The position numbers were made by a program, and so were the translations under genes. The notes below the pieces were generated by a model. It saw only the letters and a program-made list of their open reading frames with translations. It ran no database searches and was not told the origin of the DNA. From positions 1-59,785 of the forward strand of contig JAUWCL010000020.1 in the NCBI GenBank assembly GCA_030609325.1: a stretch of 59,785 nt of DNA. The letters run 5' to 3'. This stretch comes from Candidatus Krumholzibacteriota bacterium. Its GTDB lineage: Bacteria; Krumholzibacteriota; Krumholzibacteriia; Krumholzibacteriales; Krumholzibacteriaceae. Shown in pieces: positions 1 through 59,785 of this stretch (position 1 is its first letter; every line of letters begins with the position of its first letter).

Positions 1-1
1 C

Positions 2-943
2 TCAGGCAGAACGAACCTGACCAATGTGGCGAAGATAACCGGGATCATCACTCCCGGAAACGCCGAGAGGCTTCTTGCCGGTATCGAGGGCAGATCGGGC
101 CGTGAGGTCGACCTGATAGTCAGCAGGCACAGACCGAAGAGCTCGATCAGGGACAAGGTCCAGCCGGTGTATGTTATGACCGAGATCCAGGTACCCGTCG
201 ATGACACAAGAGTCGGAACTTACGGAGAGGCCGGCAGTCAGGCCAAAAGTGGGGAAAATTCCACTCCCACCGGTGGGAGTGGGAAATTCCCCAACTCTTG
301 CGGCAGCGGCAGCGCTGCCGGCGGCGCGAGCGGCCCGGACAGCGGAGAGGGGCCCGGGACGGAGCGCCGTATGGTCCTCGAGCAGAGGTTCAGGGTAGAG
401 TTCGGGGTAGATCCGCAGTTTCTCGAGAAGCTCGAGCTGATACGCTCTCTGCTCTCTACGAAGCATCACGCAAAACTCGAGTTTGAGGAGCTCTTCGATA
501 TCCTGATGGACGAGTACATCGAACGTCACAGCCCCGAGGGCAGGATCAGGAGGAAGGCCGAGAGGAATGGACAAAAATCGCGTTCAAAGGGCAAGCAGGC
601 CCCGCCTAAGAACGGGCAGAAGCCGCAGAAACGTCAGCAGATACTGCAGGGGAGTCAGCAGAACCAACCGAAGACCCGACAGAAATCGAAAAAATCCCGG
701 TACATACCCAGATCTGTGCGCGATGAGGTCTACGCCAGAGACAGGGGGCGGTGTACGTTTGTGTCGCCCGGGGGAAAACGGTGCGGCTCGACGTGGGACC
801 TCCAGATAGATCACATCATCCCCTTTGCCAGGGGCGGGGACAACTCGCCGGGTAACTTGAGATTATTATGCGCGAAGCATAACCGCCTGGAGGCCAAAAG
901 AGCTTTCGGGGAAAAACACATGGAACAGTACTGTGATCCATGA
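2..943 (+). CDS. HNH endonuclease, 5'-truncated by the window edge
   Basis: The reading frame is open to the left edge. A GTG at 26 could serve as a start, but the residues before it (SGRTNLTN) continue the family's usual N-terminal helical domain, so the gene very probably begins outside the window. The last ~80 residues form an HNH nuclease domain: YARDRGRCTF, a Cys in RCGST, then LQIDHIIPFARGG and NLRLLCAKHN, giving the D-H...N...H-N metal-site pattern. The N-terminal part (about 70 residues) resembles the conserved helical region of DUF222-like HNH proteins. Between them lies a low-complexity Gly/Ser/Pro linker that contains a palindromic coding element, followed by a basic Lys/Gln/Arg-rich stretch. 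Whether this is a homing-type mobile gene or a resident nuclease cannot be told here. Confidence 0.88.
   Translation, partial: SGRTNLTNVAKITGIITPGNAERLLAGIEGRSGREVDLIVSRHRPKSSIRDKVQPVYVMTEIQVPVDDTRVGTYGEAGSQAKSGENSTPTGGSGKFPNSCGSGSAAGGASGPDSGEGPGTERRMVLEQRFRVEFGVDPQFLEKLELIRSLLSTKHHAKLEFEELFDILMDEYIERHSPEGRIRRKAERNGQKSRSKGKQAPPKNGQKPQKRQQILQGSQQNQPKTRQKSKKSRYIPRSVRDEVYARDRGRCTFVSPGGKRCGSTWDLQIDHIIPFARGGDNSPGNLRLLCAKHNRLEAKRAFGEKHMEQYCDP
251..292. repeat. Imperfect 42-bp coding palindrome inside the HNH gene
   Basis: Positions 251-271 pair with 272-292 around the central ACCGGT, with 18 of 21 positions complementary. The length is exactly 14 codons, so it keeps the HNH frame open. Both strands read a P-T-G-G-S-G peptide (plus STPTGGSGKFP, minus FPTPTGGSGIFP). 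A second short palindrome, GGCAGCGCTGCC, follows at 308-319. This looks like an inserted palindromic element tolerated in a linker. Confidence 0.75.
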
Positions 944-1032
944 GGTTCTGCGACTCATGAAGTCCTGTGATCTATGAAATCGCATGATCCCTGATATCCT
1001 GCGATCCTTGAAGCCGTTTGATCCATGAAAAA
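931..1032. repeat. Degenerate 17-bp tandem repeat, six copies
   Basis: Six consecutive 17-base units (931-947, 948-964, 965-981, 982-998, 999-1015, 1016-1032) follow the pattern ctgtgatccatgaagtc, with the core TGATCCxTGA best preserved. The first unit contains the HNH stop codon. The copies are clearly diverged, so this is an old array. No function is evident. Confidence 0.7.
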
Positions 1033-1104
1033 CCCGGCTGCTGGATCTCGGATATCTCCAGGGCCGGGTTACACTTAAATCTATTTACTCAAAAGAGACA
1101 CGTA

Positions 1105-1992
1105 CTATCTCACCAGCATGAACTTTGCCCATCTGCCATGGAGTCTTGTCATGCCCCTCGCTGCGTGCATCGTTACTATCAGGAGCAAGACTCCGAGAAG
1201 GACCGTGAACGGCATGAACCAGTCGGGCGTCCAGTACTCCACGTTTCGTATCTGCATCACAGGCAGGTCGAACCAGTACTCGAGCACCGGCCTGAGGAGG
1301 AACGAAAGCGAGAAAGCGAGCAGCGTGACCGTCACGGTGAAGTGCATGATGCCGAAAATGAGCTGCATCACCATATATAGGATTGACGTCCACGTCCTCT
1401 TGTCCGTTAAGAGCGATACGAACTTCTCCCATATACCGAGGCCTTTTCGGGCTGCAACGGGCCTTCGCGGCATGCGTATACCGGAGAGGGCCTCTATGAT
1501 CCTTCCTTCCACCAGCATCAGGCCCTGTACGGAAAGGAGAAAGAGCCCGAAAAAAGGGAGGCCGATGATCAGTACGGCGAGGCCGGCCGAAATCGACAGG
1601 CCCGTTATCGCCCATGTGAAGTAGATGATCCCCGTGACAAGGGAGAAGAGCATGTAGAACAAGGCGGCGTACGCCCTCGGGTCGACGAGCACGCCGAAGA
1701 ACCTTGCCGCCGCGGACTTTTTACCGTTCGCTGTCCTGGGGGCAAGGACGGGGGTGGAGAACTTCTCGATCCTGCGGTAGGCGTCGGCAACCTCCTCGGG
1801 GGTTCCGTAATTTCCGATTATTCCGCGGACCAGCTCGTCTTCGAGGATTTCCGGTGACTCCAGCGACGACGCGTCGAGCGCGGAGCGGAGATGCTCCTCG
1901 GCGTCCCCAAGCGCATCGCGCACCGTGGCAGGGTCGGCGCCCGAGAGGGCTTTCTCGAGACTGTCGAGGTATTCGTTTATCATGTCAGACAT
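1105..1992 (-). CDS. HAAS-domain membrane sensor protein
   Basis: A 295-residue membrane protein. Residues 1-80 form a helical HAAS-type domain (MSDMINEYLDSLEKAL, then EEVADAYRRI), which commonly pairs with PadR regulators. The rest holds two similar hydrophobic halves: a D-x-R-x-(Y/W) segment followed by ALFYMLFSLVTGIIYFTW, and again SILYMVMQLIFGIMHFTVTV. This is the pattern of the 'putative sensor' domain. A last transmembrane segment and a basic C-terminus follow. The start overlaps the end of the upstream PadR gene by 8 bp (1985-1992), so the two are translationally coupled. The likely role is membrane-linked signalling together with the PadR repressor; the signal is unknown. Confidence 0.8.
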   Translation of the reverse strand: MSDMINEYLDSLEKALSGADPATVRDALGDAEEHLRSALDASSLESPEILEDELVRGIIGNYGTPEEVADAYRRIEKFSTPVLAPRTANGKKSAAARFFGVLVDPRAYAALFYMLFSLVTGIIYFTWAITGLSISAGLAVLIIGLPFFGLFLLSVQGLMLVEGRIIEALSGIRMPRRPVAARKGLGIWEKFVSLLTDKRTWTSILYMVMQLIFGIMHFTVTVTLLAFSLSFLLRPVLEYWFDLPVMQIRNVEYWTPDWFMPFTVLLGVLLLIVTMHAARGMTRLHGRWAKFMLVR

Positions 1993-2359
1993 CGTCTTTT
2001 CCTTTCAGTATATCGTCGACCAGGTCCTTCGTGTTCTGCCACGTGACCTTCCAGTCCTCGAGGATTTTTCCACCATCTTCGGTCAGGGAATAGTAGCGGC
2101 GTGGGGGGCCGGAGACCGACGGTTCGATCTCGCTCTCGAGTATCCCGCTCCTCTCCATCGAGCGGAGCACGGGGTAGAGGGCGCCCTGTCTGAAGAGATG
2201 CTTCTCCTCTGGCCGGCCGGACGCCGTCTCGATCTCCTTCGTTATTTGGTAGCCGTACATCGGGCGCCCGGACGCGAAGATGACCCCGAGCAGGATCAGT
2301 GCCGCCGTCCCCGATTTGAGCTCCTTCTCGAACTTCCTGTTCGCCGAGTCGGTATTCAT
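1985..2359 (-). CDS. PadR-family transcriptional regulator
   Basis: A 124-residue winged-helix protein of the PadR family. It shows the typical LGVIFASGRPMYGYQITKEI helix, the recognition region FRQGALYPVLRSMERSGILE and the wing RRYYSLTEDG, then a C-terminal dimerisation helix. I place the start at the ATG at 2359 because AGAGGTGA precedes it by about 9 bases and PadR homology begins just after it; an upstream in-frame start at 2440 would add 27 residues without family similarity. The gene overlaps the downstream HAAS gene by 8 bp. PadR proteins usually repress their own operon. The regulated effector is likely the HAAS protein itself. Confidence 0.9.
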   Translation of the reverse strand: MNTDSANRKFEKELKSGTAALILLGVIFASGRPMYGYQITKEIETASGRPEEKHLFRQGALYPVLRSMERSGILESEIEPSVSGPPRRYYSLTEDGGKILEDWKVTWQNTKDLVDDILKGKDDV

Positions 2360-2442
2360 CAATTCGTTCACCTCTCTTCGGCCGGATGCCGCCTGTCGGC
2401 GGTCCGGCCGGCTCCTGGCCGGGCGGTTCTGCCCGCCCAATA

Positions 2443-2458
2443 ATGCTTACTTGAGCAT
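2443..2458. promoter_or_regulatory. Possible operator upstream of the PadR gene
   Basis: ATGCT-N6-AGCAT forms an inverted repeat about 85 bases upstream of the PadR start, in a locally AT-rich stretch. PadR proteins bind imperfect palindromes near their own promoters, so this is a candidate site. The arms are only 5 bp, which makes it tentative. Confidence 0.3.
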
Positions 2459-2549
2459 ACTGTTTGTTTAATACTATTATTAAATTCGTAATAGTCAAGG
2501 AGATTGTTTCAATTAATTATTAATTTCTTGTGGAACAATATGTTTTAAC

Positions 2550-2577
2550 TTGCGTATCTGAAAGATGAATGTATATT
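2550..2577 (+). promoter_or_regulatory. Candidate promoter of the TetR-efflux operon
   Basis: TTGCGT (2550-2555), a 16-bp spacer and TATATT (2572-2577) lie upstream of the TetR gene. The -10 overlaps the first TGAAT/ATTCA palindrome, as expected for autorepression. The -35 is weak. Confidence 0.4.
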
Positions 2578-2627
2578 CAAATGGCTGTTCATAATATGAA
2601 TATAAATTCAAATTTTGAATGTGATTC
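2566..2627. promoter_or_regulatory. Cluster of TGAA/TTCA palindromes, probable TetR operators
   Basis: Four inverted repeats with the same half-site lie within 62 bases: TGAAT-GTAT-ATTCA (2566-2579), TTCATA-A-TATGAA (2588-2600, perfect arms), ATTCAAA-T-TTTGAAT (2606-2620, perfect arms) and GAAT-GTG-ATTC (2617-2627). They sit between the candidate -10 and the TetR start, the classic location for autorepressor binding. Confidence 0.6.
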
Positions 2628-2652
2628 GAGAAGGCTGAAAGGAGGCCGGAAT

Positions 2653-3306
2653 TTGGATACCAACGAACAGGACCCCGGGCGCCTCTCGCGCCGGGAGCGG
2701 ACCAGGCTGCAGCACCGGGAGGAGATTCTCTCGGCGGCAACCGAACTGTTCGCGAGGCACGGCTACGACGGGACGAGCATGCAGATGATCGCCGACCGGG
2801 CAGAGATATCCGTAGGTAAACTATATCTCCATTTCGAAGGGAAGGAGGACATCTATAGCGAGGTCTCCGAGTACCACGCCGGAAAGATCAGGCGGATGGC
2901 AGGCGAGGTGACAGATCCCTCGATGTCCCCGATCGACAGGATCCGCGCGAGGATCTTGGCGGTCATCAAATATCTCGACGAGCACGATGATTTTGTACGG
3001 TTCTATGTCAGCGAGATGGAAGGTAAGGGCAGGGAATGCTGCCCCAATGACGGGTCGAAGCACGCCGGACACATGGCAGAGTTCGGGAATCTGATCCGCG
3101 AAGCGATCGAGAGGGGAGATATCCCCGACGAGGATCCCGATTTGCTCACCGCCATAATACACGGGGCGGGTCACGCCATGATGACCGTCATCGTCGAGAA
3201 GGGCGACAAGCCGTACGGAATAGTAGCCGAGTACGTGGACAGGATGATACTGAAACCGCTGGAGGAGAGGAAAATTGAGGAAAAGAAAAAGGAGGGCGGC
3301 GTATGA
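2653..3306 (+). CDS. TetR-family transcriptional regulator of the efflux operon
   Basis: A 217-residue regulator. The N-terminal helix-turn-helix is clear: REEILSAATELFARHGYDGT, then MQMIADRAEISVGKLYLHF. The C-terminal ligand domain is helical and poorly conserved, as usual. I choose the TTG at 2653 because GGAGG at 2641-2645 lies 7 bases ahead of it. Earlier in-frame ATG codons (from 2569) would place the operator palindromes inside the coding sequence and add an AT-rich, non-homologous leader. The stop overlaps the ATG of the TolC gene by 4 bp, so the regulator is the first gene of the pump operon and probably represses it. Confidence 0.88.
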   Translation: MDTNEQDPGRLSRRERTRLQHREEILSAATELFARHGYDGTSMQMIADRAEISVGKLYLHFEGKEDIYSEVSEYHAGKIRRMAGEVTDPSMSPIDRIRARILAVIKYLDEHDDFVRFYVSEMEGKGRECCPNDGSKHAGHMAEFGNLIREAIERGDIPDEDPDLLTAIIHGAGHAMMTVIVEKGDKPYGIVAEYVDRMILKPLEERKIEEKKKEGGV

Positions 3307-4760
3307 GACGGGGTAGATCAGCGATGACTGCCGCTCTCGTCATACTGATATTATCGGCCGCGGCGCTTCAGCCGGTCTGCGCTTCGACTGTATCGTCGAC
3401 CGCTTCGAAGATGGGTCCCGTGCTTGAGGCACAGGGTGCGTCAGGCGAGCGGGCCGTACTCTCGCTCGAGAGGGCGATAGAGCTCGGCCTTGCCAGCGAC
3501 GAGGTGCTGAAGCAGGCCGGCGAGAGCATTCTCGGAGCCGAAGCGACGGTCAGGGAGGCGAAATCGGGCAGGATCCCGACAATCGATCTCTCCACCAGGT
3601 ACGGAAGGAACATCCTCAAACCGGTGATGTTCCTTCCGTCAGACATGGGAGATGCCTTCGGTGGGATCACCAGGATAGTGATCGGTGAGGATAACGACGT
3701 CTCGGCCGCCGCCAACCTGACCTGGAACGCCTGGACCGGCGGAAGGGTCTCTTCGGCGATCGGGGCATCGAGCGCTATTGCCGAGGCGGTACGCAGCGGC
3801 GAGATCGCCGTCGCCGACTACGTCAAGTTTCAGATACGGGACGCCTACTACCTCGTTCTCCTCGCCGACGCGACCCTGAATATAAACGAGGCTGCCTTCG
3901 GGACGACACTCGAGGCGGTCAGGGTCGCCAGGGCGGGGCATGTGAACGGGACGATAAGCAGGTTTGGCCTGCTTCGCGCCGAGGTCGAGCTGGAGAACAG
4001 GGAGACGCCCCTGATCGTTGCACGCAACGACCTCGAGCGAGCGCTTTTTACCCTCAAACGTCGATGCGGGATCGATTCGCACGTCGAGCTGTCCCTTTCC
4101 GATTCGCTCGGATATGTCGACCAGCCCGAGGAGCTCGACCGCCTCATAGACCGTATGATGGGGAGCAATCCCGAGATTATCTCGGTCGAGCACCGGATCA
4201 GGGCCACCGAAATGAATGTCAAGCTAGAGAAGGCGGCCAGATGGCCCGGTCTCCAGATCGGAGCCAACTATATTGTGATGGGCCAGTGGTCGGACGACAT
4301 ATCGCCCGATAAGGACAACCTCGCCCATTCTTCCGCCATAACCGCGGCGCTCGTCTGGCCGATATTCGACGGACTCAGGTCGAAGGCGCGGATCGACCGC
4401 GCGAAGGCCGACCTGAGAATGGCCGAGGTCGAGCTCGGCCGCGTCTCGAAGGACAAGGAGCTGGCCGTCAGGGTGTCGAGACTGACGCTGGTCAACGCGA
4501 TCGCCGCCCTTCAGGGGCGCTCGGATGCGGTTTCTCTTGCCGAGGAGGCTTACAGGCTGGCCGAGGTGAGGCTGCTCAACGGCCTGGCCACGCCACTCGA
4601 GAGGCTCGACGCCGAGCTGGCCATGACCACCGCAAGAGGACAGTACGCTCTGGCGCTGTATGCGGCGAACATCGCCGATGCAGCGCTCGAGCTGACGCTT
4701 GGAGGAAGCACCGCCGGGCGGTACCGTTCGGCGGCTCGAAAGGAGACAGGCGATGAGTAA
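3303..4760 (+). CDS. TolC-family outer membrane efflux protein
   Basis: A 485-residue protein with a signal peptide (VILILSAAALQPVCAS). It has two repeats of the outer-membrane efflux protein fold: long coiled-coil helices rich in Ala/Glu/Arg, e.g. LSLERAIELGLASDE at the start of the first half and VSLAEEAYRLAEVRLLNG in the second. It would form the outer-membrane exit duct of the tripartite pump with the next two genes. The start overlaps the TetR stop by 4 bp (ATGA) and its end overlaps the membrane-fusion gene by 8 bp, consistent with one transcript. Confidence 0.9.
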   Translation: MRRGRSAMTAALVILILSAAALQPVCASTVSSTASKMGPVLEAQGASGERAVLSLERAIELGLASDEVLKQAGESILGAEATVREAKSGRIPTIDLSTRYGRNILKPVMFLPSDMGDAFGGITRIVIGEDNDVSAAANLTWNAWTGGRVSSAIGASSAIAEAVRSGEIAVADYVKFQIRDAYYLVLLADATLNINEAAFGTTLEAVRVARAGHVNGTISRFGLLRAEVELENRETPLIVARNDLERALFTLKRRCGIDSHVELSLSDSLGYVDQPEELDRLIDRMMGSNPEIISVEHRIRATEMNVKLEKAARWPGLQIGANYIVMGQWSDDISPDKDNLAHSSAITAALVWPIFDGLRSKARIDRAKADLRMAEVELGRVSKDKELAVRVSRLTLVNAIAALQGRSDAVSLAEEAYRLAEVRLLNGLATPLERLDAELAMTTARGQYALALYAANIADAALELTLGGSTAGRYRSAARKETGDE

Positions 4761-5865
4761 CGGAAACAGAAAGAAAGGCCGGGGACGGCTGACGGTGATC
4801 CTGATACTCGTCGCCGTCGTTGCGGCCTTCGCGATCAGGTTCTCGGTCCTGAGCAGGAAAGATCCGGTGGCGAGCATCCGCTCGATCCAGGAGGTCGAGG
4901 GTATCCCCGTCGAGGCTGTTCCCGCAGTGACGGGCGATCTCAAGGTCTGGAACACGATGGCCGGAACGGTGGAGGGCATAGTCCAGTACCCGATCGTGTC
5001 GACCAACTCGATCCAGGTGATGGATGTCCTCAGGCGCGAGGGCGATCACGTCAACAGGGGTGACGTCATCGTAAGGCTCGAGAAGACGTCCCCCAACCCG
5101 ATGCTCCATTCGTACGCCCGCTCGAAGGCTCTCTACGACGATGCGCTGAGCGACGTGCGGAGGATGCGCGCGCTCTATGAGGAAGGCGCGATCTCAGCGC
5201 AGCAGCTCGACAAGGCCGAGATGGCGCTGAAGATAGCCGAGTCCGATCTCATCGACGCTCGCGCCGGGACCGATCTCGTTGCCGACCGTGAGGGAATCGT
5301 CACGAGTATCACCGTCAATCCGGGCGACATGGCCGATAACGGTTCGCCCGTCGCCTGGGTGGCGAGGACCGACACCGTGATAATCAAGTTCACCGCCGGC
5401 AGCAGGCAGGCAATGGTCCTGGAGAAGGGGCAGCGCGCCGTCTGGTTCTCCAGCGAGACGGGTGAGAGCGGCGAGGGCGAGATCTCGAGACTCGACCTCT
5501 CGGCCGACCCTGACACGCGCCTTCTCGCCGGGGACGCCCTTTTCGCGAATCCAGGCGACAGGCTCGTACCCGGGCTGCTCGTCTCGTTCAGGGTGCTGAC
5601 CGGCGAGCGCCGCGGCGTCGTGAAGGTCCCCGTCGGCTGCCTGATCCAATATAACGGAGATTACAGTATATATATCGTCGAGGACGACGGGACCGGGAAG
5701 ATGATCTCGAGGCTCCGCGCCGTCGAGACCGGCCTGCTGACAACCGACGAGGTCGAGATACTGAGCGGCATCGAGGCCGGCGAAAGTGTCGTTTTATTCG
5801 GCCAGACGAGGATCGAGGACGGCAGTCTTGTCAAGGTGATCAGCGATGGAGAGGGGGAGAGATGA
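4753..5865 (+). CDS. RND efflux periplasmic adaptor (membrane fusion protein)
   Basis: A 370-residue HlyD/MFP-type adaptor. An N-terminal membrane anchor (LTVILILVAVVAAFAI) is followed by the first lipoyl-like half (VMDVLRREGDHVNRGDVIVRLE, residues ~95-115), a short alpha-hairpin with LYEEGAISAQQLDKAEMALK, the second lipoyl half (REGIVTSITVNPGDMADNGS), then beta-barrel and membrane-proximal domains. The start is the ATG at 4753 in ggagacaggcgATGAGTAA; it overlaps the TolC stop. An ATG further upstream lies inside TolC and lacks homology. It links the RND pump to TolC. Confidence 0.92.
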   Translation: MSNGNRKKGRGRLTVILILVAVVAAFAIRFSVLSRKDPVASIRSIQEVEGIPVEAVPAVTGDLKVWNTMAGTVEGIVQYPIVSTNSIQVMDVLRREGDHVNRGDVIVRLEKTSPNPMLHSYARSKALYDDALSDVRRMRALYEEGAISAQQLDKAEMALKIAESDLIDARAGTDLVADREGIVTSITVNPGDMADNGSPVAWVARTDTVIIKFTAGSRQAMVLEKGQRAVWFSSETGESGEGEISRLDLSADPDTRLLAGDALFANPGDRLVPGLLVSFRVLTGERRGVVKVPVGCLIQYNGDYSIYIVEDDGTGKMISRLRAVETGLLTTDEVEILSGIEAGESVVLFGQTRIEDGSLVKVISDGEGER

Positions 5866-8800
5866 ACATCTTCCGTTTCTTCGTCAGGCGTCCCGTTCTG
5901 ACGACGATGATTCTCGTCCTCTTCGTAGTGATGGGCGCCTACTCGTACCAGCGGCTCATCATCGAGATGATGCCGAACGTCGAGTTCCCCATAATCCTCG
6001 TGACCACGGTGTATCCGGGGGCGTCGCCGGCGGAGATAGAGAGCCAGGTGACGAAGAAGATAGAGGACGAGGTGGCGACGATCGCCAATGTCAAGAATCT
6101 CATGTCGTACTCGCAGGAGAATGTCTCGCTCGTCATCGTCGAGTTCGAGCTGGAGACGAGCGTCGATCTCGACGCGATCGACGTGAAGGACAAGGTCGAC
6201 GCGATCCTTTTCAAGCTGCCCGACGGGGCGGAGAAGCCGGTCATCCAGAAGTTCGACATAGGCGCCTTCCCCGTGATGGAGTTCGCTGTCTCTGCGCCGA
6301 GGCCCCTGCATGAGGTCTACGAGATCGCCGATAAGGTGGTAAGGGAGCGGCTCAGCAGGATCGCCGGCGTCGGCGAAGTCGAGATCACCGGAAAGCGCGA
6401 GAGGGAAGTCCGCGTCGAGGTAGACCCCGAGCGGCTGCGCGCCTACGGGTTGACGCTGCTCGACGTGGTCGCATTCGTGAGGATGGAGAACATCAATATC
6501 CCCGCCGGCCACATCACCAGGGGTGCGACGGAGACGACGCTGCGCCTGATAGGTGAGTTCGACGATCCGCAGGAGATAGCCGAGATCAGGTTGCCGCTGC
6601 GGTCGGGGGGCAACATCCCCCTGTCCGAGGTCGCGGTGGTGCGCGACACGGTCGAGGAGCTGCGCGAGTCGTCGACATACAACGGCCGGCCGGTCATCGG
6701 CCTGTCTATCATAAAACGGTCCGACGGCAACACGGTCGAGGTGGCGAACGGTGTGCACGAGGCCCTCGAAGATCTCGAAGCGATTCTCGACAGCGATATA
6801 GAGGTCACGATAACGAGCGACTCGTCGACCTTCGTCTTCGATTCGGTCAACGACGTAATGTCGAACATCATGATCGGTATCGTCCTGACGTCGATTCTCC
6901 TCTTCCTCTTCCTCCATGACTGGAGGCAGACGGTGGTGGCGGTCATATCGATGCCCGTCTCGGTGATCGCGACATTCCTGCTGATAGAGAGATCGGGATT
7001 CTCGATCAACATCATGACCCTGATGGCGCTCGGGATCTCGATCGGGACGCTTGTTACCAACTCGATCATCGTGATCGAGAACATCACGCGGCATGTCAAG
7101 GCGGGCATGAATCCCTACGACGCGGCCGAGCACGGGACATCCGAGGTGGCCGTGGCGGTCCTTGCCTCTACGCTGACGAACATCGTTGTGTTCACTCCGA
7201 TCGCCTTCATGAGCGGGATCATCGGGAGGTTTTTCCTGCAGTTCGGCTTGACCGTCGTATTCGCTACGGTATTCTCGCTGATAATCAGCTTCACAATGGT
7301 ACCGATGCTCTCCGCAAGGCTGCTCAGGGCGAAGGCCGGCGAGCATCACGATGAGGGCCATCTCTGGACGAGATTCACCGAGGGCTGGGACAGGTGGTAT
7401 GAGAATCTCACCTCGGGGTACAGGTCGGTGCTCGCGACATTCCTCGAGAGGCGCTGGATACCGATCGTGATGAGCGTCGTAATGTTCTTCTTCGCGATCT
7501 ACCTGTTCTCCTTCGTAGGCGGCGAGTTCATGCCGGTTGTCGACCAGAACGTCGTGGTCATCAAACTCGAGCTTCCCGCCGGCACGAGTCTCGAGCGTAC
7601 ACAGGAGGTAGCCTCGAGGATCGAGGAGAGGATGTACGCGCATGAAGAGGTAATCGGCGTCATAACGAAGATCGGCGGCGGCCGGATGGGGGTCGAGAAC
7701 GCCGAAATCATCCTCAGGCTTACAAAGGGAGACAAGCGCGACATCAGGATCACCGACTTCATGAACCTGATAAGGCGCGAGCTCGCCGATCTCCCCGACG
7801 CGGAGCTCTCCGTACTGACCGAGGCCGACGGGGGGCACGATTCGGATCTCCTTATAGAAGTGCTTTCGAACGATCAGAAGAAGCTCTCCCTCGTCGCCGG
7901 CAAGGTCTACGATATTGTGCGTGAGACCTATGGCCTCGTCGAGGCGCAGACGAGCGAGAAGGCCGGGAAACCGGAGATCGTCGCGCGTCCGCGGCGCCGC
8001 CAGCTCACCTGGCGCGGCCTCAATCCGATGACGGTCGGAAGGATCCTCAGGACTGCATACGAGGGCGAGGAGGCCGGTGTGTACAGGGAGTACGGCGAGG
8101 AATACGACATAAAGGTCAATTATGAAGAGCGCAGCCGGCAGGATCCGGCATACTTGCGCGATCTCCCGATAGGCATGCCCGGCGGCGGAACGGTCCCGCT
8201 TTCCGACGTGATGATCCTCGAGAACCGCACCGGCGAGTCGGAGATCAGGCACAGGGACAAGCAGAGGATGGTCGAGATCACGGCGAACATCGCGACGGGC
8301 AGCCTCAGCGAGGCCCGCGCGTTGATCGACGCAGAGATCGCGAAGCTCGAGATCCCTTCAGGGGTGAGGGTGAAATATGGCGGCATGGCCGAGATCCAGG
8401 ACGAATCGTTTGCCTCGATCCGGACGGCGATGATACTCGCGATAGTCCTGATCTACGTCGTCATGGCGGCGATCCTCGAGAGCTTCGTCCACCCCGTCAC
8501 GGTGATGATCACGCTGCCTCTCGGACTGATCGGCACGTCGTTCGGCCTGTTTTTCACCGGGCAGAGCATCAACATCATGTCACTGATGGCGATGGTCATG
8601 CTCGTGGGGATCGTGGTCAACAACGCGATCCTGCTGCTCGACTACACGAGGCAGCTGAGGGAGAAGGGGATGTTGGTCAAGGAGGCCCTGCTCGAGGCCT
8701 GCCCGACGAGGCTCCGTCCGATCATCATGGCGAACCTCGCCATCGCGGTGGGAATGATACCTCAGGCGATGTCGGGCGCCGGCGCCGAGTACAGGACGCC

Positions 8801-8954
8801 GATGGCCGTCGTGCAGATCGGCGGCGTGCTGATGTCGGCGCTTTTCACCCTGTTCGTCATCCCCGTGGCATACTCGATCATGGACAGGCTGACCCTCGCG
8901 GGCAGAGGGGTAAGGGCAGTGCGGAATGCCGAAACTCGCGCTGGTATGAAATAG
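5862..8954 (+). CDS. RND-family efflux permease (HAE1/AcrB-like)
   Basis: A 1030-residue inner-membrane pump with the RND architecture: TM1 (VLTTMILVLFVVMGAYSYQ), a large periplasmic porter loop, TM2-6, a cytoplasmic linker, the second porter loop, and TM8-12. The start overlaps the adaptor stop by 4 bp. In TM4 the segment aligned to AcrB's D-D proton-relay pair reads T-N (GTLVTNSIIVIEN), and in TM10 the position of AcrB Lys940 reads N (GIVVNNAILLLDY). Canonical proton-coupling residues are therefore absent, so energisation may rely on other residues. Substrates cannot be predicted. It ends an operon closed by a terminator at 9090. Confidence 0.93.
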   Translation: MNIFRFFVRRPVLTTMILVLFVVMGAYSYQRLIIEMMPNVEFPIILVTTVYPGASPAEIESQVTKKIEDEVATIANVKNLMSYSQENVSLVIVEFELETSVDLDAIDVKDKVDAILFKLPDGAEKPVIQKFDIGAFPVMEFAVSAPRPLHEVYEIADKVVRERLSRIAGVGEVEITGKREREVRVEVDPERLRAYGLTLLDVVAFVRMENINIPAGHITRGATETTLRLIGEFDDPQEIAEIRLPLRSGGNIPLSEVAVVRDTVEELRESSTYNGRPVIGLSIIKRSDGNTVEVANGVHEALEDLEAILDSDIEVTITSDSSTFVFDSVNDVMSNIMIGIVLTSILLFLFLHDWRQTVVAVISMPVSVIATFLLIERSGFSINIMTLMALGISIGTLVTNSIIVIENITRHVKAGMNPYDAAEHGTSEVAVAVLASTLTNIVVFTPIAFMSGIIGRFFLQFGLTVVFATVFSLIISFTMVPMLSARLLRAKAGEHHDEGHLWTRFTEGWDRWYENLTSGYRSVLATFLERRWIPIVMSVVMFFFAIYLFSFVGGEFMPVVDQNVVVIKLELPAGTSLERTQEVASRIEERMYAHEEVIGVITKIGGGRMGVENAEIILRLTKGDKRDIRITDFMNLIRRELADLPDAELSVLTEADGGHDSDLLIEVLSNDQKKLSLVAGKVYDIVRETYGLVEAQTSEKAGKPEIVARPRRRQLTWRGLNPMTVGRILRTAYEGEEAGVYREYGEEYDIKVNYEERSRQDPAYLRDLPIGMPGGGTVPLSDVMILENRTGESEIRHRDKQRMVEITANIATGSLSEARALIDAEIAKLEIPSGVRVKYGGMAEIQDESFASIRTAMILAIVLIYVVMAAILESFVHPVTVMITLPLGLIGTSFGLFFTGQSINIMSLMAMVMLVGIVVNNAILLLDYTRQLREKGMLVKEALLEACPTRLRPIIMANLAIAVGMIPQAMSGAGAEYRTPMAVVQIGGVLMSALFTLFVIPVAYSIMDRLTLAGRGVRAVRNAETRAGMK

Positions 8955-8975
8955 CGAGTGATGGTATGATGTCGG

Positions 8976-8998
8976 GCGATGCGGGAGCGCCGCATCGC
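8976..8998 (+). other. Inverted repeat downstream of the RND gene
   Basis: A 9-bp perfect stem (8976-8984 with 8990-8998) and a 5-base loop lie just after the pump gene. There is no T-run, so it may stabilise the 3' end rather than terminate. Confidence 0.5.
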
Positions 8999-9089
8999 TG
9001 TCCGGCGGATGTGACAATAGCCGGCTGGTCCGGCCGTTGCATATGAATCGAAGGATCCAGGCGTAACGGTTGATAGAGACCGGCCGTCA

Positions 9090-9119
9090 GGGGCGGGCGA
9101 TATGCCCGCCCCGTTTTTC
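9090..9119 (+). terminator. Rho-independent terminator of the efflux operon
   Basis: GGGGCGGGC (9090-9098) pairs perfectly with 9104-9112 across a 5-base loop and is followed by GTTTTT. Apart from this terminator and the inverted repeat before it, the 8955-9257 gap holds nothing I can recognise. Confidence 0.9.
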
Positions 9120-9257
9120 CATGTGGGGGACGGGGCACCTGGAGCCGGGCTTCCGGCAGACGACTTTACTCTTTACGAAATCCGGACGAGTATCTAAACT
9201 GCTAACCGGTCTTTGCCGGACGATCGTTCAGTCCGGCACGCGGAGGGTTTCAGCACA

Positions 9258-10430
9258 GTGGCTCATTCGATCACCGAATATGTCAGACGCATATCGAAGC
9301 GTGATGCGGCCCTGCTCGTGATCGTTCTGCTGGCGCTGATCCTCAGGCTGTATATGGCCTTCACATGCACCGCCGCTCCCGATTTCAGCGACATGGAGAC
9401 CTACAACAGGCTGGCGCTGCAGGGAGGAATCAGTGTTTCGCCTCCGCCTGGATATCCCCTCTTCCTCCGTGCGATATACGAGGTGTTCGGCCCGAGGAAC
9501 TACCTCGCCGTGTTCATCGTCCAGGGGATCATCAGCGCGATAACGGCGGGACTCATCTTTCTCGCCGCCGAAAAAGCGGCCGGCACGAGAGCGGCAGTAA
9601 TCGCCGCATCCATCGCCGCCGTCTATCCCAACTTCCTCGTCTATAACCTGACGACGATGAGCGAGACGCTGGGGCTGTTCTTCGCCGTCCTGATATTCTG
9701 CCTCCTCGTCTCAGATGCAGGGGACGGCGTCAAGGCCGTGGCCGGGGCGTTTCTCCTCGTGGCCGCATGCGCCGTCCGGCCGGTGTTGATCTATTTCTGG
9801 CCCGGCATGCTGACGGGCCTGAAGAAGCGGACCCTCTTCATCGTCGCGACGCTTCTGCTCGTATCGCCCTGGGTGATATACAGCGTCTCCGTGGGAAAGG
9901 TCACGAACAGGCCGGGACGGGCGTTCTACAAGACGTACAATCCGAAATCGAGTGGCAGGCAGTTCGTGAAATTCGCCGACACGCCGCTGTCGCGGACCGA
10001 TCTTCCGAACAGAGTCTATTTCAGCGAGGCGTTCAGCTTCATGGCCCACAACAAATGGAAGACGATCGACATCATATACAACAAGGCCGCGATGATCTTC
10101 TCGAGGGGATGGGATCAGCACTTCATGCAGAGGGTCGTCGGTCGCGACAACAGGTGGGTGTTTCTGATGATCTATTCATTCGTCCCTGTCATGCTGCTCG
10201 GCATGGCGGGGATGATCACCGGCATAGATGGGAAAAACAGGATACTGGCTTATCTCCTTATCAGCTATCTCGCAGCCTTCGTATTCCTGGCGATCTTCAA
10301 GGTCAGGTACAGGCTGCTCGTCGAGCCGATCTTCATAATCTTCAGCGCGATCTTCGTCGACCGGGTAGTCCGGAATTCTCGGTCACCGCGGGGGCCGGCC
10401 GGCGGATCCGGGGCGGTGAGGGATGGATAA
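9258..10430 (+). CDS. GT39-like membrane glycosyltransferase
   Basis: A 390-residue multi-spanning membrane protein of the ArnT/PMT (GT39-like) type. After TM1 (LLVIVLLALILRLYMAF) it has the acidic loop PDFSDMETYNRLAL followed by PPPGYPLFLRAIYEVFG, matching the catalytic-loop region of lipid-linked sugar transferases. About nine more hydrophobic segments follow. I choose the GTG at 9258 because GGAGGG lies 10 bases ahead; an ATG at 9213 has no such site. It would transfer a sugar from a polyprenyl-phosphate donor, perhaps made by the GT2 enzyme two genes on. It overlaps the next gene by 8 bp. Confidence 0.78.
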   Translation: MAHSITEYVRRISKRDAALLVIVLLALILRLYMAFTCTAAPDFSDMETYNRLALQGGISVSPPPGYPLFLRAIYEVFGPRNYLAVFIVQGIISAITAGLIFLAAEKAAGTRAAVIAASIAAVYPNFLVYNLTTMSETLGLFFAVLIFCLLVSDAGDGVKAVAGAFLLVAACAVRPVLIYFWPGMLTGLKKRTLFIVATLLLVSPWVIYSVSVGKVTNRPGRAFYKTYNPKSSGRQFVKFADTPLSRTDLPNRVYFSEAFSFMAHNKWKTIDIIYNKAAMIFSRGWDQHFMQRVVGRDNRWVFLMIYSFVPVMLLGMAGMITGIDGKNRILAYLLISYLAAFVFLAIFKVRYRLLVEPIFIIFSAIFVDRVVRNSRSPRGPAGGSGAVRDG

Positions 10431-11499
10431 TAAGAGGATCAGGGACCTGCTTCCTCCCGACTGGGATATACTGGCCGTTATCCTGTTTCTGGCGCTCGCC
10501 CTCAGGATGTGGTTCGCGATCTCGTATGACGCAACGCTGTTTGATCAGGCGGGTGAAGGGGTAAGGCTGCTTGGCGTGGTGCGCGGCGCACCGATCGATA
10601 CGGCATCGCCTCCCCTGTACGTCGTTTTTCTTCGGATCTGTCTGGAGATATTCGGCCGGGGCGCGGCGAAAGCGGTGTTTGTGATCAAGGGGATCGCCGG
10701 AACGATCTCGATAGGGCTGATCTACTACATCGCCCTCGGGATATCGAACAGGACCACGGCCGTCATATCCGCAGCGATCTCCGCACTGTACATAAATTAC
10801 ATGATGGCGGGGCTGGCGTTATCGCCCAGGGTGTTCGGGATCCTCGCCATATTCGTCATAACGATCATTCTGATCAGGGAGAAGGATGGAAAACGGGGCA
10901 GCGGCCTGGCCGGAGCCTTTCTCGGGCTGGGAATCCTCGTCGATCCCTTCCTGCTATTTTATGTGCCGGGCTTTCTGCTCGTGTCGGAGCGGCGCTGGCT
11001 GTTTCTGGGCGTGCTCCTCGTGGTCGTCATGCCGTGGGCCGTGAGGAATTCGATCGTGGAGAGAGTTCCTGTGCCTGTCTACAGTCAGGCGGCGGTCGAC
11101 CTCGATCTCGAGAAGTGGGTAATAAAGGATTTCAGAGACTTTTACCACGTCGTAAACAAGCTTTACTTAAACGGATCGATGCTGTGCTCCAGAGGAGCGG
11201 GATGGGTCGAAGCGGGCGGTTCCGGGACCAGTGAGAATATCCGCGACAGTTCTACCTTCGGAGCCTATCTTTATCTGCTGACGGCCCTCGCCGGGTTTTT
11301 CGGGCTGCTGAGATACCACTCGAGGGAACACCGGGCGCTGCTCTATCCCGCTCTCGTCTATCTGGGGCTTCTCGTCCTCTTCTCCACATGCAGGACGACC
11401 AACCGGCTTCTCGCCGAGCATATCGCAATATTCTACCTGGCAGTCCTGTTATACCGTATCGTCGGGCGATTACGGGCCCGCCGCGACAAAGTGTCATAA
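10423..11499 (+). CDS. GT39-like membrane glycosyltransferase, paralogue
   Basis: A 358-residue membrane protein with the same layout as its upstream neighbour: DWDILAVILFLALALRMWF, then an acidic loop SYDATLFDQAGEGV, then SPPLYVVFLRICLEIFG, which aligns with PPGYPLFLRAIYEVFG in the neighbour. The two probably arose by duplication and may act on successive steps of one glycan. The start ATG lies 8 bp inside the upstream gene, indicating translational coupling. Substrates are unknown. Confidence 0.72.
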   Translation: MDNKRIRDLLPPDWDILAVILFLALALRMWFAISYDATLFDQAGEGVRLLGVVRGAPIDTASPPLYVVFLRICLEIFGRGAAKAVFVIKGIAGTISIGLIYYIALGISNRTTAVISAAISALYINYMMAGLALSPRVFGILAIFVITIILIREKDGKRGSGLAGAFLGLGILVDPFLLFYVPGFLLVSERRWLFLGVLLVVVMPWAVRNSIVERVPVPVYSQAAVDLDLEKWVIKDFRDFYHVVNKLYLNGSMLCSRGAGWVEAGGSGTSENIRDSSTFGAYLYLLTALAGFFGLLRYHSREHRALLYPALVYLGLLVLFSTCRTTNRLLAEHIAIFYLAVLLYRIVGRLRARRDKVS

Positions 11500-11568
11500 A
11501 ACGATTGGACGGCGCGCCGCCGTTTGGATAATATCGGGCGTACCGCACCATGAACCGGAAGAGGCGTC

Positions 11569-12510
11569 ATGTACAAGGACAGGACCGTAGCAGTCGTCAT
11601 ACCGGCCCTGAACGAGGAGCGGGCCATAGGCGAAGTGATCGATTCGATACCGCCGTTCGTCGATTCTGTCATCGTCGTCGACGACGGATCGTCCGATGAT
11701 ACCGCGGCTGTCGCACGGGAGAGGGGAGCCGAGGTGATAAGCCACGGTCGCAACAAGGGAGTCGGGGCGGCGTTCGAAACGGGCCGCCGCCGGGTGCTGG
11801 CCCTCCGTTCCGACATCATGGTCAACATGGACGGGGACGGCCAGTTCGATCCGTCCGACATCGTCAAGCTCGTCGGGCCCGTTGCCGACGGCGAGGCTGA
11901 TTTCGTGACCGCTTCGCGCTTCAAGGATCCCGATCTCTACCCCGATATGAGCAGGACCAAGTTCCTCGGCAACAGGATGATGTCGCGCCTGATCAGCAGG
12001 CTGACCGGCCGCCGGTTCCACGACGTCTCGTGCGGGTTCAGGGCCTACTCGAGGGATGCCCTGCTGAGGCTTAACCTGTTCGGCGATTTCACATACACGC
12101 AGGAGGCCTTCCTCGAGTTCGCCTTCAAGGACGTGATGATCCTCGAAGTGCCCGTCGAGGTAAGGGGCAGGCGGGAGCACGGCCGCTCGAGGGTCGCCTC
12201 CAACCTCTTCAGGTACGCGTGGCAGACGATGAAGATCATCGTCAGGACGATGCGTGACTACAGGCCGCTGCGGCTTTTCGCCGGCGTTTCGGCCGTGCTT
12301 TTCGCGGCCGGCCTCATACCGGCGGTCTTCCTGGCGGTGCACTACGGCAGGACAGGCACATTCACTCCCCACAAGTGGGCGGGATTTCTCGCCGGCTTCC
12401 TCTTTATCCTCTCGGCGATGAGTTTTCTTCTCGGGTTCATCCTCGATATGTTCGCGAGGATGAGGGTCAACCAGGAGGAGATCCTGGCGATCCTCAGGAA
12501 GAGGGAATGA
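11569..12510 (+). CDS. GT2 glycosyltransferase, polyprenyl-phosphate sugar synthase type
   Basis: A 313-residue GT-A enzyme. The nucleotide-binding start AVVIPALNEERAIGEVIDS, the VIVVDDGSSDDT loop, the metal motif NMDGDGQFDP and the acceptor region FHDVSCGFRAYSRDALL are all present. Two C-terminal transmembrane segments (residues ~235-295) anchor it. This is the dolichyl/polyprenyl-phosphate mannose synthase arrangement, suited to making the lipid-linked donor for the GT39-like enzymes just upstream. AGAGG lies before the ATG. Its stop abuts the stop of the convergent next gene at a shared TGATCA. Confidence 0.88.
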   Translation: MYKDRTVAVVIPALNEERAIGEVIDSIPPFVDSVIVVDDGSSDDTAAVARERGAEVISHGRNKGVGAAFETGRRRVLALRSDIMVNMDGDGQFDPSDIVKLVGPVADGEADFVTASRFKDPDLYPDMSRTKFLGNRMMSRLISRLTGRRFHDVSCGFRAYSRDALLRLNLFGDFTYTQEAFLEFAFKDVMILEVPVEVRGRREHGRSRVASNLFRYAWQTMKIIVRTMRDYRPLRLFAGVSAVLFAAGLIPAVFLAVHYGRTGTFTPHKWAGFLAGFLFILSAMSFLLGFILDMFARMRVNQEEILAILRKRE

Positions 12511-13443
12511 TCATTTCTCGCCGCGCGCAGCGAGCGCGCTGAATATCCCGGCAAGAGACAGTTCGGCGGCGAGCATGACGAGCCGCAGGAGCAGGGCCGC
12601 GATTATTGCCGATTCCCTCGGGACCACGAGCGGCAGGACGAGCATCAGGATGCCCTCCCGGACGCCAAGGCCTCCCGGTGCGAAGACGGCGAGCATCCCG
12701 GCGAGCCCGGCGGTGTAGTATGCCCCCGTGACGGTGAGGTAACTCCCTGCGGGGACGGGGCCGAGCGAGAGGAGCAGGACATAAAGCCCGAGACCCTGCA
12801 GGAGCCCGGGTACTATATAGAGAGCGGTGAGTCCGAGCATCGAGATGGCGCCGGGGAGGTCCTCCGGCCTCTCCCTGCCCGTCAGCCTGAATACGGTCCC
12901 CGCGATCCTGTGCAGGACCGGCGGCGAGAGGAGCGCCAGGGTGACGGCGATTCCGGCCGGTGCGGTCCACTTGAGCCAGACCGGAAAGATCCCCGGGGCG
13001 GAGGCGATGCCGCCGAGCATCAGGATCAGGGCGGCCGAGAGAGCCGTTATGAGCTCCGTGCCGGTCGCCAGTGCAATCTTTTCGGGGGGCTGGGGCCTGT
13101 ACGCCTCTATCCTTATGAGAGCCAGGCCGAGCTTCCCGGGGATGTACCTGCCGAGTACAGAGAGGAAGTAGGCCCTGCCCCCCCTCATGATGGGGGCGTG
13201 CAGTCCGAAAAAGGACGCGAGACGGGTCCAGGCGGCGAATCTGGCGAGGTAGCCCGCCGAGATGGCGAGAAATGCGAGCAGCACGGCCCCGGCCTCGATA
13301 CGGCAAGCGTATCCGGAAAGCTTCCCCGCGTTGATTCCGACGAACCAGGCTACGGCGCCCAGTGTTACAGCGAAGAGGATCAATCTGTAGACCTTGCGCC
13401 GGGTGCCCGTATCTCTTTTCCGCTGATTCCGGTTTTTTTCCAA
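12511..13443 (-). CDS. Lysylphosphatidylglycerol synthase-type flippase domain protein
   Basis: A 310-residue integral membrane protein with about eight hydrophobic segments, belonging to the UPF0104/LPG synthase transmembrane family. Typical features are SGYACRIEAGAVLLAFLAIS near the N-terminus, the YFLSVLGRYIPGKLGLALIR segment (the family's signature G-x-Y-x-P-G-K) and the C-terminal APGGLGVREGILMLVL motif (family G-G-x-G-x-R-E). Members are found with lipid-linked glycan genes and are thought to move lipids or lipid-linked sugars. It is convergent with the GT2 gene and follows the pyruvyltransferase-fusion gene in the same direction, 25 bases downstream of it. Confidence 0.85.
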   Translation of the reverse strand: MEKNRNQRKRDTGTRRKVYRLILFAVTLGAVAWFVGINAGKLSGYACRIEAGAVLLAFLAISAGYLARFAAWTRLASFFGLHAPIMRGGRAYFLSVLGRYIPGKLGLALIRIEAYRPQPPEKIALATGTELITALSAALILMLGGIASAPGIFPVWLKWTAPAGIAVTLALLSPPVLHRIAGTVFRLTGRERPEDLPGAISMLGLTALYIVPGLLQGLGLYVLLLSLGPVPAGSYLTVTGAYYTAGLAGMLAVFAPGGLGVREGILMLVLPLVVPRESAIIAALLLRLVMLAAELSLAGIFSALAARGEK

Positions 13444-13468
13444 TGCCCGCCTTTCGCTGTCTGCCGCC

Positions 13469-15823
13469 TCAGAAATTCAGGAATATCTTCTGACCGAGCA
13501 TGTATATATAATGCAGAGGCCAGGGTAGTCTCAACAGCAGGGGACGCATCCTGCCCGAGAAGACCCTCCGGGCCAGCAGTATCATGAAGGCCGAAACGCA
13601 GTCGTTCCATCTCGCTGCGAACCTGCCCGATCCGTTTACCTTCACGCCGAAGATGCCCGAGAGCTTCTCGCGGCCGGCCGTACCGAACGTATGCCAGATG
13701 ACGGCCCGCTTCTGGGCCTGCACAGCCAGTACTGGGGGCACCTCGGCCACCAGCGCGGCTCCTGAGGATACGAGGCGCTCGCCGGCAACCTCCCCCTCTC
13801 TCGACAGGGCCACGGCCATCGAGTGCTTTATCCGCCTCTTCTTCATCTCCGGCAGCCACGCGTCGCCGAAACTGATGTCGGAGTCCTTCCCGAAATGGTC
13901 CTCGCAGGAGAGGCACCGCCCCATGCAATCGACGTAGAGGTTCTGGAAGAGGCCGTAGCCGTGACTGAACGGGATCTTTCTGGTCGAACCGTCCCTCATG
14001 AGTAGCTCGGTCGCGCCCCTCCAGCGGCCTTTCCTGTACCAGAATCTGTCTATATCGCCCTTTCCGATCCCCTTGATGTCGAGAAAATCATCTATCAGGC
14101 GCCTGTGCGTAGCGTGTCCGCACCACAGCCCGACCTTCAGGACGAGCTCCCCCTCATGGGGCCGGCCGCTGCGGAGCCACTTTCTTATCCATGTCCACTG
14201 GCAGGGCAGCGCTACGGCGGCGAACCGTCCCCCCGTTTCTTTCAGGACGTTGATTATCCCCGCCGCGTGGTTGAAATCGCTGTAGATGCTCGTCCGGCAG
14301 TCGAGGACTTCCCCGGGAGTCCTGCAGAGTACTGTTTCGAAATCGAGACCGTTTCCGCCTGAAGATGTGCGGGCGGCGATCACGCCGTCTATTTCGCCTC
14401 TCTCGAGCAGGTCGATCAGGAGGGTCGACACGAGCCCTCCTGAAGCGGCCCCATCACACACTGAGGTGTCCGCGCTGTACCCCATCCAGGCCTTTCGAAG
14501 GTTTTCCTCATATATGCCCTCATACAGCCGGGAGGATATTCCCCCGGCGCGGATCTCGATCCCGGCCTCCTTCAGAAGGGCGGCCGTATATTCCAGCTGG
14601 GAGCGGGCCGATTCCCTGACAGCGGGGAGGGAGTCGGCGATCCGGCGGCTGATCTCCTCCCCATCGGAGAGTGTCTCCAGGACGGCCTCTGTGAGGCGGT
14701 CGAGGCTCAGTTCGGGCGTATCGACTACATACCGGCCCAGCTCGAACTTGTCCATGACCTCCCTGTACTTGTGGCTCCATGCCGGCACAACGCACGGGAC
14801 ATGAACGCAGAGGGCGGAGATCATCGCATGGAACCTGCAGGCGACGAAGCAGTCGAAGCGCGAGATCACGTTCCTCAGCCCGGCGGCGGAGAGCTCCCTG
14901 TCGATGAAAACGGCCCTGTCCCTGTTGCGCATACGCTCCAGTACGGCCGCGCATATATGGTAATCGTTGTTTCGCGACCGTTTCCCGGGGCCCAGCCAAC
15001 TGTGGGCGATAAGGACGGCCCGGCCGCCTGTTTCCTCGATCGAACGATCGAGGACGCCGGCTATCAGCGCCACGGGGTCGATACCCGCCGACGTGAGGTT
15101 GTCGGCCAGAACCTGGCTCGGCGCCGCCCCGATCAAGGGGCCTTCACCGACGGGGACGTCGAAGGCGGGAGGGGTCTCTGCCGGCATGTGATCGCCGAAG
15201 ATGAAGGCAAGATCCGCCGCAGGCCTGAAATTCGTTATCCCGGCATTTTCGAGCTGCCTGGCAGTCTCAGGCCCGCGGGCGAAGACCATCCGGCACCTTT
15301 TCAGTATGAAACGGGCCGTATTCCTGTTGAAACGGTTCTCGAGGGGCCCTATGGCCTGTGAAAGCCTTATTACGGGGGTGCTGCAGAGCATTCCGGGCAG
15401 GCTGCAGGCCGCATTATAGAGGAGGGTGGCGGGTCTTCCGTCGACGAACGAGATCCCCTCGATATCGAGAATCGCGTCGGCGGAGGCGATGGCGTCGAGC
15501 AGGGGCCATCTTCTCAGGAATCCGCGGGGAAGGCGCAGTTTGCGCAGAATCGCGTAACATGCTGCAGCGAAAGGCAGGATGAACACAAGGGCGAGCGGGG
15601 GTGCCGCGACGAGTCTCGTGTCGGGCGGGAGCGCGCGCTTGCTGTCCTCTCTCGGGTAAACACTTATCACATCTACGTTTAGTTGTCCGCCGAGCAGGTG
15701 GTGGAGGTTGAAAATGGTGCTCTCGAGCATCGCCGAGGCGCCCTTGTTGCCGGAGAACGTTCCTCCGATAACGGCGACCCGCAGTGATCCGGGATTTTCT
15801 ATTTTTATAGTCCTCGTTTCCAT
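13469..15823 (-). CDS. Polysaccharide pyruvyltransferase fused to an FrhB-type domain
   Basis: A 784-residue two-domain protein. Residues ~10-370 are a polysaccharide pyruvyltransferase/CsaB-like domain (VAVIGGTFSGNKGASAMLES, then ARGPETARQLENAGI, VACRFHAMISALCVHVPCV). Residues ~420-740 match the coenzyme F420 hydrogenase/dehydrogenase beta subunit (FrhB) family: DGAASGGLVSTLLIDLLERG, VALPCQWTWIRKWL, VGLWCGHATHRRLI, and a Cys pair in CMGRCLSCEDHFGKDSDIS. FrhB-type domains bind flavin and often an Fe-S cluster. Such pairings occur in surface-polysaccharide loci. I place the start at the ATG at 15823, where the pyruvyltransferase homology begins; the reading frame extends 42 codons further without homology. 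Confidence 0.85.
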   Translation of the reverse strand: METRTIKIENPGSLRVAVIGGTFSGNKGASAMLESTIFNLHHLLGGQLNVDVISVYPREDSKRALPPDTRLVAAPPLALVFILPFAAACYAILRKLRLPRGFLRRWPLLDAIASADAILDIEGISFVDGRPATLLYNAACSLPGMLCSTPVIRLSQAIGPLENRFNRNTARFILKRCRMVFARGPETARQLENAGITNFRPAADLAFIFGDHMPAETPPAFDVPVGEGPLIGAAPSQVLADNLTSAGIDPVALIAGVLDRSIEETGGRAVLIAHSWLGPGKRSRNNDYHICAAVLERMRNRDRAVFIDRELSAAGLRNVISRFDCFVACRFHAMISALCVHVPCVVPAWSHKYREVMDKFELGRYVVDTPELSLDRLTEAVLETLSDGEEISRRIADSLPAVRESARSQLEYTAALLKEAGIEIRAGGISSRLYEGIYEENLRKAWMGYSADTSVCDGAASGGLVSTLLIDLLERGEIDGVIAARTSSGGNGLDFETVLCRTPGEVLDCRTSIYSDFNHAAGIINVLKETGGRFAAVALPCQWTWIRKWLRSGRPHEGELVLKVGLWCGHATHRRLIDDFLDIKGIGKGDIDRFWYRKGRWRGATELLMRDGSTRKIPFSHGYGLFQNLYVDCMGRCLSCEDHFGKDSDISFGDAWLPEMKKRRIKHSMAVALSREGEVAGERLVSSGAALVAEVPPVLAVQAQKRAVIWHTFGTAGREKLSGIFGVKVNGSGRFAARWNDCVSAFMILLARRVFSGRMRPLLLRLPWPLHYIYMLGQKIFLNF

Positions 15824-15942
15824 TCTTTTCCCAGCGAGCACAAGTATCGTCCCGCAGAGAATCCTATCATCCCCGGACGCTTCGAGTAAACCCCCGGTAG
15901 CGTTAAAATGTGTTTGGCAAGGAACTATCACCATTTTCGGGG

Positions 15943-15972
15943 TTGACATTTTCGCCCGGGGTGTGCTACAAT
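15943..15972 (+). promoter_or_regulatory. Strong sigma-70-type promoter of the small secreted-protein cluster
   Basis: A perfect TTGACA (15943-15948), an 18-bp spacer and TACAAT (15967-15972). The transcript would have a ~115-base leader ending in the duplicated AGGAGG Shine-Dalgarno before the gene at 16097. Confidence 0.8.
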
Positions 15973-16096
15973 TCCCATTGTCGAGTAAGTTAACGGTATC
16001 TCCAACTAACAGGCGGAAGGAGGAAGTGTAGAGCCCGAGTCAACTTAGTGCCTTTAAAGGTCCCAAACCTTTTAGGAGGTTTAGGAGGTTAACAAG

Positions 16097-16741
16097 ATGT
16101 TCAAAGGAAAAGTCCTGCTTTTCTCTTTGCTGCTGGTTTTCGCAACCTCCCTTTACGCTGGCGACGTGGATGTGTGCGAAAGTAATGCCGGAACGACTTG
16201 CTCTCTGAGAGTATCGATCTGCCCGGCTGGCGATTTCGAATACATCCGCAATGGTTGCGGCGGCGACGCGGATTACATCTGGGTCGAGGTCAAGGATGCG
16301 GCTGGCGTCGGCATTGCCGGTATTCCCTGGACGGATTACTGGATGAATGCATGTGACGGTGCTCAGGAGCTCTGCCTTTGCGCGAGCCCCATAGCCGCTG
16401 ATTCGCTGACCAACACTGCCGGACGTACCACGTTCTCCGGCCGCATGGCCGGCGGTGGCTGTATTCTTACAGGCGGCATGTATGTTGCGTGTCAGGGTAA
16501 GACTTTCTTGGACGTTGCTACTTGCTCAGTTCCGATCTGTCTTGACATCGTGATCGTAAGTCCGGACATCAACGGTACCTGCGAGGTCAACCTTTCGGAT
16601 CTCAGCTTCTTCGGGCAGTCTTACAACAAGCAGCTTGGTGACGCTGGTTACGATCCCTGCTGCGACTTCAACGACGATGCTTTTTGCAACCTTAGTGATT
16701 TCTCGTTCATGGGTGAGCATTATCTGCATGCGTGCTTCTAA
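16097..16741 (+). CDS. Secreted protein with dockerin-like repeats
   Basis: A 214-residue protein with a signal peptide (MFKGKVLLFSLLLVFATSLYA). A cysteine-rich Ig-like middle part (WVEVKDAAGVGIAGIPWTDY) is followed by two calcium-loop repeats of the dockerin type: PDINGTCEVNLSDLSFFGQS (~residue 155) and DFNDDAFCNLSDFSFMGEHY (~residue 190). Ten or more cysteines suggest disulfides outside the cytoplasm. The gene follows the perfect promoter and has AGGAGG 8 bases before the ATG, and its codons (GGT, GCT, GTT) differ from the neighbours, pointing to high expression. No catalytic function is apparent. Confidence 0.75.
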   Translation: MFKGKVLLFSLLLVFATSLYAGDVDVCESNAGTTCSLRVSICPAGDFEYIRNGCGGDADYIWVEVKDAAGVGIAGIPWTDYWMNACDGAQELCLCASPIAADSLTNTAGRTTFSGRMAGGGCILTGGMYVACQGKTFLDVATCSVPICLDIVIVSPDINGTCEVNLSDLSFFGQSYNKQLGDAGYDPCCDFNDDAFCNLSDFSFMGEHYLHACF

Positions 16742-16763
16742 ATTCGTTTGCTGATCTAGCGAA

Positions 16764-16787
16764 CCCTTAAGATATGACATCTTAGGG
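16764..16787 (+). other. Intergenic hairpin
   Basis: CCCTTAAGAT and ATCTTAGGG pair with one bulged base across a 5-nt loop, between the dockerin-like gene and the next. No T-run follows, so it is more likely an RNA-processing or stability element than a terminator. Confidence 0.4.
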
Positions 16788-16812
16788 CTGCATTGTGAAA
16801 GGGAGATGGATT

Positions 16813-17373
16813 ATGAAGAGAGTACTGCTGACAGTTGCTGTTGCTCTCCTGATCCCCTCAATCCTGGCGGCTGCTCCGGCAAACGTAGGCGTGTATTTCG
16901 ACGGAAGTCTGGCGTACATTCCTACGGGAGACATTGGAGTGCCGTTCGTTGGTGCCTTGTACATAGTACAGAACGAGCACTATGTGACTGGTGTAGAGTA
17001 CTGTCTGGTCACCCCCAATGACCCGGCTCATGCTCAGTTCGTCATCACGGGATACACCTATCCGCCCTCTCATGCGCTTACGCTTGGCGATGTGTGGAGC
17101 GGACATTCGGTGACCTACTGGCCGCCGCTGACCGGTTATCCCGAAGGTTATGATCTTCTGGTCACGTACGAGTGCAGAGTTCTGCAGCCGTGCTCGGAGA
17201 TGTGGGACTACCCCATTGTCGTCTCGGCGCATCCGGATTCTGGGTATCTGCGTGGTACTTACGCCCCCGACCACGAACTCTTCGAAATCACTGGCCTGAC
17301 TTCGTACATATGTCCGGAGCTGATCGGTACCGAGGAAGAGAGTTGGGGAGCGATCAAGTCCATGTACAGGTAA
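16813..17373 (+). CDS. Small secreted protein with W-G-A-I-K tail
   Basis: A 186-residue protein of unknown function. It has a signal peptide (MKRVLLTVAVALLIPSILAA) and a beta-rich body with paired cysteines, and ends in GTEEESWGAIKSMYR, the tail shared with the next three genes. I start it at the ATG at 16813 (GGGAG upstream, immediately before the signal peptide) rather than the GTG at 16795. Unlike the following paralogues, its body begins ANVGVYFDGSLAYIPTG and is only remotely similar to theirs. It is the second gene behind the strong promoter. Confidence 0.75.
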   Translation: MKRVLLTVAVALLIPSILAAAPANVGVYFDGSLAYIPTGDIGVPFVGALYIVQNEHYVTGVEYCLVTPNDPAHAQFVITGYTYPPSHALTLGDVWSGHSVTYWPPLTGYPEGYDLLVTYECRVLQPCSEMWDYPIVVSAHPDSGYLRGTYAPDHELFEITGLTSYICPELIGTEEESWGAIKSMYR

Positions 17374-17393
17374 GGAAGAAAAGTCGCAGGTCA

Positions 17394-17419
17394 TGGCTGG
17401 ATGAATCCTCATCCAGCCA
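17394..17419 (+). other. Strong hairpin without T-tract
   Basis: TGGCTGGATGA (17394-17404) pairs perfectly with 17409-17419 across ATCC. It lies 20 bases after the stop of the W-G-A-I-K gene. A GC-rich sequence follows, so intrinsic termination is doubtful; a 3'-end stabiliser or partial attenuator is possible. Confidence 0.5.
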
Positions 17420-17554
17420 GGGGCCGGCGGGGAAGGGAGGTGGTGAGTGGAGACGGTATTTGCTTGAAACTGCTCAGCACCGTTGATCTTCCTGCTACCG
17501 ATTACACGGGCTGAATGAATTGATCAAGTTATCTTCAGCAGGAGTGAGACAGAG

Positions 17555-18097
17555 ATGAAGAAAGTTCTACTGACAATCGCAGTGATCGCTCTATTCGCGG
17601 TATCCGCTTCAGCGACCCCCGTGCTGAGCCTCTGGGCCGACGACGCGATGACCAGCATTGACGTTATGACTGGTGCTCCTTACCAGCCGTTCAACGTCTA
17701 CGTGTTCCTGGAGCCTGGAGTTGACGGCGCCTTCGCCGTTGAGTACAAGCTTGAGATACTGCCAGGCCATTTCTCGAGCGCTCAGGCAATAAACCCGGTC
17801 GTTTCGGCCGCCACCATCGGTGTCTGGTTCGGATCTCCCGGCATCAGCGCTCCGTTCACGAGCTGCCAGACCGAATTATTCTGGGTCGTCAACCTGACCA
17901 TGATGGCTCCGGATACCGCACCTGGTTACTACACGCTCGAGCTGAACGACAACTCCCAGTTCATGGGCGTCGCGATCTGCCCGGGGGACCGTCCTATGGT
18001 CGACGCGACCGCTCACGATGACTTCGGCTTCAACACCGATGGCATCGTTGGAACTGAGGAATCGAGCTGGGGCGCGATCAAGAGCATGATGGACTAA
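17555..18097 (+). CDS. Small secreted W-G-A-I-K family protein (copy A)
   Basis: A 180-residue secreted protein of unknown function. The signal peptide is MKKVLLTIAVIALFAVSASA. The mature part begins LSLWADDAMTSIDVMTGAPY, contains GVDGAFAVEYKLEILPGHFS, a Cys in PFTSCQ, a second Cys in GVAICPGD, and ends in GTEESSWGAIKSMMD. The mature region is about 90% identical in DNA to the next gene. A GGAGTGAGA Shine-Dalgarno precedes the ATG. It probably folds as a single beta-sandwich; no active site is recognisable. Confidence 0.75.
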   Translation: MKKVLLTIAVIALFAVSASATPVLSLWADDAMTSIDVMTGAPYQPFNVYVFLEPGVDGAFAVEYKLEILPGHFSSAQAINPVVSAATIGVWFGSPGISAPFTSCQTELFWVVNLTMMAPDTAPGYYTLELNDNSQFMGVAICPGDRPMVDATAHDDFGFNTDGIVGTEESSWGAIKSMMD

Positions 18098-18135
18098 TGT
18101 CTGCTTTTGATGGTTCCGTTTGATTAAAAAAGAAA

Positions 18136-18166
18136 GGGGGGGATTCGAAGCTCCCCCCCCTTCTCT
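18136..18166 (+). terminator. Rho-independent terminator after copy A
   Basis: Seven G (18136-18142) pair with the C-run at 18153-18160, preceded by an A-rich stretch and followed by TTCTCTTCTCTT. The T-tract is interrupted, so termination may be partial. Confidence 0.65.
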
Positions 18167-18219
18167 TCTCTTAAGACAACCTTGGTTTGCTGGAATTTTT
18201 GCAGGAAAAGGATAAGAAA

Positions 18220-18762
18220 ATGAAGAAAGCGTTAATTATCGCGCTGGCAATGTTTATGATTTCGGCCCCCGCGACTGCCCAGCAGCTCAGCCTCTGGGCC
18301 GACGAAGCGATGACCAACATTGACGTTATGACTGGTGCTGCTTACCAGCCGTTCAACGTCTATGTGTTCCTGGAGCCTGGAGTTGACGGCGCCTTCGCCG
18401 TTGAGTACAAGCTTGATATACTGCCAGGCCATTTCTCGAGCGCTCAGGTCATAAACCCGGTTGTTTCGGCCGCCACCCTCGGTGTCTGGTTCGGATCCCC
18501 CGGCATCAGCGCTCCGTTCACGAGCTGCCAGGTCAGTACCTTCTGGGTCGTCAACCTGACCATGATGGCTCCGGATACCGCACCTGGTTACTACGTGCTC
18601 GCGCTGAACGACAACTCCCAGTTCATGGGCGTTGCTACCTGTGAAGAGCCGCTTCGTCCTATGGTCGACGCGATCGCTCACAACGAATTCGGCTTCAACA
18701 CCGGGGGCGTCATTGGAACCGAGGAGTCGAGCTGGGGCGCCATCAAGAGTATGATGGAATAA
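18220..18762 (+). CDS. Small secreted W-G-A-I-K family protein (copy B)
   Basis: A 180-residue paralogue of the preceding gene. Its signal peptide, MKKALIIALAMFMISAPATA, is unrelated in sequence, but the mature region is nearly the same (LSLWADEAMTNIDVMTGAAY) and it ends in GTEESSWGAIKSMME. The start is the ATG at 18220, with AGGAAAAGGA upstream; the in-frame TTG at 18187 has no support. It is followed by a strong terminator. The function is unknown. Its close likeness to copy A suggests recent duplication or gene conversion. Confidence 0.75.
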   Translation: MKKALIIALAMFMISAPATAQQLSLWADEAMTNIDVMTGAAYQPFNVYVFLEPGVDGAFAVEYKLDILPGHFSSAQVINPVVSAATLGVWFGSPGISAPFTSCQVSTFWVVNLTMMAPDTAPGYYVLALNDNSQFMGVATCEEPLRPMVDAIAHNEFGFNTGGVIGTEESSWGAIKSMME

Positions 18763-18789
18763 CCAGAGCTCTCTATCGGTCGATTATAA

Positions 18790-18820
18790 GGGGAGGCCCG
18801 CACGGGCTTCCCCATTTTTA
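18790..18820 (+). terminator. Rho-independent terminator of the secreted-protein cluster
   Basis: GGGGAGGCCCG (18790-18800) pairs with CGGGCTTCCCC (18803-18813), with one G-T pair, and is followed by ATTTTTATT. Confidence 0.9.
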
Positions 18821-18880
18821 TTCGAGACTGCCCGTTCCTTCCGCTTCACCTGTTCGTGTATCCCAGGCTGAAACCTCTTC

Positions 18881-18909
18881 TGGAAAAATCCGGCGAAACG
18901 TGCTATAAT
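18881..18909 (+). promoter_or_regulatory. Promoter of the fourth W-G-A-I-K gene
   Basis: TGGAAA (18881-18886), a 17-bp spacer and a perfect TATAAT (18904-18909). This gives the gene at 19016 its own transcription start downstream of the terminator. Confidence 0.65.
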
Positions 18910-19015
18910 GCGACCCGTAAGAGAGGCACATCAGCCGTACATCCCCGGGCATATCATCAAGACATTCATCGAGACGCTACCGCATCAGCGCCTGGTTTTT
19001 GTCAGGAGGTTTGTC

Positions 19016-19552
19016 ATGAACAGATTCCTGATCGCGGCAGTCCTGATCTGTGCGTTCGCCGTGCCCGCGCAGGGTCAGTATTTCAGCCTTTGGGCTGATG
19101 AGGGAAAAAGCACGTCCGAGTTCTGGACCGAGTCTTCCTATCAGGTCTTCACGATCTACGTCTTTCTCGATCCCGGCACGGACGGCGCCTTCGGCGCGGA
19201 GTACAAGATGACCGGCCCGACCGGGCATTTCTCGACGGGAAACACCGCTGCGCCGTTTATCTCGGCCGCGATGATAGGTAGCCCGTACGGCGCTCCCGGT
19301 ATCAGCGCGGGATTCACCAGCTGTCAGAACGATACGGTCTGGCTCTTCGCGGTCAGCTGCATGGCTTCGAGTCTCGATCCGGGCATCTACACTATCGATG
19401 CGAACGACAACAGCAGCTTCCGCGGGATCGCCACGTGCGCCGAGCCGGACAGGCCCCTTGCCGAGGCAAAAACCTACAACAGCTTCTGCTACAACACGAG
19501 CGATGGCAGCACCGAGGACGCGACCTGGGGAGCCATCAAGAAACAGTACTGA
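19016..19552 (+). CDS. Small secreted W-G-A-I-K family protein (diverged copy)
   Basis: A 178-residue diverged paralogue. Signal peptide MNRFLIAAVLICAFAVPAQG; the mature start FSLWADEGKSTSEFW matches LSLWADEAMT of copies A/B. It keeps TDGAFGAEYKM, the Cys in GFTSCQ, NDNSSFRGIATC, and ends in STEDATWGAIKKQY. The ATG at 19016 has AGGAGG 7 bases upstream and is therefore preferred over a start at 18908. Codon use here is closer to the genome average (more GGC/GCC) than in copies A/B, suggesting lower expression or a longer residence. Function unknown. Confidence 0.75.
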   Translation: MNRFLIAAVLICAFAVPAQGQYFSLWADEGKSTSEFWTESSYQVFTIYVFLDPGTDGAFGAEYKMTGPTGHFSTGNTAAPFISAAMIGSPYGAPGISAGFTSCQNDTVWLFAVSCMASSLDPGIYTIDANDNSSFRGIATCAEPDRPLAEAKTYNSFCYNTSDGSTEDATWGAIKKQY

Positions 19553-19697
19553 GAAACAGTACCCTGCAGGCGCCGTATCCCCCCTGTCTATCTCATGATT
19601 TTTCATTGGGTATCAGTGGCTCCGGTTTGTTATAATTACTGAAGAAGACGACATCCCCCGGATCCCCGTCCCAACCCCTGGGAGAAGGAGAGATCAC

Positions 19698-22600
19698 TTG
19701 AGAAGAGTCCATGCGAGATCCACGCACCGGTGGATTCTATATACATCGTTTATGACAGCTGTCGTCATGGCGGCGGCCGCGGCAGTTCCGATGGATGAAG
19801 CCATTGCGTCCGGCCCGGGGGCGAAGGTCCTCCGTTCGGACGGTTCCTCCGTCACGTTCGAGATAACCGTACCGCCGCCGCGCATCGAGCGCGGCGGCGA
19901 CGGCGCCCGTGTCGTCCTTCGCGGATACGGCACATTCTCTCCTCCGGGAGCGCCGATGCTTCCCGGCAGGACCTTTCATGTCGCCGTACCGGCGGACGGC
20001 GATCCTTCCGTTTCCTGGACCGTGACGGACAGTGAAGACCTGGGCCGTCTTCCCCTCGGCCGGGTCATGGCCGAGAGGTTCGTCAGGTACGGGGAGGACG
20101 GGATCCCCGTCACCGAGATGTATCTTCCCGAAGATCCCTGGGACGGCAGGATACCGACGGTAGCGGTCATTCCAGCACGCCCGGCGATGATGGGAAGGCA
20201 GAGGGTCCTGCCCGTACGGGTGAGTCCGCTCACGGGGCGGGACGGTAGTTACAGCCTGGCGAGAAGGATCACCGTCACGGTCTCGTTCGGGCCTTCCTCC
20301 GGCGTCCTGCCGGACCGGTCCGGACAGGCCGCCGGAACGGTCCTCTCGGGCGCCTGGAAGAGGATGTACGAGAGAGTCCTCGTAAACCCGTCCGACACGG
20401 AACGCCTCATATCTCCCGTAAAGAGCAGGCCGGCCGCACGCTCGTCCCTGCAGGCGGGGAGGAGGCTCAAGATAAAGATACCCGAAACGGGAGTCTACTC
20501 CGTACGCGCCGACTCTCTTATAGCCTCGGGCCTTTCGCTGTTCCTGTCGAACAACGGGTTTGCGCTGAGGAAACTCTACTTCGACGAGACCGGGCCGGAC
20601 CTGGTGAGGGAAGTCGACATCCCTTACCGGGTGATCAAGGGCTCGGAGTCGGCGGCCGGTATCTTCGGGGGGGATGACCTGCTCGTCTTCTTTGCCAGGG
20701 GAGTCAAGGACGACGTTGATGCGGGGGATACGACGGCCGTCTTCAACAGCTACAACGTCATCTGGCTTTTCGAGGACGAAGCCGGCGCCGTCATGCCTGA
20801 CGGGCCGGGATTCCCATCGGGAGCGGGGTCGCCGCAGTCGAGCTTCGTTCACGCCGAGAAGGTGCGGAAGGATACGTGGTACCACAAATACGTCAGGGTG
20901 GGGATGAAGGACTTTAACTGCGTGGCCGGCCCCGAGAGGGACGAGGTCGCCGTTCCCTTCACCGTTCACGACGCCGAGCCGGGAAGCGTCTTCTCGGTCC
21001 ACATCAGGATCCTCGGATACGAGAAGAGCAATCCGAGCCAGGACCTCGACTTCTTCATCCGTAATTCCGGCGGCACCCGGGCGATAGGAAGCGGTTTCAT
21101 CTCCTCGACAGAGGAGAAGGTTTTCAATTTCGACATGATCCAGGTCAACAGGCTCGACGAGGGGGCGAACAAGATCGTCGTGACGAGCAGGGACGAGACA
21201 TACGGTTTCCTCGTAAACGATATGGTGGTGAAATACTCGCGGACGACGGCCGTGTGGGACGACTACCTCGATTTCACGGTCAGTCAGGACCTCGGGGAAA
21301 AGAGGGTCGAGATATCGGGATTCAGCGGGCAGGACGGTTATCTCGTCGAGCTGACCGATCCCGATGCGCCGGTGTTCCACGACATCCCTGCCGATTCGTT
21401 CAGGGCCGACGACGGCTCGTACACACTCTCCCTGACGGTTCCCGCGGCGACAGACAGGCGTTTCGTAGCGCTGGGCCGCGGCGCGGGAATGCATATCAGC
21501 AACATATGGATCGATTGCGAGGTGAGCGCGGCGAACGATCTGCGCTCGAGCCCCGGTCCGTACAACACGCTCGTAATAGCGCACTCGGACTTCCTCCCGC
21601 CCGTCAGCGGCTACCTCGCGCAGTACATATCGTGGAGGGAAGCACAGGGCTACAGGATCCTCGGGGCCGATGTCAGGGACGTCTACGATGAGTTCAACGG
21701 CGGGCTCGTCTCGGCCGACGCGATCCGCAGATTCATCAGGTACGGCGTCGAGAACTGGGGCGTGGAGTTCGTGCTGCTGGTCGGCGACGCGAGCGAGGAT
21801 CACCGGAGGATCTTCATAGGCGATCCGCCGGAGACCCGCGGTTCGCCTCCCGATTATGTTCCGGCCTACACGTACAGCGTCAATGTGATCGGCAGAGACA
21901 AGGACGAGGTAGTGGCATCCGACAAGTATTACGCCTTCCTCGACGAGGCGCCGCCCTCCGGGTACGGCTATGCCGCCCCCGGAGCCGAGGCGCCGCCCTC
22001 CGGCGGCTCCGACCCTCTGTATCTGCCGGCGGCCGCCTACCCTGACGTGTTCGTTGGCAGGCTGCCCGTCGGGCGCGAGCTCGAGCTCAGGGCCATGCTC
22101 ACGAAGATGTACAGGTTCGAGGAGCCTGCCATCTCCGATTCGTGGCGCAGGTCGATGGTCCTCTTCTCCGACGACGCATGGTCGGGATACCTGTCGTCTT
22201 ACGCGTACCACTCGATCGAGCACCATTTCGAGTACGGCATGGACTCGGTCGCTGTAAAAATTGACGAGGCCCTCCCCGGAGGCTTCGACGTCCACAGGCT
22301 CCATCTCTCCAAGTGGACGGACGGGGTCCACGACGACCTGCAGGGAGGCACCCGGGTCCTCAGCGAGGCGACCGACTCGACGCGCAGGTATTTCACGCCG
22401 TACCTCAACAGAAAGCTCAACGACGGGTGTCTCTTCTTCTCCTTCCAGGGGCATGCATCGAGGTCGAATTTCACGACCGAGGCCGGATTTTCCAACTTCA
22501 ACCAGTACCAGGACGTCGACAGCCTCCGCTACGACCGCAACCACATATTCTTCGGCCTGGGCTGCCATATCAGCGATTTCGCGCTGATGATGGAATATTC

Positions 22601-23861
22601 CCGTTCGGGGCTCGATGGACCGAACGGCGACTGCATCACCGAACAGCTCCTGTTCAAGTCCAGGGCGGGCGCGGTCGGCACGTACGCAAGCACTGGATTC
22701 GAGTACCTTCTCGAGAACAAGTATTTCTGCACGACGATGCACGAAGTGATATTCCAGAGGCCGCCCGTCGATTCGATCCCGCCGGCAAACGAGCAGACGG
22801 GGGCCAGATGGATCCTCGGCGAGGCCTTGACCGCCAGCGAGATCGAGCATCTCGGCACCGCATCCTATGCTTACGGGCAGCTCTACAGGTACGTGCTCCT
22901 CGGCGATCCGATGCTTCGTATAGAACCGGGTCCGCCGCTGATGACCCTGTCGGCCGACTGGGGAAACGGGATGCAGGAGCTCCCCGCCGATACACTGCGC
23001 TCCCGGAACAGGACTAATACCTGCAGCCTCATGTTCAGCGCGAGCGATGTCGTTGCGCTCGGAAATATCGAATTCCTGGTGGCCGGCGAGGACAGGACGG
23101 GCGATCTGACGGTCACCCCCACGGTGGACGAGGGCCTGGACTTCGCGAGGGGCTATGAGGCAAGGGTGGACTATACGGTAAGCCTCGACGAGCAGTCGCT
23201 CGTGTTCAGGATATATTCTCCCGGCGGCCTGGAAACGGGCGTGAAAGAGCTCCACACCGCCGTTTCGATGAGGCTGTACAACGGCTCGCGGGAGATACCG
23301 CCCGGCGGAGAATCCCCGGCCGAAGGCGAGTTCCTCCTCGACATGCAGTTCCCCGTGTGGCTCGATGCGGCTCCGCAGATCATGCTCGACGACCACGATC
23401 TCGATGGCGCGGCGGTGCAGGCGCCCGATCCGCAGGATTCGACGGGCTGGGAGGCAAGGTTCACCCGGACCCTGGCGGCGGGCGATCATTTCCTGACAGT
23501 CGCCGTCGGGGAGTACAAGACCGACTATCCTTTCACAGTGGGAGGAAGCGGTCTGGTCATGGACGCCTTCAACTTCCCCAACCCGTTCGACGAGGGCACG
23601 AATATCTGCTACTCGCTCAACATCGATGCTGACGCCGGGATCATCAGGATCTACAACGTCAGCGGTATCCTGATCAGGGAGATCGTGATCCCGCGCAGCC
23701 TGCTCGGTGCTGCGCCGCCGGGCGCTCCCAATGCCGTCTGGTGGGACGGCAGGGACATGGTAGGCGACAGGGTCGCGAACGGGACGTATATCTACATGAT
23801 CTATGTGGAGAAGGATGGCGGCACCGTAAGCTTCACGGGCAAGGCCGTCCGCCTCGAGTAG
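19698..23861 (+). CDS. Gingipain-family (C25) cysteine peptidase with FlgD-like C-terminal domain
   Basis: A 1387-residue exported protein. A signal peptide (~residues 10-37) and a propeptide-like beta region lead to the C25 caspase-like fold (~residues 620-1080): DYVPAYTYSVNVIG, PDVFVGRLPVGRELEL, then the catalytic His919 in FQGHAS and Cys956 in GLGCHISDF. The C-terminal ~95 residues (FNFPNPFDEGTNICYSL, IRIYNVSGILIREI, WWDGRDMVGDRVANGTYIY) form the FlgD-like/type IX-type beta domain. The start is the TTG at 19698, with AAGGAGAG upstream. The N-terminal part recalls PorU (KIKIPETGVYSVRADSLIASG), so it may be a sortase of a type IX-like system or simply a secreted protease. Confidence 0.85.
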   Translation: MRRVHARSTHRWILYTSFMTAVVMAAAAAVPMDEAIASGPGAKVLRSDGSSVTFEITVPPPRIERGGDGARVVLRGYGTFSPPGAPMLPGRTFHVAVPADGDPSVSWTVTDSEDLGRLPLGRVMAERFVRYGEDGIPVTEMYLPEDPWDGRIPTVAVIPARPAMMGRQRVLPVRVSPLTGRDGSYSLARRITVTVSFGPSSGVLPDRSGQAAGTVLSGAWKRMYERVLVNPSDTERLISPVKSRPAARSSLQAGRRLKIKIPETGVYSVRADSLIASGLSLFLSNNGFALRKLYFDETGPDLVREVDIPYRVIKGSESAAGIFGGDDLLVFFARGVKDDVDAGDTTAVFNSYNVIWLFEDEAGAVMPDGPGFPSGAGSPQSSFVHAEKVRKDTWYHKYVRVGMKDFNCVAGPERDEVAVPFTVHDAEPGSVFSVHIRILGYEKSNPSQDLDFFIRNSGGTRAIGSGFISSTEEKVFNFDMIQVNRLDEGANKIVVTSRDETYGFLVNDMVVKYSRTTAVWDDYLDFTVSQDLGEKRVEISGFSGQDGYLVELTDPDAPVFHDIPADSFRADDGSYTLSLTVPAATDRRFVALGRGAGMHISNIWIDCEVSAANDLRSSPGPYNTLVIAHSDFLPPVSGYLAQYISWREAQGYRILGADVRDVYDEFNGGLVSADAIRRFIRYGVENWGVEFVLLVGDASEDHRRIFIGDPPETRGSPPDYVPAYTYSVNVIGRDKDEVVASDKYYAFLDEAPPSGYGYAAPGAEAPPSGGSDPLYLPAAAYPDVFVGRLPVGRELELRAMLTKMYRFEEPAISDSWRRSMVLFSDDAWSGYLSSYAYHSIEHHFEYGMDSVAVKIDEALPGGFDVHRLHLSKWTDGVHDDLQGGTRVLSEATDSTRRYFTPYLNRKLNDGCLFFSFQGHASRSNFTTEAGFSNFNQYQDVDSLRYDRNHIFFGLGCHISDFALMMEYSRSGLDGPNGDCITEQLLFKSRAGAVGTYASTGFEYLLENKYFCTTMHEVIFQRPPVDSIPPANEQTGARWILGEALTASEIEHLGTASYAYGQLYRYVLLGDPMLRIEPGPPLMTLSADWGNGMQELPADTLRSRNRTNTCSLMFSASDVVALGNIEFLVAGEDRTGDLTVTPTVDEGLDFARGYEARVDYTVSLDEQSLVFRIYSPGGLETGVKELHTAVSMRLYNGSREIPPGGESPAEGEFLLDMQFPVWLDAAPQIMLDDHDLDGAAVQAPDPQDSTGWEARFTRTLAAGDHFLTVAVGEYKTDYPFTVGGSGLVMDAFNFPNPFDEGTNICYSLNIDADAGIIRIYNVSGILIREIVIPRSLLGAAPPGAPNAVWWDGRDMVGDRVANGTYIYMIYVEKDGGTVSFTGKAVRLE

Positions 23862-23940
23862 AGAAAAATCCCTTTACCCCCCCTACGGCTCTTCCGTAAG
23901 ATGGCATCGTCCGATCGATATCACTAACACGGAGGTCGTT

Positions 23941-24648
23941 TTGGAAAAGCGGCTCGAACTCTTGAAAAAAAGCAAGGCGAGGGTGATCGTCGGCATCGAG
24001 ACCGGCAGCGTGCCCGGCAGGATCGGCGCCGTCATCGTGGAAGTGAGCGGAAGCGGGGCGGACACCGTCCTCGACCTTTACTCCTTCCAGAGCGTCGAAC
24101 TGCCCCCGGAGCTCGTCGCCGCGCTGGAAGCGGTCGCCGGCGAGAAGGAGATCGACACCCAGGAGCAGGCGGACGTCAATTTCCTCACCCTGCACCATAT
24201 CAACACACTCTTTTTCGAACTCCTCGAAGAGGCGGAAGTCGATCCCGGCGAGGTCGACCTCATCGGACTCAAGGGCATGGAGATCGGCGGGATGGAGTTT
24301 CCCGACGACCCCGGTGCTCTCAGTGAGATGACCGACTGCATCGTCGCGGCCTGTTTCAGGATCGGTCCCGAAAAAGGTCGAGACAGCTGGCTCCCTGTGA
24401 AGGAAGCTATCCTCAAGGGCATGGTCGAGGCGATGGTGGAGAAGTATGATCTAGACGAGGAGGCCAGGGAGGCCGTCGCGGTCGCGCTGCTGGCCAACGA
24501 GTCGGTCCATCACGAGGCCCTCACGGCGAAATGCTCCGATGAGGGCGGTTCCGGCGCCGATACGGTATCGCGGCGCACCATCACGGTGCGGCAGGCAAGC
24601 GGCGGGGAACCGGCTCTCCACGGAGAGTTCTATTTCCCGGCGGACTGA
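23941..24648 (+). CDS. AnmK-like protein lacking the kinase core (probable pseudokinase)
   Basis: A 235-residue protein that I align by eye to the two ends of anhydro-N-acetylmuramic acid kinase. IVGIETGSVPGRIGAVIVEV occupies the place of the S-G-T-S-x-D-G-x-D-A motif. INTLFFELLEEAEVDPGEVDLIG matches the helix before the Asp/Gly-His strand. ALSEMTDCIVAACFR resembles the A-E-x-T-G...V-A-D-F-R segment. EEAREAVAVALLANESV matches the C-terminal helix. The SGTSxDG nucleotide loop and the large central part with the catalytic Asp are missing, so phosphorylation is unlikely. The start is the TTG at 23941, with CGGAGG ahead. It is followed by SpoIID- and NagZ-type genes, which supports a link to cell-wall metabolism. 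Confidence 0.55.
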   Translation: MEKRLELLKKSKARVIVGIETGSVPGRIGAVIVEVSGSGADTVLDLYSFQSVELPPELVAALEAVAGEKEIDTQEQADVNFLTLHHINTLFFELLEEAEVDPGEVDLIGLKGMEIGGMEFPDDPGALSEMTDCIVAACFRIGPEKGRDSWLPVKEAILKGMVEAMVEKYDLDEEAREAVAVALLANESVHHEALTAKCSDEGGSGADTVSRRTITVRQASGGEPALHGEFYFPAD

Positions 24649-24706
24649 AAAGTGTGCCGCCGCCGATGCGGGAGATTGTCCCTGGCATCCGGCGGGATCG
24701 ATATAT

Positions 24707-26038
24707 ATGAAGACGATCTTTCGATATATCCCCTCCTTTCGAACGACCGCGGCACTGTCGGCGGTCGTGCTGGCGGTGTCACTTGTGATGGTCTTTTCCT
24801 GCGCTGCGCCCGACAGGAGAGCCTATTCGCCCGTAGAGATCTTGCCGGAAACGAAGACAGATTTGCCCGGGGGGGACGATATCCCCGTGGTACGCGTGCT
24901 GGTGCTCGAGACGGAGGACCGCATCAGGATCGACATTCCCGGCGGCCAGGTCGCCGCGAAATCGGAGGACGGGCGGACGATCGGCAGGTTCGAGGTGAGC
25001 GGGACCGTCGCCGTATCGAAGACGAGAAACGGCCTGAGGCTGAAGCAGAGGAACGGGCCTGTTCACGAGGCGCCGGTCATGGAGGTCCGGCCGTCGGGGG
25101 ATGAAGGGTTCACGATCGAAGATACGCCGTACAGGGGAGGACTGCTTCTGCGCCGGCGCGGCGGGAAGACGATCCTCGCGATAAACGTCATCGAGATCGA
25201 CGACTACCTCAAGGGCGTCCTGCCCGCAGAGATCGGATACCTCAAGGAAGGGCAGTACGAGGCGTACAAAGTACAGGCGATCGCCTCACGCTCCTACGCG
25301 TTGAGTAAGCTCGAGGAGAAGAAGAACGAGCCCTACGATATGAGGGCCACGATCATGGACCAGGTCTACAGGGGTATCAAGGGTGAGAACAGGATCGCCT
25401 CCGAGGCGGTGGACAGGACAAGAGGGGTCGTCGGCGTCTGGGACGGAGAGCCGATAAGGGCGTATTACTCCGCCTGCTGCGGGGGGCATACATCCGATAT
25501 CCGCGTGGCCTGGCCGTGGAAGGCCCATTATCCCTACCTGTACGGGCGCAGGGACGCGCCGGGAGAGAGCGGCAAGTCGTACTGCCGGGAATCGAGGCGC
25601 TTCAGGTGGGAAGTCGTCTGGAGCGGCAGTGACCTTTCGAGGATCACGGGCAAGACACTGCCGGCCGAGCTCGGCGGCAGGGTGGCCCCGTTCAACGTCA
25701 TCCGCGATATAAAGGTGGTCGGGCACGCCCCGAGCGGCAGGGCCAGGGTGGTCGAGATCGTTACCGATAACGGCACCCACAGGGTCGAGGGCGACCGGAT
25801 CCGGTGGGTGCTGAGGCCCGAATCGGCCAGGGGGCCGATCCTGAGGTCCACACTCTTCAAGATGGAGGTCAGCAGGGGCGGTGGACGGGTAAAGCAGGTC
25901 CGCCTCAAGGGCGGAGGGAACGGCCACGGTGTCGGCATGTGCCAGTCGGGAGCCATCGGGATGGCGTCCGAGGGATACAGCGCCGAGAGGATCCTCGCCC
26001 ACTACTACCCCGGGGCTGCGCTGGTCAAGATCTACTAG
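24707..26038 (+). CDS. SpoIID/LytB-domain cell-wall protein
   Basis: A 443-residue exported protein, possibly a lipoprotein (LVMVFSC|AAPD near residue 30). The SpoIID domain occupies ~residues 150-440: LAINVIEIDDYLKGVLPAEI, AYKVQAIASRSYALSKLE, AYYSACCGGHTSDI, and the C-terminal GGGNGHGVGMCQSGAIGMA. Members are lytic transglycosylases or amidase enhancers acting on peptidoglycan glycan strands. The ATG at 24707 begins the signal sequence, with GGCGGGAT upstream; earlier in-frame codons overlap the preceding gene. It lies between the AnmK-like gene and NagZ, a set consistent with release and recycling of anhydro-muropeptides. Confidence 0.88.
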   Translation: MKTIFRYIPSFRTTAALSAVVLAVSLVMVFSCAAPDRRAYSPVEILPETKTDLPGGDDIPVVRVLVLETEDRIRIDIPGGQVAAKSEDGRTIGRFEVSGTVAVSKTRNGLRLKQRNGPVHEAPVMEVRPSGDEGFTIEDTPYRGGLLLRRRGGKTILAINVIEIDDYLKGVLPAEIGYLKEGQYEAYKVQAIASRSYALSKLEEKKNEPYDMRATIMDQVYRGIKGENRIASEAVDRTRGVVGVWDGEPIRAYYSACCGGHTSDIRVAWPWKAHYPYLYGRRDAPGESGKSYCRESRRFRWEVVWSGSDLSRITGKTLPAELGGRVAPFNVIRDIKVVGHAPSGRARVVEIVTDNGTHRVEGDRIRWVLRPESARGPILRSTLFKMEVSRGGGRVKQVRLKGGGNGHGVGMCQSGAIGMASEGYSAERILAHYYPGAALVKIY

Positions 26039-26057
26039 CGGGTTGAAGGAATATCCC

Positions 26058-27740
26058 ATGTCCACCGATATCAGCGATATACATCGACTGCTGTTACCTT
26101 TTCTCGTGACGGGGCTGGCCGGTACTGAATTGACGCAGGCTGAGCGTGAAATGCTCTCCGAAGCCCCGCCCGCCGGTGTGATCCTCTTCCATCGTAACGT
26201 CGAGAGTGCCGGGCAGCTCGGCCGGCTCACCGGTGAGATCAGAAGGATCGTAGAGGCGGCCTCGGGTCTGCCGCCGCTGATAATGGCCGATCACGAGGGC
26301 GGGAGGATCTCTGTGCTCGCCAGGGCGATAGGGGCGCCTCCATCCCAGATGGCCGCCTGGAGACCGGGGTCTGAGGAACTCCTGGCGGGGATCATAGCGG
26401 CAACGTCGAGGCTTATGAGGATCTGCGGCATCAACCTCTCGCTCTCGCCGGTCGCCGATGTCAACGTGGAGTCCCTCAATCCGGTCATAGGCACCAGGTC
26501 TTTCGGGGAAGACCCGGAGGAAGTCTCCGCTGCCGTGAGGATTGCCGTAAGGGCGATAGCCGGAGAGGGGATACTGAGCTGCCTGAAGCATTTCCCGGGG
26601 CACGGAGCGACCGTTTTCGACTCGCATCTGACACTTCCCGTGATCGGCAGGACGATCGAACAGCTCCGGGAGGAAGAGCTGCCGCCGTTCGCGGCCGGTA
26701 TCGAGGATGGAGCCGATACGGTGATGATGGCTCATATCGCGCTGACAGAAGGCGATTCCCCCGCATCGCTCGATCGCAGGATCGTCACCGGGCTTCTGAG
26801 GGAGAAACTGGGATTCGAGGGTGTGGTCATCACCGACGCGCTGGAGATGGCCGGCGCTCTGCCCGACGGGATCGCGATGAAGTCGATCGATTCCGCGTCG
26901 GGGGGGAGCAAGGCAGGCGACGCTGTACCCGCCGCCATCGTTGCAAGGGCCCTCGAGGCGGGAAACGATCTGCTCCTGATGTCGAGACCGCTGGAGGAGA
27001 TAAATGCCGAACTGGTTCTCCATGCCGCTGCCCTGGGGGATGAGCTCTCGACAGCCGCCCTGGCGGGGCGGATGGAGGAATCGGCGGCGAGGATAGTTTC
27101 GCTGAGAGACAGAGCGAACGCGGCTTTTGAAGCAGATCCTTCCATTGGCGATCTGCAGGCTTTCCTGGACAAGGGAAGGGATGCATATGTCAACGAAGCG
27201 CTATTGGTGAGAAGCGTTTTTTCTGCCGCCGGGAGCAATAGTCCGGGAAATAACAGAAGGTGCCCCGGCGAGCTTGTACTGCCGGTTTTCCTCGGCGCAA
27301 AGCCGGATTTCGACAGCTATGTCGTCAGGAGATTCATGTTCAGAGTGCTCAAGGGGCTTGGCGAAGCCGGGCCATACATCGGTCCCGGGGACAGCATTCC
27401 GGATCGCGGCCCCGACCGGGTCCCGGAGCGATTCTTCGATCCGGATAAGCTCAGTCCGGTGAGGACGGGAGACGGCCTGGAGACAGGATTATATCTCTTC
27501 GAGCCGGTCAGGCGGCCGGCGGCGAGGCGAGCCCTCTTTCTGCTCTGCCGGAAACCGCCGCCGGAAGATGTCATCCGTACCGTCGCTGCCGGGTACGATT
27601 CCGTGGTCGTTGCGGGGAGGCCGTGGGACGCCGCCCTGCTCCCGCCGGGCAGCTCCGTGGTCGTGACTTACGGGATCTATGATGCGGCGGCTGACCTGGT
27701 GGCGGGCATGATCCGGGAACGTGTACGGAGGGCGCCGTAG
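26058..27740 (+). CDS. nagZ: Beta-N-acetylhexosaminidase (GH3, NagZ-like)
   Basis: A 560-residue GH3 glycosidase. The (beta/alpha)8 domain (residues 1-330) has MADHEGGRISVLARAI, INLSLSPVADVN, the signature CLKHFPGHGATVFDSHLTLP with the catalytic-loop His, and the nucleophile Asp in VVITDALEMAGA. NagZ removes N-acetylglucosamine from muropeptides; the typical enzyme is ~340 residues. Here ~230 more residues form a second domain (DELVLPVFLGAKPDF region onward), as in Gram-positive-type, longer NagZ. AAGGA lies 8 bases before the ATG at 26058. No signal peptide is visible, so a cytoplasmic site is likely. Confidence 0.88.
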   Translation: MSTDISDIHRLLLPFLVTGLAGTELTQAEREMLSEAPPAGVILFHRNVESAGQLGRLTGEIRRIVEAASGLPPLIMADHEGGRISVLARAIGAPPSQMAAWRPGSEELLAGIIAATSRLMRICGINLSLSPVADVNVESLNPVIGTRSFGEDPEEVSAAVRIAVRAIAGEGILSCLKHFPGHGATVFDSHLTLPVIGRTIEQLREEELPPFAAGIEDGADTVMMAHIALTEGDSPASLDRRIVTGLLREKLGFEGVVITDALEMAGALPDGIAMKSIDSASGGSKAGDAVPAAIVARALEAGNDLLLMSRPLEEINAELVLHAAALGDELSTAALAGRMEESAARIVSLRDRANAAFEADPSIGDLQAFLDKGRDAYVNEALLVRSVFSAAGSNSPGNNRRCPGELVLPVFLGAKPDFDSYVVRRFMFRVLKGLGEAGPYIGPGDSIPDRGPDRVPERFFDPDKLSPVRTGDGLETGLYLFEPVRRPAARRALFLLCRKPPPEDVIRTVAAGYDSVVVAGRPWDAALLPPGSSVVVTYGIYDAAADLVAGMIRERVRRAP

Positions 27741-27808
27741 GGTGCCCGGGGACCGTAATAATTGGATTGACTTGTACCTGGAGACCTGTTATGAATAGAG
27801 CACTGACG

Positions 27809-27832
27809 GCGGAGGCCGCTTTTTTTTCTTTT
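27809..27832 (+). terminator. Possible weak terminator after nagZ
   Basis: A short GCGG/CCGC stem (27809-27819) is followed by TTTTTTTTCTTTT. The stem is only 4 bp, so termination is likely partial. Confidence 0.4.
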
Positions 27833-27884
27833 AATATCACTCGAGCAGCGGCGCTCCCGGCGGGTCAGTTTGAAAGATCATTGC

Positions 27885-27959
27885 GGGGTCGTAGTTCAGT
27901 TTGGTTAGAACGCCGGCCTGTCACGCCGGAGGTCGCGAGTTCGAGTCTCGTCGGCCCCG
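27885..27959 (+). tRNA. tRNA-Asp (anticodon GTC)
   Basis: A 75-nt cloverleaf. The acceptor stem GGGGTCG (27885-27891) pairs with CGGCCCC (27952-27958) with one U-G pair, and the discriminator is G27959. The D-arm is GTTC...GAAC, the anticodon stem CCGGC...GCCGG with loop CTGTCAC (anticodon 27920-27922), and the T-loop TTCGAGT. CCA is not encoded. A T-run (27960-27966) directly follows and probably ends the transcript. Confidence 0.97.
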
Positions 27960-28016
27960 TTTTTTTACGGAGAGCCCTTCCGCCCCGATGCGGAGGAGGC
28001 AAGGGTCCGAGCAGTA

Positions 28017-28044
28017 AAAGGGCGGGATTGATATCCCGCCCTTT
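28017..28044. terminator. Bidirectional terminator between tRNA-Asp and the RRM gene
   Basis: AAAGGGCGGGA (28017-28027) pairs perfectly with 28034-28044, giving T-rich 3' flanks on both strands. It serves the minus-strand RRM gene and backs up the tRNA terminator. Confidence 0.85.
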
Positions 28045-28088
28045 CTGTATTTATAAACGGCCCGAAGGCCTGTAAGAGACGTGTGTCT

Positions 28089-28364
28089 CTAGTAACCGCC
28101 GCCGCTGCGACGGTCCTCGCGGGGCTTGGCCTCGCTGACCTTGAGGGGGCGTCCGTCGATATCCTTGCCGTTCATCTCGGCGATAGCCTTGTCGGCTTCC
28201 TCGTCGTTTTCCATCTCGACAAAGCCGAAGCCTCTCGAGCGCTCGGTAATCCTGTCCTTGATGACACGGGCGGTCTTGACGGCACCGAAGGGGGCGAACA
28301 GTTCGTTAAGATCATCGTCGGTCGTTGAGAAGGGAAGGTTCCCCACGTAGATATTCTTGGCCAT
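28089..28364 (-). CDS. RRM-domain RNA-binding protein
   Basis: A 91-residue single-RRM protein: RNP-2 motif NIYVGNLPF at residues 3-11, RNP-1 motif RGFGFVEM near residue 45, and a short Arg/Gly-rich tail (RRSGGGY). It is the cyanobacterial Rbp-like type of small glycine-tailed RNA-binding protein, often cold-induced. The ATG at 28364 begins the RRM, with AAGGAC upstream; longer in-frame starts encode no conserved sequence. A hairpin lies in the 5' leader (28413-28430). It would bind RNA in the cytoplasm; targets are unknown. Confidence 0.93.
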   Translation of the reverse strand: MAKNIYVGNLPFSTTDDDLNELFAPFGAVKTARVIKDRITERSRGFGFVEMENDEEADKAIAEMNGKDIDGRPLKVSEAKPREDRRSGGGY

Positions 28365-28892
28365 TTTCTTTCGGGTCCTTTCAAATCTAAAACAAAGAGA
28401 AACGGTCGGCCGCTGCCGCGTGTGCGGCAGTTTGATTTCTGTCGGTTTCGGGAACCACCTCTCTTTCATACGCGGTTTGTCTTGGTTCAAGACCGGTAGT
28501 CATGCGCGCGCGCTGTTCCGGCATGCTTCCCCGGCTTGAGGCAGTCATCGATTCAGATTAGTCCTGGGGTTGATGAGGCAGGAATCAGAACTGTATCGAA
28601 TGGCTCCCGTACCGGGCCGATCTTGGAACTTGAAGTATCCCCTAAACAATCTCCCTGTTCGTACGAAATACATGTAGGAATATACATCATCCCGTCAAGC
28701 TGTTTCCAGAAAAAACTTGCCTTTTCGGGCAGGGTCCGTCCCGAACGGGGACCCCGGCACGCCGGGTGCCCGGGCGTATCACGGTCTGCCTCTGCGTGCC
28801 ACGGCCCGTTTACGGTTGCCCGCGTATGGCGCTGCTGATATCCTCGGCCGGTAAGATGTTATCAGATATCCACGTTACCCTGGAGGTATCCG
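28365..28892. other. Gene-free region between divergent RRM and C69 genes
   Basis: No convincing gene. On the minus side, a 7-bp hairpin CTGCCGC-GTGT-GCGGCAG (28413-28430) lies in the RRM gene's leader, a place where cold-responsive leader structures are found in other bacteria. The rest is GC-rich with short inverted repeats (around 28735-28770), and I see no clear promoter for the C69 gene. Confidence 0.5.
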
Positions 28893-30461
28893 GTGAACGG
28901 AAGAACGATGATCGCTGTCGCTGCAGTCATTCTCCTTGCGGCCGTTATCCCCGCGGCGTCCGACGCGTGCACAACGATAATGGTCGGCAGGAAGGCCTCG
29001 GTCGACGGCTCCGTGACCACTTCCCATACGTGCGACAGCAGGATCGACAGGACGTGGTTCGAGCTCGTCCCGCCCGTAAAGCACCGCGACGGCAGTTCCT
29101 GCGGCGTCTACTCGGGCCTGCGATTCATGAAATTCCCCGGGGACACGGCAGGTGTAAGACTTGCCGTGGAGATCCCGCAGGTCGAGCGCACGCACGGGTA
29201 TATCAACACATCGTATCCATGCATGAACGATCGCCAGCTCGCTGTCGGCGAGTCGACGTTCGGTGGGAGGGAAGAGCTGAGGAACAGATCGGCCGGGTTC
29301 TCGTGCGAGGAATTGTGCCGGATCGCCCTCGAAAGGGCAATGACCTGCAGGGAGGCGATCACGGTCATCGGCGGACTGGTCGCCGAGTACGGGTACAATG
29401 ACGGCGGCGAGTGCCTCGCCTTCGCCGACCCTCAGGAGACATGGGAGTTCGAGATAATCGGCTGCGGCGAGGACTGCGTAGGCGCGGTATGGGCCGCCCA
29501 GCGGATTCCGGACGACCACGTCGGCGTCAACGCCAACGCGGCGAGGATCCTCGAGATAGACCTGGGCGACACCGATCATTTCATGGCCTCGGAGAACATC
29601 TTCGACGTGGCGATCGAGAGAGGGTACTGGGACCCGGAATCCGGGGAGCCCTTCAGGTTCGCCTATGCCTACAACCCCGGCGGCCGCACCAGCATGGCGG
29701 CGAGACGGCGTGAGTGGAGGGTCTTCGATCTCCTCGCCCCATCGCTCGAGCTCGATCCGAACGACAAGGACTATCCCTTCTCGATAAAGCCCGACACGCT
29801 CGTCACTGTCGCCCGGCTGATGGAGATATTCCGCGATACCTTCGAGGGTACCGAGTACGACATGACGAAGTTCATGTACGTCGAGACGGAACCGGGCAGG
29901 TTCGAGAAGAGTCCGTACGCCAATCCGTTCATGCATTACGACATGATGCCCCTCTTCAAGGTCAATGGCGGCTGGAACAGGATGGGAGAGCGGTGCATCG
30001 CGAGGTACTACTGCACCTACATCACGATCACGCAGTCGCGCTCCTGGCTGCCCGACCCGGTCGGAGGGCTCGTCTGGTTCGGGTGGGACAACCCGGCCAT
30101 GACGGCGTTCGTGCCGGTATACTGCGGGATCACCGATATCCCCGAGTCGTGGAAGGTCTGCGGGCGCCCGGCGTTCGACCGCGACTGCGCGTGGTGGGCG
30201 TTCAACCGTGTCTCCGACCTCTCCGCGCAGAAATGGGGGTATATGAGGGTAGAGGTCGACTCTGTCCGGACAGCCTTCGAGGAGGAGGCGTTCGTCAGGC
30301 AGGCAGAGGTCGAGCGAAAGGCCGCCGAGCTCTGCGCGAAGAGCTCGAAGAAGGCGAAGAAGTATCTCACCGGCTACACGGGAGAGTCCGCCGACCGGGT
30401 CACGAAGGCCTACTGGGATCTCGGCGACCATCTCTGGTGGAAGTACACGGGCAAGTTCTAG
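28893..30461 (+). CDS. C69-family dipeptidase
   Basis: A 522-residue N-terminal-nucleophile hydrolase. After a signal peptide the mature protein begins at Cys26 (SDA|CTTIMVGRKASVDGS), the catalytic nucleophile of peptidase family C69. GYINTSYPCMNDRQLAVGES and VGVNANAARI are further family motifs. The GTG at 28893 is chosen because GGAGG lies 6 bases upstream. The enzyme would cleave dipeptides in the periplasm or outside. An MFS transporter follows in the same direction and an S9 peptidase faces it, suggesting peptide scavenging. Confidence 0.88.
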   Translation: MNGRTMIAVAAVILLAAVIPAASDACTTIMVGRKASVDGSVTTSHTCDSRIDRTWFELVPPVKHRDGSSCGVYSGLRFMKFPGDTAGVRLAVEIPQVERTHGYINTSYPCMNDRQLAVGESTFGGREELRNRSAGFSCEELCRIALERAMTCREAITVIGGLVAEYGYNDGGECLAFADPQETWEFEIIGCGEDCVGAVWAAQRIPDDHVGVNANAARILEIDLGDTDHFMASENIFDVAIERGYWDPESGEPFRFAYAYNPGGRTSMAARRREWRVFDLLAPSLELDPNDKDYPFSIKPDTLVTVARLMEIFRDTFEGTEYDMTKFMYVETEPGRFEKSPYANPFMHYDMMPLFKVNGGWNRMGERCIARYYCTYITITQSRSWLPDPVGGLVWFGWDNPAMTAFVPVYCGITDIPESWKVCGRPAFDRDCAWWAFNRVSDLSAQKWGYMRVEVDSVRTAFEEEAFVRQAEVERKAAELCAKSSKKAKKYLTGYTGESADRVTKAYWDLGDHLWWKYTGKF

Positions 30462-30570
30462 TTGCAAGACACGGCCGGTTCACCGCATCATGGCGGAGAT
30501 CCGCATTATCGCCGCCGGCGGGGACGCAACCGTCGCCGGCATCGATTTATAGAGGAAAGGGAGAGAATCC

Positions 30571-31866
30571 ATGGCTGAAGCGGCCGTCCTCGAGGAGAAG
30601 CGCTGGTTCCGGTGGCTGATCCTTCTGATCATCAGCATGCTGATGTTCGGTTCGTACTACGTCTACGACGCTATGAGCCCGATCAACGACTACATCCAGA
30701 ACGAGATGCAAATCGACAACCAGAAGTTCGGGTTGCTGGCCACTTTTTATTCGCTGCCGAACCTCTTGTTCCTTGTCGTGGTGGCGGGATTCCTGCTCGA
30801 CAGGATAGGAGTGAAAAAGGCGGGGACGCTGTATGCCTTTCTCATCCTGCTCGGTTCTCTGGTGACGACTATCGGGGCCGGCAGGTCGTTCGCACTCATG
30901 CTGGTCGGCCGCGCCATCTTCGGCATCGGGTCGGAGGCTGCGATCCTCGTGACGAACAAGGTGCTGGCGAGGTGGTTCAAGGGCAGGGAGCTGGGATTCG
31001 CCTTCGGCCTCAATATAACGGTGATGCGGCTCGGCTCGATACTCGCGCTGAACAGCGCGGCGCAGATAGCCGATACATTCGGGTCCTGGCGATATGCGCT
31101 ATGGGTCGGCACGGCTGTGACACTTGTCTCGTTCCTTCTTTTCCTCGTATACCTGATGATTGACCGGAACGTCGATTCCGCGATCGAAGGAGGCGTCGAG
31201 GAGAAGATCACGGTCGGTGATATCAAGAAACTGGGCTCTGCCTTCTGGCTCATCTCCTTTCTCTGTGTGACCTTCTACTCGGCAGTATTTCCCTTTACGG
31301 TTCACGCGCCGAGGTTCCTTCAGAAGAAATTCGGTTTGAGCCCGGCTATGGGAGGGCAGTACACCTCGTATATAATGACGGCCTCGATGATATTCACGCC
31401 CATCCTGGGGCTGATGGTGGACAAGTTCGGCCGCAGGGGAAGGATGATGATCGTCGGTTCGCTTCTCATCATACCGGCACATCTGCTGCTCGGGCTGACA
31501 GAAGTACACCCGGCTGTAGGCTTTATCCTGCTCGGATGCGCCTTCTCGCTGGTACCGGCGGCGCTCTGGCCCGCTGTGCCGCTGCTGGTAAGGGAAAAGT
31601 TCCTCGGGACGGCATACGGGATCATCGGCTGGGTGCAGAATATCGGCCTGACGATATTCCCCTTTCTCGCCGGCTATATCGTCGATCAGCAGGGAGACAA
31701 CGTCGTCCAGGGATACACGAACATGGAATGGATGTTCGCCTCGCTGAGCATCGCCGGGCTGGTCTTCGCGATCATGCTGCTCGTCGTGGACCGCAGGCAC
31801 GGCACGGGCCTCGAGCTGCCGACGAGCGTGGCCCAGGCGAAGGCCGACGAATCGATGGGGCAGTAG
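30571..31866 (+). CDS. Major facilitator superfamily transporter
   Basis: A 431-residue transporter with about 12 transmembrane segments. The loop 2-3 motif GFLLDRIGVKKAGTLYAF and its counterpart in the second half, LGLMVDKFGRRGRMMIVGSL, are the MFS A-motifs. The fold otherwise resembles the nitrate/oxalate-formate-type branch, with N-terminal YDAMSPINDYIQNEMQI. AAGGGAGAG lies before the ATG. The substrate cannot be assigned; the neighbouring C69 and S9 peptidases make a peptide or amino-acid product possible, but that is inference. Confidence 0.85.
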   Translation: MAEAAVLEEKRWFRWLILLIISMLMFGSYYVYDAMSPINDYIQNEMQIDNQKFGLLATFYSLPNLLFLVVVAGFLLDRIGVKKAGTLYAFLILLGSLVTTIGAGRSFALMLVGRAIFGIGSEAAILVTNKVLARWFKGRELGFAFGLNITVMRLGSILALNSAAQIADTFGSWRYALWVGTAVTLVSFLLFLVYLMIDRNVDSAIEGGVEEKITVGDIKKLGSAFWLISFLCVTFYSAVFPFTVHAPRFLQKKFGLSPAMGGQYTSYIMTASMIFTPILGLMVDKFGRRGRMMIVGSLLIIPAHLLLGLTEVHPAVGFILLGCAFSLVPAALWPAVPLLVREKFLGTAYGIIGWVQNIGLTIFPFLAGYIVDQQGDNVVQGYTNMEWMFASLSIAGLVFAIMLLVVDRRHGTGLELPTSVAQAKADESMGQ

Positions 31867-31906
31867 CCGGGGGCAGATTTCAGCCGGATCAGGAAGCCGG
31901 CCTGAA

Positions 31907-34582
31907 TTACCCGGCTGTTATCCTGAAGAGATCCTCCCCGGTCTCCCCGGCCTCTTCGTCTATTGGCGGGTATATCGAGTCCCACCATTGCGGTTCTTCC
32001 TTGAGCCACTTGTCGAACCAGGAGATGATCGCGTCGTTCCAGATCTTCCTCTTCTTGTAGTCGAGGATGAAGTGTTTCTCGCCTGCGAAGCGAAGGTACT
32101 CGACCTCCCTGCCGAGGATCTTCAGGGCGGTGTACATCTGCTCGCTCTCGCCGGGCGGGACGTTCGTGTCGGAGCCTCCGTGGAGGAGCAGGAGGGGAGT
32201 GACGACCTTGTCCGCGTGGAAGAGCGGGCTCTGGTCGATGTATACCCCCGGATTGTTCCAGGGGTAGCTCTCGGCCGCGGCGACGGCGTTGTAGGCGTAT
32301 CCCCAGTATCCCTCGCCCCAGTAACTGGGGATCATGCTGATGCCGGCGTGCGAGACGGCGGCGGCGTAGATGTCGGTCTTCGTGACGAGAAGCTGCGTCA
32401 TGAATCCGCCGAACGAGGCGCCGATGCAGCCGACACTCCCGGGATCGACGAACGGGTGGGCTTCGAGGAACTTCTTCGTCCCCTCGATGATCTCGTCGGC
32501 GACGATGATCCCCCACTCGTTGACGTGCCTGGCCGACCACTCCTGCCCGAATCCGGTCGCCCCGCTGGGCTGCAGCACGTAGACGACGTATCCCATCGCC
32601 GCCCACAGGTTCTTTGGATACCTGCCGCCGAACGTCCTGTCGACCGGGGAGGTGCCGCCGTAGAAATAGACTATGCATGGATATGTCTTCTCCGCGTCGA
32701 AATCGGGCGGATAGTGGACGCGCCCGATTATCTCACGGCCGGCGGATGACTCGAAATGCCACGGCTCGACCTTTCCGAGCTTCACATACCTGAACAGCTC
32801 CGCCCCCGGCTCGTCGATTATCCTGACCTTCAGCTTCGGTGATTTTAACTCGACCGAGTAGACGCGCTGCGGGTGTGTGGCGCCGGAGCCGGTGAATACG
32901 CCGACCGGTTTCGTCTCGGCGATGTCGCCCGACCTGATGACTTCGACGCCGAGATCGAGGGTGCTGAATTTCCTTTTCTTCGGATCGTACCTGAAGAGCT
33001 TCACGTACTCGCTTTCCCCGGCGACGATGTAGATCTTTCCGTCGAATTTTGCCCAGATCGCCCTGTTGACCGCGGGGTCGAAGTCCTTCGTGATCGGATC
33101 GGCCTGTCTCGTCTCCGGGTCGAATATATAGATCTGCGTGTCGTAGTCGTTGGGGATGACGCCTTCGGGCACGTCCTTGCCGCTGTCTCCGAATGTGGAG
33201 GGTCCGCCGGTGACGAGTATCTTCCCGCCGTCGGGCGACCATCCGGCCGATCCGAGCCAGTGTCCCTCGAAGAGCTGCTCTACGCTCTGGTCGCGAAGGT
33301 CCATCAGCAGGAGCTCAGAGGTCCCGAAGGGTCTCTCGGCAAGATCCTCCCATCTGCGTCCGATCAGCACGCGGTCGCCGTCGGGATGGATGTCGTACAC
33401 GTACGAGCTGTATCTGCCGGCGGCGACCTGTCTCGAGGTCCCGCCCGGCACCGACATGATGTGGAGGGAAGACTTTGTCCTGCCGTAGTCCGTCCTGTCA
33501 TATATCCCGAGGTGCCTCTTGACACCTTCTTTATCATTTTCAGGCTTCTCCGTCATCGAGTAGATGATCCAGTCGCCGGACGGGCTCCAGTCGTACCCGC
33601 CGAAATCCTTTACGAGGTCCTCGATCAGGGTATCGGTAGATCCGGTGTCTATGTCGAGTACCCTGAGCCGGCCCCCCGAGACATAGGATATCTTCCTGCT
33701 GCCGGGGACCCACTGTGTGCTCCCGATCTGCGTATCCATGATCCTGCTGACGAGATCGCCCCCGGGAAGGTTTCTGATCTCGATCCATCTTTCCCGCTTG
33801 CCGTCCGGCGGGACGAAACGGCTGATATTAATAATCACGAGGTTTCCGTCGGGCGAGACGTCGATGCCCCTCGCACCGGGAACGTCCATGACCTGCGCCA
33901 GTGTCATCCCGGCCGTCGGGTCGAGCGAGACGACGGGTATCTCCTCGAAATCCCTGCCCGCCGCCAGCTTCGCGTCGAAATTCCAGCCCCTCGCGGTGTC
34001 GGCCGGCATATAGACGGTTTTGGCCAGGATCAGGTGTTTTCCCTTCTCGAGCTTCGCGTTTTCGCTCGTTTCCCCGCCGCCGCCCTCGGTGTTCTTTATC
34101 ACCGATTTGCCGTCTATGAAGATCTCGAACGGATCGCTCGAGCCCGCCTCGAGGTCGACCTCCATCCATCTCGGCACCTCGACCCAGGCGGCCAGCCAGA
34201 CTACGCCGGGAGCGGATCCCTCATGAGAGAGCGGAACGCCGCCGGTGTCTGCGGAAGCGACGCTCCAGGCGGCCTCACCGAAGCCGGGGACACCCTCGAC
34301 GCCGCCCTCGGCGGGGACCAGCCCGGCAGTATCGAGATGGTCGTAGCCGAGCAGCCAGGCCGCGTCGAATTTATTCTTCGATTCATCGTGAAATGCCGGA
34401 AGGGGAACGGGGACCGGACCTAGAACGAGCCAGTCCGTAATCCTCGTGAATCTTTCTTCGGCATCCTCTGCAGTCGAATCGGGCTTTTTCTCGGCCGGAA
34501 CCGCCGCCGCAGTCAATAGCGGAGCGATCGCGGCCAGCGCGACGATGGACATTACAAGAAATCTTCTCGTGATGGGGGACAT
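31907..34582 (-). CDS. Prolyl oligopeptidase-family (S9) peptidase
   Basis: An 891-residue exported serine peptidase. A signal peptide (ITRRFLVMSIVALAAIAPLL) is followed by a beta-propeller region rich in W-S-P-D-G blades (SAGWSPDGGKILVTGG) and a C-terminal alpha/beta hydrolase domain. The latter has the nucleophile Ser in GASFGGFMTQ, the Asp in HGGSDTNVPP and the His in GEKHFILDY. The start is the ATG at 34582, with GAAAGGGG upstream; an earlier frame start at 34651 adds 23 residues before the signal peptide. It would degrade oligopeptides outside the cytoplasm. Confidence 0.92.
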   Translation of the reverse strand: MSPITRRFLVMSIVALAAIAPLLTAAAVPAEKKPDSTAEDAEERFTRITDWLVLGPVPVPLPAFHDESKNKFDAAWLLGYDHLDTAGLVPAEGGVEGVPGFGEAAWSVASADTGGVPLSHEGSAPGVVWLAAWVEVPRWMEVDLEAGSSDPFEIFIDGKSVIKNTEGGGGETSENAKLEKGKHLILAKTVYMPADTARGWNFDAKLAAGRDFEEIPVVSLDPTAGMTLAQVMDVPGARGIDVSPDGNLVIINISRFVPPDGKRERWIEIRNLPGGDLVSRIMDTQIGSTQWVPGSRKISYVSGGRLRVLDIDTGSTDTLIEDLVKDFGGYDWSPSGDWIIYSMTEKPENDKEGVKRHLGIYDRTDYGRTKSSLHIMSVPGGTSRQVAAGRYSSYVYDIHPDGDRVLIGRRWEDLAERPFGTSELLLMDLRDQSVEQLFEGHWLGSAGWSPDGGKILVTGGPSTFGDSGKDVPEGVIPNDYDTQIYIFDPETRQADPITKDFDPAVNRAIWAKFDGKIYIVAGESEYVKLFRYDPKKRKFSTLDLGVEVIRSGDIAETKPVGVFTGSGATHPQRVYSVELKSPKLKVRIIDEPGAELFRYVKLGKVEPWHFESSAGREIIGRVHYPPDFDAEKTYPCIVYFYGGTSPVDRTFGGRYPKNLWAAMGYVVYVLQPSGATGFGQEWSARHVNEWGIIVADEIIEGTKKFLEAHPFVDPGSVGCIGASFGGFMTQLLVTKTDIYAAAVSHAGISMIPSYWGEGYWGYAYNAVAAAESYPWNNPGVYIDQSPLFHADKVVTPLLLLHGGSDTNVPPGESEQMYTALKILGREVEYLRFAGEKHFILDYKKRKIWNDAIISWFDKWLKEEPQWWDSIYPPIDEEAGETGEDLFRITAG

Positions 34583-34865
34583 GCGGCCCCTTTCTGTTGA
34601 TGATACGGACGTCCCGCCGGGCGCAGGACGTCCGGCTGTGAAATCTGCCATGGCGGCCGATCACCGCCGCGGTCACAGGATAATACAGGCCCGACGGGTC
34701 ATTTTCAAGTGTGAGATGGTCGCTGAGGGTGAGGGGCCTGAAAGCGGTCAATGCGTGACATCAGGCAGCTCCCCGGGCCGGAAAGGACCGATAAAGCGGA
34801 CTTGTCCGGCAGGCCCGCTATAGATATATTCCCCGGGTAACGTCAATGCCGGAAAGGAACCAGGG

Positions 34866-35212
34866 ATGTCATTCAGACTGATTACGCTGATACTGATCCC
34901 GGTCGCCCTGCTCGCCGGATGCGGCGGCGGAGAAGTGGAGACCGGCAGGACCAACACCTGGATGTCCTTCGAAGTAGGGATGGAGCTCGCGCGCAACCTG
35001 GACAGACCGGTAGTGATCGATTTCTATACGTCGTGGTGCCGGTGGTGCAAGGTGATGGACGGGGAGACATTAACGGGGAGCTGATCTTCGTCGATGCAGG
35101 GTTCAAGAAGCCCGGCCAGTTCATGGTCAACCTCAGGTATGTCACTAGCGGGTGCCACGAGAAGGACGTAACGATCGAGGAGTTCAAACGGCGGGGAGGG
35201 AAGTGCGATTGA
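34866..35212 (+). pseudogene. Thioredoxin-like lipoprotein gene, deleted and frameshifted
   Basis: The first 72 codons encode a lipoprotein signal (PVALLAGC), then RPVVIDFYTSWCRWCKVMDG with a thioredoxin W-C-x-x-C. The frame ends at 35084 shortly after. In the +2 frame the C-terminal part continues: GELIFVDAGFKKPGQFMVNL, then RYVTSGCHEKDVTIEEFKRR, the usual end of this family. The ~50-60 residues that normally link the two, with the cis-Pro strand, are missing. A deletion with frameshift near 35065-35075 explains this. Confidence 0.75.
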
Positions 35213-35366
35213 TCGGACGGCGGGCCGCAAGCGAGTGTAGCGCATCGGCTTCACCCGAAATACGTTCCGGTCTCTGACGAAACGTTGACTTGCGCCCGGG
35301 CCCGGTGAGGGCATATCATCGAATCGTAAGAACGATTTCATCAGACAATTGAAAAGGAAGGCAGAG

Positions 35367-36449
35367 ATGAGAATAGGAGTCCTTACAGGCGGCGGAGACG
35401 CTCCCGGACTGAACCCGGCGGTCGCCGGAGTCGTGGAGCGCGCGACGATGTGCGGATACGAGGTGCTGGGTCTGAAGAGGGGCTGGGAAGCGATCTCGGT
35501 GAGGGAGAACGCGGGCCATCTCGTCGAGCTCGGCCCCGAGATCATAAGGGAGTACAGCCGTCTGGGCGGCAGCAAGCTGCAGTGCAGCAGGACCAATCCT
35601 GTCTCCGAGAAGAATGACAGGACCGATATCGTGAAGGAGAACATGAAGAAGCTCGGGCTCGACGCCATTGTGGCTATCGGCGGGGAAGACACGCTCGGCG
35701 CTGCGTCTGTTCTCTTCGAACGCGGGATTCCCGTGGTCGGTATCCCCAAGACGATCGACCGGGACCTTTACGGTACGGAATACTCCCTCGGATACGATTC
35801 GGCTCTCAACGTCATCTGCGAGGGCGCGCAGCGTGTAGCGCTTTCGGCCGAGTCTCACCAGACGATCTTCTTTCTCGAGGTCATGGGAAGGCACGCCGGC
35901 TGGCTCGCCCTGCGAGGCGGGGAAGCGGCATTCGCCGACATCATCCTGATACCCGAGCATCCCTTCGAAGTGGGGCGGCTCAAGGAGGTGCTGCGCGAGC
36001 AGCTCGCGGCGAACCGCAATCAGGGATTCGATCAGATCTACAAGATGATCGTCGTATCGGAAGGCGCGCACATAGAGGGCGAGGAGGAGGTCCGAAAGGA
36101 TACCAAGCTCGACGAGTTCGGCCACTACAGCCTCGGCGGAGTGGGGAATTACCTCAAGGGACTTCTCGAGCACGATTTCCGTCACACCAGATATACCGCC
36201 CTTGCCTATCTCCAGCGCGGCGCCCCGCCGACGCAGAAAGACAGGGCGATGGGCAGGCGATTCGGGCACAACGCCGTCGAGATGATAAAGAACGGTGATT
36301 TCGGGTTTTACATGGGGGTCCAGAAGGCGAGGCTGGTCAAGGTCCGGCTGCCGGAGATATGGAAATCCCCCAGCCTCGTCGATGTGGAGAAGCACTACGA
36401 TACGGAAAGGCTCAACGTAAAGCAGCAGTGGGCCGACATGGAGGAATAA
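35367..36449 (+). CDS. Phosphofructokinase (PfkA family, PPi-type residues)
   Basis: A 360-residue enzyme of the PFK family: MRIGVLTGGGDAPGLNPAV at the start, the phosphoryl-donor loop VAIGGEDTLGAASVL, and VGIPKTIDRDLYGTEYSLGY. The GGED Asp and the Lys in PKTID occupy the two positions (Asp104, Lys124 by E. coli numbering) that mark pyrophosphate-dependent enzymes; ATP enzymes have Gly at both. The usual Asn of P-K-T-I-D-N-D-L is Arg here. The substrate motif EVMGRHAGWLALRGG is intact. I start at the ATG at 35367, with AAGGAAGG upstream, rather than the TTG at 35349. Confidence 0.9.
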   Translation: MRIGVLTGGGDAPGLNPAVAGVVERATMCGYEVLGLKRGWEAISVRENAGHLVELGPEIIREYSRLGGSKLQCSRTNPVSEKNDRTDIVKENMKKLGLDAIVAIGGEDTLGAASVLFERGIPVVGIPKTIDRDLYGTEYSLGYDSALNVICEGAQRVALSAESHQTIFFLEVMGRHAGWLALRGGEAAFADIILIPEHPFEVGRLKEVLREQLAANRNQGFDQIYKMIVVSEGAHIEGEEEVRKDTKLDEFGHYSLGGVGNYLKGLLEHDFRHTRYTALAYLQRGAPPTQKDRAMGRRFGHNAVEMIKNGDFGFYMGVQKARLVKVRLPEIWKSPSLVDVEKHYDTERLNVKQQWADMEE

Positions 36450-36466
36450 TCGCCCGGAGGTTGCCG

Positions 36467-37624
36467 TCAGTCCCGCCTGAACAGAGCTACGGACTCTACG
36501 TGATATGTTCCCGGGAACATGTCGATCAGGTGTATCTCGGAGGGCGTCCATAATGCCTCGACGAGCCTTGCCGCGTCGCGCGCGAATGTCGGGGCGTCGC
36601 ATGAGATCATGATGATCTCGCGCGGGCGCAGCCTGATGATCGATTTGAGTACGCTCGCCGGGATCCCCGCCCGGGGCGGGTCAGTCAGGACGAGATCGGC
36701 CTCCCCGACTCTGGAAAATCCCCTTTCGGCCGTTTCCCTGATGAACCGGACGTTCGCCACCTTGTTGAGTCTGGCAGAGGCGACGGCGTTTTTGTGCGCC
36801 TGTCGCTGGACCTCCATCCCCACCGCGTCTATGGCCCGGGCGGCCATCGGGAGGGTGAAGAAGCCGACGCCGCAGTAGAGGTCGAGGAACTTCCGGGCTG
36901 TCTTTTTCGGGAGAGATACGGCCAGCTTCATCAGAGAGTCGTTGAGATGGCGGTTGATCTGGAAGAACGCTTCGGGATAGACGGGGAAGCTGAAATTGCC
37001 GGCCTTCATGAGGATGTCGGGCGGGCTGATCACTCCCTCCACACCCCAGAAATGGATCGCCCCGAAGCTGTCCAGCCTCACCCTTACCTTTGTGCCGGGC
37101 GTCAGGGCTTCGGGCGTCAGGGCCGATATCGCTTCCCGCATCTCCGGCGGCAGGAGAAGGCATCCCTGTTCGGGAAAGGGAACGATCTTGTTCGATTCCC
37201 TCCTCGAGAATCCTGTCTCCCCGCCCGATCCGACCTTGAACAGGGCGTGATTCCGGTACCCGAAGCGCTCCGGGCATGGGGTGTACGATGCGATTTCAGT
37301 CTCGATGCCTCCTATGCGGCGAAGGGTGGAGAGGAATGTCTCCTTCTTGACCCTCGCCTCCTCCTCGTAATCGAGATGCAGGAGATGGCACCCTCCGCAC
37401 CGGCCGAAGGCGGGGCATTGCGCCTCCCGCCTTGCGGGAGAGGGCTCGACGATCCCCGTGATCTCCCCGAAGAGACATTTCTTTTTTTTCTTCGTGACGG
37501 TGAACTCGACCGTGTCTCCGGCCGCAGCGTAAGGCAGGAAGAGGGTCATGTCATCGAAATGGGCCAGTCCCATCCCCCCGTATACGATCTTCTCGATCCG
37601 TGTCTTGCCCGTTTTCCCTTCCAT
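36467..37624 (-). CDS. RNA m5U methyltransferase (TrmA/RlmD family)
   Basis: A 385-residue SAM-dependent RNA uracil-C5 methyltransferase. An N-terminal TRAM domain (RIEKIVYGGMGLAHFDDMTL) is followed by a cysteine cluster CPAFGRCGGCHLLHLDYEEE of the Fe-S type (C-x6-C-x2-C). The catalytic domain has the SAM-binding FLDLYCGVGFFTLPMA, the motif LTDPPRAGIP, the nucleophile Cys in MISCDAPTFARD and the base Glu in TYHVESVALF. This fits 23S rRNA methyltransferases such as RlmD, but the exact target uridine is not readable from sequence. It is convergent with the phosphofructokinase gene. Confidence 0.92.
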   Translation of the reverse strand: MEGKTGKTRIEKIVYGGMGLAHFDDMTLFLPYAAAGDTVEFTVTKKKKKCLFGEITGIVEPSPARREAQCPAFGRCGGCHLLHLDYEEEARVKKETFLSTLRRIGGIETEIASYTPCPERFGYRNHALFKVGSGGETGFSRRESNKIVPFPEQGCLLLPPEMREAISALTPEALTPGTKVRVRLDSFGAIHFWGVEGVISPPDILMKAGNFSFPVYPEAFFQINRHLNDSLMKLAVSLPKKTARKFLDLYCGVGFFTLPMAARAIDAVGMEVQRQAHKNAVASARLNKVANVRFIRETAERGFSRVGEADLVLTDPPRAGIPASVLKSIIRLRPREIIMISCDAPTFARDAARLVEALWTPSEIHLIDMFPGTYHVESVALFRRD

Positions 37625-37788
37625 TTAATAAACTATATGTCAGCAGCCCGGCGAAATCTACACTTTACCGCCCGGCTCCCGGCGCATATTATTCTCAAAT
37701 ACGCCTGCCGGCGGCGCGGCGCGGCGTAAGCGACTGCGTCCGATCGACATGATGGCGGCGTGCAGCGCCACTGCAGCGGGAGATCGAC

Positions 37789-39000
37789 TTGCGAATCGGA
37801 ATGGTGCTCCAGACGACGATCCCTCCACACGATATCCGGGTGGAAAAGGAAGCGGGGACCCTTATCCGGGAGGGTCACGAAATCCATCTCCTGCTCGAGG
37901 GGGCCGATGGACAGCCCGACGAGGAGACCTGGGAGGGGATGAGGCTGCTGCGCGGCGTGAGGATGAGCGGCGCGAGGAAGAAATTCCACAGGTACACCTT
38001 CAACTTCACATTCCGCGACGGGCTCTGGCGGCGGGCGATCACCGATTTCGTGCGGAACAGGAAGATAGACGTTCTGCATGTCCACGACCTCCCGCTCGTC
38101 GGCGAGGCGGTTCGCGTCGGCAGGGCCGAGGGCATCCCCGTCGTTGCCGATCTTCACGAGAACTTTCCCGGAGGGCTGCAGGTCTGGTACACCAGTTCAT
38201 TGAAAAGGAAGACGATATATAATTTCGGTCGCTGGTCCCGCTATGAGAGGGAGATACTCGGCGAGGTCGATGCCGTCATAGCCGTAGTCGAGGAATCGAA
38301 GAAGCGGCTCGAGGGAATCGGGATACCCGGGGATAAGATATTCGTTGTTTCGAACACCGCCCACAGGAAGGGGGAGGAGTCTCCCGTCGATCCGGTCATA
38401 CTCGAGAAATACCGCGACAGGTTCGTGATCTCGTATGTGGGTAAATTTTCCACCCACAGAGGCCTGGATGTGATCATAAGCGCGATGCCGGAGCTTCGTG
38501 AGAAGGTGCCGGAGATACTTCTGCTGCTGGTCGGCGACAGGAACAAGCCCTATTTGGATTACCTGGTCCGCCTCGTCGACAGGCTCGGATGCGGCGACGT
38601 CGTCGAGATGACCGGCTGGCAGACGTTCGAAAGGATATGGAGCTACATTCACGCGAGCGACGTCTGCCTCGTGCCGCACCAGAGAAATCCGCACACCGAC
38701 ACGACGATACCCCACAAGATATTCCAGTACATGATGCTCGGCAAACCCGTCATCGTCAGCGACTGTCCGCCTCTGGCAAAGGTGATAACAGATTCCGGCG
38801 GCGGGCTTGTATTCAGGCACGACGATCCGTCCGATTTCGCCGCTAAAGTCAGACGGCTCCGGGACGGTGCGGACCTTCGCGCGCAAGTCTCCGAATCGGG
38901 GAGGGCGGCATTTCTCGACAGATACAACTGGGAAAGCACCAGCGGGGAGCTGGTAAGACTGTACGAAAGCATGGACCGCCGAACGGGAGGACCCTTTTGA
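37789..39000 (+). CDS. GT4-family glycosyltransferase
   Basis: A 403-residue GT-B glycosyltransferase. The N-terminal domain begins [20 protein letters not shown] and has [16 protein letters not shown]. The C-terminal domain has [20 protein letters not shown], the nucleotide-site region [20 protein letters not shown] and [12 protein letters not shown]. The start is the TTG at 37789, with GGGAGA upstream. It is the first gene of a cluster with an aminotransferase and another glycosyltransferase, likely for a surface glycan. It overlaps the next gene by 4 bp. Confidence 0.9.
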
Positions 39001-40115
39001 AGGTAAAACTGCTCGATCTGACAGCTCAGTACGTGAAGATACGCAACGAGGTGATGGAGGCGGTAGCCGAGGTCTTCGAGTCGCAGTACTTCATCCTTGG
39101 TCCGAAGGTGGCAGAGCTCGAAAAACGGGTCGCCGAGTATTGCGGCACGAAGGATGCGGTCGGAGTGGCGTCGGGGAGCGATGCTATCCTCCTCTGCCTG
39201 ATGGCCCTCGGGATCGGCACCGGGGACGAGGTCATAACCACTCCGTATACCTTCTTCTCGACCGTCAGCAGCATCACGAGGCTCGGGGCACGTCCCGTCT
39301 TCGCCGACATTGATCCGGAGACGTACAATATCGACCCGTCCGCCGTGACGAATGCAATAACCGACAGGACGAAGGCGATCCTCGTCGTTCATCTCTACGG
39401 GCAGACGGCCGACATGGATCCGATACTCAAGGCTGCCGGGACGAGCGGGATACCCGTTATCGAGGACTCCTGCCAGGCGATAGGTGCGGAGTACAGGGGG
39501 CGCAGGGCGGGCTCGATGGGGCTTGCCGGCTGCTTCTCGTTCTTTCCCTCGAAGAATCTCGGAGGCGCAGGCGACGGCGGCATGATCACGACAGGCGACG
39601 AGGAGCTGGCCGAACATCTGCGCAGGTTGAGAAACCACGGCGGCAGGGAGAGGTACTGCCACGACGAGGTCGGCATCAACAGCCGCCTGGACGCGGTGCA
39701 GGCGGCTGTCCTGCTCGTCAAGCTCCGTTACCTCGACGCGTGGAGCGACGGAAGGATCGGGAACGCAGCCCGATACGACGAGGTGCTGGGCTGTATCGAC
39801 GGTATCGCGACTCCCGTGGTCAGCGAGGAAAACCGCCATATTTACAACCAGTACGTGATACGTGTGCCGCGCAGGGACGAGCTGAGATCCTTCCTGCAGG
39901 ACAGCGATATCGGCTGCGAGATATACTATCCCGTTCCGCTGCATCTTCAGAAATGCTTCTCTTTTCTCGGTGGTGCGGAAGGGGATTGCCCCGAGGCGGA
40001 AAGGGCAGCGCTCGAGACGCTGGCGCTTCCCGTTTTCACCGAGCTGACACCGGAGATGCAGGAGTACGCGGCAGGAAAGATCGCGGAATTCTACCGGCCG
40101 GACGGCTCGGAGTGA
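38997..40115 (+). CDS. DegT/DnrJ/EryC1/StrS sugar aminotransferase
   Basis: A 372-residue PLP enzyme: [20 protein letters not shown], the [20 protein letters not shown] segment, the Asp-containing [16 protein letters not shown], and the PLP lysine in [16 protein letters not shown]. Such enzymes form amino sugars on nucleotide-linked keto-sugars. The start is a TTG overlapping the upstream stop, with GGGAGG ahead. Flanked by two glycosyltransferases, it probably supplies an amino sugar to the same glycan. Confidence 0.92.
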
Positions 40116-40152
40116 CCGGCCGAACGGCAGTTGCCGGGCACTGGAGGACCTC

Positions 40153-41292
40153 TTGAAGATCGTCTGCTTTTCCGAGATCCAGTGGCGCTACGTCAGGACG
40201 CGCAAGCAGCAGATCCTGTCGAGATTCCCGCCCGACCGCGAGATCCTCTTCCTTTCTACCGTGGTCAGGGGGAGACGCAGCAATTTCAGGCCGGAAAGAG
40301 ACGGTAATATCGTTCACGCATGCGTGCCCGTCCTCAAGAATTTCCCGCAGAAATGGGCGAGGGCGCTCTTCTCCTTCCCTCCGGCGAGATTTCTCTGGAA
40401 CGCGATGCTCTTCATATGGCTGAGGGTCCTCTTCAGGGCGACCGGTTTCCATCGGAGTGACCGGGTCTTCTACGTTTCGAACGTATATTACGCCCCGATC
40501 CTTCCACTGCTGCCGAGAAGGCTGATGCTCTACGACTGCAACGACGATCCTCTCTCGTTCCCCAACGTGCCGGGCTGGGTCTCCGGCTGTTTCGAGAGGG
40601 TGGCGAGGGATGCAGGCGTCGCGACGGCGGTCAGTGCCGGGCTTGTCGAAAGGCTTAAGGAGGCGGGAGCAGGGGATGTAGTGCTGTTGGGAAACGGCGT
40701 CGATTACGAGATGTTTCAGCGCGCCGCGGCGACCGGCCCTCCGGACGACGTGAAGGATCTCGGGCGGCCGGTGATCGGATACGCCGGCGCCATCGCGCAG
40801 TGGTTCGATTTCGAGCTGGTCGGGACGATCGCGAGGAAATTCCCCGGGGCATCCATCGCCCTGATCGGGCCGGTCTTCAGGGAGGTCGAGGAGCGGGCGC
40901 GGCGGCTGGCGGAGGAGAGGAGGAACGTGGTCTTCCTCGGCGAGAAGAGGTATGATGAGCTCGGCGCGTACCTCTCGTCGATGGACGTCTGCATGATACC
41001 GCTCGAGGCCAACGAGCTCCGGCGCCTGGCCGATCCCAACAAGCTCTACGAATACGCGGCGGTCGGCAGACCGGTCGTCACGATGGCGTACTCCGAGTAT
41101 ATCGCGTCGCTGGACGGCCTTGTATACGTCGCCGGCTCGCAGGGAGAATTCGTCGACAAAATCGAGGAGGCTCTTGGAAAGGGGGCCGACACGGAAGCCC
41201 TGCAGGAATTCGCCCGGGCGAGGAGCTGGCGGAGCCGGGCGGACGAGATGACGAGACTCATCGACGAGGCGATCGAAAGGAAAGGTCAATAA
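40153..41292 (+). CDS. GT4-type glycosyltransferase
   Basis: A 379-residue GT-B glycosyltransferase of the group that includes 'glycosyltransferase family 1/teichuronic acid' types: KIVCFSEIQWRYVRTRKQQI, LYDCNDDPLSFPNVPGW, VVLLGNGVDYEMFQ, IGYAGAIAQWFDFELV, FLGEKRYDELGAYLSSMDVC. The donor-binding acidic motif lies near EANELRRLADPNKLYEYAAV. The start is the TTG at 40153, with CTGGAGG upstream. A lipoprotein-type selenoprotein gene follows 12 bases later in the same direction, so the two probably share a transcript. Confidence 0.88.
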   Translation: MKIVCFSEIQWRYVRTRKQQILSRFPPDREILFLSTVVRGRRSNFRPERDGNIVHACVPVLKNFPQKWARALFSFPPARFLWNAMLFIWLRVLFRATGFHRSDRVFYVSNVYYAPILPLLPRRLMLYDCNDDPLSFPNVPGWVSGCFERVARDAGVATAVSAGLVERLKEAGAGDVVLLGNGVDYEMFQRAAATGPPDDVKDLGRPVIGYAGAIAQWFDFELVGTIARKFPGASIALIGPVFREVEERARRLAEERRNVVFLGEKRYDELGAYLSSMDVCMIPLEANELRRLADPNKLYEYAAVGRPVVTMAYSEYIASLDGLVYVAGSQGEFVDKIEEALGKGADTEALQEFARARSWRSRADEMTRLIDEAIERKGQ

Positions 41293-41304
41293 GAAAGGCA
41301 CTGT

Positions 41305-42531
41305 ATGAGAAATATCATTCTGCTTGCGGCGGCCGCGGTATTCCTGGCGGGCATCTTTCCGTCCTGTTCCGGCGAGACCGGCACTGCCGGCACGTCCGAC
41401 CTCTATCTCCTCGAGGAACTGGAGACGGCCCGTTTGGTCGAGAACGCGGACAAGAGGCTCGAAAGGCTCGAGATCTTCACGGCCAACAACTCTGCGCATC
41501 CCTACCGCTTGCTGGCCTACGAGGATATTCTCGAGACGATGGCGGTGGACAAGGGTGACGTGGAGGGAGCGCTAGCGTATTTCGACGGATTGATAAAGAA
41601 GGAGGAAGATCCGGCGATCCGCGGGAAGCTTCTCTTCGCGAAGTTCGAGTTCTTCCGGGAGGCCGACTCGCTCCGGTCCGTCGCCCTCGCGAAGGAGGTC
41701 CTCGAAAGCGGCGAGAAGGATTTCCGGTTGCTGATGTACATGGCCTACTACCTGATGGGTGTGGAGGGGCAGGAAGAGATCGTCGACGCAATCTTCGTGA
41801 GGCTGATCGAGGTGTCGGAAGACGAGCACAGGAAGAATCACGCCCGCACGATATATGCCGAGTTCCTCGAGGCCGACGGCTGTGAGGAAAAGGCGGCAGA
41901 GGTGCTTGAGCTGGCCTCGTCGTATACATTCGCCAACGCGCCGATCGGGCGCAGGCTGTGGGAGGAAGACAGGCGGGAGGAGGCGCTGGAGAGGTACATC
42001 TTCCTGGCGGCGGGAGCTCCCGGGTACAGGAAGTACATCAAGCTCGATAGTCTCTATTCGGTCGTCTATCCGTCGTCAAATGACCTCGAATCGAAGATCG
42101 GGGTCCTCAGGATAGTATACGGCCCGCAGATCCCGGACAGGGAATTCGTCGACATCAGGGGAATGCGTCACTCGATCTCCGGGTACCGCGGCTCGAAGGT
42201 GGTAATCACGGCCTTCAGTCCCACCTGACCTTCCTGTATTGCGGAGTTGCCGCAATTGGAAGAATTGAAGAAGAAGGAAGACACCCTCGGATTCAAGCTC
42301 CTGCTGATTGACGGGAAGGGGATGCTCGAGAAGACACGCGGGATCATGGATGACAAGGGAGTCACCATCCCGGTGCTTCTGGACAGCCGTCAGTACTCGC
42401 GCGAGGTGCTCGGCACGATGTACACTCCGACGACCTACGTGATCGATGCGGAGGGTCTGATAAGGTGCCGGCTTGTCGGGCATTCGGAGGATTTCAACGG
42501 GATCGTCGCAGACGTTCTGAGCCGGATATAA
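41305..42531 (+). CDS. Predicted selenoprotein: TlpA/AhpC-type thiol-disulfide protein with Sec308
   Basis: Reading through the in-frame TGA at 42226 gives one 408-residue protein. It begins with an export signal (ILLAAAAVFLAGIFPSC, possibly a lipoprotein), continues with a helical, TPR-like region (~residues 30-270), and ends in a redoxin domain: ISGYRGSKVVITAFSPT-U-PSCIAELPQLEEL, then TPTTYVIDAEGLI. The TGA takes the place of the first Cys of the family's W-C-x-x-C motif (U-P-S-C), and the frame stays open for 100 codons with continuous homology. A SECIS-like hairpin begins 9 nt later. Without readthrough, the protein would end at residue 307 just before its active site. Whether the host makes selenocysteine cannot be seen here; a nonsense mutation is the alternative. 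Confidence 0.8.
42226..42256 (+). promoter_or_regulatory. UGA codon and bacterial SECIS-like hairpin
   Basis: After TGA (42226-42228), a perfect 7-bp stem ATTGCGG (42238-42244) pairs with CCGCAAT (42250-42256) around the loop AGTTG. The loop holds a G-U and starts 17 nt after the TGA, inside the spacing typical of bacterial SECIS elements. It also encodes I-A-E-L-P-Q, so the structure coexists with conserved coding sequence. Confidence 0.75.
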
Positions 42532-42576
42532 TCGTTTCGGAAGCCGTTTGAGGAGGGAGACGGGGTATACATCAAA

Positions 42577-44178
42577 TCAGACCCCCGCTCCTGCAGGCTC
42601 GCCTGCCGTAAGGGCGATCTTCGCCTCTGATATCTGATCCCGCAGCTCGGGATCTATCTCCATGGCTGCCGCCCTCTCCAGCACGGCTGCCGCATCCTTG
42701 ATGTTTCCCAGCTCCGAATCGAGGATCTTCGCCAGGGCGATCGACGCCTTGGCGGTCACTGTCGTAACTGCATTGCAGGTGATGATGAACCTGTAGATGT
42801 CAACCGCTTCGGGATGGTGGCCCTGCGAGGAGAGCCATTTCGCCGACCTCAGCAGCAGCTGCGGGTTGACGTCGACCGAGGCGGGGGACCTGTCCTCGAT
42901 TATCTCGAGGGCCAGCCTTCCCGCGTCCTCGTTGCGCGATTTGATCAGCAGGTTCTTCAGCACCTTCTCGTTGATCTCGCAGCACTCATCGCTCATATCA
43001 TGCTCGCTGTAGAGGACCGCTATGTCCTGCTGGAGGCTCAGGTCGTCGGGGCGCTCCCCCACGAGGGTCGTGAACAGGAGCTTCGCGCGCTCGACGTTCC
43101 CCGAGGCGAGGAGCTCGCACGCCTCGTCGAATCTCGGATCCTTCAGCACGCCGCCTTCGATCCGCGCCTTCCGGACCATCGGATCGATCCATTTAGATTC
43201 AAGTCCCGTGGCCTTGAATACGAGTGCCGTGATCACTCCGCCCATGTACCCGGCGATATGCGCTGCGTAGGCCACTCCCGAGCCGCCGACGAAATTGGAA
43301 AGCTCCTTCAGGACGATCTGCTGTATGAACCAGAAGGGGAGGAATACGAATGCCGGCAGGTAGAACGTGCCCCAGAACGGCCTGATGATAATGATGAAAA
43401 GATAGAAGAACTTTATCTTCGTCATGAAGTGCCTGATCGTGAACGCCCCCATCGCCGCCGCAATCGCCCCGGACGCTCCGATCAGCGGGACGGACGATCC
43501 GGATTGGGAAAGGCAGTGCGCCAGTCCAGCGAACGCCCCGCCGAGAAGGTAGAATGCGAGAAAGGTCTTCCTGCCCCAGCTGTCCTCGAGAAGGCATCCT
43601 ACCACCCACAGGAAGAGCATGTTTCCGAGGAGGTGCCAGATGTCGCCGTGCAGGAACATGTGCGTGATGAACGTGTGTACCCTGCTCATCCTGCTCGGGA
43701 CGAGGCCGAGGGCGTAATTGACGTGACCGTCGAGGACCTTCGTCTCCCGCTTCTTCAGCCTCTTCCATTCGGCGAAGTCGCTCGTTTCCTCGCTGAATTC
43801 CGGATAGAACGATTCGTCCCTCTCCGCCAGTTCCCGGCCGTACGATTCGATCTTGTCGAAAGCGTTGTATGAGCCGCCCATCGCCTCGATGAGGCCTATT
43901 CCGAGGTCGTAGTAACCCTCGGCCTGCTCCATCATCTCGATGCCGTGCGCCGCCTCGGGACTTATATAACCCGGCAATACGTCATCGCTGCTCTTGTCCA
44001 TTATGTACAGCCGTACCTGCTGGGCGTACAGGTCCCTGTGGACCTCGAACATTTCCTCCCCGGTCTGTCCGGACATCGTGGAGGCGAGGATGTGTACGAT
44101 TATGCATGCGGCGATAAGGCCAATAGTGACTTTGGGTTTAAGGGCCAGGGCGGCCTTGGTACCTATGGGGATTATCAT
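42577..44178 (-). CDS. Rhomboid intramembrane serine protease with helical-repeat C-terminus
   Basis: A 533-residue membrane protein. The rhomboid core shows HMFLHGDIWHLLGNMLFLWV, the catalytic Ser in GASGAIAAAMG and the catalytic His in YAAHIAGYMGGV. A first transmembrane segment (VTIGLIAACIIVHILAS) and a ~110-residue periplasmic loop precede the core, as in rhomboids with large loops. About 200 C-terminal residues are helical repeats of TPR type (ELLASGNVERAKLLFTTLVG). I start at the ATG at 44178, with AGAGGT upstream; the longer frame has no signal. It would cleave membrane-protein substrates; which ones is unknown. Confidence 0.9.
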   Translation of the reverse strand: MIIPIGTKAALALKPKVTIGLIAACIIVHILASTMSGQTGEEMFEVHRDLYAQQVRLYIMDKSSDDVLPGYISPEAAHGIEMMEQAEGYYDLGIGLIEAMGGSYNAFDKIESYGRELAERDESFYPEFSEETSDFAEWKRLKKRETKVLDGHVNYALGLVPSRMSRVHTFITHMFLHGDIWHLLGNMLFLWVVGCLLEDSWGRKTFLAFYLLGGAFAGLAHCLSQSGSSVPLIGASGAIAAAMGAFTIRHFMTKIKFFYLFIIIIRPFWGTFYLPAFVFLPFWFIQQIVLKELSNFVGGSGVAYAAHIAGYMGGVITALVFKATGLESKWIDPMVRKARIEGGVLKDPRFDEACELLASGNVERAKLLFTTLVGERPDDLSLQQDIAVLYSEHDMSDECCEINEKVLKNLLIKSRNEDAGRLALEIIEDRSPASVDVNPQLLLRSAKWLSSQGHHPEAVDIYRFIITCNAVTTVTAKASIALAKILDSELGNIKDAAAVLERAAAMEIDPELRDQISEAKIALTAGEPAGAGV

Positions 44179-44437
44179 GAGCGGACCTCTCTTCCGGCCG
44201 CCTTTCCTGCCGGACAGGCGTATATTGCAATATGAGACTGCCCGCAGGGCAGCCCGGTAAGATACCGCCGGACCGGTTGCATAACCGTTTGCAATTAAAT
44301 ATCTTGAGTTGCTGCCCCTGGCCCGGCCGACCGTTTCGAGGGGTAATCTGCAAGAAGGATTCCAGACGGACACCAGACGGAATATCGGTGGTTCCTGTTG
44401 CGATACAACCAGTTTGCTGTACTGAAGGAATCAGGAG

Positions 44438-45073
44438 TTAACTGGATCCGGCCGCCTGGTGGGCCATCCTGAGCGGTACGGGGATACGGAATTTCGGCGC
44501 GCAGGCCAGGACGAACCGGATTGAGGTTCTCAGGTCGATCATGTGGCCCGGAGAGACGTAAACGGGTCTCACGTCTCTCCTCGTGCGGAGGACCGAGCCG
44601 ATGATCCGGCCCGACCTGTCCCTCACAGGCGATCTCGCTCCGCGCTCCCGCCCCGGCTGTTCGTATTTGCCGAAGAGATGCGACTTGGCGCAGCCTATCG
44701 ACGGGAGGCCGAGAATGATGCCGAGATGGCTGGCCATGCCCAGTCCCCTGGGATGGGCCGTGCCGTGGCTGTCGCAGAGGAGCAGATCCGGAGCCGTACG
44801 CAGATCTTTCCACGCCTCGAGTATCGGGGGTATCTCACGGAACGAGAGCAGCCCGGGTATGTAGGGGAATGATGTTTCGGTGTCCCGGACGACAGATTCG
44901 ACCAGGTCGAGACCGGGGAAAGAGACGATGACAAGCGCCGCCCGGGAAATCCCGCGGGTAGGGAAATGGACGTCGGCGGCCGCTATTATGCCGACCTTCC
45001 GACCGTCCCATCTTCTGCTGACCCGGCCGCTGAGGCGCTTCTGCAGTTCTATCGCTTCGGAAGGAGTTACCAT
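44438..45073 (-). CDS. nfi: Endonuclease V (deoxyinosine 3'-endonuclease)
   Basis: A 211-residue repair nuclease. The metal-binding Asp lies in AAADVHFP, followed by the hallmark PYIPGLLSFREIPPIL with its catalytic Glu, and the second Asp in LLLCDSHGTAHPRGLG. The segment IGCAKSHLFG is the family's conserved I-G-x-A-K-x-x-L. It cuts DNA one base 3' of deaminated adenine. It starts 10 bases after the stop of the beta-CASP hydrolase gene, so they are likely co-transcribed. The usual Asp-Val-Ser-Tyr around the first metal Asp reads D-V-H-F, a minor variation. Confidence 0.9.
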   Translation of the reverse strand: MVTPSEAIELQKRLSGRVSRRWDGRKVGIIAAADVHFPTRGISRAALVIVSFPGLDLVESVVRDTETSFPYIPGLLSFREIPPILEAWKDLRTAPDLLLCDSHGTAHPRGLGMASHLGIILGLPSIGCAKSHLFGKYEQPGRERGARSPVRDRSGRIIGSVLRTRRDVRPVYVSPGHMIDLRTSIRFVLACAPKFRIPVPLRMAHQAAGSS

Positions 45074-45083
45074 GGCGATCCCG

Positions 45084-46481
45084 TCAGCTGAGCTCGACTT
45101 CCTCGTCCGGTTCGGGCAGGTGCACCGGGTATCCGTCCGCGGCCAGGGTCTTTAAAAGCTCGCGCGACTGCTCTTCCTCGCCGTGTACGAGGAAGATCCC
45201 CTTCACCGTGTCCTTCAGGGGCTTGACGTACTCGAGCAGGTCGTTGCGGTCGGCGTGTGAGCTGAAGGCGTTCATGATCTCGACCTCGGCCTTGAGGTTG
45301 TATTTCTCGCCGAATATCTTCACGACGGGGTGCCTCTCGACGATCCTGCGGCCGAGTGTGTTTCTCGCCATGAAGCCGACGACGAGCACGGTGTTTCTCG
45401 GGTCCTCGATGTTGTTCTTCAGGTGATGGAGTATCCTTCCCGCCTCGCACATTCCCGAGGCGGAGACGATGATCATCGGCCTGTCGTCGCTGTTCAGTTC
45501 CTTGGAGCGCTCCACGTCCTTGACGTACTCGAAATTGATCGTCCCCAGCGGATCCTCGCCGGTATTGAATGACCTGTACATCTCCTCGTCGTATACCTGC
45601 GGGTGGTGTGAGAATATCTTTGTGACCCTCGTGGCAAGGGGACTGTCGATGATCACGGGTATGTCGGGGAGCCTGTTCTCGAGGCGCAGCTGGTTGAGGA
45701 AATAGACGATCTCCTGCGTTCTCTCCAGGGCGAAGGAGGGGATGATGATCTTGCCGCCCCTCTTGACCGTACGCGAGATGCAGTCGGAGAGCTTATCCTT
45801 GCCCGATTCGATCGGGTCATGCACCCGCCCGCCGTACGTACTCTCCAGGATGAGCCAGTCTATCCCGGGCGGCTGATCTGGATCGTTGAGTATGGGAATA
45901 TCCTTCCGTCCGAGGTCTACTGCGTAGGCCAGATTCACCGGATTGTCGCCGCCGCCGATCTCGATCAGGGGAGTCGCCGATCCGAGAACGTGGCCGGCGT
46001 CGTAGAAGGTCACGTCGATGTCGTCGGTCACGTTGACCCTCTGGTTGTATGGATGACCCGTGAAGAATTCCAGGGATTCTTCCGCCTCTTCCTTCGTGTA
46101 GATCGGCTTGACGGGGGGCAGCCCCTTCTTCTTGTGCAGCTTGCTGACATATTTCGCGTCGGATTCCTGGATGTGCCCGCTGTCGGGGAGCATGGCGGAA
46201 CAGAGATCCCTCGTCGGGTCGGTCGTGATGATCCTCCCGTCGAATCCCTGTTTCACGAGGTTCGGGATGTTTCCGCTGTGGTCTATATGTGCGTGGGAGA
46301 GGATGCAGGCGTCGAGCTCTCCCGGAATGAAATCGAACTTCGAGTTCTTCTCGAAGAAATCCTGCCGCCGTCCCTGGAACAGGCCGCAGTCGATGATGAC
46401 CTTCGAAATGTCTGTTGTTATGAGGTGGTTCGAACCGGTTACCTCCCTGACCGCGCCCAGGAACTTCAGCTTGATTCCCAT
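45084..46481 (-). CDS. Beta-CASP metallo-beta-lactamase RNA hydrolase
   Basis: A 465-residue MBL-fold nuclease of the CPSF73/Ysh1 group. The Zn motif HxHxDH is ILSHAHIDHSGNIPNL; the upstream Asp motif IIDCGLFQG is intact. The beta-CASP insert has the conserved PMIIVSASGMCEAGRILHHL. The C-terminal RMMBL domain carries AFSSHADRNDLLEYVKPLKD and IFLVHGEEEQ. Such enzymes act in RNA processing or decay as exo/endonucleases. It is the first gene of a two-gene operon with endonuclease V. Confidence 0.92.
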   Translation of the reverse strand: MGIKLKFLGAVREVTGSNHLITTDISKVIIDCGLFQGRRQDFFEKNSKFDFIPGELDACILSHAHIDHSGNIPNLVKQGFDGRIITTDPTRDLCSAMLPDSGHIQESDAKYVSKLHKKKGLPPVKPIYTKEEAEESLEFFTGHPYNQRVNVTDDIDVTFYDAGHVLGSATPLIEIGGGDNPVNLAYAVDLGRKDIPILNDPDQPPGIDWLILESTYGGRVHDPIESGKDKLSDCISRTVKRGGKIIIPSFALERTQEIVYFLNQLRLENRLPDIPVIIDSPLATRVTKIFSHHPQVYDEEMYRSFNTGEDPLGTINFEYVKDVERSKELNSDDRPMIIVSASGMCEAGRILHHLKNNIEDPRNTVLVVGFMARNTLGRRIVERHPVVKIFGEKYNLKAEVEIMNAFSSHADRNDLLEYVKPLKDTVKGIFLVHGEEEQSRELLKTLAADGYPVHLPEPDEEVELS

Positions 46482-46555
46482 TGTTCTCCTTTCAGAGCTG
46501 CATTACGGTAGTGAAGACAAGTTATACACCGTCGGCACGTTACGCCATGTATTTC

Positions 46556-46816
46556 CTAAATGTACGGCTCGAGGTCGAGCGTTGCACTCTTTTTCTCGCC
46601 GGCCCCTTTGCCGCCATTATCCCTTCCGCCTCTCTTGAACTCGATCTTGACCGTGTTTCCGCCTGCTCCCCTGAACAGCGAGAGGACGCGTTCGATATTA
46701 TCGCCTGTGGCCGAAACACCGCCGACCGTCTCGAGAATGTCACCGGGACAAATTTCGATCCTGGCGGCCGGCGAGCAGTATGAGTATCGCTGAAAGACGG
46801 GTAGTTCTACCCATTT
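46556..46816 (-). pseudogene. PDZ-domain fragment, start lost
   Basis: Read on the minus strand, the frame has EKWVELPVFQRYSY, then CPGDILETVGGVSATGDNIE and RVLSLFRGAGGNTVKIEFKR, a clear PDZ-domain end with the G-D-x-I-L motif, stopping at 46556. No start codon or N-terminal domain is present: it opens within the tail of the upstream pmbA gene in a different frame. It is most likely the remnant of a longer PDZ-bearing peptidase. Confidence 0.6.
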
Positions 46817-46826
46817 CTCCCCCCGC

Positions 46827-48170
46827 TCAGGTTCCGCTGACAGTCATCGAGTCGATGCGCAGCGTGGGGCAGTTGATCGATCCGCGCCATTCAAGGTCGC
46901 TTCCGACAATGACGATTCCCGAGAGCATCTTCGCGAAAGTGCCGGTGATGGTGAACTCGCTGACCGGCTCGGCCAGCTTCCCGCCGCGGATCCAGATACC
47001 CTGCGCTCCCTGCGAGAAATCACCCGTGCTCCAGTTCGCGCCGGGGCCTGACATCGAGGTGAGGTAGAGGCCGCTGTCGACGCCGGCGATGATCTCGTCG
47101 GGCGAGTGCTCTCCCGCTTCCATGTATAAATTGGACGGGCCGCCCGCGTTGCCGGTGGTCTTCAGCCCGAGCTTTCTCGCCTGATAGCTGCTGAGGAGAT
47201 AATTTTCGAGTGTCCCGGCGTTTACGACCGTCTTGGGGCGGGATCTGACGCCCTCGACGTCGAACGGCCTGCTTCCCGGCCTTCCCTTCATCAGGGGGTC
47301 GTCGATCACCGTGACCAGCGGCGATCCGATCTCCTCACCCAGCCTGTCGACGAGAAACGACGATTTCCGGTATATGCTCGACCCACCGGTCGCGCTCGCC
47401 ACATATGATAGAAGCTGCCTGGCGGTGACGTCGTCGAAGACGACCGGTACCTCGCATGTCTTCGGTTTGACCGCGCCGAGTTTTCTCAGGGTTCGCTCGA
47501 CGGTCCTGGCCGCCACCTTCTCGACCGGATCGAGGCCTGCAAACGAGATCGAGGTCGAGTACCACCAGGAAGACTGTTTCTTGCCTTTGTTCTCCCCGGA
47601 GGCCGGCCGGTCCTCAGCGGCGCACGAAACGCTTATCGAGCTGGAGGTCCTGTCGAACGACTCACAGAATCCGAGAGAGTTGGCGAGCACGCTGGTCAGC
47701 GTGACCGTCGAGCAGGAGGCGCCGTCGCTTATGATCCTTGCATCCATGGCGGTCGTGACCTGTTCGAGCTTCATCGCCATGTCTATCTTGTCGACGGCTG
47801 TGATCGAAGACGCAGCGTCGTCGAACATCTCGAGCTCGCCGCCGCCGGCGCCGAGCTCGTTCTTATCGGGGAGCCCTGCGTACTCGTCGCGGTCCATCAC
47901 CCGAGCCAGCTCGATTCCCTCGGCGAGAAGCTGATCGATGCTCTCTTCGGAGATATCGGTGGATGTGACTACCGCTTTCCGTCCGCCGACGAAGATATCG
48001 ATACAGATCCTTCTCGAGCCGGACTCGATGAGGTTCTCGATCTCGCCGTTACGGACGGATACCGAGAACTCGGTGTCCGTCAGGATCGAGACCTCGGACG
48101 AGTCGGCGCCCCGCGCGAGGGCTGTTTCGACCGTCTTTGCCGCGAGATCCTTGAGTCGATTGTTTTCCAT
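46827..48170 (-). CDS. pmbA: PmbA/TldE-type metalloprotease-like protein
   Basis: A 447-residue TldD/PmbA family protein: the N-terminal ALARGADSSEVSILTDTEFS, and the C-terminal GPSNLYMEAGEHSPDEIIAG, YLTSMSGPGANWSTGDFSQG and GIWIRGGKLAEPVSEFTITG. As in other TldE proteins the metal-binding HExxxH of TldD is absent. With TldD it forms a hetero-oligomeric peptidase that processes modified peptides or removes unfolded segments. It starts 9 bases after the tldD stop, in the same operon. Confidence 0.93.
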   Translation of the reverse strand: MENNRLKDLAAKTVETALARGADSSEVSILTDTEFSVSVRNGEIENLIESGSRRICIDIFVGGRKAVVTSTDISEESIDQLLAEGIELARVMDRDEYAGLPDKNELGAGGGELEMFDDAASSITAVDKIDMAMKLEQVTTAMDARIISDGASCSTVTLTSVLANSLGFCESFDRTSSSISVSCAAEDRPASGENKGKKQSSWWYSTSISFAGLDPVEKVAARTVERTLRKLGAVKPKTCEVPVVFDDVTARQLLSYVASATGGSSIYRKSSFLVDRLGEEIGSPLVTVIDDPLMKGRPGSRPFDVEGVRSRPKTVVNAGTLENYLLSSYQARKLGLKTTGNAGGPSNLYMEAGEHSPDEIIAGVDSGLYLTSMSGPGANWSTGDFSQGAQGIWIRGGKLAEPVSEFTITGTFAKMLSGIVIVGSDLEWRGSINCPTLRIDSMTVSGT

Positions 48171-48179
48171 ACCGTCTTT

Positions 48180-49598
48180 CTACTGAAGCTCGCTTCCTCC
48201 CACGGTGATCTCCGATATCTTGATTGTCGGCAGTCCCACGCCGACGGGCGCCTGCTGGCCCTTGCCGCAGGTCCACCTGCCGTCGCTGAACGCGAAATCG
48301 CGCCCCGTCATCGTAACGCGCGTCATGACGTCGGGCCCGTTTCCTATGAGCGTCAGGTTCTTGACGGGCGCCGTCACCTTGCCGTCCTCGACGAGATAGG
48401 CCTCGATCGGTACGAACACGAAATCGCCGTTCGAGATGTCGACCTGTCCGCCCTTGAAAGACTTGCAGTAGATGCCTTTCTTCGTCGATCGGAATATATC
48501 CTCGGGGTCCGACTCTCCGGCGGCGAGGTAGGTCACCGTCATCCTCGGAAGAGGAGGGCTCTTGTACGATTCCCGCCTGCCGTTGCCCGTCGGCTCTACG
48601 CCGAAGTACCTTGCGCTGATGCGGTCATGCATGAAGCCCTTGAGGATTCCCTTCTCTATGAGGACCGTAGGTGTGGGGATGGTCCCCTCGTCGTCGAAGT
48701 TTATTGCCCCGCGGTTGTTTATTACCGTTCCGTCGTCGATCACGGTGACGAGCTCGCTGGCGACCCTGTCGCCGATCCGATCGGTATATGTCGATGTCTT
48801 TTTCCTTATGAAATCCGCTTCGAGGGGATGTCCGACAGATTCATGGAGAAAGACGCCCGACTCGGCAGGTGCCAGAATGAGCTCCATCGGACCCGCCGGC
48901 GCGTCGACGGCCTCGAGCAGGAGCGCGGCCTGTCTCGCCGCTTCCCTGCCGTGCGAGGCCGGCGTCATCCCCGTTTCGAAATATCCGCTTCCGAGCCTGC
49001 CGCCGCCGCTCGATATCCCTATCTGCCTGTTTCCGTCCGTTTCGGCCACCACGGAGACCGATATTCTCATCATCGGCCTCGTGTCCCGCAGCAGCCTGCC
49101 CTCCGATGTGGCGATCTGTACCGTGCTGAGGCTGTCGGCCATAGTCACTGTCACCTTAATGACTCGCGGATCGTGCCTTCTGGCCGCCTCTTCCGCCTCC
49201 TCTATCCAGGAGATCTTTTTCTTGAGGGGCACGCCGGTGACCGGGTCGTCGACGGGATATCTGTTCTCGAAGAGCACCTCGCTGACCGCGACCGGCGGGG
49301 GAGAGGCTCCGGTATCGGCGATTGCGGCGGCTGTCAGTGCCGCCTGGTTCATCTTCTCGAGGGAAAGGTCTTCGGTGTAGGCGTATCCCGTCCCTTCGCC
49401 CTTCACGGCCCGTATTCCGGCACCGTGAGAGATCCACTTGATACCTTCCCTGACGATCCCTTCCTCCATCGTGAGCTGGTTCTCGACTGTATGCTCGAAG
49501 AAGATGTCGCAGTACTCCGCTCCCCTGGACAGGGCGGTCTCCATTACCCTTATCATCTTCTCGTCTGAAATACCGAAATGGTCGGTGAAGGAAAGCAC
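48180..49598 (-). CDS. tldD: TldD-type metalloprotease
   Basis: A 472-residue TldD. The zinc motif H-E-x-x-x-H appears as FLHESVGHPLEADFIRKKTS, and FKGGQVDISNGDFVFVPIEA and AYTEDLSLEKMNQAALTAAA are family segments. Paired with PmbA downstream it forms the TldD/E protease. I place the start at the GTG at 49598, because GGAGG lies 8 bases upstream. A GTG at 49622 would add 8 residues but has no comparable Shine-Dalgarno. Confidence 0.9.
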   Translation of the reverse strand: MLSFTDHFGISDEKMIRVMETALSRGAEYCDIFFEHTVENQLTMEEGIVREGIKWISHGAGIRAVKGEGTGYAYTEDLSLEKMNQAALTAAAIADTGASPPPVAVSEVLFENRYPVDDPVTGVPLKKKISWIEEAEEAARRHDPRVIKVTVTMADSLSTVQIATSEGRLLRDTRPMMRISVSVVAETDGNRQIGISSGGGRLGSGYFETGMTPASHGREAARQAALLLEAVDAPAGPMELILAPAESGVFLHESVGHPLEADFIRKKTSTYTDRIGDRVASELVTVIDDGTVINNRGAINFDDEGTIPTPTVLIEKGILKGFMHDRISARYFGVEPTGNGRRESYKSPPLPRMTVTYLAAGESDPEDIFRSTKKGIYCKSFKGGQVDISNGDFVFVPIEAYLVEDGKVTAPVKNLTLIGNGPDVMTRVTMTGRDFAFSDGRWTCGKGQQAPVGVGLPTIKISEITVGGSELQ

Positions 49599-49690
49599 CG
49601 CGAGTACCTCCGAATGCCGCACGACAGTCTGACAATGTCCTTAATGCCTTGAGAACGCCCGACCGGCGGGATTAGCGGATCGGGCGCTTG

Positions 49691-49719
49691 TTGCCCCCAG
49701 AAATAATAGATGATATACT
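49691..49719 (+). promoter_or_regulatory. Promoter of the M28 peptidase gene
   Basis: TTGCCC (49691-49696), a 17-bp spacer and TATACT (49714-49719) with an extended -10 TG (TGATATACT). Its start point (~49726) lies downstream of the first in-frame ATG (49710), which supports the later TTG start. Confidence 0.6.
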
Positions 49720-49754
49720 ATAACAAAAGGTCTCCTTTGGAAAGGAATTTCCGG

Positions 49755-51956
49755 TTGAAACGCTTCATACCGAGGCAGCAGCAGGCCGGAACCCGCATCG
49801 ATGCGGCGCCGGCGCCTTATCTCGTTCTGATCCTTCTTTTCACCCTTCAGATTACGCTGCCGGGCAGCCGCGGGGCATCGGCGCAGGGATGCGGCCTGTG
49901 CGCGCTGGCGGGAAGGATCGATCGCGAGGAGCTGCTTGCAACCGTACGGGAGCTGAGCGGAGCCGACCCGGTGACAGTCGGCGGCGTCAGTCAGATCATA
50001 TCGACGAGGTCGACCCTGCTGCCGGAAAAGCTTGTCGCAAGGGACTATCTTCTCGAGCGCGTGGCGGGCCTGGGCTATAACGCGGTGCGGCAGGCTCATC
50101 CTCTCAGCGTTTACTATCCCGACCTGCTGGCCGCGGAGGTCTCGGTGACGGGCGAAAGCCTGTGGACAGGTTCGGACGAGGGCGAGGTCTTCCTGATGAC
50201 AGCCGCGGGCGGCTGGGACGACACGCATGTCATATCGAGGATAGACGCGAGGATCTACGATCTCGCACTCGACCATTTCGGCACGCTCTGGGCGGCATGC
50301 AAGACGAAGGGAGCGGGGTACGGGGAGCTGCATTGCTCCGCTGACGGGGGCGAGACCTGGCAGGCGAAGGTGATCGGCAACACGACGAACAACGTCCTCG
50401 CGCTCAGCTCGATCGCCTTTTCTTCGCCTGAAGCCGCAATCGTATCCGGTTCGTACGGGACGGCGTTCAGGATGCAGTATTACGGGGGTGACTGGTACAT
50501 CCACTATTTCGACCCGGCCGAATTCTACTACAGGCAGCTCAAAGGCTCGGGCTCTTCCGGGCCGATGCACGTCTGGATCGTGTCGACGGGCGGGACGATC
50601 TTCGAGAGCGAGGATCTCGGCGCGACGTGGACCGACACGACCCCGTGGCCGAACAACCTCTGGGACATCGATTTCTGCGGCCCCGACAGGGGGATCGCCG
50701 TGGGAGAGGACCTGACGTATTACACCGGCGACGGAGGCAATACGTGGAACATGGTCGCCGTTAACGCTTCCCTCTACACGGTGACGATGCTCGACACATT
50801 ACGGGCGGTCGCGTCCGGTGTGTACGGGCATATCTGGACCACCGACGACGGGGGCGTCACATGGTCGGAGCTCGCGCATGACTGCACCCGCGACGAGGAT
50901 ATCAGGGAAACGGTCCTTTCTCCCTCTGACACGATCTGGGCCGTCGGAAGGAACATGCCTCTTAGGCTGGAGCTCGGAGGGACGGAGGTCGTCTGCCGGC
51001 AATGGGAGCTGGCCGACACGATCTGGGGCGAGAACATCGTTTTCGGCAGCGAGGGGCAGGCGCTGCCCGGCGAGAAAGTCGTCGTCTGCGCGCACTACGA
51101 CTCGAGAAACTGGCAGGATCCCTACTGCGCGCCCGGCGCCGACGACAATGCCAGCGGGTGCGCCGGCGTGCTCGAGATCGCGAGGGTATTCGCGGTCGCG
51201 GCATTCGAGAGATCTATCGAGTACATACTCTTCGACGGTGAGGAGATCGGACTGATCGGCAGCAGGTATTACGTTGCAGAGCGGGACACCGACCTTACGA
51301 TAGATGCCGTAATCAATCTCGACATGATCGGCAGGGATTACGGGGGAGGGGTCACATTGCAGATCGCCGGCAGGGACGATCCCCTCGATTCGGCGCTGGC
51401 GGCGCTGATCGCCGACATGGCCGGCTTTCTCCAGCTCGATCTCGACTGCAACTACCTGTACGGCTCGTCGCCGACGAGCGACCACAAGGCGTTCTGGGAG
51501 ATAGAGGGCGTCCCGGCGATCCTGCTGATAGAGAACGAGTACCGCAACAATCCGCACTATCATGACCACTCGGACATCGCCGACTATATCGATTTCGATT
51601 TCATGACAGATGTAGTAAAAGCCGCCGCCGGCTCCGCCGCCGAGCTGGCGGGGCTGATACGCACGGATCCGCTCCCCTCGACCGTCGTGCTCCACCAGAA
51701 CTTTCCGAACCCTCTGTTCAACCACACGAGGATTCGATTCGAGCTGCCGTCGCGCCTGCCTGTCGACCTGACCCTGTTCGATCTGGCCGGCAGGAAGGTA
51801 GTGGTGATGATAAGGGATACACTCGACGGGGGACGGCATGAATTCGTCTGGGACGGGAGGGGCCCCTCGGGCGAGGACATCGCCAGCGGGGTCTATTTCC
51901 TCCGGCTGCAGGCCGACGGCATGGACCGCGTTCGCAAGGTCGTCATCGTGCGCTGA
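49755..51956 (+). CDS. M28-family aminopeptidase with inserted beta-propeller and FlgD-like tail
   Basis: A 733-residue exported zinc peptidase. After a signal peptide (PYLVLILLFTLQITLPG) comes the short N-terminal M28 part, then BNR/YCF48-like propeller blades (~residues 110-410: SADGGETWQAKVIG, FESEDLGATWTDTTPW, TTDDGGVTWSELAHD). The M28 catalytic domain follows: VVVCAHYDSRNWQDPYCAPG, ADDNASGCAGVLEI, FDGEEIGLIGS, INLDMIG. The last ~90 residues are a FlgD-like/type IX-type domain (NFPNPLFNHTRIRFELP, WDGRGPSGEDIASGVYFLRL). The start is the TTG at 49755, with GGAAAGG upstream. Its targeting is likely the same as that of the C25 peptidase. Confidence 0.88.
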   Translation: MKRFIPRQQQAGTRIDAAPAPYLVLILLFTLQITLPGSRGASAQGCGLCALAGRIDREELLATVRELSGADPVTVGGVSQIISTRSTLLPEKLVARDYLLERVAGLGYNAVRQAHPLSVYYPDLLAAEVSVTGESLWTGSDEGEVFLMTAAGGWDDTHVISRIDARIYDLALDHFGTLWAACKTKGAGYGELHCSADGGETWQAKVIGNTTNNVLALSSIAFSSPEAAIVSGSYGTAFRMQYYGGDWYIHYFDPAEFYYRQLKGSGSSGPMHVWIVSTGGTIFESEDLGATWTDTTPWPNNLWDIDFCGPDRGIAVGEDLTYYTGDGGNTWNMVAVNASLYTVTMLDTLRAVASGVYGHIWTTDDGGVTWSELAHDCTRDEDIRETVLSPSDTIWAVGRNMPLRLELGGTEVVCRQWELADTIWGENIVFGSEGQALPGEKVVVCAHYDSRNWQDPYCAPGADDNASGCAGVLEIARVFAVAAFERSIEYILFDGEEIGLIGSRYYVAERDTDLTIDAVINLDMIGRDYGGGVTLQIAGRDDPLDSALAALIADMAGFLQLDLDCNYLYGSSPTSDHKAFWEIEGVPAILLIENEYRNNPHYHDHSDIADYIDFDFMTDVVKAAAGSAAELAGLIRTDPLPSTVVLHQNFPNPLFNHTRIRFELPSRLPVDLTLFDLAGRKVVVMIRDTLDGGRHEFVWDGRGPSGEDIASGVYFLRLQADGMDRVRKVVIVR

Positions 51957-52039
51957 CCGGTATCAGTTCCCCGGACATTACTCGATGTAATGCTCTGCAG
52001 CTCGAAAATCCCGACAATCCTGGAAATTTCTTTTTCAGT

Positions 52040-52549
52040 CTATACGTCCGGGCCGCTGGCCTTTGCGATGGTTTTCTTTTCCGGGTTAACGATGATGTAA
52101 ACGCCTACAGCCACTGTGATGATCGGCCATATGTATTTCAGTACAGGGACGTTGTTGAGAAGGAATATCAGACCGATTACAGCTATAACGGCGGAGGTTA
52201 TCAACACACTCCGGTTTTTCTTGCTGATCAGATATGTAGCGTAAAGACCGAGCGCCGGGGCCAGGATGAATATAGGCCAAAGACCCTCCACAGTCGCCCA
52301 CGTATAGCTGGCTATGAGATAGAATACCACCCCGAAGATTATCAGTATGGTTCCCGGCATGATCAGGAAGTCACGGCTTTTGTCCATCAGAAAACCCAGC
52401 CAGAAGATCACACCGAGGATTATGATCATCCATGTCCATACTACTTCCCAGTCGGGGCTGAATACCCCGAAATTGCCGAGAAGGAAGACTATACCGATAA
52501 CGATCAGGACCAGCCCCTGAACTATCGGTCTCGATTTGCCTTCGCTCAT
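52040..52549 (-). CDS. LiaF-like four-helix membrane protein
   Basis: A 169-residue integral membrane protein with six hydrophobic segments in three pairs. The pattern QGLVLIVIGIVFLLGNFGVF and WPIFILAPALGLYATYLI is typical of the LiaF/LiaI transmembrane (DUF5668) family, where short G-x-x-x-L-L-x-N-x motifs repeat (compare IGLIFLLNNVPVL). GGAGG lies 7 bases upstream of the ATG. Members often act in envelope-stress sensing; no partner kinase is visible here. Confidence 0.7.
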   Translation of the reverse strand: MSEGKSRPIVQGLVLIVIGIVFLLGNFGVFSPDWEVVWTWMIIILGVIFWLGFLMDKSRDFLIMPGTILIIFGVVFYLIASYTWATVEGLWPIFILAPALGLYATYLISKKNRSVLITSAVIAVIGLIFLLNNVPVLKYIWPIITVAVGVYIIVNPEKKTIAKASGPDV

Positions 52550-52576
52550 TGTCCTACCTCCGTTTCGCGCCGGTCG

Positions 52577-53274
52577 TCAGCGGCCGGCGGCAGTCTCGAG
52601 TACGCGTTCGCATTCCTCTTCCGTATTGTACATGTGGGGACTCAGCCGCACCGCGTCTTCCCTGAGGCTGCAGACGATCCCGGTCTACCGCAGCCGCTCG
52701 AAGATCGACTGAGCGTCCCCTTTTTCGCTGTCGAAACACAGTATACCCGATTTTTCTCCGTTTCCCAACGGGCTCTTGACCCTGAACCCGTTTTTCATGA
52801 GGCTTTCGGCGAGAAGTCCGGTCAGCGAAAGGATCCTGTTCTCGACTGCTTCGGCCCCGAGCCTCAGATTCATCGAGCAGCTCCTTCCGGCAGTAGAATA
52901 TCCCGATGCCGGGAAGGGCGAGCATCCACTTGTGACCGCCGCAGACTTCTGCCAGCATATTCGCTGTGACCGGTCCCTTGTCGGGCTCGACCCGGCGGAG
53001 CTCGACGCCCCTGCGCCACAGCCCCATCCAGGGGTAGACGTTGGCCGGAAATTCGATGGAAGGCATGACGAGGTTGTCGCCTTCCTTCCACCGTATGCCT
53101 CCTGAGGTTATCAGTGCGCCATGGGTCGTATTCTTGACGAAGCCTGTCCAGGGATTCACGTGTCGTCAACGAGAGCGGGCCGATCGCGGCGTGGTTGAAG
53201 TATGCGATATCGTCGGAGACGGGGAACTCGGCTCTGATATCTTTCCAGATGCGGGTATTATCGTTCATATCCAT
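52577..53274 (-). pseudogene. Class V aminotransferase gene, decayed
   Basis: Homology to class V PLP aminotransferases is spread over broken frames. The N-terminus (IRAEFPVSDDIAYFNHAAIG) shifts frame near 53110 to GGIRWKEGDNLVMPSIEFPA, then PANVYPWMGLWRRGVELRRV. The middle is deleted up to CGGHKWMLALPGIGIFYCRK. After a second gap NLRLGAEAVENRILSLTGLL resumes, a TAG interrupts after FERLR (52685-52687), and the tail GIVCSLREDAVRLSPHMYNT ends at 52577. The segment around the PLP-binding Asp/Lys is lost, so no function remains. Confidence 0.85.
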
Positions 53275-53339
53275 CAGAAGGATATTCTCAGAAGATCTGC
53301 GGGGTGTACAGTTGAAATAGATTGCGGGGAGACACTCCT

Positions 53340-54083
53340 TCAGGCGATTGCCGTATGAATGGCGGCGACGCCGAACATGAGCTTATTCCAGGTGACGTGC
53401 GAAAACCCCGCTTCCTCCATCTCCGAGGCGAGTTCGCCGGGTCCCGGGAAGGCTCGGATCGAGCCGGAGAGGTATGTGTATCCGTCTCTCTCGCCCGTCA
53501 GCATCTTTCCCAGCCGGCCCACTATACCTTCGGTATAGGTGTGAAGCGCGCCCCTGACAGGCGCTGATCCAGGCCGGCTCGTCTCGAGGTTCAGGAAGAT
53601 CCCCCCCGGCCTCAGCACGCGCCTGATCTCCCTGAGCAAGCAGGCGAAAAGCCCGCCGTGGCTCCGGAGGTTCCTCGCCGCGAAGGTGACCGTCACGAGG
53701 CCGAATGAGGCGTCGGGAAAGGGGAGAGCATCTGCCGACGCGGCCGCCGGGATGAGCTTTCCCGCCCCGCGCCGCCTGATTCCCTCGCGCAGCATCGGGA
53801 CGGAAAAATCGGCCGAGATCACGGCCGTACCGGCCGGCGATCTGCGGGACAGGAGAGCAGCCATCTCGCCCGTGCCGCTGCAGAGGTCGAGCCAGGGGCC
53901 CGAGACGGCCTCCCCGGCGGTTCCGGGTTTACCGGTGCATCCTGTCTCCACAGATGTTTCGGCCGCCTGGACGGCCGCGCTGGCTGCGATCCTTCTCCAG
54001 AGTATATCGAACCCGAATGTAAGGATGTGGTTCGTGCTTTCGTACCGGTGGGGAATGTTCCTGTATATGTCCCGTAGGTCCAT
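53340..54083 (-). CDS. ubiE: UbiE/MenG-family quinone methyltransferase
   Basis: A 247-residue SAM-dependent methyltransferase: YESTNHILTFGFDILWRRIA at the N-terminus (UbiE/COQ5 type), the SAM-binding WLDLCSGTGEMAALLSR, the FADFS-like ISADFSVPMLREG, LPFPDASFGLVTVTFAARNL and REIRRVLRPGGIFLNLE. It would methylate demethylmenaquinone or a related quinone precursor. It lies 39 bases downstream of the Crp/Fnr-type regulator in the same direction and is probably co-transcribed. A ~20-residue insert (TSVETGCTGKPGTAGEA) precedes the SAM motif. Confidence 0.85.
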   Translation of the reverse strand: MDLRDIYRNIPHRYESTNHILTFGFDILWRRIAASAAVQAAETSVETGCTGKPGTAGEAVSGPWLDLCSGTGEMAALLSRRSPAGTAVISADFSVPMLREGIRRRGAGKLIPAAASADALPFPDASFGLVTVTFAARNLRSHGGLFACLLREIRRVLRPGGIFLNLETSRPGSAPVRGALHTYTEGIVGRLGKMLTGERDGYTYLSGSIRAFPGPGELASEMEEAGFSHVTWNKLMFGVAAIHTAIA

Positions 54084-54122
54084 GATCGTCGAGCTTCCAG
54101 AAACAGGTCAATCTGCGCTGTG

Positions 54123-54809
54123 TCAGTCGCCGGGCAGCATTCCCTGTTCCTCCCAGAATCCCTTCCGCAGTGTTATCGTCGAGCCCTTCCATTCGATGTC
54201 GCCCCTGTTGCGAAGCCGGAGGATCAGCCTCGAGAGGGTCTCGGGAATGGTACCGATGGCGGCGGCGATATCCTTCTTGGGCATCTCGATCTTGCATTTC
54301 TCGACAGGTCCGCATTGCTCGTACAGAAAATGGAAGAAGCGCTGCTCCACGTCGCAGGCCGTAAGGTAGTGGATCCTCTGCGAGAGGTACCGGAGCTTTC
54401 CGATGAGGGTCGAGATGAATTCGCGTCTGAAGGCCCGCTCCTCGAGCAGGGCCTGAAATGTCGATCCGGAGAAGGCATAGACGACGGAGTATTTCACGGC
54501 AACAGCACTGACAGGATAACGCCCCCCGTCGAACAGGGCAACCTCGGCGAATGCCTCGAAGGGATTGATGAGCTTGACGGTGGTTTCCTGGCCGTCTGCG
54601 GAGAGCTTGTACAGCCTCACGCCGCCCTCTGCAAGGACGAACAGGTCTCTGCCCTCATCGTCTTCAAAGAAGAGATGCTCACCGCGTGCGATCTCGAGCC
54701 TGCGGCTGCCTTCTGACAGCCTTGCCAGCGATTCCTCGCCCAGATCACGAAAGAGTGCCGATTTCATCAATGTCTCGATTGCGTTCATAGTCATGCCATA
54801 CTGCATCAT
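54123..54809 (-). CDS. Crp/Fnr-family regulator, probable HcpR
   Basis: A 228-residue regulator. The N-terminal cyclic-nucleotide-type domain (RRLEIARGEHLFFEDDEGRD, RLYKLSADGQETTVKLINPF) precedes a dimerisation helix and a winged helix: KKDIAAAIGTIPETLSRLIL as recognition element (E-T-L-S-R). The family's N-terminal Fe-S cysteines are not seen, so it may respond through haem or another cofactor. It is divergent from hcp, and a perfect TTGACC-CC-GGTCAA site lies between them, as for HcpR regulators of hybrid-cluster protein. An ATG at 54788 would also fit; no clear Shine-Dalgarno decides. Confidence 0.85.
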   Translation of the reverse strand: MMQYGMTMNAIETLMKSALFRDLGEESLARLSEGSRRLEIARGEHLFFEDDEGRDLFVLAEGGVRLYKLSADGQETTVKLINPFEAFAEVALFDGGRYPVSAVAVKYSVVYAFSGSTFQALLEERAFRREFISTLIGKLRYLSQRIHYLTACDVEQRFFHFLYEQCGPVEKCKIEMPKKDIAAAIGTIPETLSRLILRLRNRGDIEWKGSTITLRKGFWEEQGMLPGD

Positions 54810-54939
54810 GAGTGGTTCAACATCAATGGCCGAAGTTTCCGCCTGAAATAATCAGTCGGATCGACCAGTGGGATATTCAGCCGGAATATTCTCCCTTGCA
54901 GCCGAAAAAACCACATATATAATTTAAAAACTCCCGGAA

Positions 54940-54953
54940 TTGACCCCGGTCAA
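54940..54953. promoter_or_regulatory. Fnr/HcpR-type operator upstream of hcp
   Basis: TTGACC-CC-GGTCAA is a perfect palindrome centred at 54946.5. TATTAT at 54976-54981 serves as -10, with predicted +1 at 54988, so the operator centre is exactly at -41.5, the class II activator position. A second possible -10 (TATAAT, 54918-54923) lies upstream of it and would place the same site as a repressor block. Confidence 0.75.
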
Positions 54954-54975
54954 GGCTGCGTCCCGCCGAGAGGGT

Positions 54976-54981
54976 TATTAT
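54976..54981 (+). promoter_or_regulatory. -10 element of the hcp promoter
   Basis: TATTAT lies 22 bp after the operator's right edge. No -35 hexamer is present, as expected for a promoter activated by a Crp/Fnr protein bound at -41.5. The transcript leader would be about 65 nt. Confidence 0.6.
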
Positions 54982-55052
54982 TCGCTTCCTGATGACGCGC
55001 AGAAGAGATCGACACGGGCCGGATGGCCCCTAACAGTCAAGGAGACCCGACC

Positions 55053-56702
55053 ATGAACATGTTCTGCTATCAGTGCCAGGAAACGGCTGGCAACACGGGC
55101 TGCACGAAAGTGGGCGTCTGCGGCAAGGCGCCGGAAACCTCCGTTCTCCAGGATCTGCTCGTCTTCGTCTCGAAGGGAGTATCGATTCCGGGTTCGAGAA
55201 CTGTAGAGGGAAGCGATGATTTCCTCGAGGCGGGAAGATTTCTGACGAGAGCGCTGTTTGCCACGATAACGAACAGCAACTTCGACGACAATCGTTTTGT
55301 CGAGCTCGTCGATGAAGGTCTTTCACTGCGCGACAGTCTCATGGCCAGGTACGGCGGGGAACTCGAGGGCGATCTGCACGAATCGGTCAGCTGGACCCCC
55401 GGCGAAAACGAAGATCTCACGGCAAAGGGACTGACAGTCGGCGTTCTCTCGACCGGGAACGAGGATGTGCGCTCCCTCAGGGAACTCGTCATATACGGGC
55501 TGAAGGGCATAGCCGCCTACACCCACCACGCGCATGTTCTCGGTTACGAGGACGACGTCGTGTATTCGTTCATCATGAAGGCACTGACAGATACTACCCG
55601 GGACATCTCCACAGACGAGCTTACAGCTCTCGTGCTCGAGACCGGCAAATGCGCCGTCGATGCAATGGCCGTTCTCGACAAGGCCAATACGGAGACCTAT
55701 GGAAACCCGGAGATCTCCACGGTCAAGACCGGCGTGCGCGGCAATCCCGGCATACTGGTTTCCGGCCACGATCTTAAGGATATCGAGGAACTCCTCGAGC
55801 AGACCGCCGGGACCGGTGTCGATATCTACACTCACGGCGAGATGCTCCCCGCACACTACTATCCTGCATTCAAGAAGTACGACCACCTCGCCGGAAACTA
55901 CGGCGGCGCCTGGTACAAGCAGGGCAGCGAGTTCGGGTCGTTCAACGGCCCGATCCTCATGACGACCAACTGCATCACCCCGGTAAAGGACTCGTACAGG
56001 GACAGGATCTTCACTGCCGGCATGGCGGGATACCCCGGCGTCAGGCACATTCCTGACCGTCCGGAAGGCGGGAAGAAGGATTTCTCGGAAATCATCGAGA
56101 TCGCGAGGAACTCCGCCGCTCCCGAGCAGATCGAGGACGGGCGGATCGTCGGCGGATTCGCGCACGCCCAGGTCGCCTCACTGGCCGGCGACATTGTCGA
56201 AGCGGTCAAGTCCGGGGCGATCAAGAAGTTCGTCGTCATGGCCGGATGCGACGGGAGGCAGAAGAAACGTTCCTATTTCACTGAGGTCGCAGAAAACCTC
56301 CCGAAAGACACCGTCATCCTCACAGCCGGATGCGCAAAGTATCGCTACAACAAGCTCGATCTCGGAGACATCGGCGGTATCCCGAGAGTCCTCGATGCGG
56401 GGCAGTGCAACGATTCGTACTCGCTCGCCCTGACAGCTCTGAAGCTGAAAGAGGCTTTCGAACTCGAGGACGTAAACGATCTTCCCCTGGCGTTCGACAT
56501 CGCCTGGTATGAGCAGAAGGCAGTCACCGTGCTGCTCGCGCTGCTCTACCTCGGATTCAAGAACATCAGACTCGGCCCGACGCTGCCGGCGTTCCTATCG
56601 CCGAACGTGGTCAATGTCCTCGTCGAGAAGTTCGGCATCGCCCAGACGGACGACGTCGACGAGGATATCGCGTCGATGATGGGATCGACACCTGCCGGCT
56701 GA
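55053..56702 (+). CDS. hcp: Hybrid-cluster protein (hydroxylamine/NO reductase)
   Basis: A 549-residue Hcp. The N-terminal cysteine cluster [20 protein letters not shown] binds a [4Fe-4S] cluster (C-x2-C-x8-C-x5-C). The C-terminal half supplies the hybrid Fe-S-O cluster: [28 protein letters not shown] and [13 protein letters not shown]. Hcp reduces nitric oxide or hydroxylamine and guards against nitrosative stress in anaerobes. The ATG at 55053 has AAGGAGA 8 bases upstream; an earlier ATG at 55023 would add ten non-conserved residues. It is controlled by the divergent Crp/Fnr regulator. Confidence 0.96.
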
Positions 56703-56733
56703 TCTGAGTCGATCGGCGTTGATTGACCCGGGA

Positions 56734-56767
56734 CCCGCCCCGCGTCAGCGGAGGCGGGCTTTCTTTT
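56734..56767 (+). terminator. Rho-independent terminator of hcp
   Basis: CCCGCCCCGC (56734-56743) pairs with GCGG-A-GGCGGG (56748-56758; one bulged A) and is followed by CTTTCTTTT. Confidence 0.8.
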
Positions 56768-56782
56768 CCTGAGAGCCCGCAC

Positions 56783-56811
56783 TTTACACTTGCCCCGGAA
56801 ACCTGTAGATT
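56783..56811 (+). promoter_or_regulatory. lepA promoter, apparently leaderless
   Basis: TTTACA (56783-56788), a 17-bp spacer and TAGATT (56806-56811). Predicted +1 is about 56818, one base before the lepA ATG, and no Shine-Dalgarno lies ahead of that ATG. Confidence 0.5.
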
Positions 56812-56818
56812 GCTGATT

Positions 56819-58615
56819 ATGAAGAACATCAGAAATTTCAGCATAACGGCCCACATAGACCACGGGAAGTCGACGCTCGCCGACAGGCTCATTCAGCGCG
56901 CCGGGCTGGTCACCGACCGCGATTTCCACGACCAGATGCTCGACACGATGGATATCGAGCGAGAGCGAGGCATCACGATCAAGAGCCAGACCGTGGCCTT
57001 GCCATACAGGAGCAGGGCAGGCGAGGATTATGTGCTGAACCTCATCGATACGCCGGGGCACGTCGATTTCACGTACGAGGTCTCCAGGGCGCTTGCCTCA
57101 TGCGAGGGAGTCCTTCTGCTCGTCGACGCGAGTCAGGGAGTGGAGGCGCAGACGGTGGCCAATCTCTATCTAGCCCTCGAGCACGAGCTCGAGATCATCA
57201 CCGTGATCAACAAGATCGACCTTCCCTCAGCCGACGTGAACATGTCGAAGGAGCAGATCGAACTCGAACTGGGACTCGATTCGGACGAAGTGATCCTCTG
57301 TTCCGCCAGGGACGGTACCGGGGTCGAAGACATTCTCGAGGCGATCGTCGAGAAGATCCCCCCGCCGGGGGGGAGTGAAGACGCCCCTTTCAGGGCGCTG
57401 ATCTTCGACGCGCAGTACGATCCGTTCCGCGGGGCGATCATCCACTGCCGTGTAATGGACGGTTCGGTAAGGCCGGGCGACTCGATAAGATTCATGTCGC
57501 TGGGAACTGTCTACAAGGTCGAAGAGGTCGGTGTCTTCAAGCTTAAGCACGAGAAGCGCGAACGGCTCGAAGCGGGCGAGGTCGGGTACATCATCGCCGG
57601 CATCAAGACGGTAAGCGACACGAGGATCGGTGATACGATCGTCCGTGAGGGCGATATCGCTTCGGAACAGCTGCCGGGATTCAAGGAGGTCAAGCCGGTC
57701 GTATTCTCCTCGATCTATCCCATCGACTCGAACGATTACAATGCCCTTGCCGATTCGCTCGAGCGGTACAAGCTGAACGACGCCTCGCTGATCTACCAGA
57801 AGGATTCCTCCGCGGCTCTTGGTCACGGGTTCAGGTGCGGTTTTCTCGGGCTGCTGCATCTCGAGGTCTTCCAGGAGAGGCTTGAGCGCGAGTTCAACCA
57901 GGCGATCATCATGACATCTCCGAGCGTGCTGTACAAATTTGTCCTGGATGGCGGGGCAGAAGTGGCGGTCGACAATCCCGAGTACTATCCAGACCCGATT
58001 CATATCGAGAGCGCGCTCGAACCGTACATCCGCGCCAGCATACTCTTCCCGGAGAAGTACATGGGCGCGGTGATGCAGCTCTGTCTCAACCGCCGTGGTG
58101 AGAATTCGCATTTCAGCTACCCCGCACCGGGCAGGATTGAACTGTTGTTCGACATGCCGCTCGCCGAGGTCATCCACGATTTCTACGACAAGCTCAAGAC
58201 GATTACACAGGGGTACGGTTCCTTCGACTACGAGCTGATAGACTACAGAAAGAACAATCTCGTCAAGATCGATATCCTCGTCAACGGCGAGAAGGTCGAT
58301 GCCCTGGCGATGATCGTGCATCGCGACAGGGCGAGGCAGAGGACCAAGCAGGTCTGCGACCGGCTGAGGGACGAGATCCCGCGGCATATGTTCAAGATCG
58401 CCGTCCAGGGCGCCATCGGAGGAAAGATAATCGCACGCTCGACGATCCCGGCCATGCGCAAGGACGTACTTGCCAAGTGCTACGGCGGCGACGTGACCCG
58501 TAAGCGCAAGCTGCTCGAGAAGCAGGCAAAGGGGAAGAAGAGGATGAAGACGGTCGGCAAGGTGTCGATTCCCCAGGCCGCTTTCGTCGCCGTTCTGAAG
58601 ACCAAGGAAGATTGA
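56819..58615 (+). CDS. lepA: Elongation factor 4 (LepA) GTPase
   Basis: A 598-residue translational GTPase. G1 AHIDHGKSTLADRL, G3 DTPGHVDFTYEVSRAL and G4 NKIDLPSADV are intact. Domain II and the LepA-specific C-terminal domain follow (e.g. DRARQRTKQVCDRLRDEIPR, AIGGKIIARSTIPAMRKDVL, KRKLLEKQAKGKKRMK). It back-translocates or remodels stalled ribosomes. The ATG at 56819 is the conserved family start (MKNIRNFSITAHIDHGKST). It has no Shine-Dalgarno and lies just downstream of a promoter, so the mRNA may be leaderless. Confidence 0.97.
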   Translation: MKNIRNFSITAHIDHGKSTLADRLIQRAGLVTDRDFHDQMLDTMDIERERGITIKSQTVALPYRSRAGEDYVLNLIDTPGHVDFTYEVSRALASCEGVLLLVDASQGVEAQTVANLYLALEHELEIITVINKIDLPSADVNMSKEQIELELGLDSDEVILCSARDGTGVEDILEAIVEKIPPPGGSEDAPFRALIFDAQYDPFRGAIIHCRVMDGSVRPGDSIRFMSLGTVYKVEEVGVFKLKHEKRERLEAGEVGYIIAGIKTVSDTRIGDTIVREGDIASEQLPGFKEVKPVVFSSIYPIDSNDYNALADSLERYKLNDASLIYQKDSSAALGHGFRCGFLGLLHLEVFQERLEREFNQAIIMTSPSVLYKFVLDGGAEVAVDNPEYYPDPIHIESALEPYIRASILFPEKYMGAVMQLCLNRRGENSHFSYPAPGRIELLFDMPLAEVIHDFYDKLKTITQGYGSFDYELIDYRKNNLVKIDILVNGEKVDALAMIVHRDRARQRTKQVCDRLRDEIPRHMFKIAVQGAIGGKIIARSTIPAMRKDVLAKCYGGDVTRKRKLLEKQAKGKKRMKTVGKVSIPQAAFVAVLKTKED

Positions 58616-58658
58616 TCCCCCGTACCGCCCCCTGTCCCGGCGGCGGTGGAAGCATGTC

Positions 58659-59785
58659 ATGGAAGATCTCATCTCTCCCGGAATCTATATCCATATCCCG
58701 TTCTGCAGGACGAAGTGCGCCTATTGCGATTTCTATTCCGTCACAGATCTTTACGGTTCGTCGTCATTACATGGTATCGCCAAGAGATTTTTTGACGCTC
58801 TCGAAACCGAGGCGTCGATGTACGGGAACGATTTTCCCGGGCCGGCAGGTTCGCTCTACGTCGGCGGGGGCACGCCGTCGGCTGTCGATCCTGATCTCGT
58901 CTCGAAACTTCCCGGCATGGTGTCACGCATGCCGGGGCTCGAAGCGGGAGCGGAGGTCACCATCGAGGCAAACCCCGACGATGTCACTCCGGCCGCGCTC
59001 GAGGCGTATGTTGAAGGCGGCTTCAACCGGATAAGCATCGGCGTCCAGTCGTTCGACGATTCGGAACTCGCTTTTCTCGGGAGACGCCACGATGCTGCGG
59101 GAGCTGTGGCTGCGATTGAGATGTCGAGAGCCTCGGGATTCGAGAAGGTCGGAATCGATCTGATTTTCGGGATGGCCGGACAGACGCTCGAAGGATTAAG
59201 AAAAAGCCTCGAGAAGGCTCTAGAGTTCAAGCCGGAGCATATATCGTGTTATCAGCTTACCGTGGAACCCGGCACACCGCTGGGAGAGAGGATGCGGGTC
59301 GGTGAAGAGGTCAGTGTGGGTGAGGAAATCCAGCGAGAGATGTTCCTCGAGACTTCAAGCGCGCTTACCGGTGGCGGCTATACGCACTACGAGGTCTCGA
59401 ACTTCGCTATTGGCGAGGAGAATTACTCGCGGCACAACATGCGTTACTGGCTCAGGAGGCCATATCTCGGACTCGGTCCTTCCGCACATTCGTTCGACGG
59501 TCGGGTAAGGCGGTGGAACTACCGGTCCCTGGAAAAGTGGCTCGACGCCGTTGAAAAGGGGAAAAGGCCGTCTGCCGGCGAGGAAGAGCTTTCCGGAGAG
59601 CAGATCAGGGCGGAGCGCCTCATGCTCGGATTCAGGACGATGTCCGGCGTCGAGCTGGACCTTCTGAAGGAACATCCCGGCTGGGAGGAGACTCTCGAGG
59701 AACTGCTCGACATCTCCCTCGTGCGGATCGAAGACGATCGAACGGTCCCGACCGTCGAGGGATATCTCGTTGCCGACCAGCTGCC
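58659..59785 (+). CDS. hemW: HemW-like radical SAM haem chaperone, 3'-truncated by the window edge
   Basis: 375 codons are visible and the frame is open to the right edge. GIYIHIPFCRTKCAYCDFYS carries the radical SAM CxxxCxxC; SLYVGGGTPSAV, ISIGVQSFDDSEL, LIFGMAGQTLEGL, HISCYQLTVEPGTPL and YEVSNFA are HemN/HemW family motifs. The family is called coproporphyrinogen oxidase-like, but HemW proteins act as haem chaperones; the N-terminal length here fits HemW. It starts 43 bases after the lepA stop, the common lepA-hemW gene order, at the ATG at 58659. Only the C-terminal end is missing. Confidence 0.92.
   Translation, partial: MEDLISPGIYIHIPFCRTKCAYCDFYSVTDLYGSSSLHGIAKRFFDALETEASMYGNDFPGPAGSLYVGGGTPSAVDPDLVSKLPGMVSRMPGLEAGAEVTIEANPDDVTPAALEAYVEGGFNRISIGVQSFDDSELAFLGRRHDAAGAVAAIEMSRASGFEKVGIDLIFGMAGQTLEGLRKSLEKALEFKPEHISCYQLTVEPGTPLGERMRVGEEVSVGEEIQREMFLETSSALTGGGYTHYEVSNFAIGEENYSRHNMRYWLRRPYLGLGPSAHSFDGRVRRWNYRSLEKWLDAVEKGKRPSAGEEELSGEQIRAERLMLGFRTMSGVELDLLKEHPGWEETLEELLDISLVRIEDDRTVPTVEGYLVADQL

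Follow-up and report, generated by a model that had tools for sequence, protein, structure and literature searches.

Why should four consecutive secreted proteins end in almost the same few residues? The question is raised by a window of 59,785 nucleotides (contig JAUWCL010000020.1 of assembly GCA_030609325.1, Candidatus Krumholzibacteriota bacterium), the whole stretch of DNA analysed here. An earlier note, made from sequence alone, had proposed that the shared tail is a sorting, anchoring or assembly signal, on the grounds that it is more conserved than the bodies that carry it. The four open reading frames and their C-termini were confirmed at the coordinates and with the ends which that note had given, and all four proteins have signal-peptide-like N-termini (by eye). 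The relevant genes are as follows.

16097..16741, forward strand: secreted protein without the tail, with a dockerin-like C-terminal doublet (by eye) and no Pfam match; syntenic, upstream of the tail genes
16813..17373, forward strand: secreted protein, 186 aa, signal-peptide-like N-terminus; C-terminus GTEEESWGAIKSMYR, tail IGTEEESWGAIKSMYR, profile match 17311-17370
17555..18097, forward strand: secreted protein, 180 aa; tail GTEESSWGAIKSMMD, profile match 18032-18094
18220..18762, forward strand: secreted protein, 180 aa, paralogue of 17555 at 82% identity; tail GTEESSWGAIKSMME, profile match 18700-18756
19016..19552, forward strand: secreted protein, 178 aa, paralogue of 17555 at 45% identity; tail STEDATWGAIKKQY, profile match 19493-19549
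19698..23861, forward strand: C25 peptidase (Pfam C25, E 2e-57) resembling PorU, the T9SS sortase, with a FlgD-type C-terminal domain (below the Pfam cut-off)
23941..24648, forward strand: unknown protein, syntenic, without Pfam match; gene order kept in 5 regions
24539..26038, forward strand: SpoIID-domain protein (PF08486), syntenic

The body of the 16813 protein had been described as barely similar to the others, which held: it is a distant relative of the 17555 protein (28% over 206 columns, E 7e-7, single comparison), and its best local match to the 19016 protein is the C-terminal 44 residues. Syntenic homologues in relatives keep its tail. Because the four proteins are related to each other, inference from them alone is weak. 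For two of the window's proteins, AlphaFold gave models too poor for fold searches (mean pLDDT 36 and 33); both put a low-confidence helix on the tail.

The tail comprises ~15 residues with the consensus [VIT]-[PAS]-[TV]-E-x-[ST]-[ST]-W-G-x-[IV]-K-[SA]-[LM]-[YF]-[RK]-COOH, in which W, G and K were fixed by the selection rule in most tail sets. A 21-position profile found 16 places in the 2.63 Mb genome of the window at E 8e-11 to 3e-4, the next matches lying at E 0.019 and 0.31; by this profile, recurrence of the tail in the genome exceeds chance. Fifteen frames carry it at their end, 12 with signal-peptide-like starts and 3 with none visible. A simple DNA pattern discriminated far less well, matching 24 places where its reversed version matched 14. 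A strict pattern matched at least 117 stretches in genome contigs and 3 in viral contigs, all three resembling genuine tails; the two collections differ in size, so this is not a normalised control. A pattern with W and G swapped had no matches in viral contigs.

Among profile matches at E ≤ 1e-3 in loci of the phylum, 69 of 70 end 0-2 residues before the stop codon and one ends 5 residues before it. Occurrence away from the C-terminus, one of two outcomes that the earlier note had named as refuting, was thus not seen. Its claim that the tail is more conserved than the body also held: at tail positions not fixed by selection, the three largest clusters of tail proteins gave values of 0.69, 0.45 and 0.41, against 0.35, 0.22 and 0.29, respectively, for the bodies. 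The tail is covered by no Pfam or NCBIfam model that we found, and it is undescribed in the literature searched, which included a search for six tail strings; this is weak evidence, as most subscription papers and all preprints lay outside the search. A cysteine upstream of the tail was considered as a further signal component and rejected, since it seems to belong to some bodies: 91 of 219 proteins have it at -8 to -12 from the W, but when clusters are judged by their first member only 21 of 75 do, and a further position, -28 to -32, accounts for 19 of 75 (in a 75-cluster version of the clustering that preceded the final one).

The earlier note had suggested a search among FCB candidate phyla. 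The tail proved to occur in several phyla, far beyond the four proteins. It was present in 79 of 80 genomes of the window's own phylum (profile search), and a DNA scan of named genomes found it in Eisenbacteria, Krumholzibacteria, MAGs labelled Latescibacterota and Gemmatimonadota, Zixibacteria and deep-branching Bacteroidota, at many places per genome (maximum 83). Among 296 genomes sampled from Bacteroidota, the phylum to which an Ignavibacteria-labelled MAG belongs, 113 encode an FnIII protein with the tail; matches weaker than ~E 6e-14 are not counted, so that some may be missed.

The bodies are diverse. The 219 distinct tail proteins fell into 73 clusters, 46 of them singletons (blastp, E<1e-3); the cluster that contains the 17555-type proteins holds 28 of the 219. 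Restriction of the motif to close paralogues, the other refuting outcome named beforehand, therefore did not occur. At E<1 the clusters merged to 15, with 199 proteins in one; this may reflect chance and signal-peptide links, to which we ascribe it, and we judged it uninformative. Signal-peptide-like N-termini were called by a crude rule in 190 of 219 tail proteins and in 248 of 1627 control frames, some of them spurious. Among 72 representatives, 19 Pfam families were found, some of them adhesion-like or beta-rich (LTD, beta-helix, NHL, CBM), and NCBIfam searches gave one member each of choice-of-anchor V, E, J and F, ExeM-GG, ScyF (PEP-CTERM) and MXAN_6652 (MYXO-CTERM), names which imply that these families bear other sorting tags elsewhere. 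On the clustering at E<1e-3, together with the differing Pfam families, we reject paralogy alone.

Some bodies have homologues that end differently. L257, a homologue of the 17555 body in the same genome, lacks the tail and ends in a T9SS type A domain that passes curated cut-offs. Against TIGR04183 (cut-off 23), body homologues in the same genome scored 33.6 bits (L257), 31.1 (L259) and 20.8 (L258). Each of the three largest clusters, 88 of the 219 proteins, matches a protein with a type A-like end (sought among 28 ORFs chosen by regular expression from the loci), the partner of the third, L108, passing TIGR04183 at 32.6. For these 3 of 73 clusters, the tail and the type A domain replace each other on homologous bodies; the first case is weak (27% over 78 residues, E 1e-6). 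No match to TIGR04183 or PF18962 was seen in the tail proteins examined, type A domains being confined to the swap partners.

SprA and PorV co-occur with the tail. Of the phylum's 78 genomes, 66 gave a match to SprA_N. Its absence from 12 could count against an SprA route; this objection was dismissed, as a lineage profile recovers SprA in 11 of them (77 of 78 in all) and the remaining genome is a 61% complete MAG. PorV was found in 77 of 78 at E ≤ 0.001, 72 of them over the cut-off, although the model may also pick up related barrels. Neither Pfam family was found in any of 14 controls. Because both are near-universal in the phylum, their co-occurrence with the tail does not discriminate. In the 296-genome set, SprA is present in 112 of 113 genomes with the tailed FnIII protein versus 115 of the other 183; those 115 thus have SprA but no tailed protein above the match threshold, and the association in Bacteroidota is confounded by descent. 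The GldM motor domain was over the cut-off in none of the 78 genomes and below it, at E 0.001, in one; a canonical T9SS is thus not established in the phylum, although a diverged protein could escape this generic model.

A sortase-like partner had also been proposed as something to look for, and a candidate lies next door. The 19698 C25 peptidase aligns through residues 251-1102 to NF033707, the PorU model, at E 3e-38, with 131 bits against a cut-off of 420. Of 15 regions retrieved from relatives, 6 have a PorU-like C25 gene directly 3′ of the tail genes. Within the genome of the window itself, 14 other stretches have no C25 homologue close by, only matches to the C-terminal domain of the peptidase. 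The synteny is observed; that this enzyme is the partner of the tail is inferred from it and remains only a possibility. Homologues of the 16097..16741 protein were likewise present in 6 of the 15 regions (synteny comparison).

Among the closest known systems is the T9SS type A signal (TIGR04183, PF18962): it too is C-terminal on Sec-exported proteins with unrelated bodies, in the same organisms and alongside SprA and PorV. The tail proteins meet the T9SS cargo criteria of a Sec signal peptide (190/219, crude rule) and a C-terminal signal position (69/70). The type A domain, however, is an Ig-like fold of seven strands (PMC10202324), whereas the tail, at ~15 residues, is not matched by any type A model. 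Prevotella intermedia is described as having 'short' type A forms, 43-55 residues long, and the last 22 residues of Hbp35 were reported to be absolutely required for secretion of GFP (PMC11969387). Types B and C are further C-terminal T9SS signals (PMC10202324), and the tail would likewise be an alternative to type A. Type B motifs lie in the last ~100 residues, with fusions needing >200 (PMC10202324); in the 72 representatives, PF13585 was absent (0/72) and not among the 19 Pfam families, and TIGR04131 was not among 25 of the 28 NCBIfam families; type A models were likewise absent from these 19 and 25 families.

PEP-, GlyGly- and MYXO-CTERM tags resemble the tail in being short, C-terminal and shared by dozens of otherwise unrelated exported proteins in a genome, with some body families in common. 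MYXO-CTERM consists of three parts (motif, transmembrane helix, basic end), and PEP-CTERM is tripartite too by the same account (PMC11980579). The tail shows no membrane helix and no long hydrophobic run (by eye), the earlier note having stated that it lacks a membrane helix and an Arg cluster, and so does not meet the helix-then-basic-cluster criterion; no CTERM-type model matches most of the 72 representatives.

Taken with the exchange, these observations make it very likely that the tail is a C-terminal sorting or targeting signal, as first proposed, although the function is inferred, with no experiment and no data on localisation, cleavage or T9SS dependence. Its use of the SprA/PorV route is also inferred, and we favour it only slightly; the two combined, in a short linear signal that sorts proteins for export of the SprA/PorV type, have the balance of the evidence marginally on their side. 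Under this model, an N-terminal Sec signal peptide, itself inferred from sequence, would take tail proteins into the periplasm. There the outer-membrane SprA-PorV module would recognise the last ~15 residues, possibly via PorV itself or a barrel like it, and would hand the protein to the cell surface or medium. The PorU-like C25 enzyme may then trim or attach it. Recognition, route and processing are all inferred. The tail would serve small secreted proteins as the ~80-residue type A domain serves large ones in the same cell. A bolder version, towards which we are on balance a little sceptical, would place the tail in a new class among T9SS-type cargo signals, one made of a linear peptide of ~15 residues and not of a folded domain. 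In Krumholzibacteriota, Eisenbacteria and allied phyla, dozens of proteins in each genome would use it, and deep-branching Bacteroidota would have retained it on a single conserved FnIII protein. If true, SprA/PorV export would extend far past Bacteroidota, there perhaps without the GldLM motor.

The strongest rival is that the tail acts after export by any route, as an anchoring or docking peptide that binds a surface receptor such as an S-layer, a PorP-like barrel or a scaffold. A short linear W-containing peptide would fit a binding pocket, adhesion-like or beta-rich bodies are among the tail proteins, a dockerin-like protein is syntenic with the window's tail cluster, and there is precedent in the proposal that PorP/SprF proteins anchor type B substrates in known T9SS (PMC10202324). 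Against this, the tail substitutes for type A domains, which are export signals, and we regard docking as unlikely. Less plausible still, and in our view very improbable, is that the tail directs proteins not to SprA/PorV but to a different exporter, such as type II secretion, or to a periplasmic factor such as a chaperone or protease. MYXO-CTERM and GlyGly-CTERM proteins need type II secretion (PMC11980579), so the choice-of-anchor bodies are compatible with that route, though no more than compatible; the swap partner in the same genome, however, is a T9SS type A domain, and SprA accompanies the tailed FnIII protein in all but one of 113 genomes.

Two further explanations can almost be discarded. 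Shared descent would make the tail the end of one diverged paralogue family, conserved by chance and without a signal role. The kinship of the four window proteins, the 28 of 219 that cluster with the 17555 type and the merging of most proteins at E<1 speak for it; the 73 clusters at E<1e-3, the differing Pfam families and a tail identity above that of the bodies speak against. Alternatively, the tail might have no part in sorting and work instead as an arrest peptide in the ribosome or as a degron-like tag for degradation. Some arrest peptides are terminal and rich in W, G, I and K, as is the tail, but it occurs at up to 83 places per genome, not in one regulator, and it swaps with a sorting domain.

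With the tail as a marker, hundreds of unnamed proteins can be classed as exported, and its ~15 residues offer a handle testable by fusion. New sorting enzymes and export routes have repeatedly been reached by way of C-terminal tags, and this tag marks many secreted proteins in phyla for which metagenomes are almost the only source of knowledge. Should the tail work with SprA/PorV, few signals for that translocon would be as short; it would then explain the role of SprA and PorV beyond Bacteroidota, and the export module could be told apart from the rotary motor. Cultivated relatives may be reached through the FnIII protein that carries the tail. No single constant partner of it was found in 30 Bacteroidota loci, where two main contexts were seen: one with SpoIID/Maf/MATE-like neighbours (MATE named by eye), the other with a sub-threshold DUF6055 protein and a TonB-receptor-like one (TonB named by eye). 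A SpoIID-type gene adjoins the tail gene in 11 of these 30 loci.

The earlier note had described four ORFs (starting at 16813, 17555, 18220 and 19016) with a shared C-terminal tail; this held, with both ORFs and tails as described. Those encoded at 18220 (82%) and 19016 (45%) are paralogous to the 17555 protein, to which 16813 is only distantly related (28%, E 7e-7). Because the four proteins are related, their tails alone prove little, and the key question is whether the tail occurs on unrelated proteins.

The genome containing the window (2.63 Mb, 95% complete; the window is its contig C21) was scanned as DNA for W-G-x-[ILMV]-K close to a stop codon, giving 24 places versus 14 with the reversed pattern. 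Read in frame, the 24 places comprised 15 frames with the tail at the extreme end, one duplicate row and eight places where the motif was either internal or out of frame; one of these eight belongs to a non-secreted-looking protein (L012) with W-G-P-L-K 14 residues before its end. Four of the 15 tail frames lie in the window and 11 on C2, C16, C18 (two), C25, C26 (two), C30 (two), C47 and C50. Judged by eye, 12 of the 15 have a signal-peptide-like N-terminus, the exceptions being the C16 frame (160 aa), one C18 frame truncated by the end of the locus and one C26 frame of 54 aa. Profile A1, built from these 15 tails, recovered all of them in the same genome plus a 79-residue C16 frame (E 3e-4); the next matches were at E 0.019 (W-G-I-I-K located 17 residues before the end) and 0.31 only. 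A Pfam scan of seven of the tail proteins found a lamin-tail domain in one and no family in six. Two partial 17555-type paralogues lie in tandem at G000:C16:40934-41547: the first lacks a signal peptide in its frame, and the second, which consists only of the C-terminal half, has a weaker tail. The arrangement suggests decay or local duplication.

Of 198 distinct tails, 197 have G directly after W and 181 have S or T directly before it; Y or F occupies position +7 in 188, I, V or L occupies +3, and 197 measure 8–11 residues from W to the end, inclusive. These statistics are biased, since selection demanded W and K and 8–14 residues, and some of the tails were collected with a DNA pattern in which the end is fixed. 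A less biased set came from running the profile on 3861 frames of loci L033–L105, themselves brought in by profile searches: 69 of 70 matches at E ≤ 1e-3 stop 0–2 residues before the protein end and one stops five before, and 66 of 67 distinct tails carry W-G-x-[ILVMF]-K. An alignment of 72 cluster representatives (75 less three fragments) revealed no invariant position beyond the selected W, G and K. The bodies are diverse: 219 distinct tail proteins fall into 73 clusters (blastp E < 1e-3), 46 of them singletons, merging to 15 at the looser E < 1. Signal-peptide-like starts were seen in 190 of the 219, against 248 of 1627 control frames.

A1 matched 58 of 58 genomes, and profile A2 (53 tails) 79 of the 80 searched in the phylum, at no more than 49 places per genome; both counts include the window's own genome. 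One scan of named genomes with a strict DNA pattern returned at least 117 stretches, all checked for reading frame, 80 of them with names. These NCBI labels, which can diverge from GTDB, comprise 32 Candidatus Eisenbacteria, six Krumholzibacteria, two Effluviviaceae, two UBP1, three Latescibacterota, two Zixiibacteriota, three Gemmatimonadota/Gemmatimonas, nine Bacteroidota sensu lato (including Ignavibacteria, Kapabacteria, Rhodothermales and Balneolales) and 21 “bacterium”; none of the 80 carried a Pseudomonadota, Actinomycetota, Bacillota or Cyanobacteriota label. Judging by identical coordinates, the UBP1 UBA4771 genome and one Latescibacterota-labelled genome seem to be members of the window's family and class, from which a Krumholzibacteriota/UBP1-type bacterium is inferred as the most likely source of the window. 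In 22 genomes hand-picked from the 117 loci, whole-genome counts at E ≤ 0.01 were 22, 19 and 59 (Eisenbacteria), 53 (an Effluviviaceae MAG), 15 (UBP1), 34 and 8 (Latescibacterota-labelled), 18, 38 and 20 (Gemmatimonad-labelled), and 83 and 70 in two further bacterial genomes. Ten Bacteroidota and Zixibacteria genomes gave one match in seven and none in three, the tail there scoring too weakly. Convincing tails also occur on proteins of IMG/VR contigs L333, L334 and L335, which are probably bacterial DNA within a viral collection.

The 17555-type body is also embedded in larger proteins of the same genome that have no tail and end in FlgD/type A-like domains:

L257, 701 aa: TIGR04183 33.6 (cut-off 23, above); PF18962 29.5 (cut-off 27, above)
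L259, 1344 aa: TIGR04183 31.1 (cut-off 23, above); PF18962 19.4 (cut-off 27, below)
L258, 1002 aa: TIGR04183 20.8 (cut-off 23, just below)

The fetched loci contain 28 ORFs ending this way, and each of the three largest body clusters has homologues among them; the match is clear for the 17555 (E 2e-19) and L108-matched (E 2e-26) clusters and weak for the FnIII one (E 1e-6). A window M28 peptidase with BNR-type repeats (49710-51956) has a FlgD-type C-terminal domain just under the Pfam cut-off (24.9 bits) and is a further candidate for a type A-like route.

A small secreted FnIII-like protein at 11 loci (L111, L118, L121, L129, L131, L151, L153, L154, L167, L175 and L176), from Bacteroidota-type MAGs and one Zixibacterium, carries at its end a sequence close to R-T-W-G-x-[IL]-K-x-[ML]-F-[RQ]; those scanned matched no Pfam or NCBIfam family above cut-off. 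In Bacteroidota its body matches segments within far larger frames, and of two plasmid matches one (E 6e-6) carries the annotation “T9SS type A sorting domain-containing protein” and the other is a LamG-like protein. Across 296 genomes from the phylum of an Ignavibacteria-labelled MAG, 113 (counted from listed rows) encode the full-length tailed protein, with the model end reached; the tail was confirmed in 30 of 30 fetched examples. SprA is present in 227, and the two co-occur: 112 genomes have both, one the FnIII protein only, 115 SprA only and 68 neither (Fisher p 6e-16, genomes non-independent). The sole FnIII-positive genome without SprA is the MAG at the centre of the sample.

SprA and PorV are near-universal in the window's own, non-Bacteroidota phylum, represented in this genome by:

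G000:C26:102275-103531 and L260 6275-12760: SprA (2162 aa)
G000:C10:147814-148485: PorV

SprA_N (PF14349) was found in 66 of 78 phylum genomes and 0 of 14 controls, a lineage profile detected SprA in 11 of the 12 lacking a SprA_N match, and PorV was present in 77 of 78. GldM_1st was above cut-off in none of the 78, so that a motor-less T9SS outer-membrane module is conceivable. As published accounts confine T9SS to Bacteroidota (PMC4793230; PMC10202324), the module is noteworthy here in itself.

Known T9SS signals are of types A, B and C (PMC10202324). We found no Pfam or NCBIfam model covering the tail among the tail proteins scanned: such a model ought to match most of 72 proteins, and the commonest family matched two (Pfam) or three (NCBIfam, over 25 of 28 families). 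Nor did the literature searched, by tail strings or by topic, yield a description. The tail is likely an undescribed form within the known class of C-terminal sorting signals. NCBIfam names on the bodies, one member each, included choice-of-anchor V, E, J and F, ExeM-GG, ScyF (PEP-CTERM) and MXAN_6652 (MYXO-CTERM); together with the type A exchange and the larger FnIII-body frames, they favour a sorting role over a generic binding motif. The simplest interpretation is that SprA/PorV reads the tail as a linear export signal, which small cargo would use in place of the type A domain. Its sequence, position, distribution, exchange with type A domains, co-occurrence and synteny are observed; its receptor, export route and trimming are inferred. 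The main rival, a docking peptide working after export, cannot be separated from an export signal on sequence evidence. The type A exchange, spread and terminal position of the tail stand.

The gene order in the window is a dockerin-like gene, the four tail genes, a PorU-like C25 gene (19698..23861), an unknown (23941..24648), SpoIID (24539..26038) and GH3. C25 follows tail genes in six of 15 regions from relatives, in two families (L318, L319, L321, L322, L329 and L331), with the unknown and SpoIID next in five of the six. Some other regions are truncated by the end of a contig, and C25 is missing beside the tail genes of at least L323, L327, L328 and L332. In 14 stretches elsewhere in the window's genome, the C25 protein has matches to its C-terminal domain alone. 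In Bacteroidota, 11 of 30 loci have a SpoIID-type gene next to the gene for the tailed FnIII protein (PF08486 in the one scanned). SpoIID-domain genes lie beside tail genes in two distant lineages (window 24539-26038; L280 1897-3225), with relevance to the tail not established. The secreted dockerin-like protein (16097-16741), conserved upstream of tail genes in some relatives, has a C-terminal doublet (DINGTCEVNLSDLSFF ... DFNDDAFCNLSDFSFM) and no Pfam match.

What the first reader, a model, noticed from the sequence alone, without database searches (positions are those of the whole stretch)
41305..42531. Predicted selenoprotein: in-frame TGA at the redox Cys position of a TlpA/AhpC-type lipoprotein, with an adjacent SECIS-like hairpin
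Seen: one frame stays open from 41305 to 42531 except for a TGA at 42226. Aligned by eye with the TlpA redoxin motif (W-C-P-P-C-x-A-E-L-P), the sequence is T-U-P-S-C-I-A-E-L-P, so the TGA replaces exactly the first redox Cys. The second Cys is kept, and homology runs on past it (P-T-T-Y-V-I-D). A perfect 7-bp stem with a 5-nt loop containing G-U starts 9 nt after the TGA. Known: bacterial selenocysteine insertion needs a UGA with a stem-loop whose apical loop lies ~16-37 nt downstream; redox U-x-x-C motifs are the most common selenoprotein sites. Inference: a real selenoprotein fused to a TPR-like N-terminal region, possibly lipid-anchored, ending a glycan gene cluster.
Basis: partly seen in the sequence, partly recalled or inferred. 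Interest (0 to 1): 0.92.

Follow-up and report, generated by a model that had tools for sequence, protein, structure and literature searches.

The report
Selenium-containing TlpA-type redox lipoprotein
An uncultured Krumholzibacteriota bacterium almost certainly reads a 'stop' signal inside one gene as selenocysteine, giving an exported, probably lipid-anchored redox protein whose selenium site and RNA signal are kept in all 20 relatives that could be checked; it is a convincing new branch of a known class of selenoproteins, not a new kind of biology.

Summary
The finding is confirmed and its interpretation supported. The frame 41305-42531 holds one in-frame TGA (42226-42228) at the first redox-Cys position of a ResA/TlpA-like thioredoxin domain (T-U-P-S-C). 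The genome carries selA, selB, selC and selD. All 20 orthologs covering the site (two families, 38-88% identical) have TGA there, never Cys. The hairpin meets all four published bacterial SECIS constraints; its codons are the most synonymously constrained stretch of the gene, and its stem shows strong compensatory change across the class. TGA is an ordinary stop in neighbouring genes, so decoding must be SECIS-specific. The N-terminal half is a TPR-type helical repeat behind a lipoprotein-like signal. Two genomes lack the gene cleanly, flanks intact; no Cys version or remnant was seen. Synteny with glycan genes is strong but each part can be lost without the other, so a glycan role is not shown. 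Two further UxxC groups in the class share the same GGAGUU SECIS core and spacing. UxxC proteins of the AhpC-TSA/redoxin fold are a catalogued selenoprotein kind; new here are the TPR-lipoprotein subfamily, its Sec-only conservation and the shared SECIS. Function (extracytoplasmic thiol-disulfide reductase or isomerase) is inferred.

The parts
41305..42531 (+). selenoprotein gene: TPR-repeat lipoprotein with C-terminal Sec-containing TlpA/ResA-like domain, 408 aa read through TGA
41305..41367 (+). signal peptide with lipobox-like F-P-S-C (Cys21); orthologs have LSGC, LPGC, VTGC, AAGC and similar
41392..42009 (+). TPR-type helical repeat region (residues about 30-235)
   Evidence: AlphaFold2 pLDDT about 81-92 over most of it, falling to 64-73 near residues 211-230; TPR folds dominate the Foldseek hits; weak Pfam TPR hits in up to 6 of 16 orthologs
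42124..42483 (+). AhpC-TSA/Redoxin (ResA/TlpA-like) domain, residues 274-393
42226..42228 (+). TGA codon read as selenocysteine 308 (U of the UxxC motif T-U-P-S-C)
42238..42256 (+). bacterial SECIS hairpin: 7-bp stem 42238-42244/42250-42256, loop AGUUG 42245-42249
   Evidence: constraints from PMC13188914
42230..42262 (+). possible lower helix 42230-42234/42258-42262, differing between relatives
40153..41292 (+). glycosyltransferase group 1, next upstream, 12-nt gap
38997..40115 (+). DegT/DnrJ/EryC1/StrS sugar aminotransferase
37789..39000 (+). glycosyltransferase group 1
42577..44373 (-). rhomboid-domain protein, convergent neighbour

Best explanation
The gene encodes a true selenoprotein. 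SelB with Sec-tRNA-Sec binds the SECIS hairpin, whose loop starts after a 16-nt spacer behind UGA-308, and inserts selenocysteine there instead of terminating. The product is exported, probably anchored by lipid at Cys21, and carries a TPR scaffold joined to a ResA/TlpA-like thioredoxin domain with the redox pair Sec308-Cys311. Inferred function: a reductase or isomerase that acts outside the cytoplasm, in which Sec308 attacks disulfides (or oxidised thiols) of substrates bound by the TPR part and Cys311 resolves the selenyl-sulfide. Supported by computation: TGA and SECIS conservation, machinery, domain family, signal sequence. Inferred: actual Sec insertion, localisation, direction of the redox reaction and substrate. 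The confidence given is for the selenoprotein claim; for the reductase/isomerase function it is about 0.6.
For: selD, selB, selA over their curated cut-offs; tRNA-Sec 71.5 bits and ARAGORN tRNA-SeC anticodon tca. All 20 orthologs covering the site, in two families at 38-88% identity, have exactly one TGA at the same column. Codons 312-317 (the hairpin): 0.94 codon identity among pairs with the same residue against a 0.41 background, top of 88 six-codon windows. Stem covariation over 35 distinct sequences of three redoxin groups: 91% paired, 36 doubly changed cells against 9.9 shuffled, 0/500; slid controls at most 59% paired. Downstream of the TGA dN/dS is 0.22 between two species, so that part is translated. 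selB in 77 of 80 class genomes at E<=1e-50, 73 over the cut-off. TGA also ends neighbouring genes, so it is not globally reassigned.
Against: No protein-level evidence. The relatives appear to be mostly draft, multi-contig assemblies. The window's own lipobox (FPSC) is atypical, and one relative of the wider group (L047) lacks an obvious lipobox. The C-terminal domain was poorly modelled in the AlphaFold run, whose alignment held only three sequences (pLDDT below 50), so its fold rests on sequence profiles.
Confidence: 0.95

Rival explanations
1. Ordinary termination: the product is a 307-aa TPR protein and the rest is a pseudogene, sequencing error or a separate small ORF (TTG start at 42247).
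For: TGA is a normal stop for neighbouring genes in this window; a 94-aa ORF from a TTG at 42247 exists.
Against: The same TGA in 20 other genomes; the redoxin domain spans the TGA; purifying selection downstream; synonymous constraint and covariation exactly at the hairpin; full Sec machinery. A start at 42247 would remove the redox motif.
Confidence: 0.02
2. TGA is read as another amino acid (Trp, Gly or Cys) by a changed code or programmed read-through.
For: Such codes exist in other lineages (general knowledge); nothing specific to this case.
Against: Of 20 genes checked in the window, nine end in TGA; residue 308 matches the redox Cys of ResA/TlpA, the position where Sec replaces Cys; SECIS and sel genes present.
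Confidence: 0.02
3. A selenoprotein, but with a function bound to the upstream glycan operon (GT-DegT-GT), e.g. protecting or maturing its extracytoplasmic enzymes.
For: Gene order GT-DegT-GT-SEL is conserved across much of the order, with a 12-nt gap here.
Against: In L060/L061 the neighbouring GTs are absent while DegT and SEL stay; in L054 SEL sits beside the methyltransferase gene with no DegT/GT between; L113 keeps DegT and GT without SEL and L112 keeps DegT without SEL.
Confidence: 0.2
4. A selenoprotein whose Sec domain acts as an extracytoplasmic peroxidase (peroxiredoxin-like), not a disulfide reductase or isomerase.
For: The domain is in the AhpC-TSA Pfam family, and selenol sites favour peroxide chemistry (general knowledge).
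Against: Best profile matches are ResA/TlpA/DsbE-type oxidoreductases with a CxxC pair at this position; the resolving Cys311 is invariant, as in thioredoxin-type UxxC rather than TxxU peroxiredoxins (motif table in PMC13188914).
Confidence: 0.15

Closest known systems
Prx-like thiol:disulfide oxidoreductase selenoproteins (PF00578, UxxC/UxxU; PMC13188914 Table 1, PMC1794560)
   Same: AhpC-TSA-family domain with Sec in the first position of UxxC; SECIS directly downstream as in bacterial selenoprotein genes
   Different: here a TPR lipoprotein half precedes it and no Cys ortholog was found; the literature table gives domain and motif only, so the architecture of its members was not compared
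Redoxin family selenoprotein (PF08534, UxxC; PMC13188914 Table 1)
   Same: Redoxin hit over the same residues and the same UxxC motif
   Different: no direct comparison with the cited example was possible
ResA-like WAxxUGC motif-containing protein (NCBIfam NF041054) and UGC-containing TlpA
   Same: ResA-like domain aligns at E 4.9e-10
   Different: far below its cut-off (39 vs 300 bits); motif U-P-S-C/U-P-P-C, not UGC; TPR half at the N-terminus
ResA / TlpA / DsbE (CcmG) extracytoplasmic thioredoxins
   Same: same domain family; U308 falls on the first Cys of WCPPC
   Different: Sec instead of Cys; TPR scaffold; lipoprotein-type signal
TPR proteins of the periplasm or membrane (BamD, LbcA, LapB, MamA)
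   Same: TPR-type helical superhelix among the Foldseek hits
   Different: to general knowledge none of these is fused to a redoxin; matches are to the general fold, with low TM-scores

Membership tests
bacterial selenoprotein | in-frame UGA inside one conserved reading frame | tested here: met
bacterial selenoprotein | selA, selB, selC, selD in the genome | tested here: met
bacterial selenoprotein | SECIS: loop 3-9 nt, upper stem 4-16 bp, G in first two loop positions, 16-37 nt from UGA to loop, MFE <= -7.5 | tested here: met
   loop 5 nt (AGUUG), stem 7 bp, G at position 2, 16 nt (the lower limit), -16 kcal/mol (constraints)
bacterial selenoprotein | conservation of UGA and covariation of the SECIS in relatives | tested here: met
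bacterial selenoprotein | Cys-containing homologs aligned at the Sec position | tested here: met
   only at domain level: ResA/TlpA Cys proteins align with Cys at or next to this position; no full-length Cys ortholog seen
bacterial selenoprotein | Sec demonstrated in the protein | not testable with these tools
   needs 75Se labelling or mass spectrometry
Prx-like thiol:disulfide oxidoreductase (PF00578 UxxC) | PF00578 domain above gathering score with UxxC | tested here: met
   45.8 bits vs 26; U308-x-x-C311, Cys311 invariant
TPR protein | curated TPR models above cut-off in this protein | tested here: not met
   no TPR hit in the window protein; weak hits in up to 6 of 16 orthologs
TPR protein | helical-hairpin superhelix fold | tested here: met
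   predicted model only:
bacterial lipoprotein | signal peptide with lipobox [LVI][ASTVI][GAS]C | tested here: inconclusive
   window FPSC is atypical; several orthologs fit better (e.g. VTGC, LSGC, AAGC); no signal-peptide predictor at hand
ResA-like WAxxUGC (NF041054) | score above cut-off, UGC motif | tested here: not met
   39.2 vs 300 bits; motif is UPSC

The most novel reading that the evidence does not exclude
A lineage of extracytoplasmic TPR-TlpA lipoproteins that exists only in Sec form runs through much of Krumholzibacteriota. Together with further redoxin groups it is read through one shared SECIS core (stem-GGAGUU starting 17 nt after the first base of UGA), so SelB specificity for these genes is fixed on one loop, and the ortholog group is lost outright rather than reverting to Cys.
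Probability: 0.4. Interest if true: 0.55.

Novelty: new member of a known kind. Interest (0 to 1): 0.42.

Why it matters
It adds a well-supported selenoprotein subfamily in an uncultured phylum for which the searched open-access library held no selenoprotein report. Automatic gene callers would likely truncate it at codon 307. Clean presence/absence with no Cys intermediate, while selD in the same family occurs in both Sec and Cys forms, is a natural case for asking why some redox sites tolerate Sec-to-Cys change and others do not. The shared GGAGUU core gives a testable SelB recognition element for the phylum.

Tried and rejected
The selD gene, whose element is spaced differently, is missed by that model, so the search does not bound the selenoproteome. 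Only one of the four AhpC-TSA proteins of the genome has a TGA. A plain TGA-N16-GG pattern was uninformative. The search for related loci by single protein reached only two loci. Full-length Cys orthologs were sought in the 80 class/phylum genomes held and not found; the Cys hits examined are TlpA-domain proteins of other architectures. One origin of Sec for the three UxxC groups could not be settled: groups A and B join at 92/86, C lies on a long branch. The glycan-operon role was considered and lowered. Homologs outside the phylum could not be searched further (cap on genome contigs).

Full report
Observation. The frame 41305-42531 is open except for TGA at 42226-42228. Read through, the protein has 408 residues with U308. 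Pfam AhpC-TSA (45.8 bits, cut-off 26) and Redoxin (40.1 bits, cut-off 26.6) cover residues 274-393, across the TGA. A profile of 16 orthologs finds ResA/TlpA/DsbE structures (best 3kcm, 1.3e-18), with residue 308 on the first Cys of WCPPC. An open frame alone proves little: 15 TGAs in the window have comparably long open flanks. TGA ends nine of 20 genes checked in the window, so it is not reassigned wholesale.

Machinery. The window's genome (2.63 Mb, 95% complete) has selD (365.9 bits), selB (351.1) and selA (499.8), all over their curated cut-offs, and a tRNA-Sec of 71.5 bits (gathering score 47) that ARAGORN also calls tRNA-SeC (tca). selB is found in 77 of 80 genomes of the class at E<=1e-50, in 73 of them over the family cut-off. 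An 88% identical relative is titled Candidatus Krumholzibacteriota (L051), which names the phylum of the window's close kin.

Conservation. Twenty orthologs besides the window cover the site, in two families of the order, at 38-88% identity. Every one has a single TGA at the same column and a Cys three codons on; none has Cys in place of Sec. Between the window and its closest relative dN/dS is 0.34 before and 0.22 after the TGA, so the downstream part is translated and selected.

SECIS. The hairpin (stem 42238-42244/42250-42256, loop AGUUG) folds with its flanks at -16 kcal/mol, z -3.95. It meets the four constraints given in PMC13188914, the 16-nt spacing being at the lower limit. Codons 312-317, which form the hairpin, keep identical codons in 94% of pairs with the same residue, against 41% elsewhere in the gene, the highest of 88 windows. 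One ortholog (L039) has T-A changed to C-G in the stem through a synonymous change on one side and Q-to-R on the other. Aligned without gaps with two other UxxC redoxin groups of the class, 35 distinct sequences pair in 91% of cells with 36 doubly changed cells, reached by 0 of 500 shuffles; slid controls pair at most 59%. Much of that covariation separates the three groups, so it holds fewer independent events than cells. GGAG is invariant and GGAGUU nearly so, always starting 17 nt after the first base of TGA.

The rest of the protein. The full-length orthologs begin with a hydrophobic signal ending in a lipobox-like Cys; the window's FPSC is atypical. Residues about 30-235 are modelled as helical hairpins with pLDDT mostly 81-92, and Foldseek returns mainly TPR proteins. 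Pfam finds only weak TPR hits, in up to 6 of 16 orthologs. The redoxin half was not modelled reliably in that shallow run.

Neighbourhood. The order GT-DegT-GT-SEL, then convergent rhomboid, endonuclease V and a beta-CASP metallo-hydrolase, recurs across the order. The parts come apart: L060/L061 have DegT then SEL without these GTs, and L054 has SEL with neither. L113 keeps DegT and GT, but GT and rhomboid lie about 60 nt apart with no SEL; L112 keeps DegT and has lost both SEL and rhomboid. I therefore treat the glycan genes as neighbours, not as proven partners. Where SEL is missing, I saw no Cys version and no remnant.

Evolution. In a tree of the redoxin domain, this group (A), a second group with helical N-terminal halves (B) and a third of long multidomain proteins (C) are each one clade; A and B join at 92/86, C is on a long branch. 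A member of B (G005) matches the profile of A over positions 31-389, so the two-part architecture is shared at least there. selD contrasts: in the same family some copies have Sec (SCSG-U-ASKL) and others Cys (GLGCACKL); these differ enough along the sequence that they may be two paralogous types rather than direct conversions.

Mechanism. Supported by computation: a Sec codon with a selected SECIS in a ResA/TlpA-like domain, in genomes with the full machinery. Inferred: Sec308 is the attacking nucleophile, Cys311 resolves, the TPR part binds clients or partners, and the protein works outside the cytoplasm on a lipid anchor. The direction (reductase, isomerase or peroxidase) cannot be told from sequence.

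Known or new. UxxC proteins of PF00578 and PF08534 are listed selenoprotein families (PMC13188914, PMC9312934, PMC1794560). By domain and motif this protein belongs there, so I file it as a new member of a known kind. What I did not find described is the TPR-lipoprotein subfamily, its Sec-only conservation, and the shared GGAGUU element; the library searched holds only open-licence papers, so earlier description elsewhere cannot be excluded.

Noticed in passing
L001 (selD, G000:C1:14639-15565): selD of this genome is itself a TGA gene (SCSG-U-ASKLSPTEL) with a GGAGTTG element about 20 nt after the TGA, kept in most other TGA copies of the family; other family genomes carry a Cys-type selD (GLGCACKLRPQDL), and G023/G024 hold both a TGA copy and a Cys copy.
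   Followed up: partly
L099-L105 (family f6 of the class): Long proteins (about 680-790 aa in most) with a TGA in F-A/S-N-W/L-U-P-V-C-G-P-E-F/L-S-D, most ending in a PNPFNP...-type C-terminal sorting-like domain, share the same SECIS core: probably another UxxC selenoprotein group, possibly secreted.
   Followed up: partly
L043-L047, L096-L098: A second group of UxxC redoxins with helical N-terminal halves (e.g. FFPT-U-PGC, WFPT-U-GGC) in other families of the class, with the same SECIS spacing.
   Followed up: partly
window 19698-23858 and 49710-51953: Peptidase C25 (gingipain-type) and M28 peptidase proteins with FlgD_ig-like C-terminal ends, suggesting a secretion/sorting system for such domains.
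   Followed up: no
L112, L113: Clean loss of the selenoprotein gene between conserved neighbours in two genomes that still have selB.
   Followed up: yes
window 55023-56699: Prismane/CO dehydrogenase-family protein (hybrid cluster type), pointing to an anaerobic or redox-active lifestyle.
   Followed up: no
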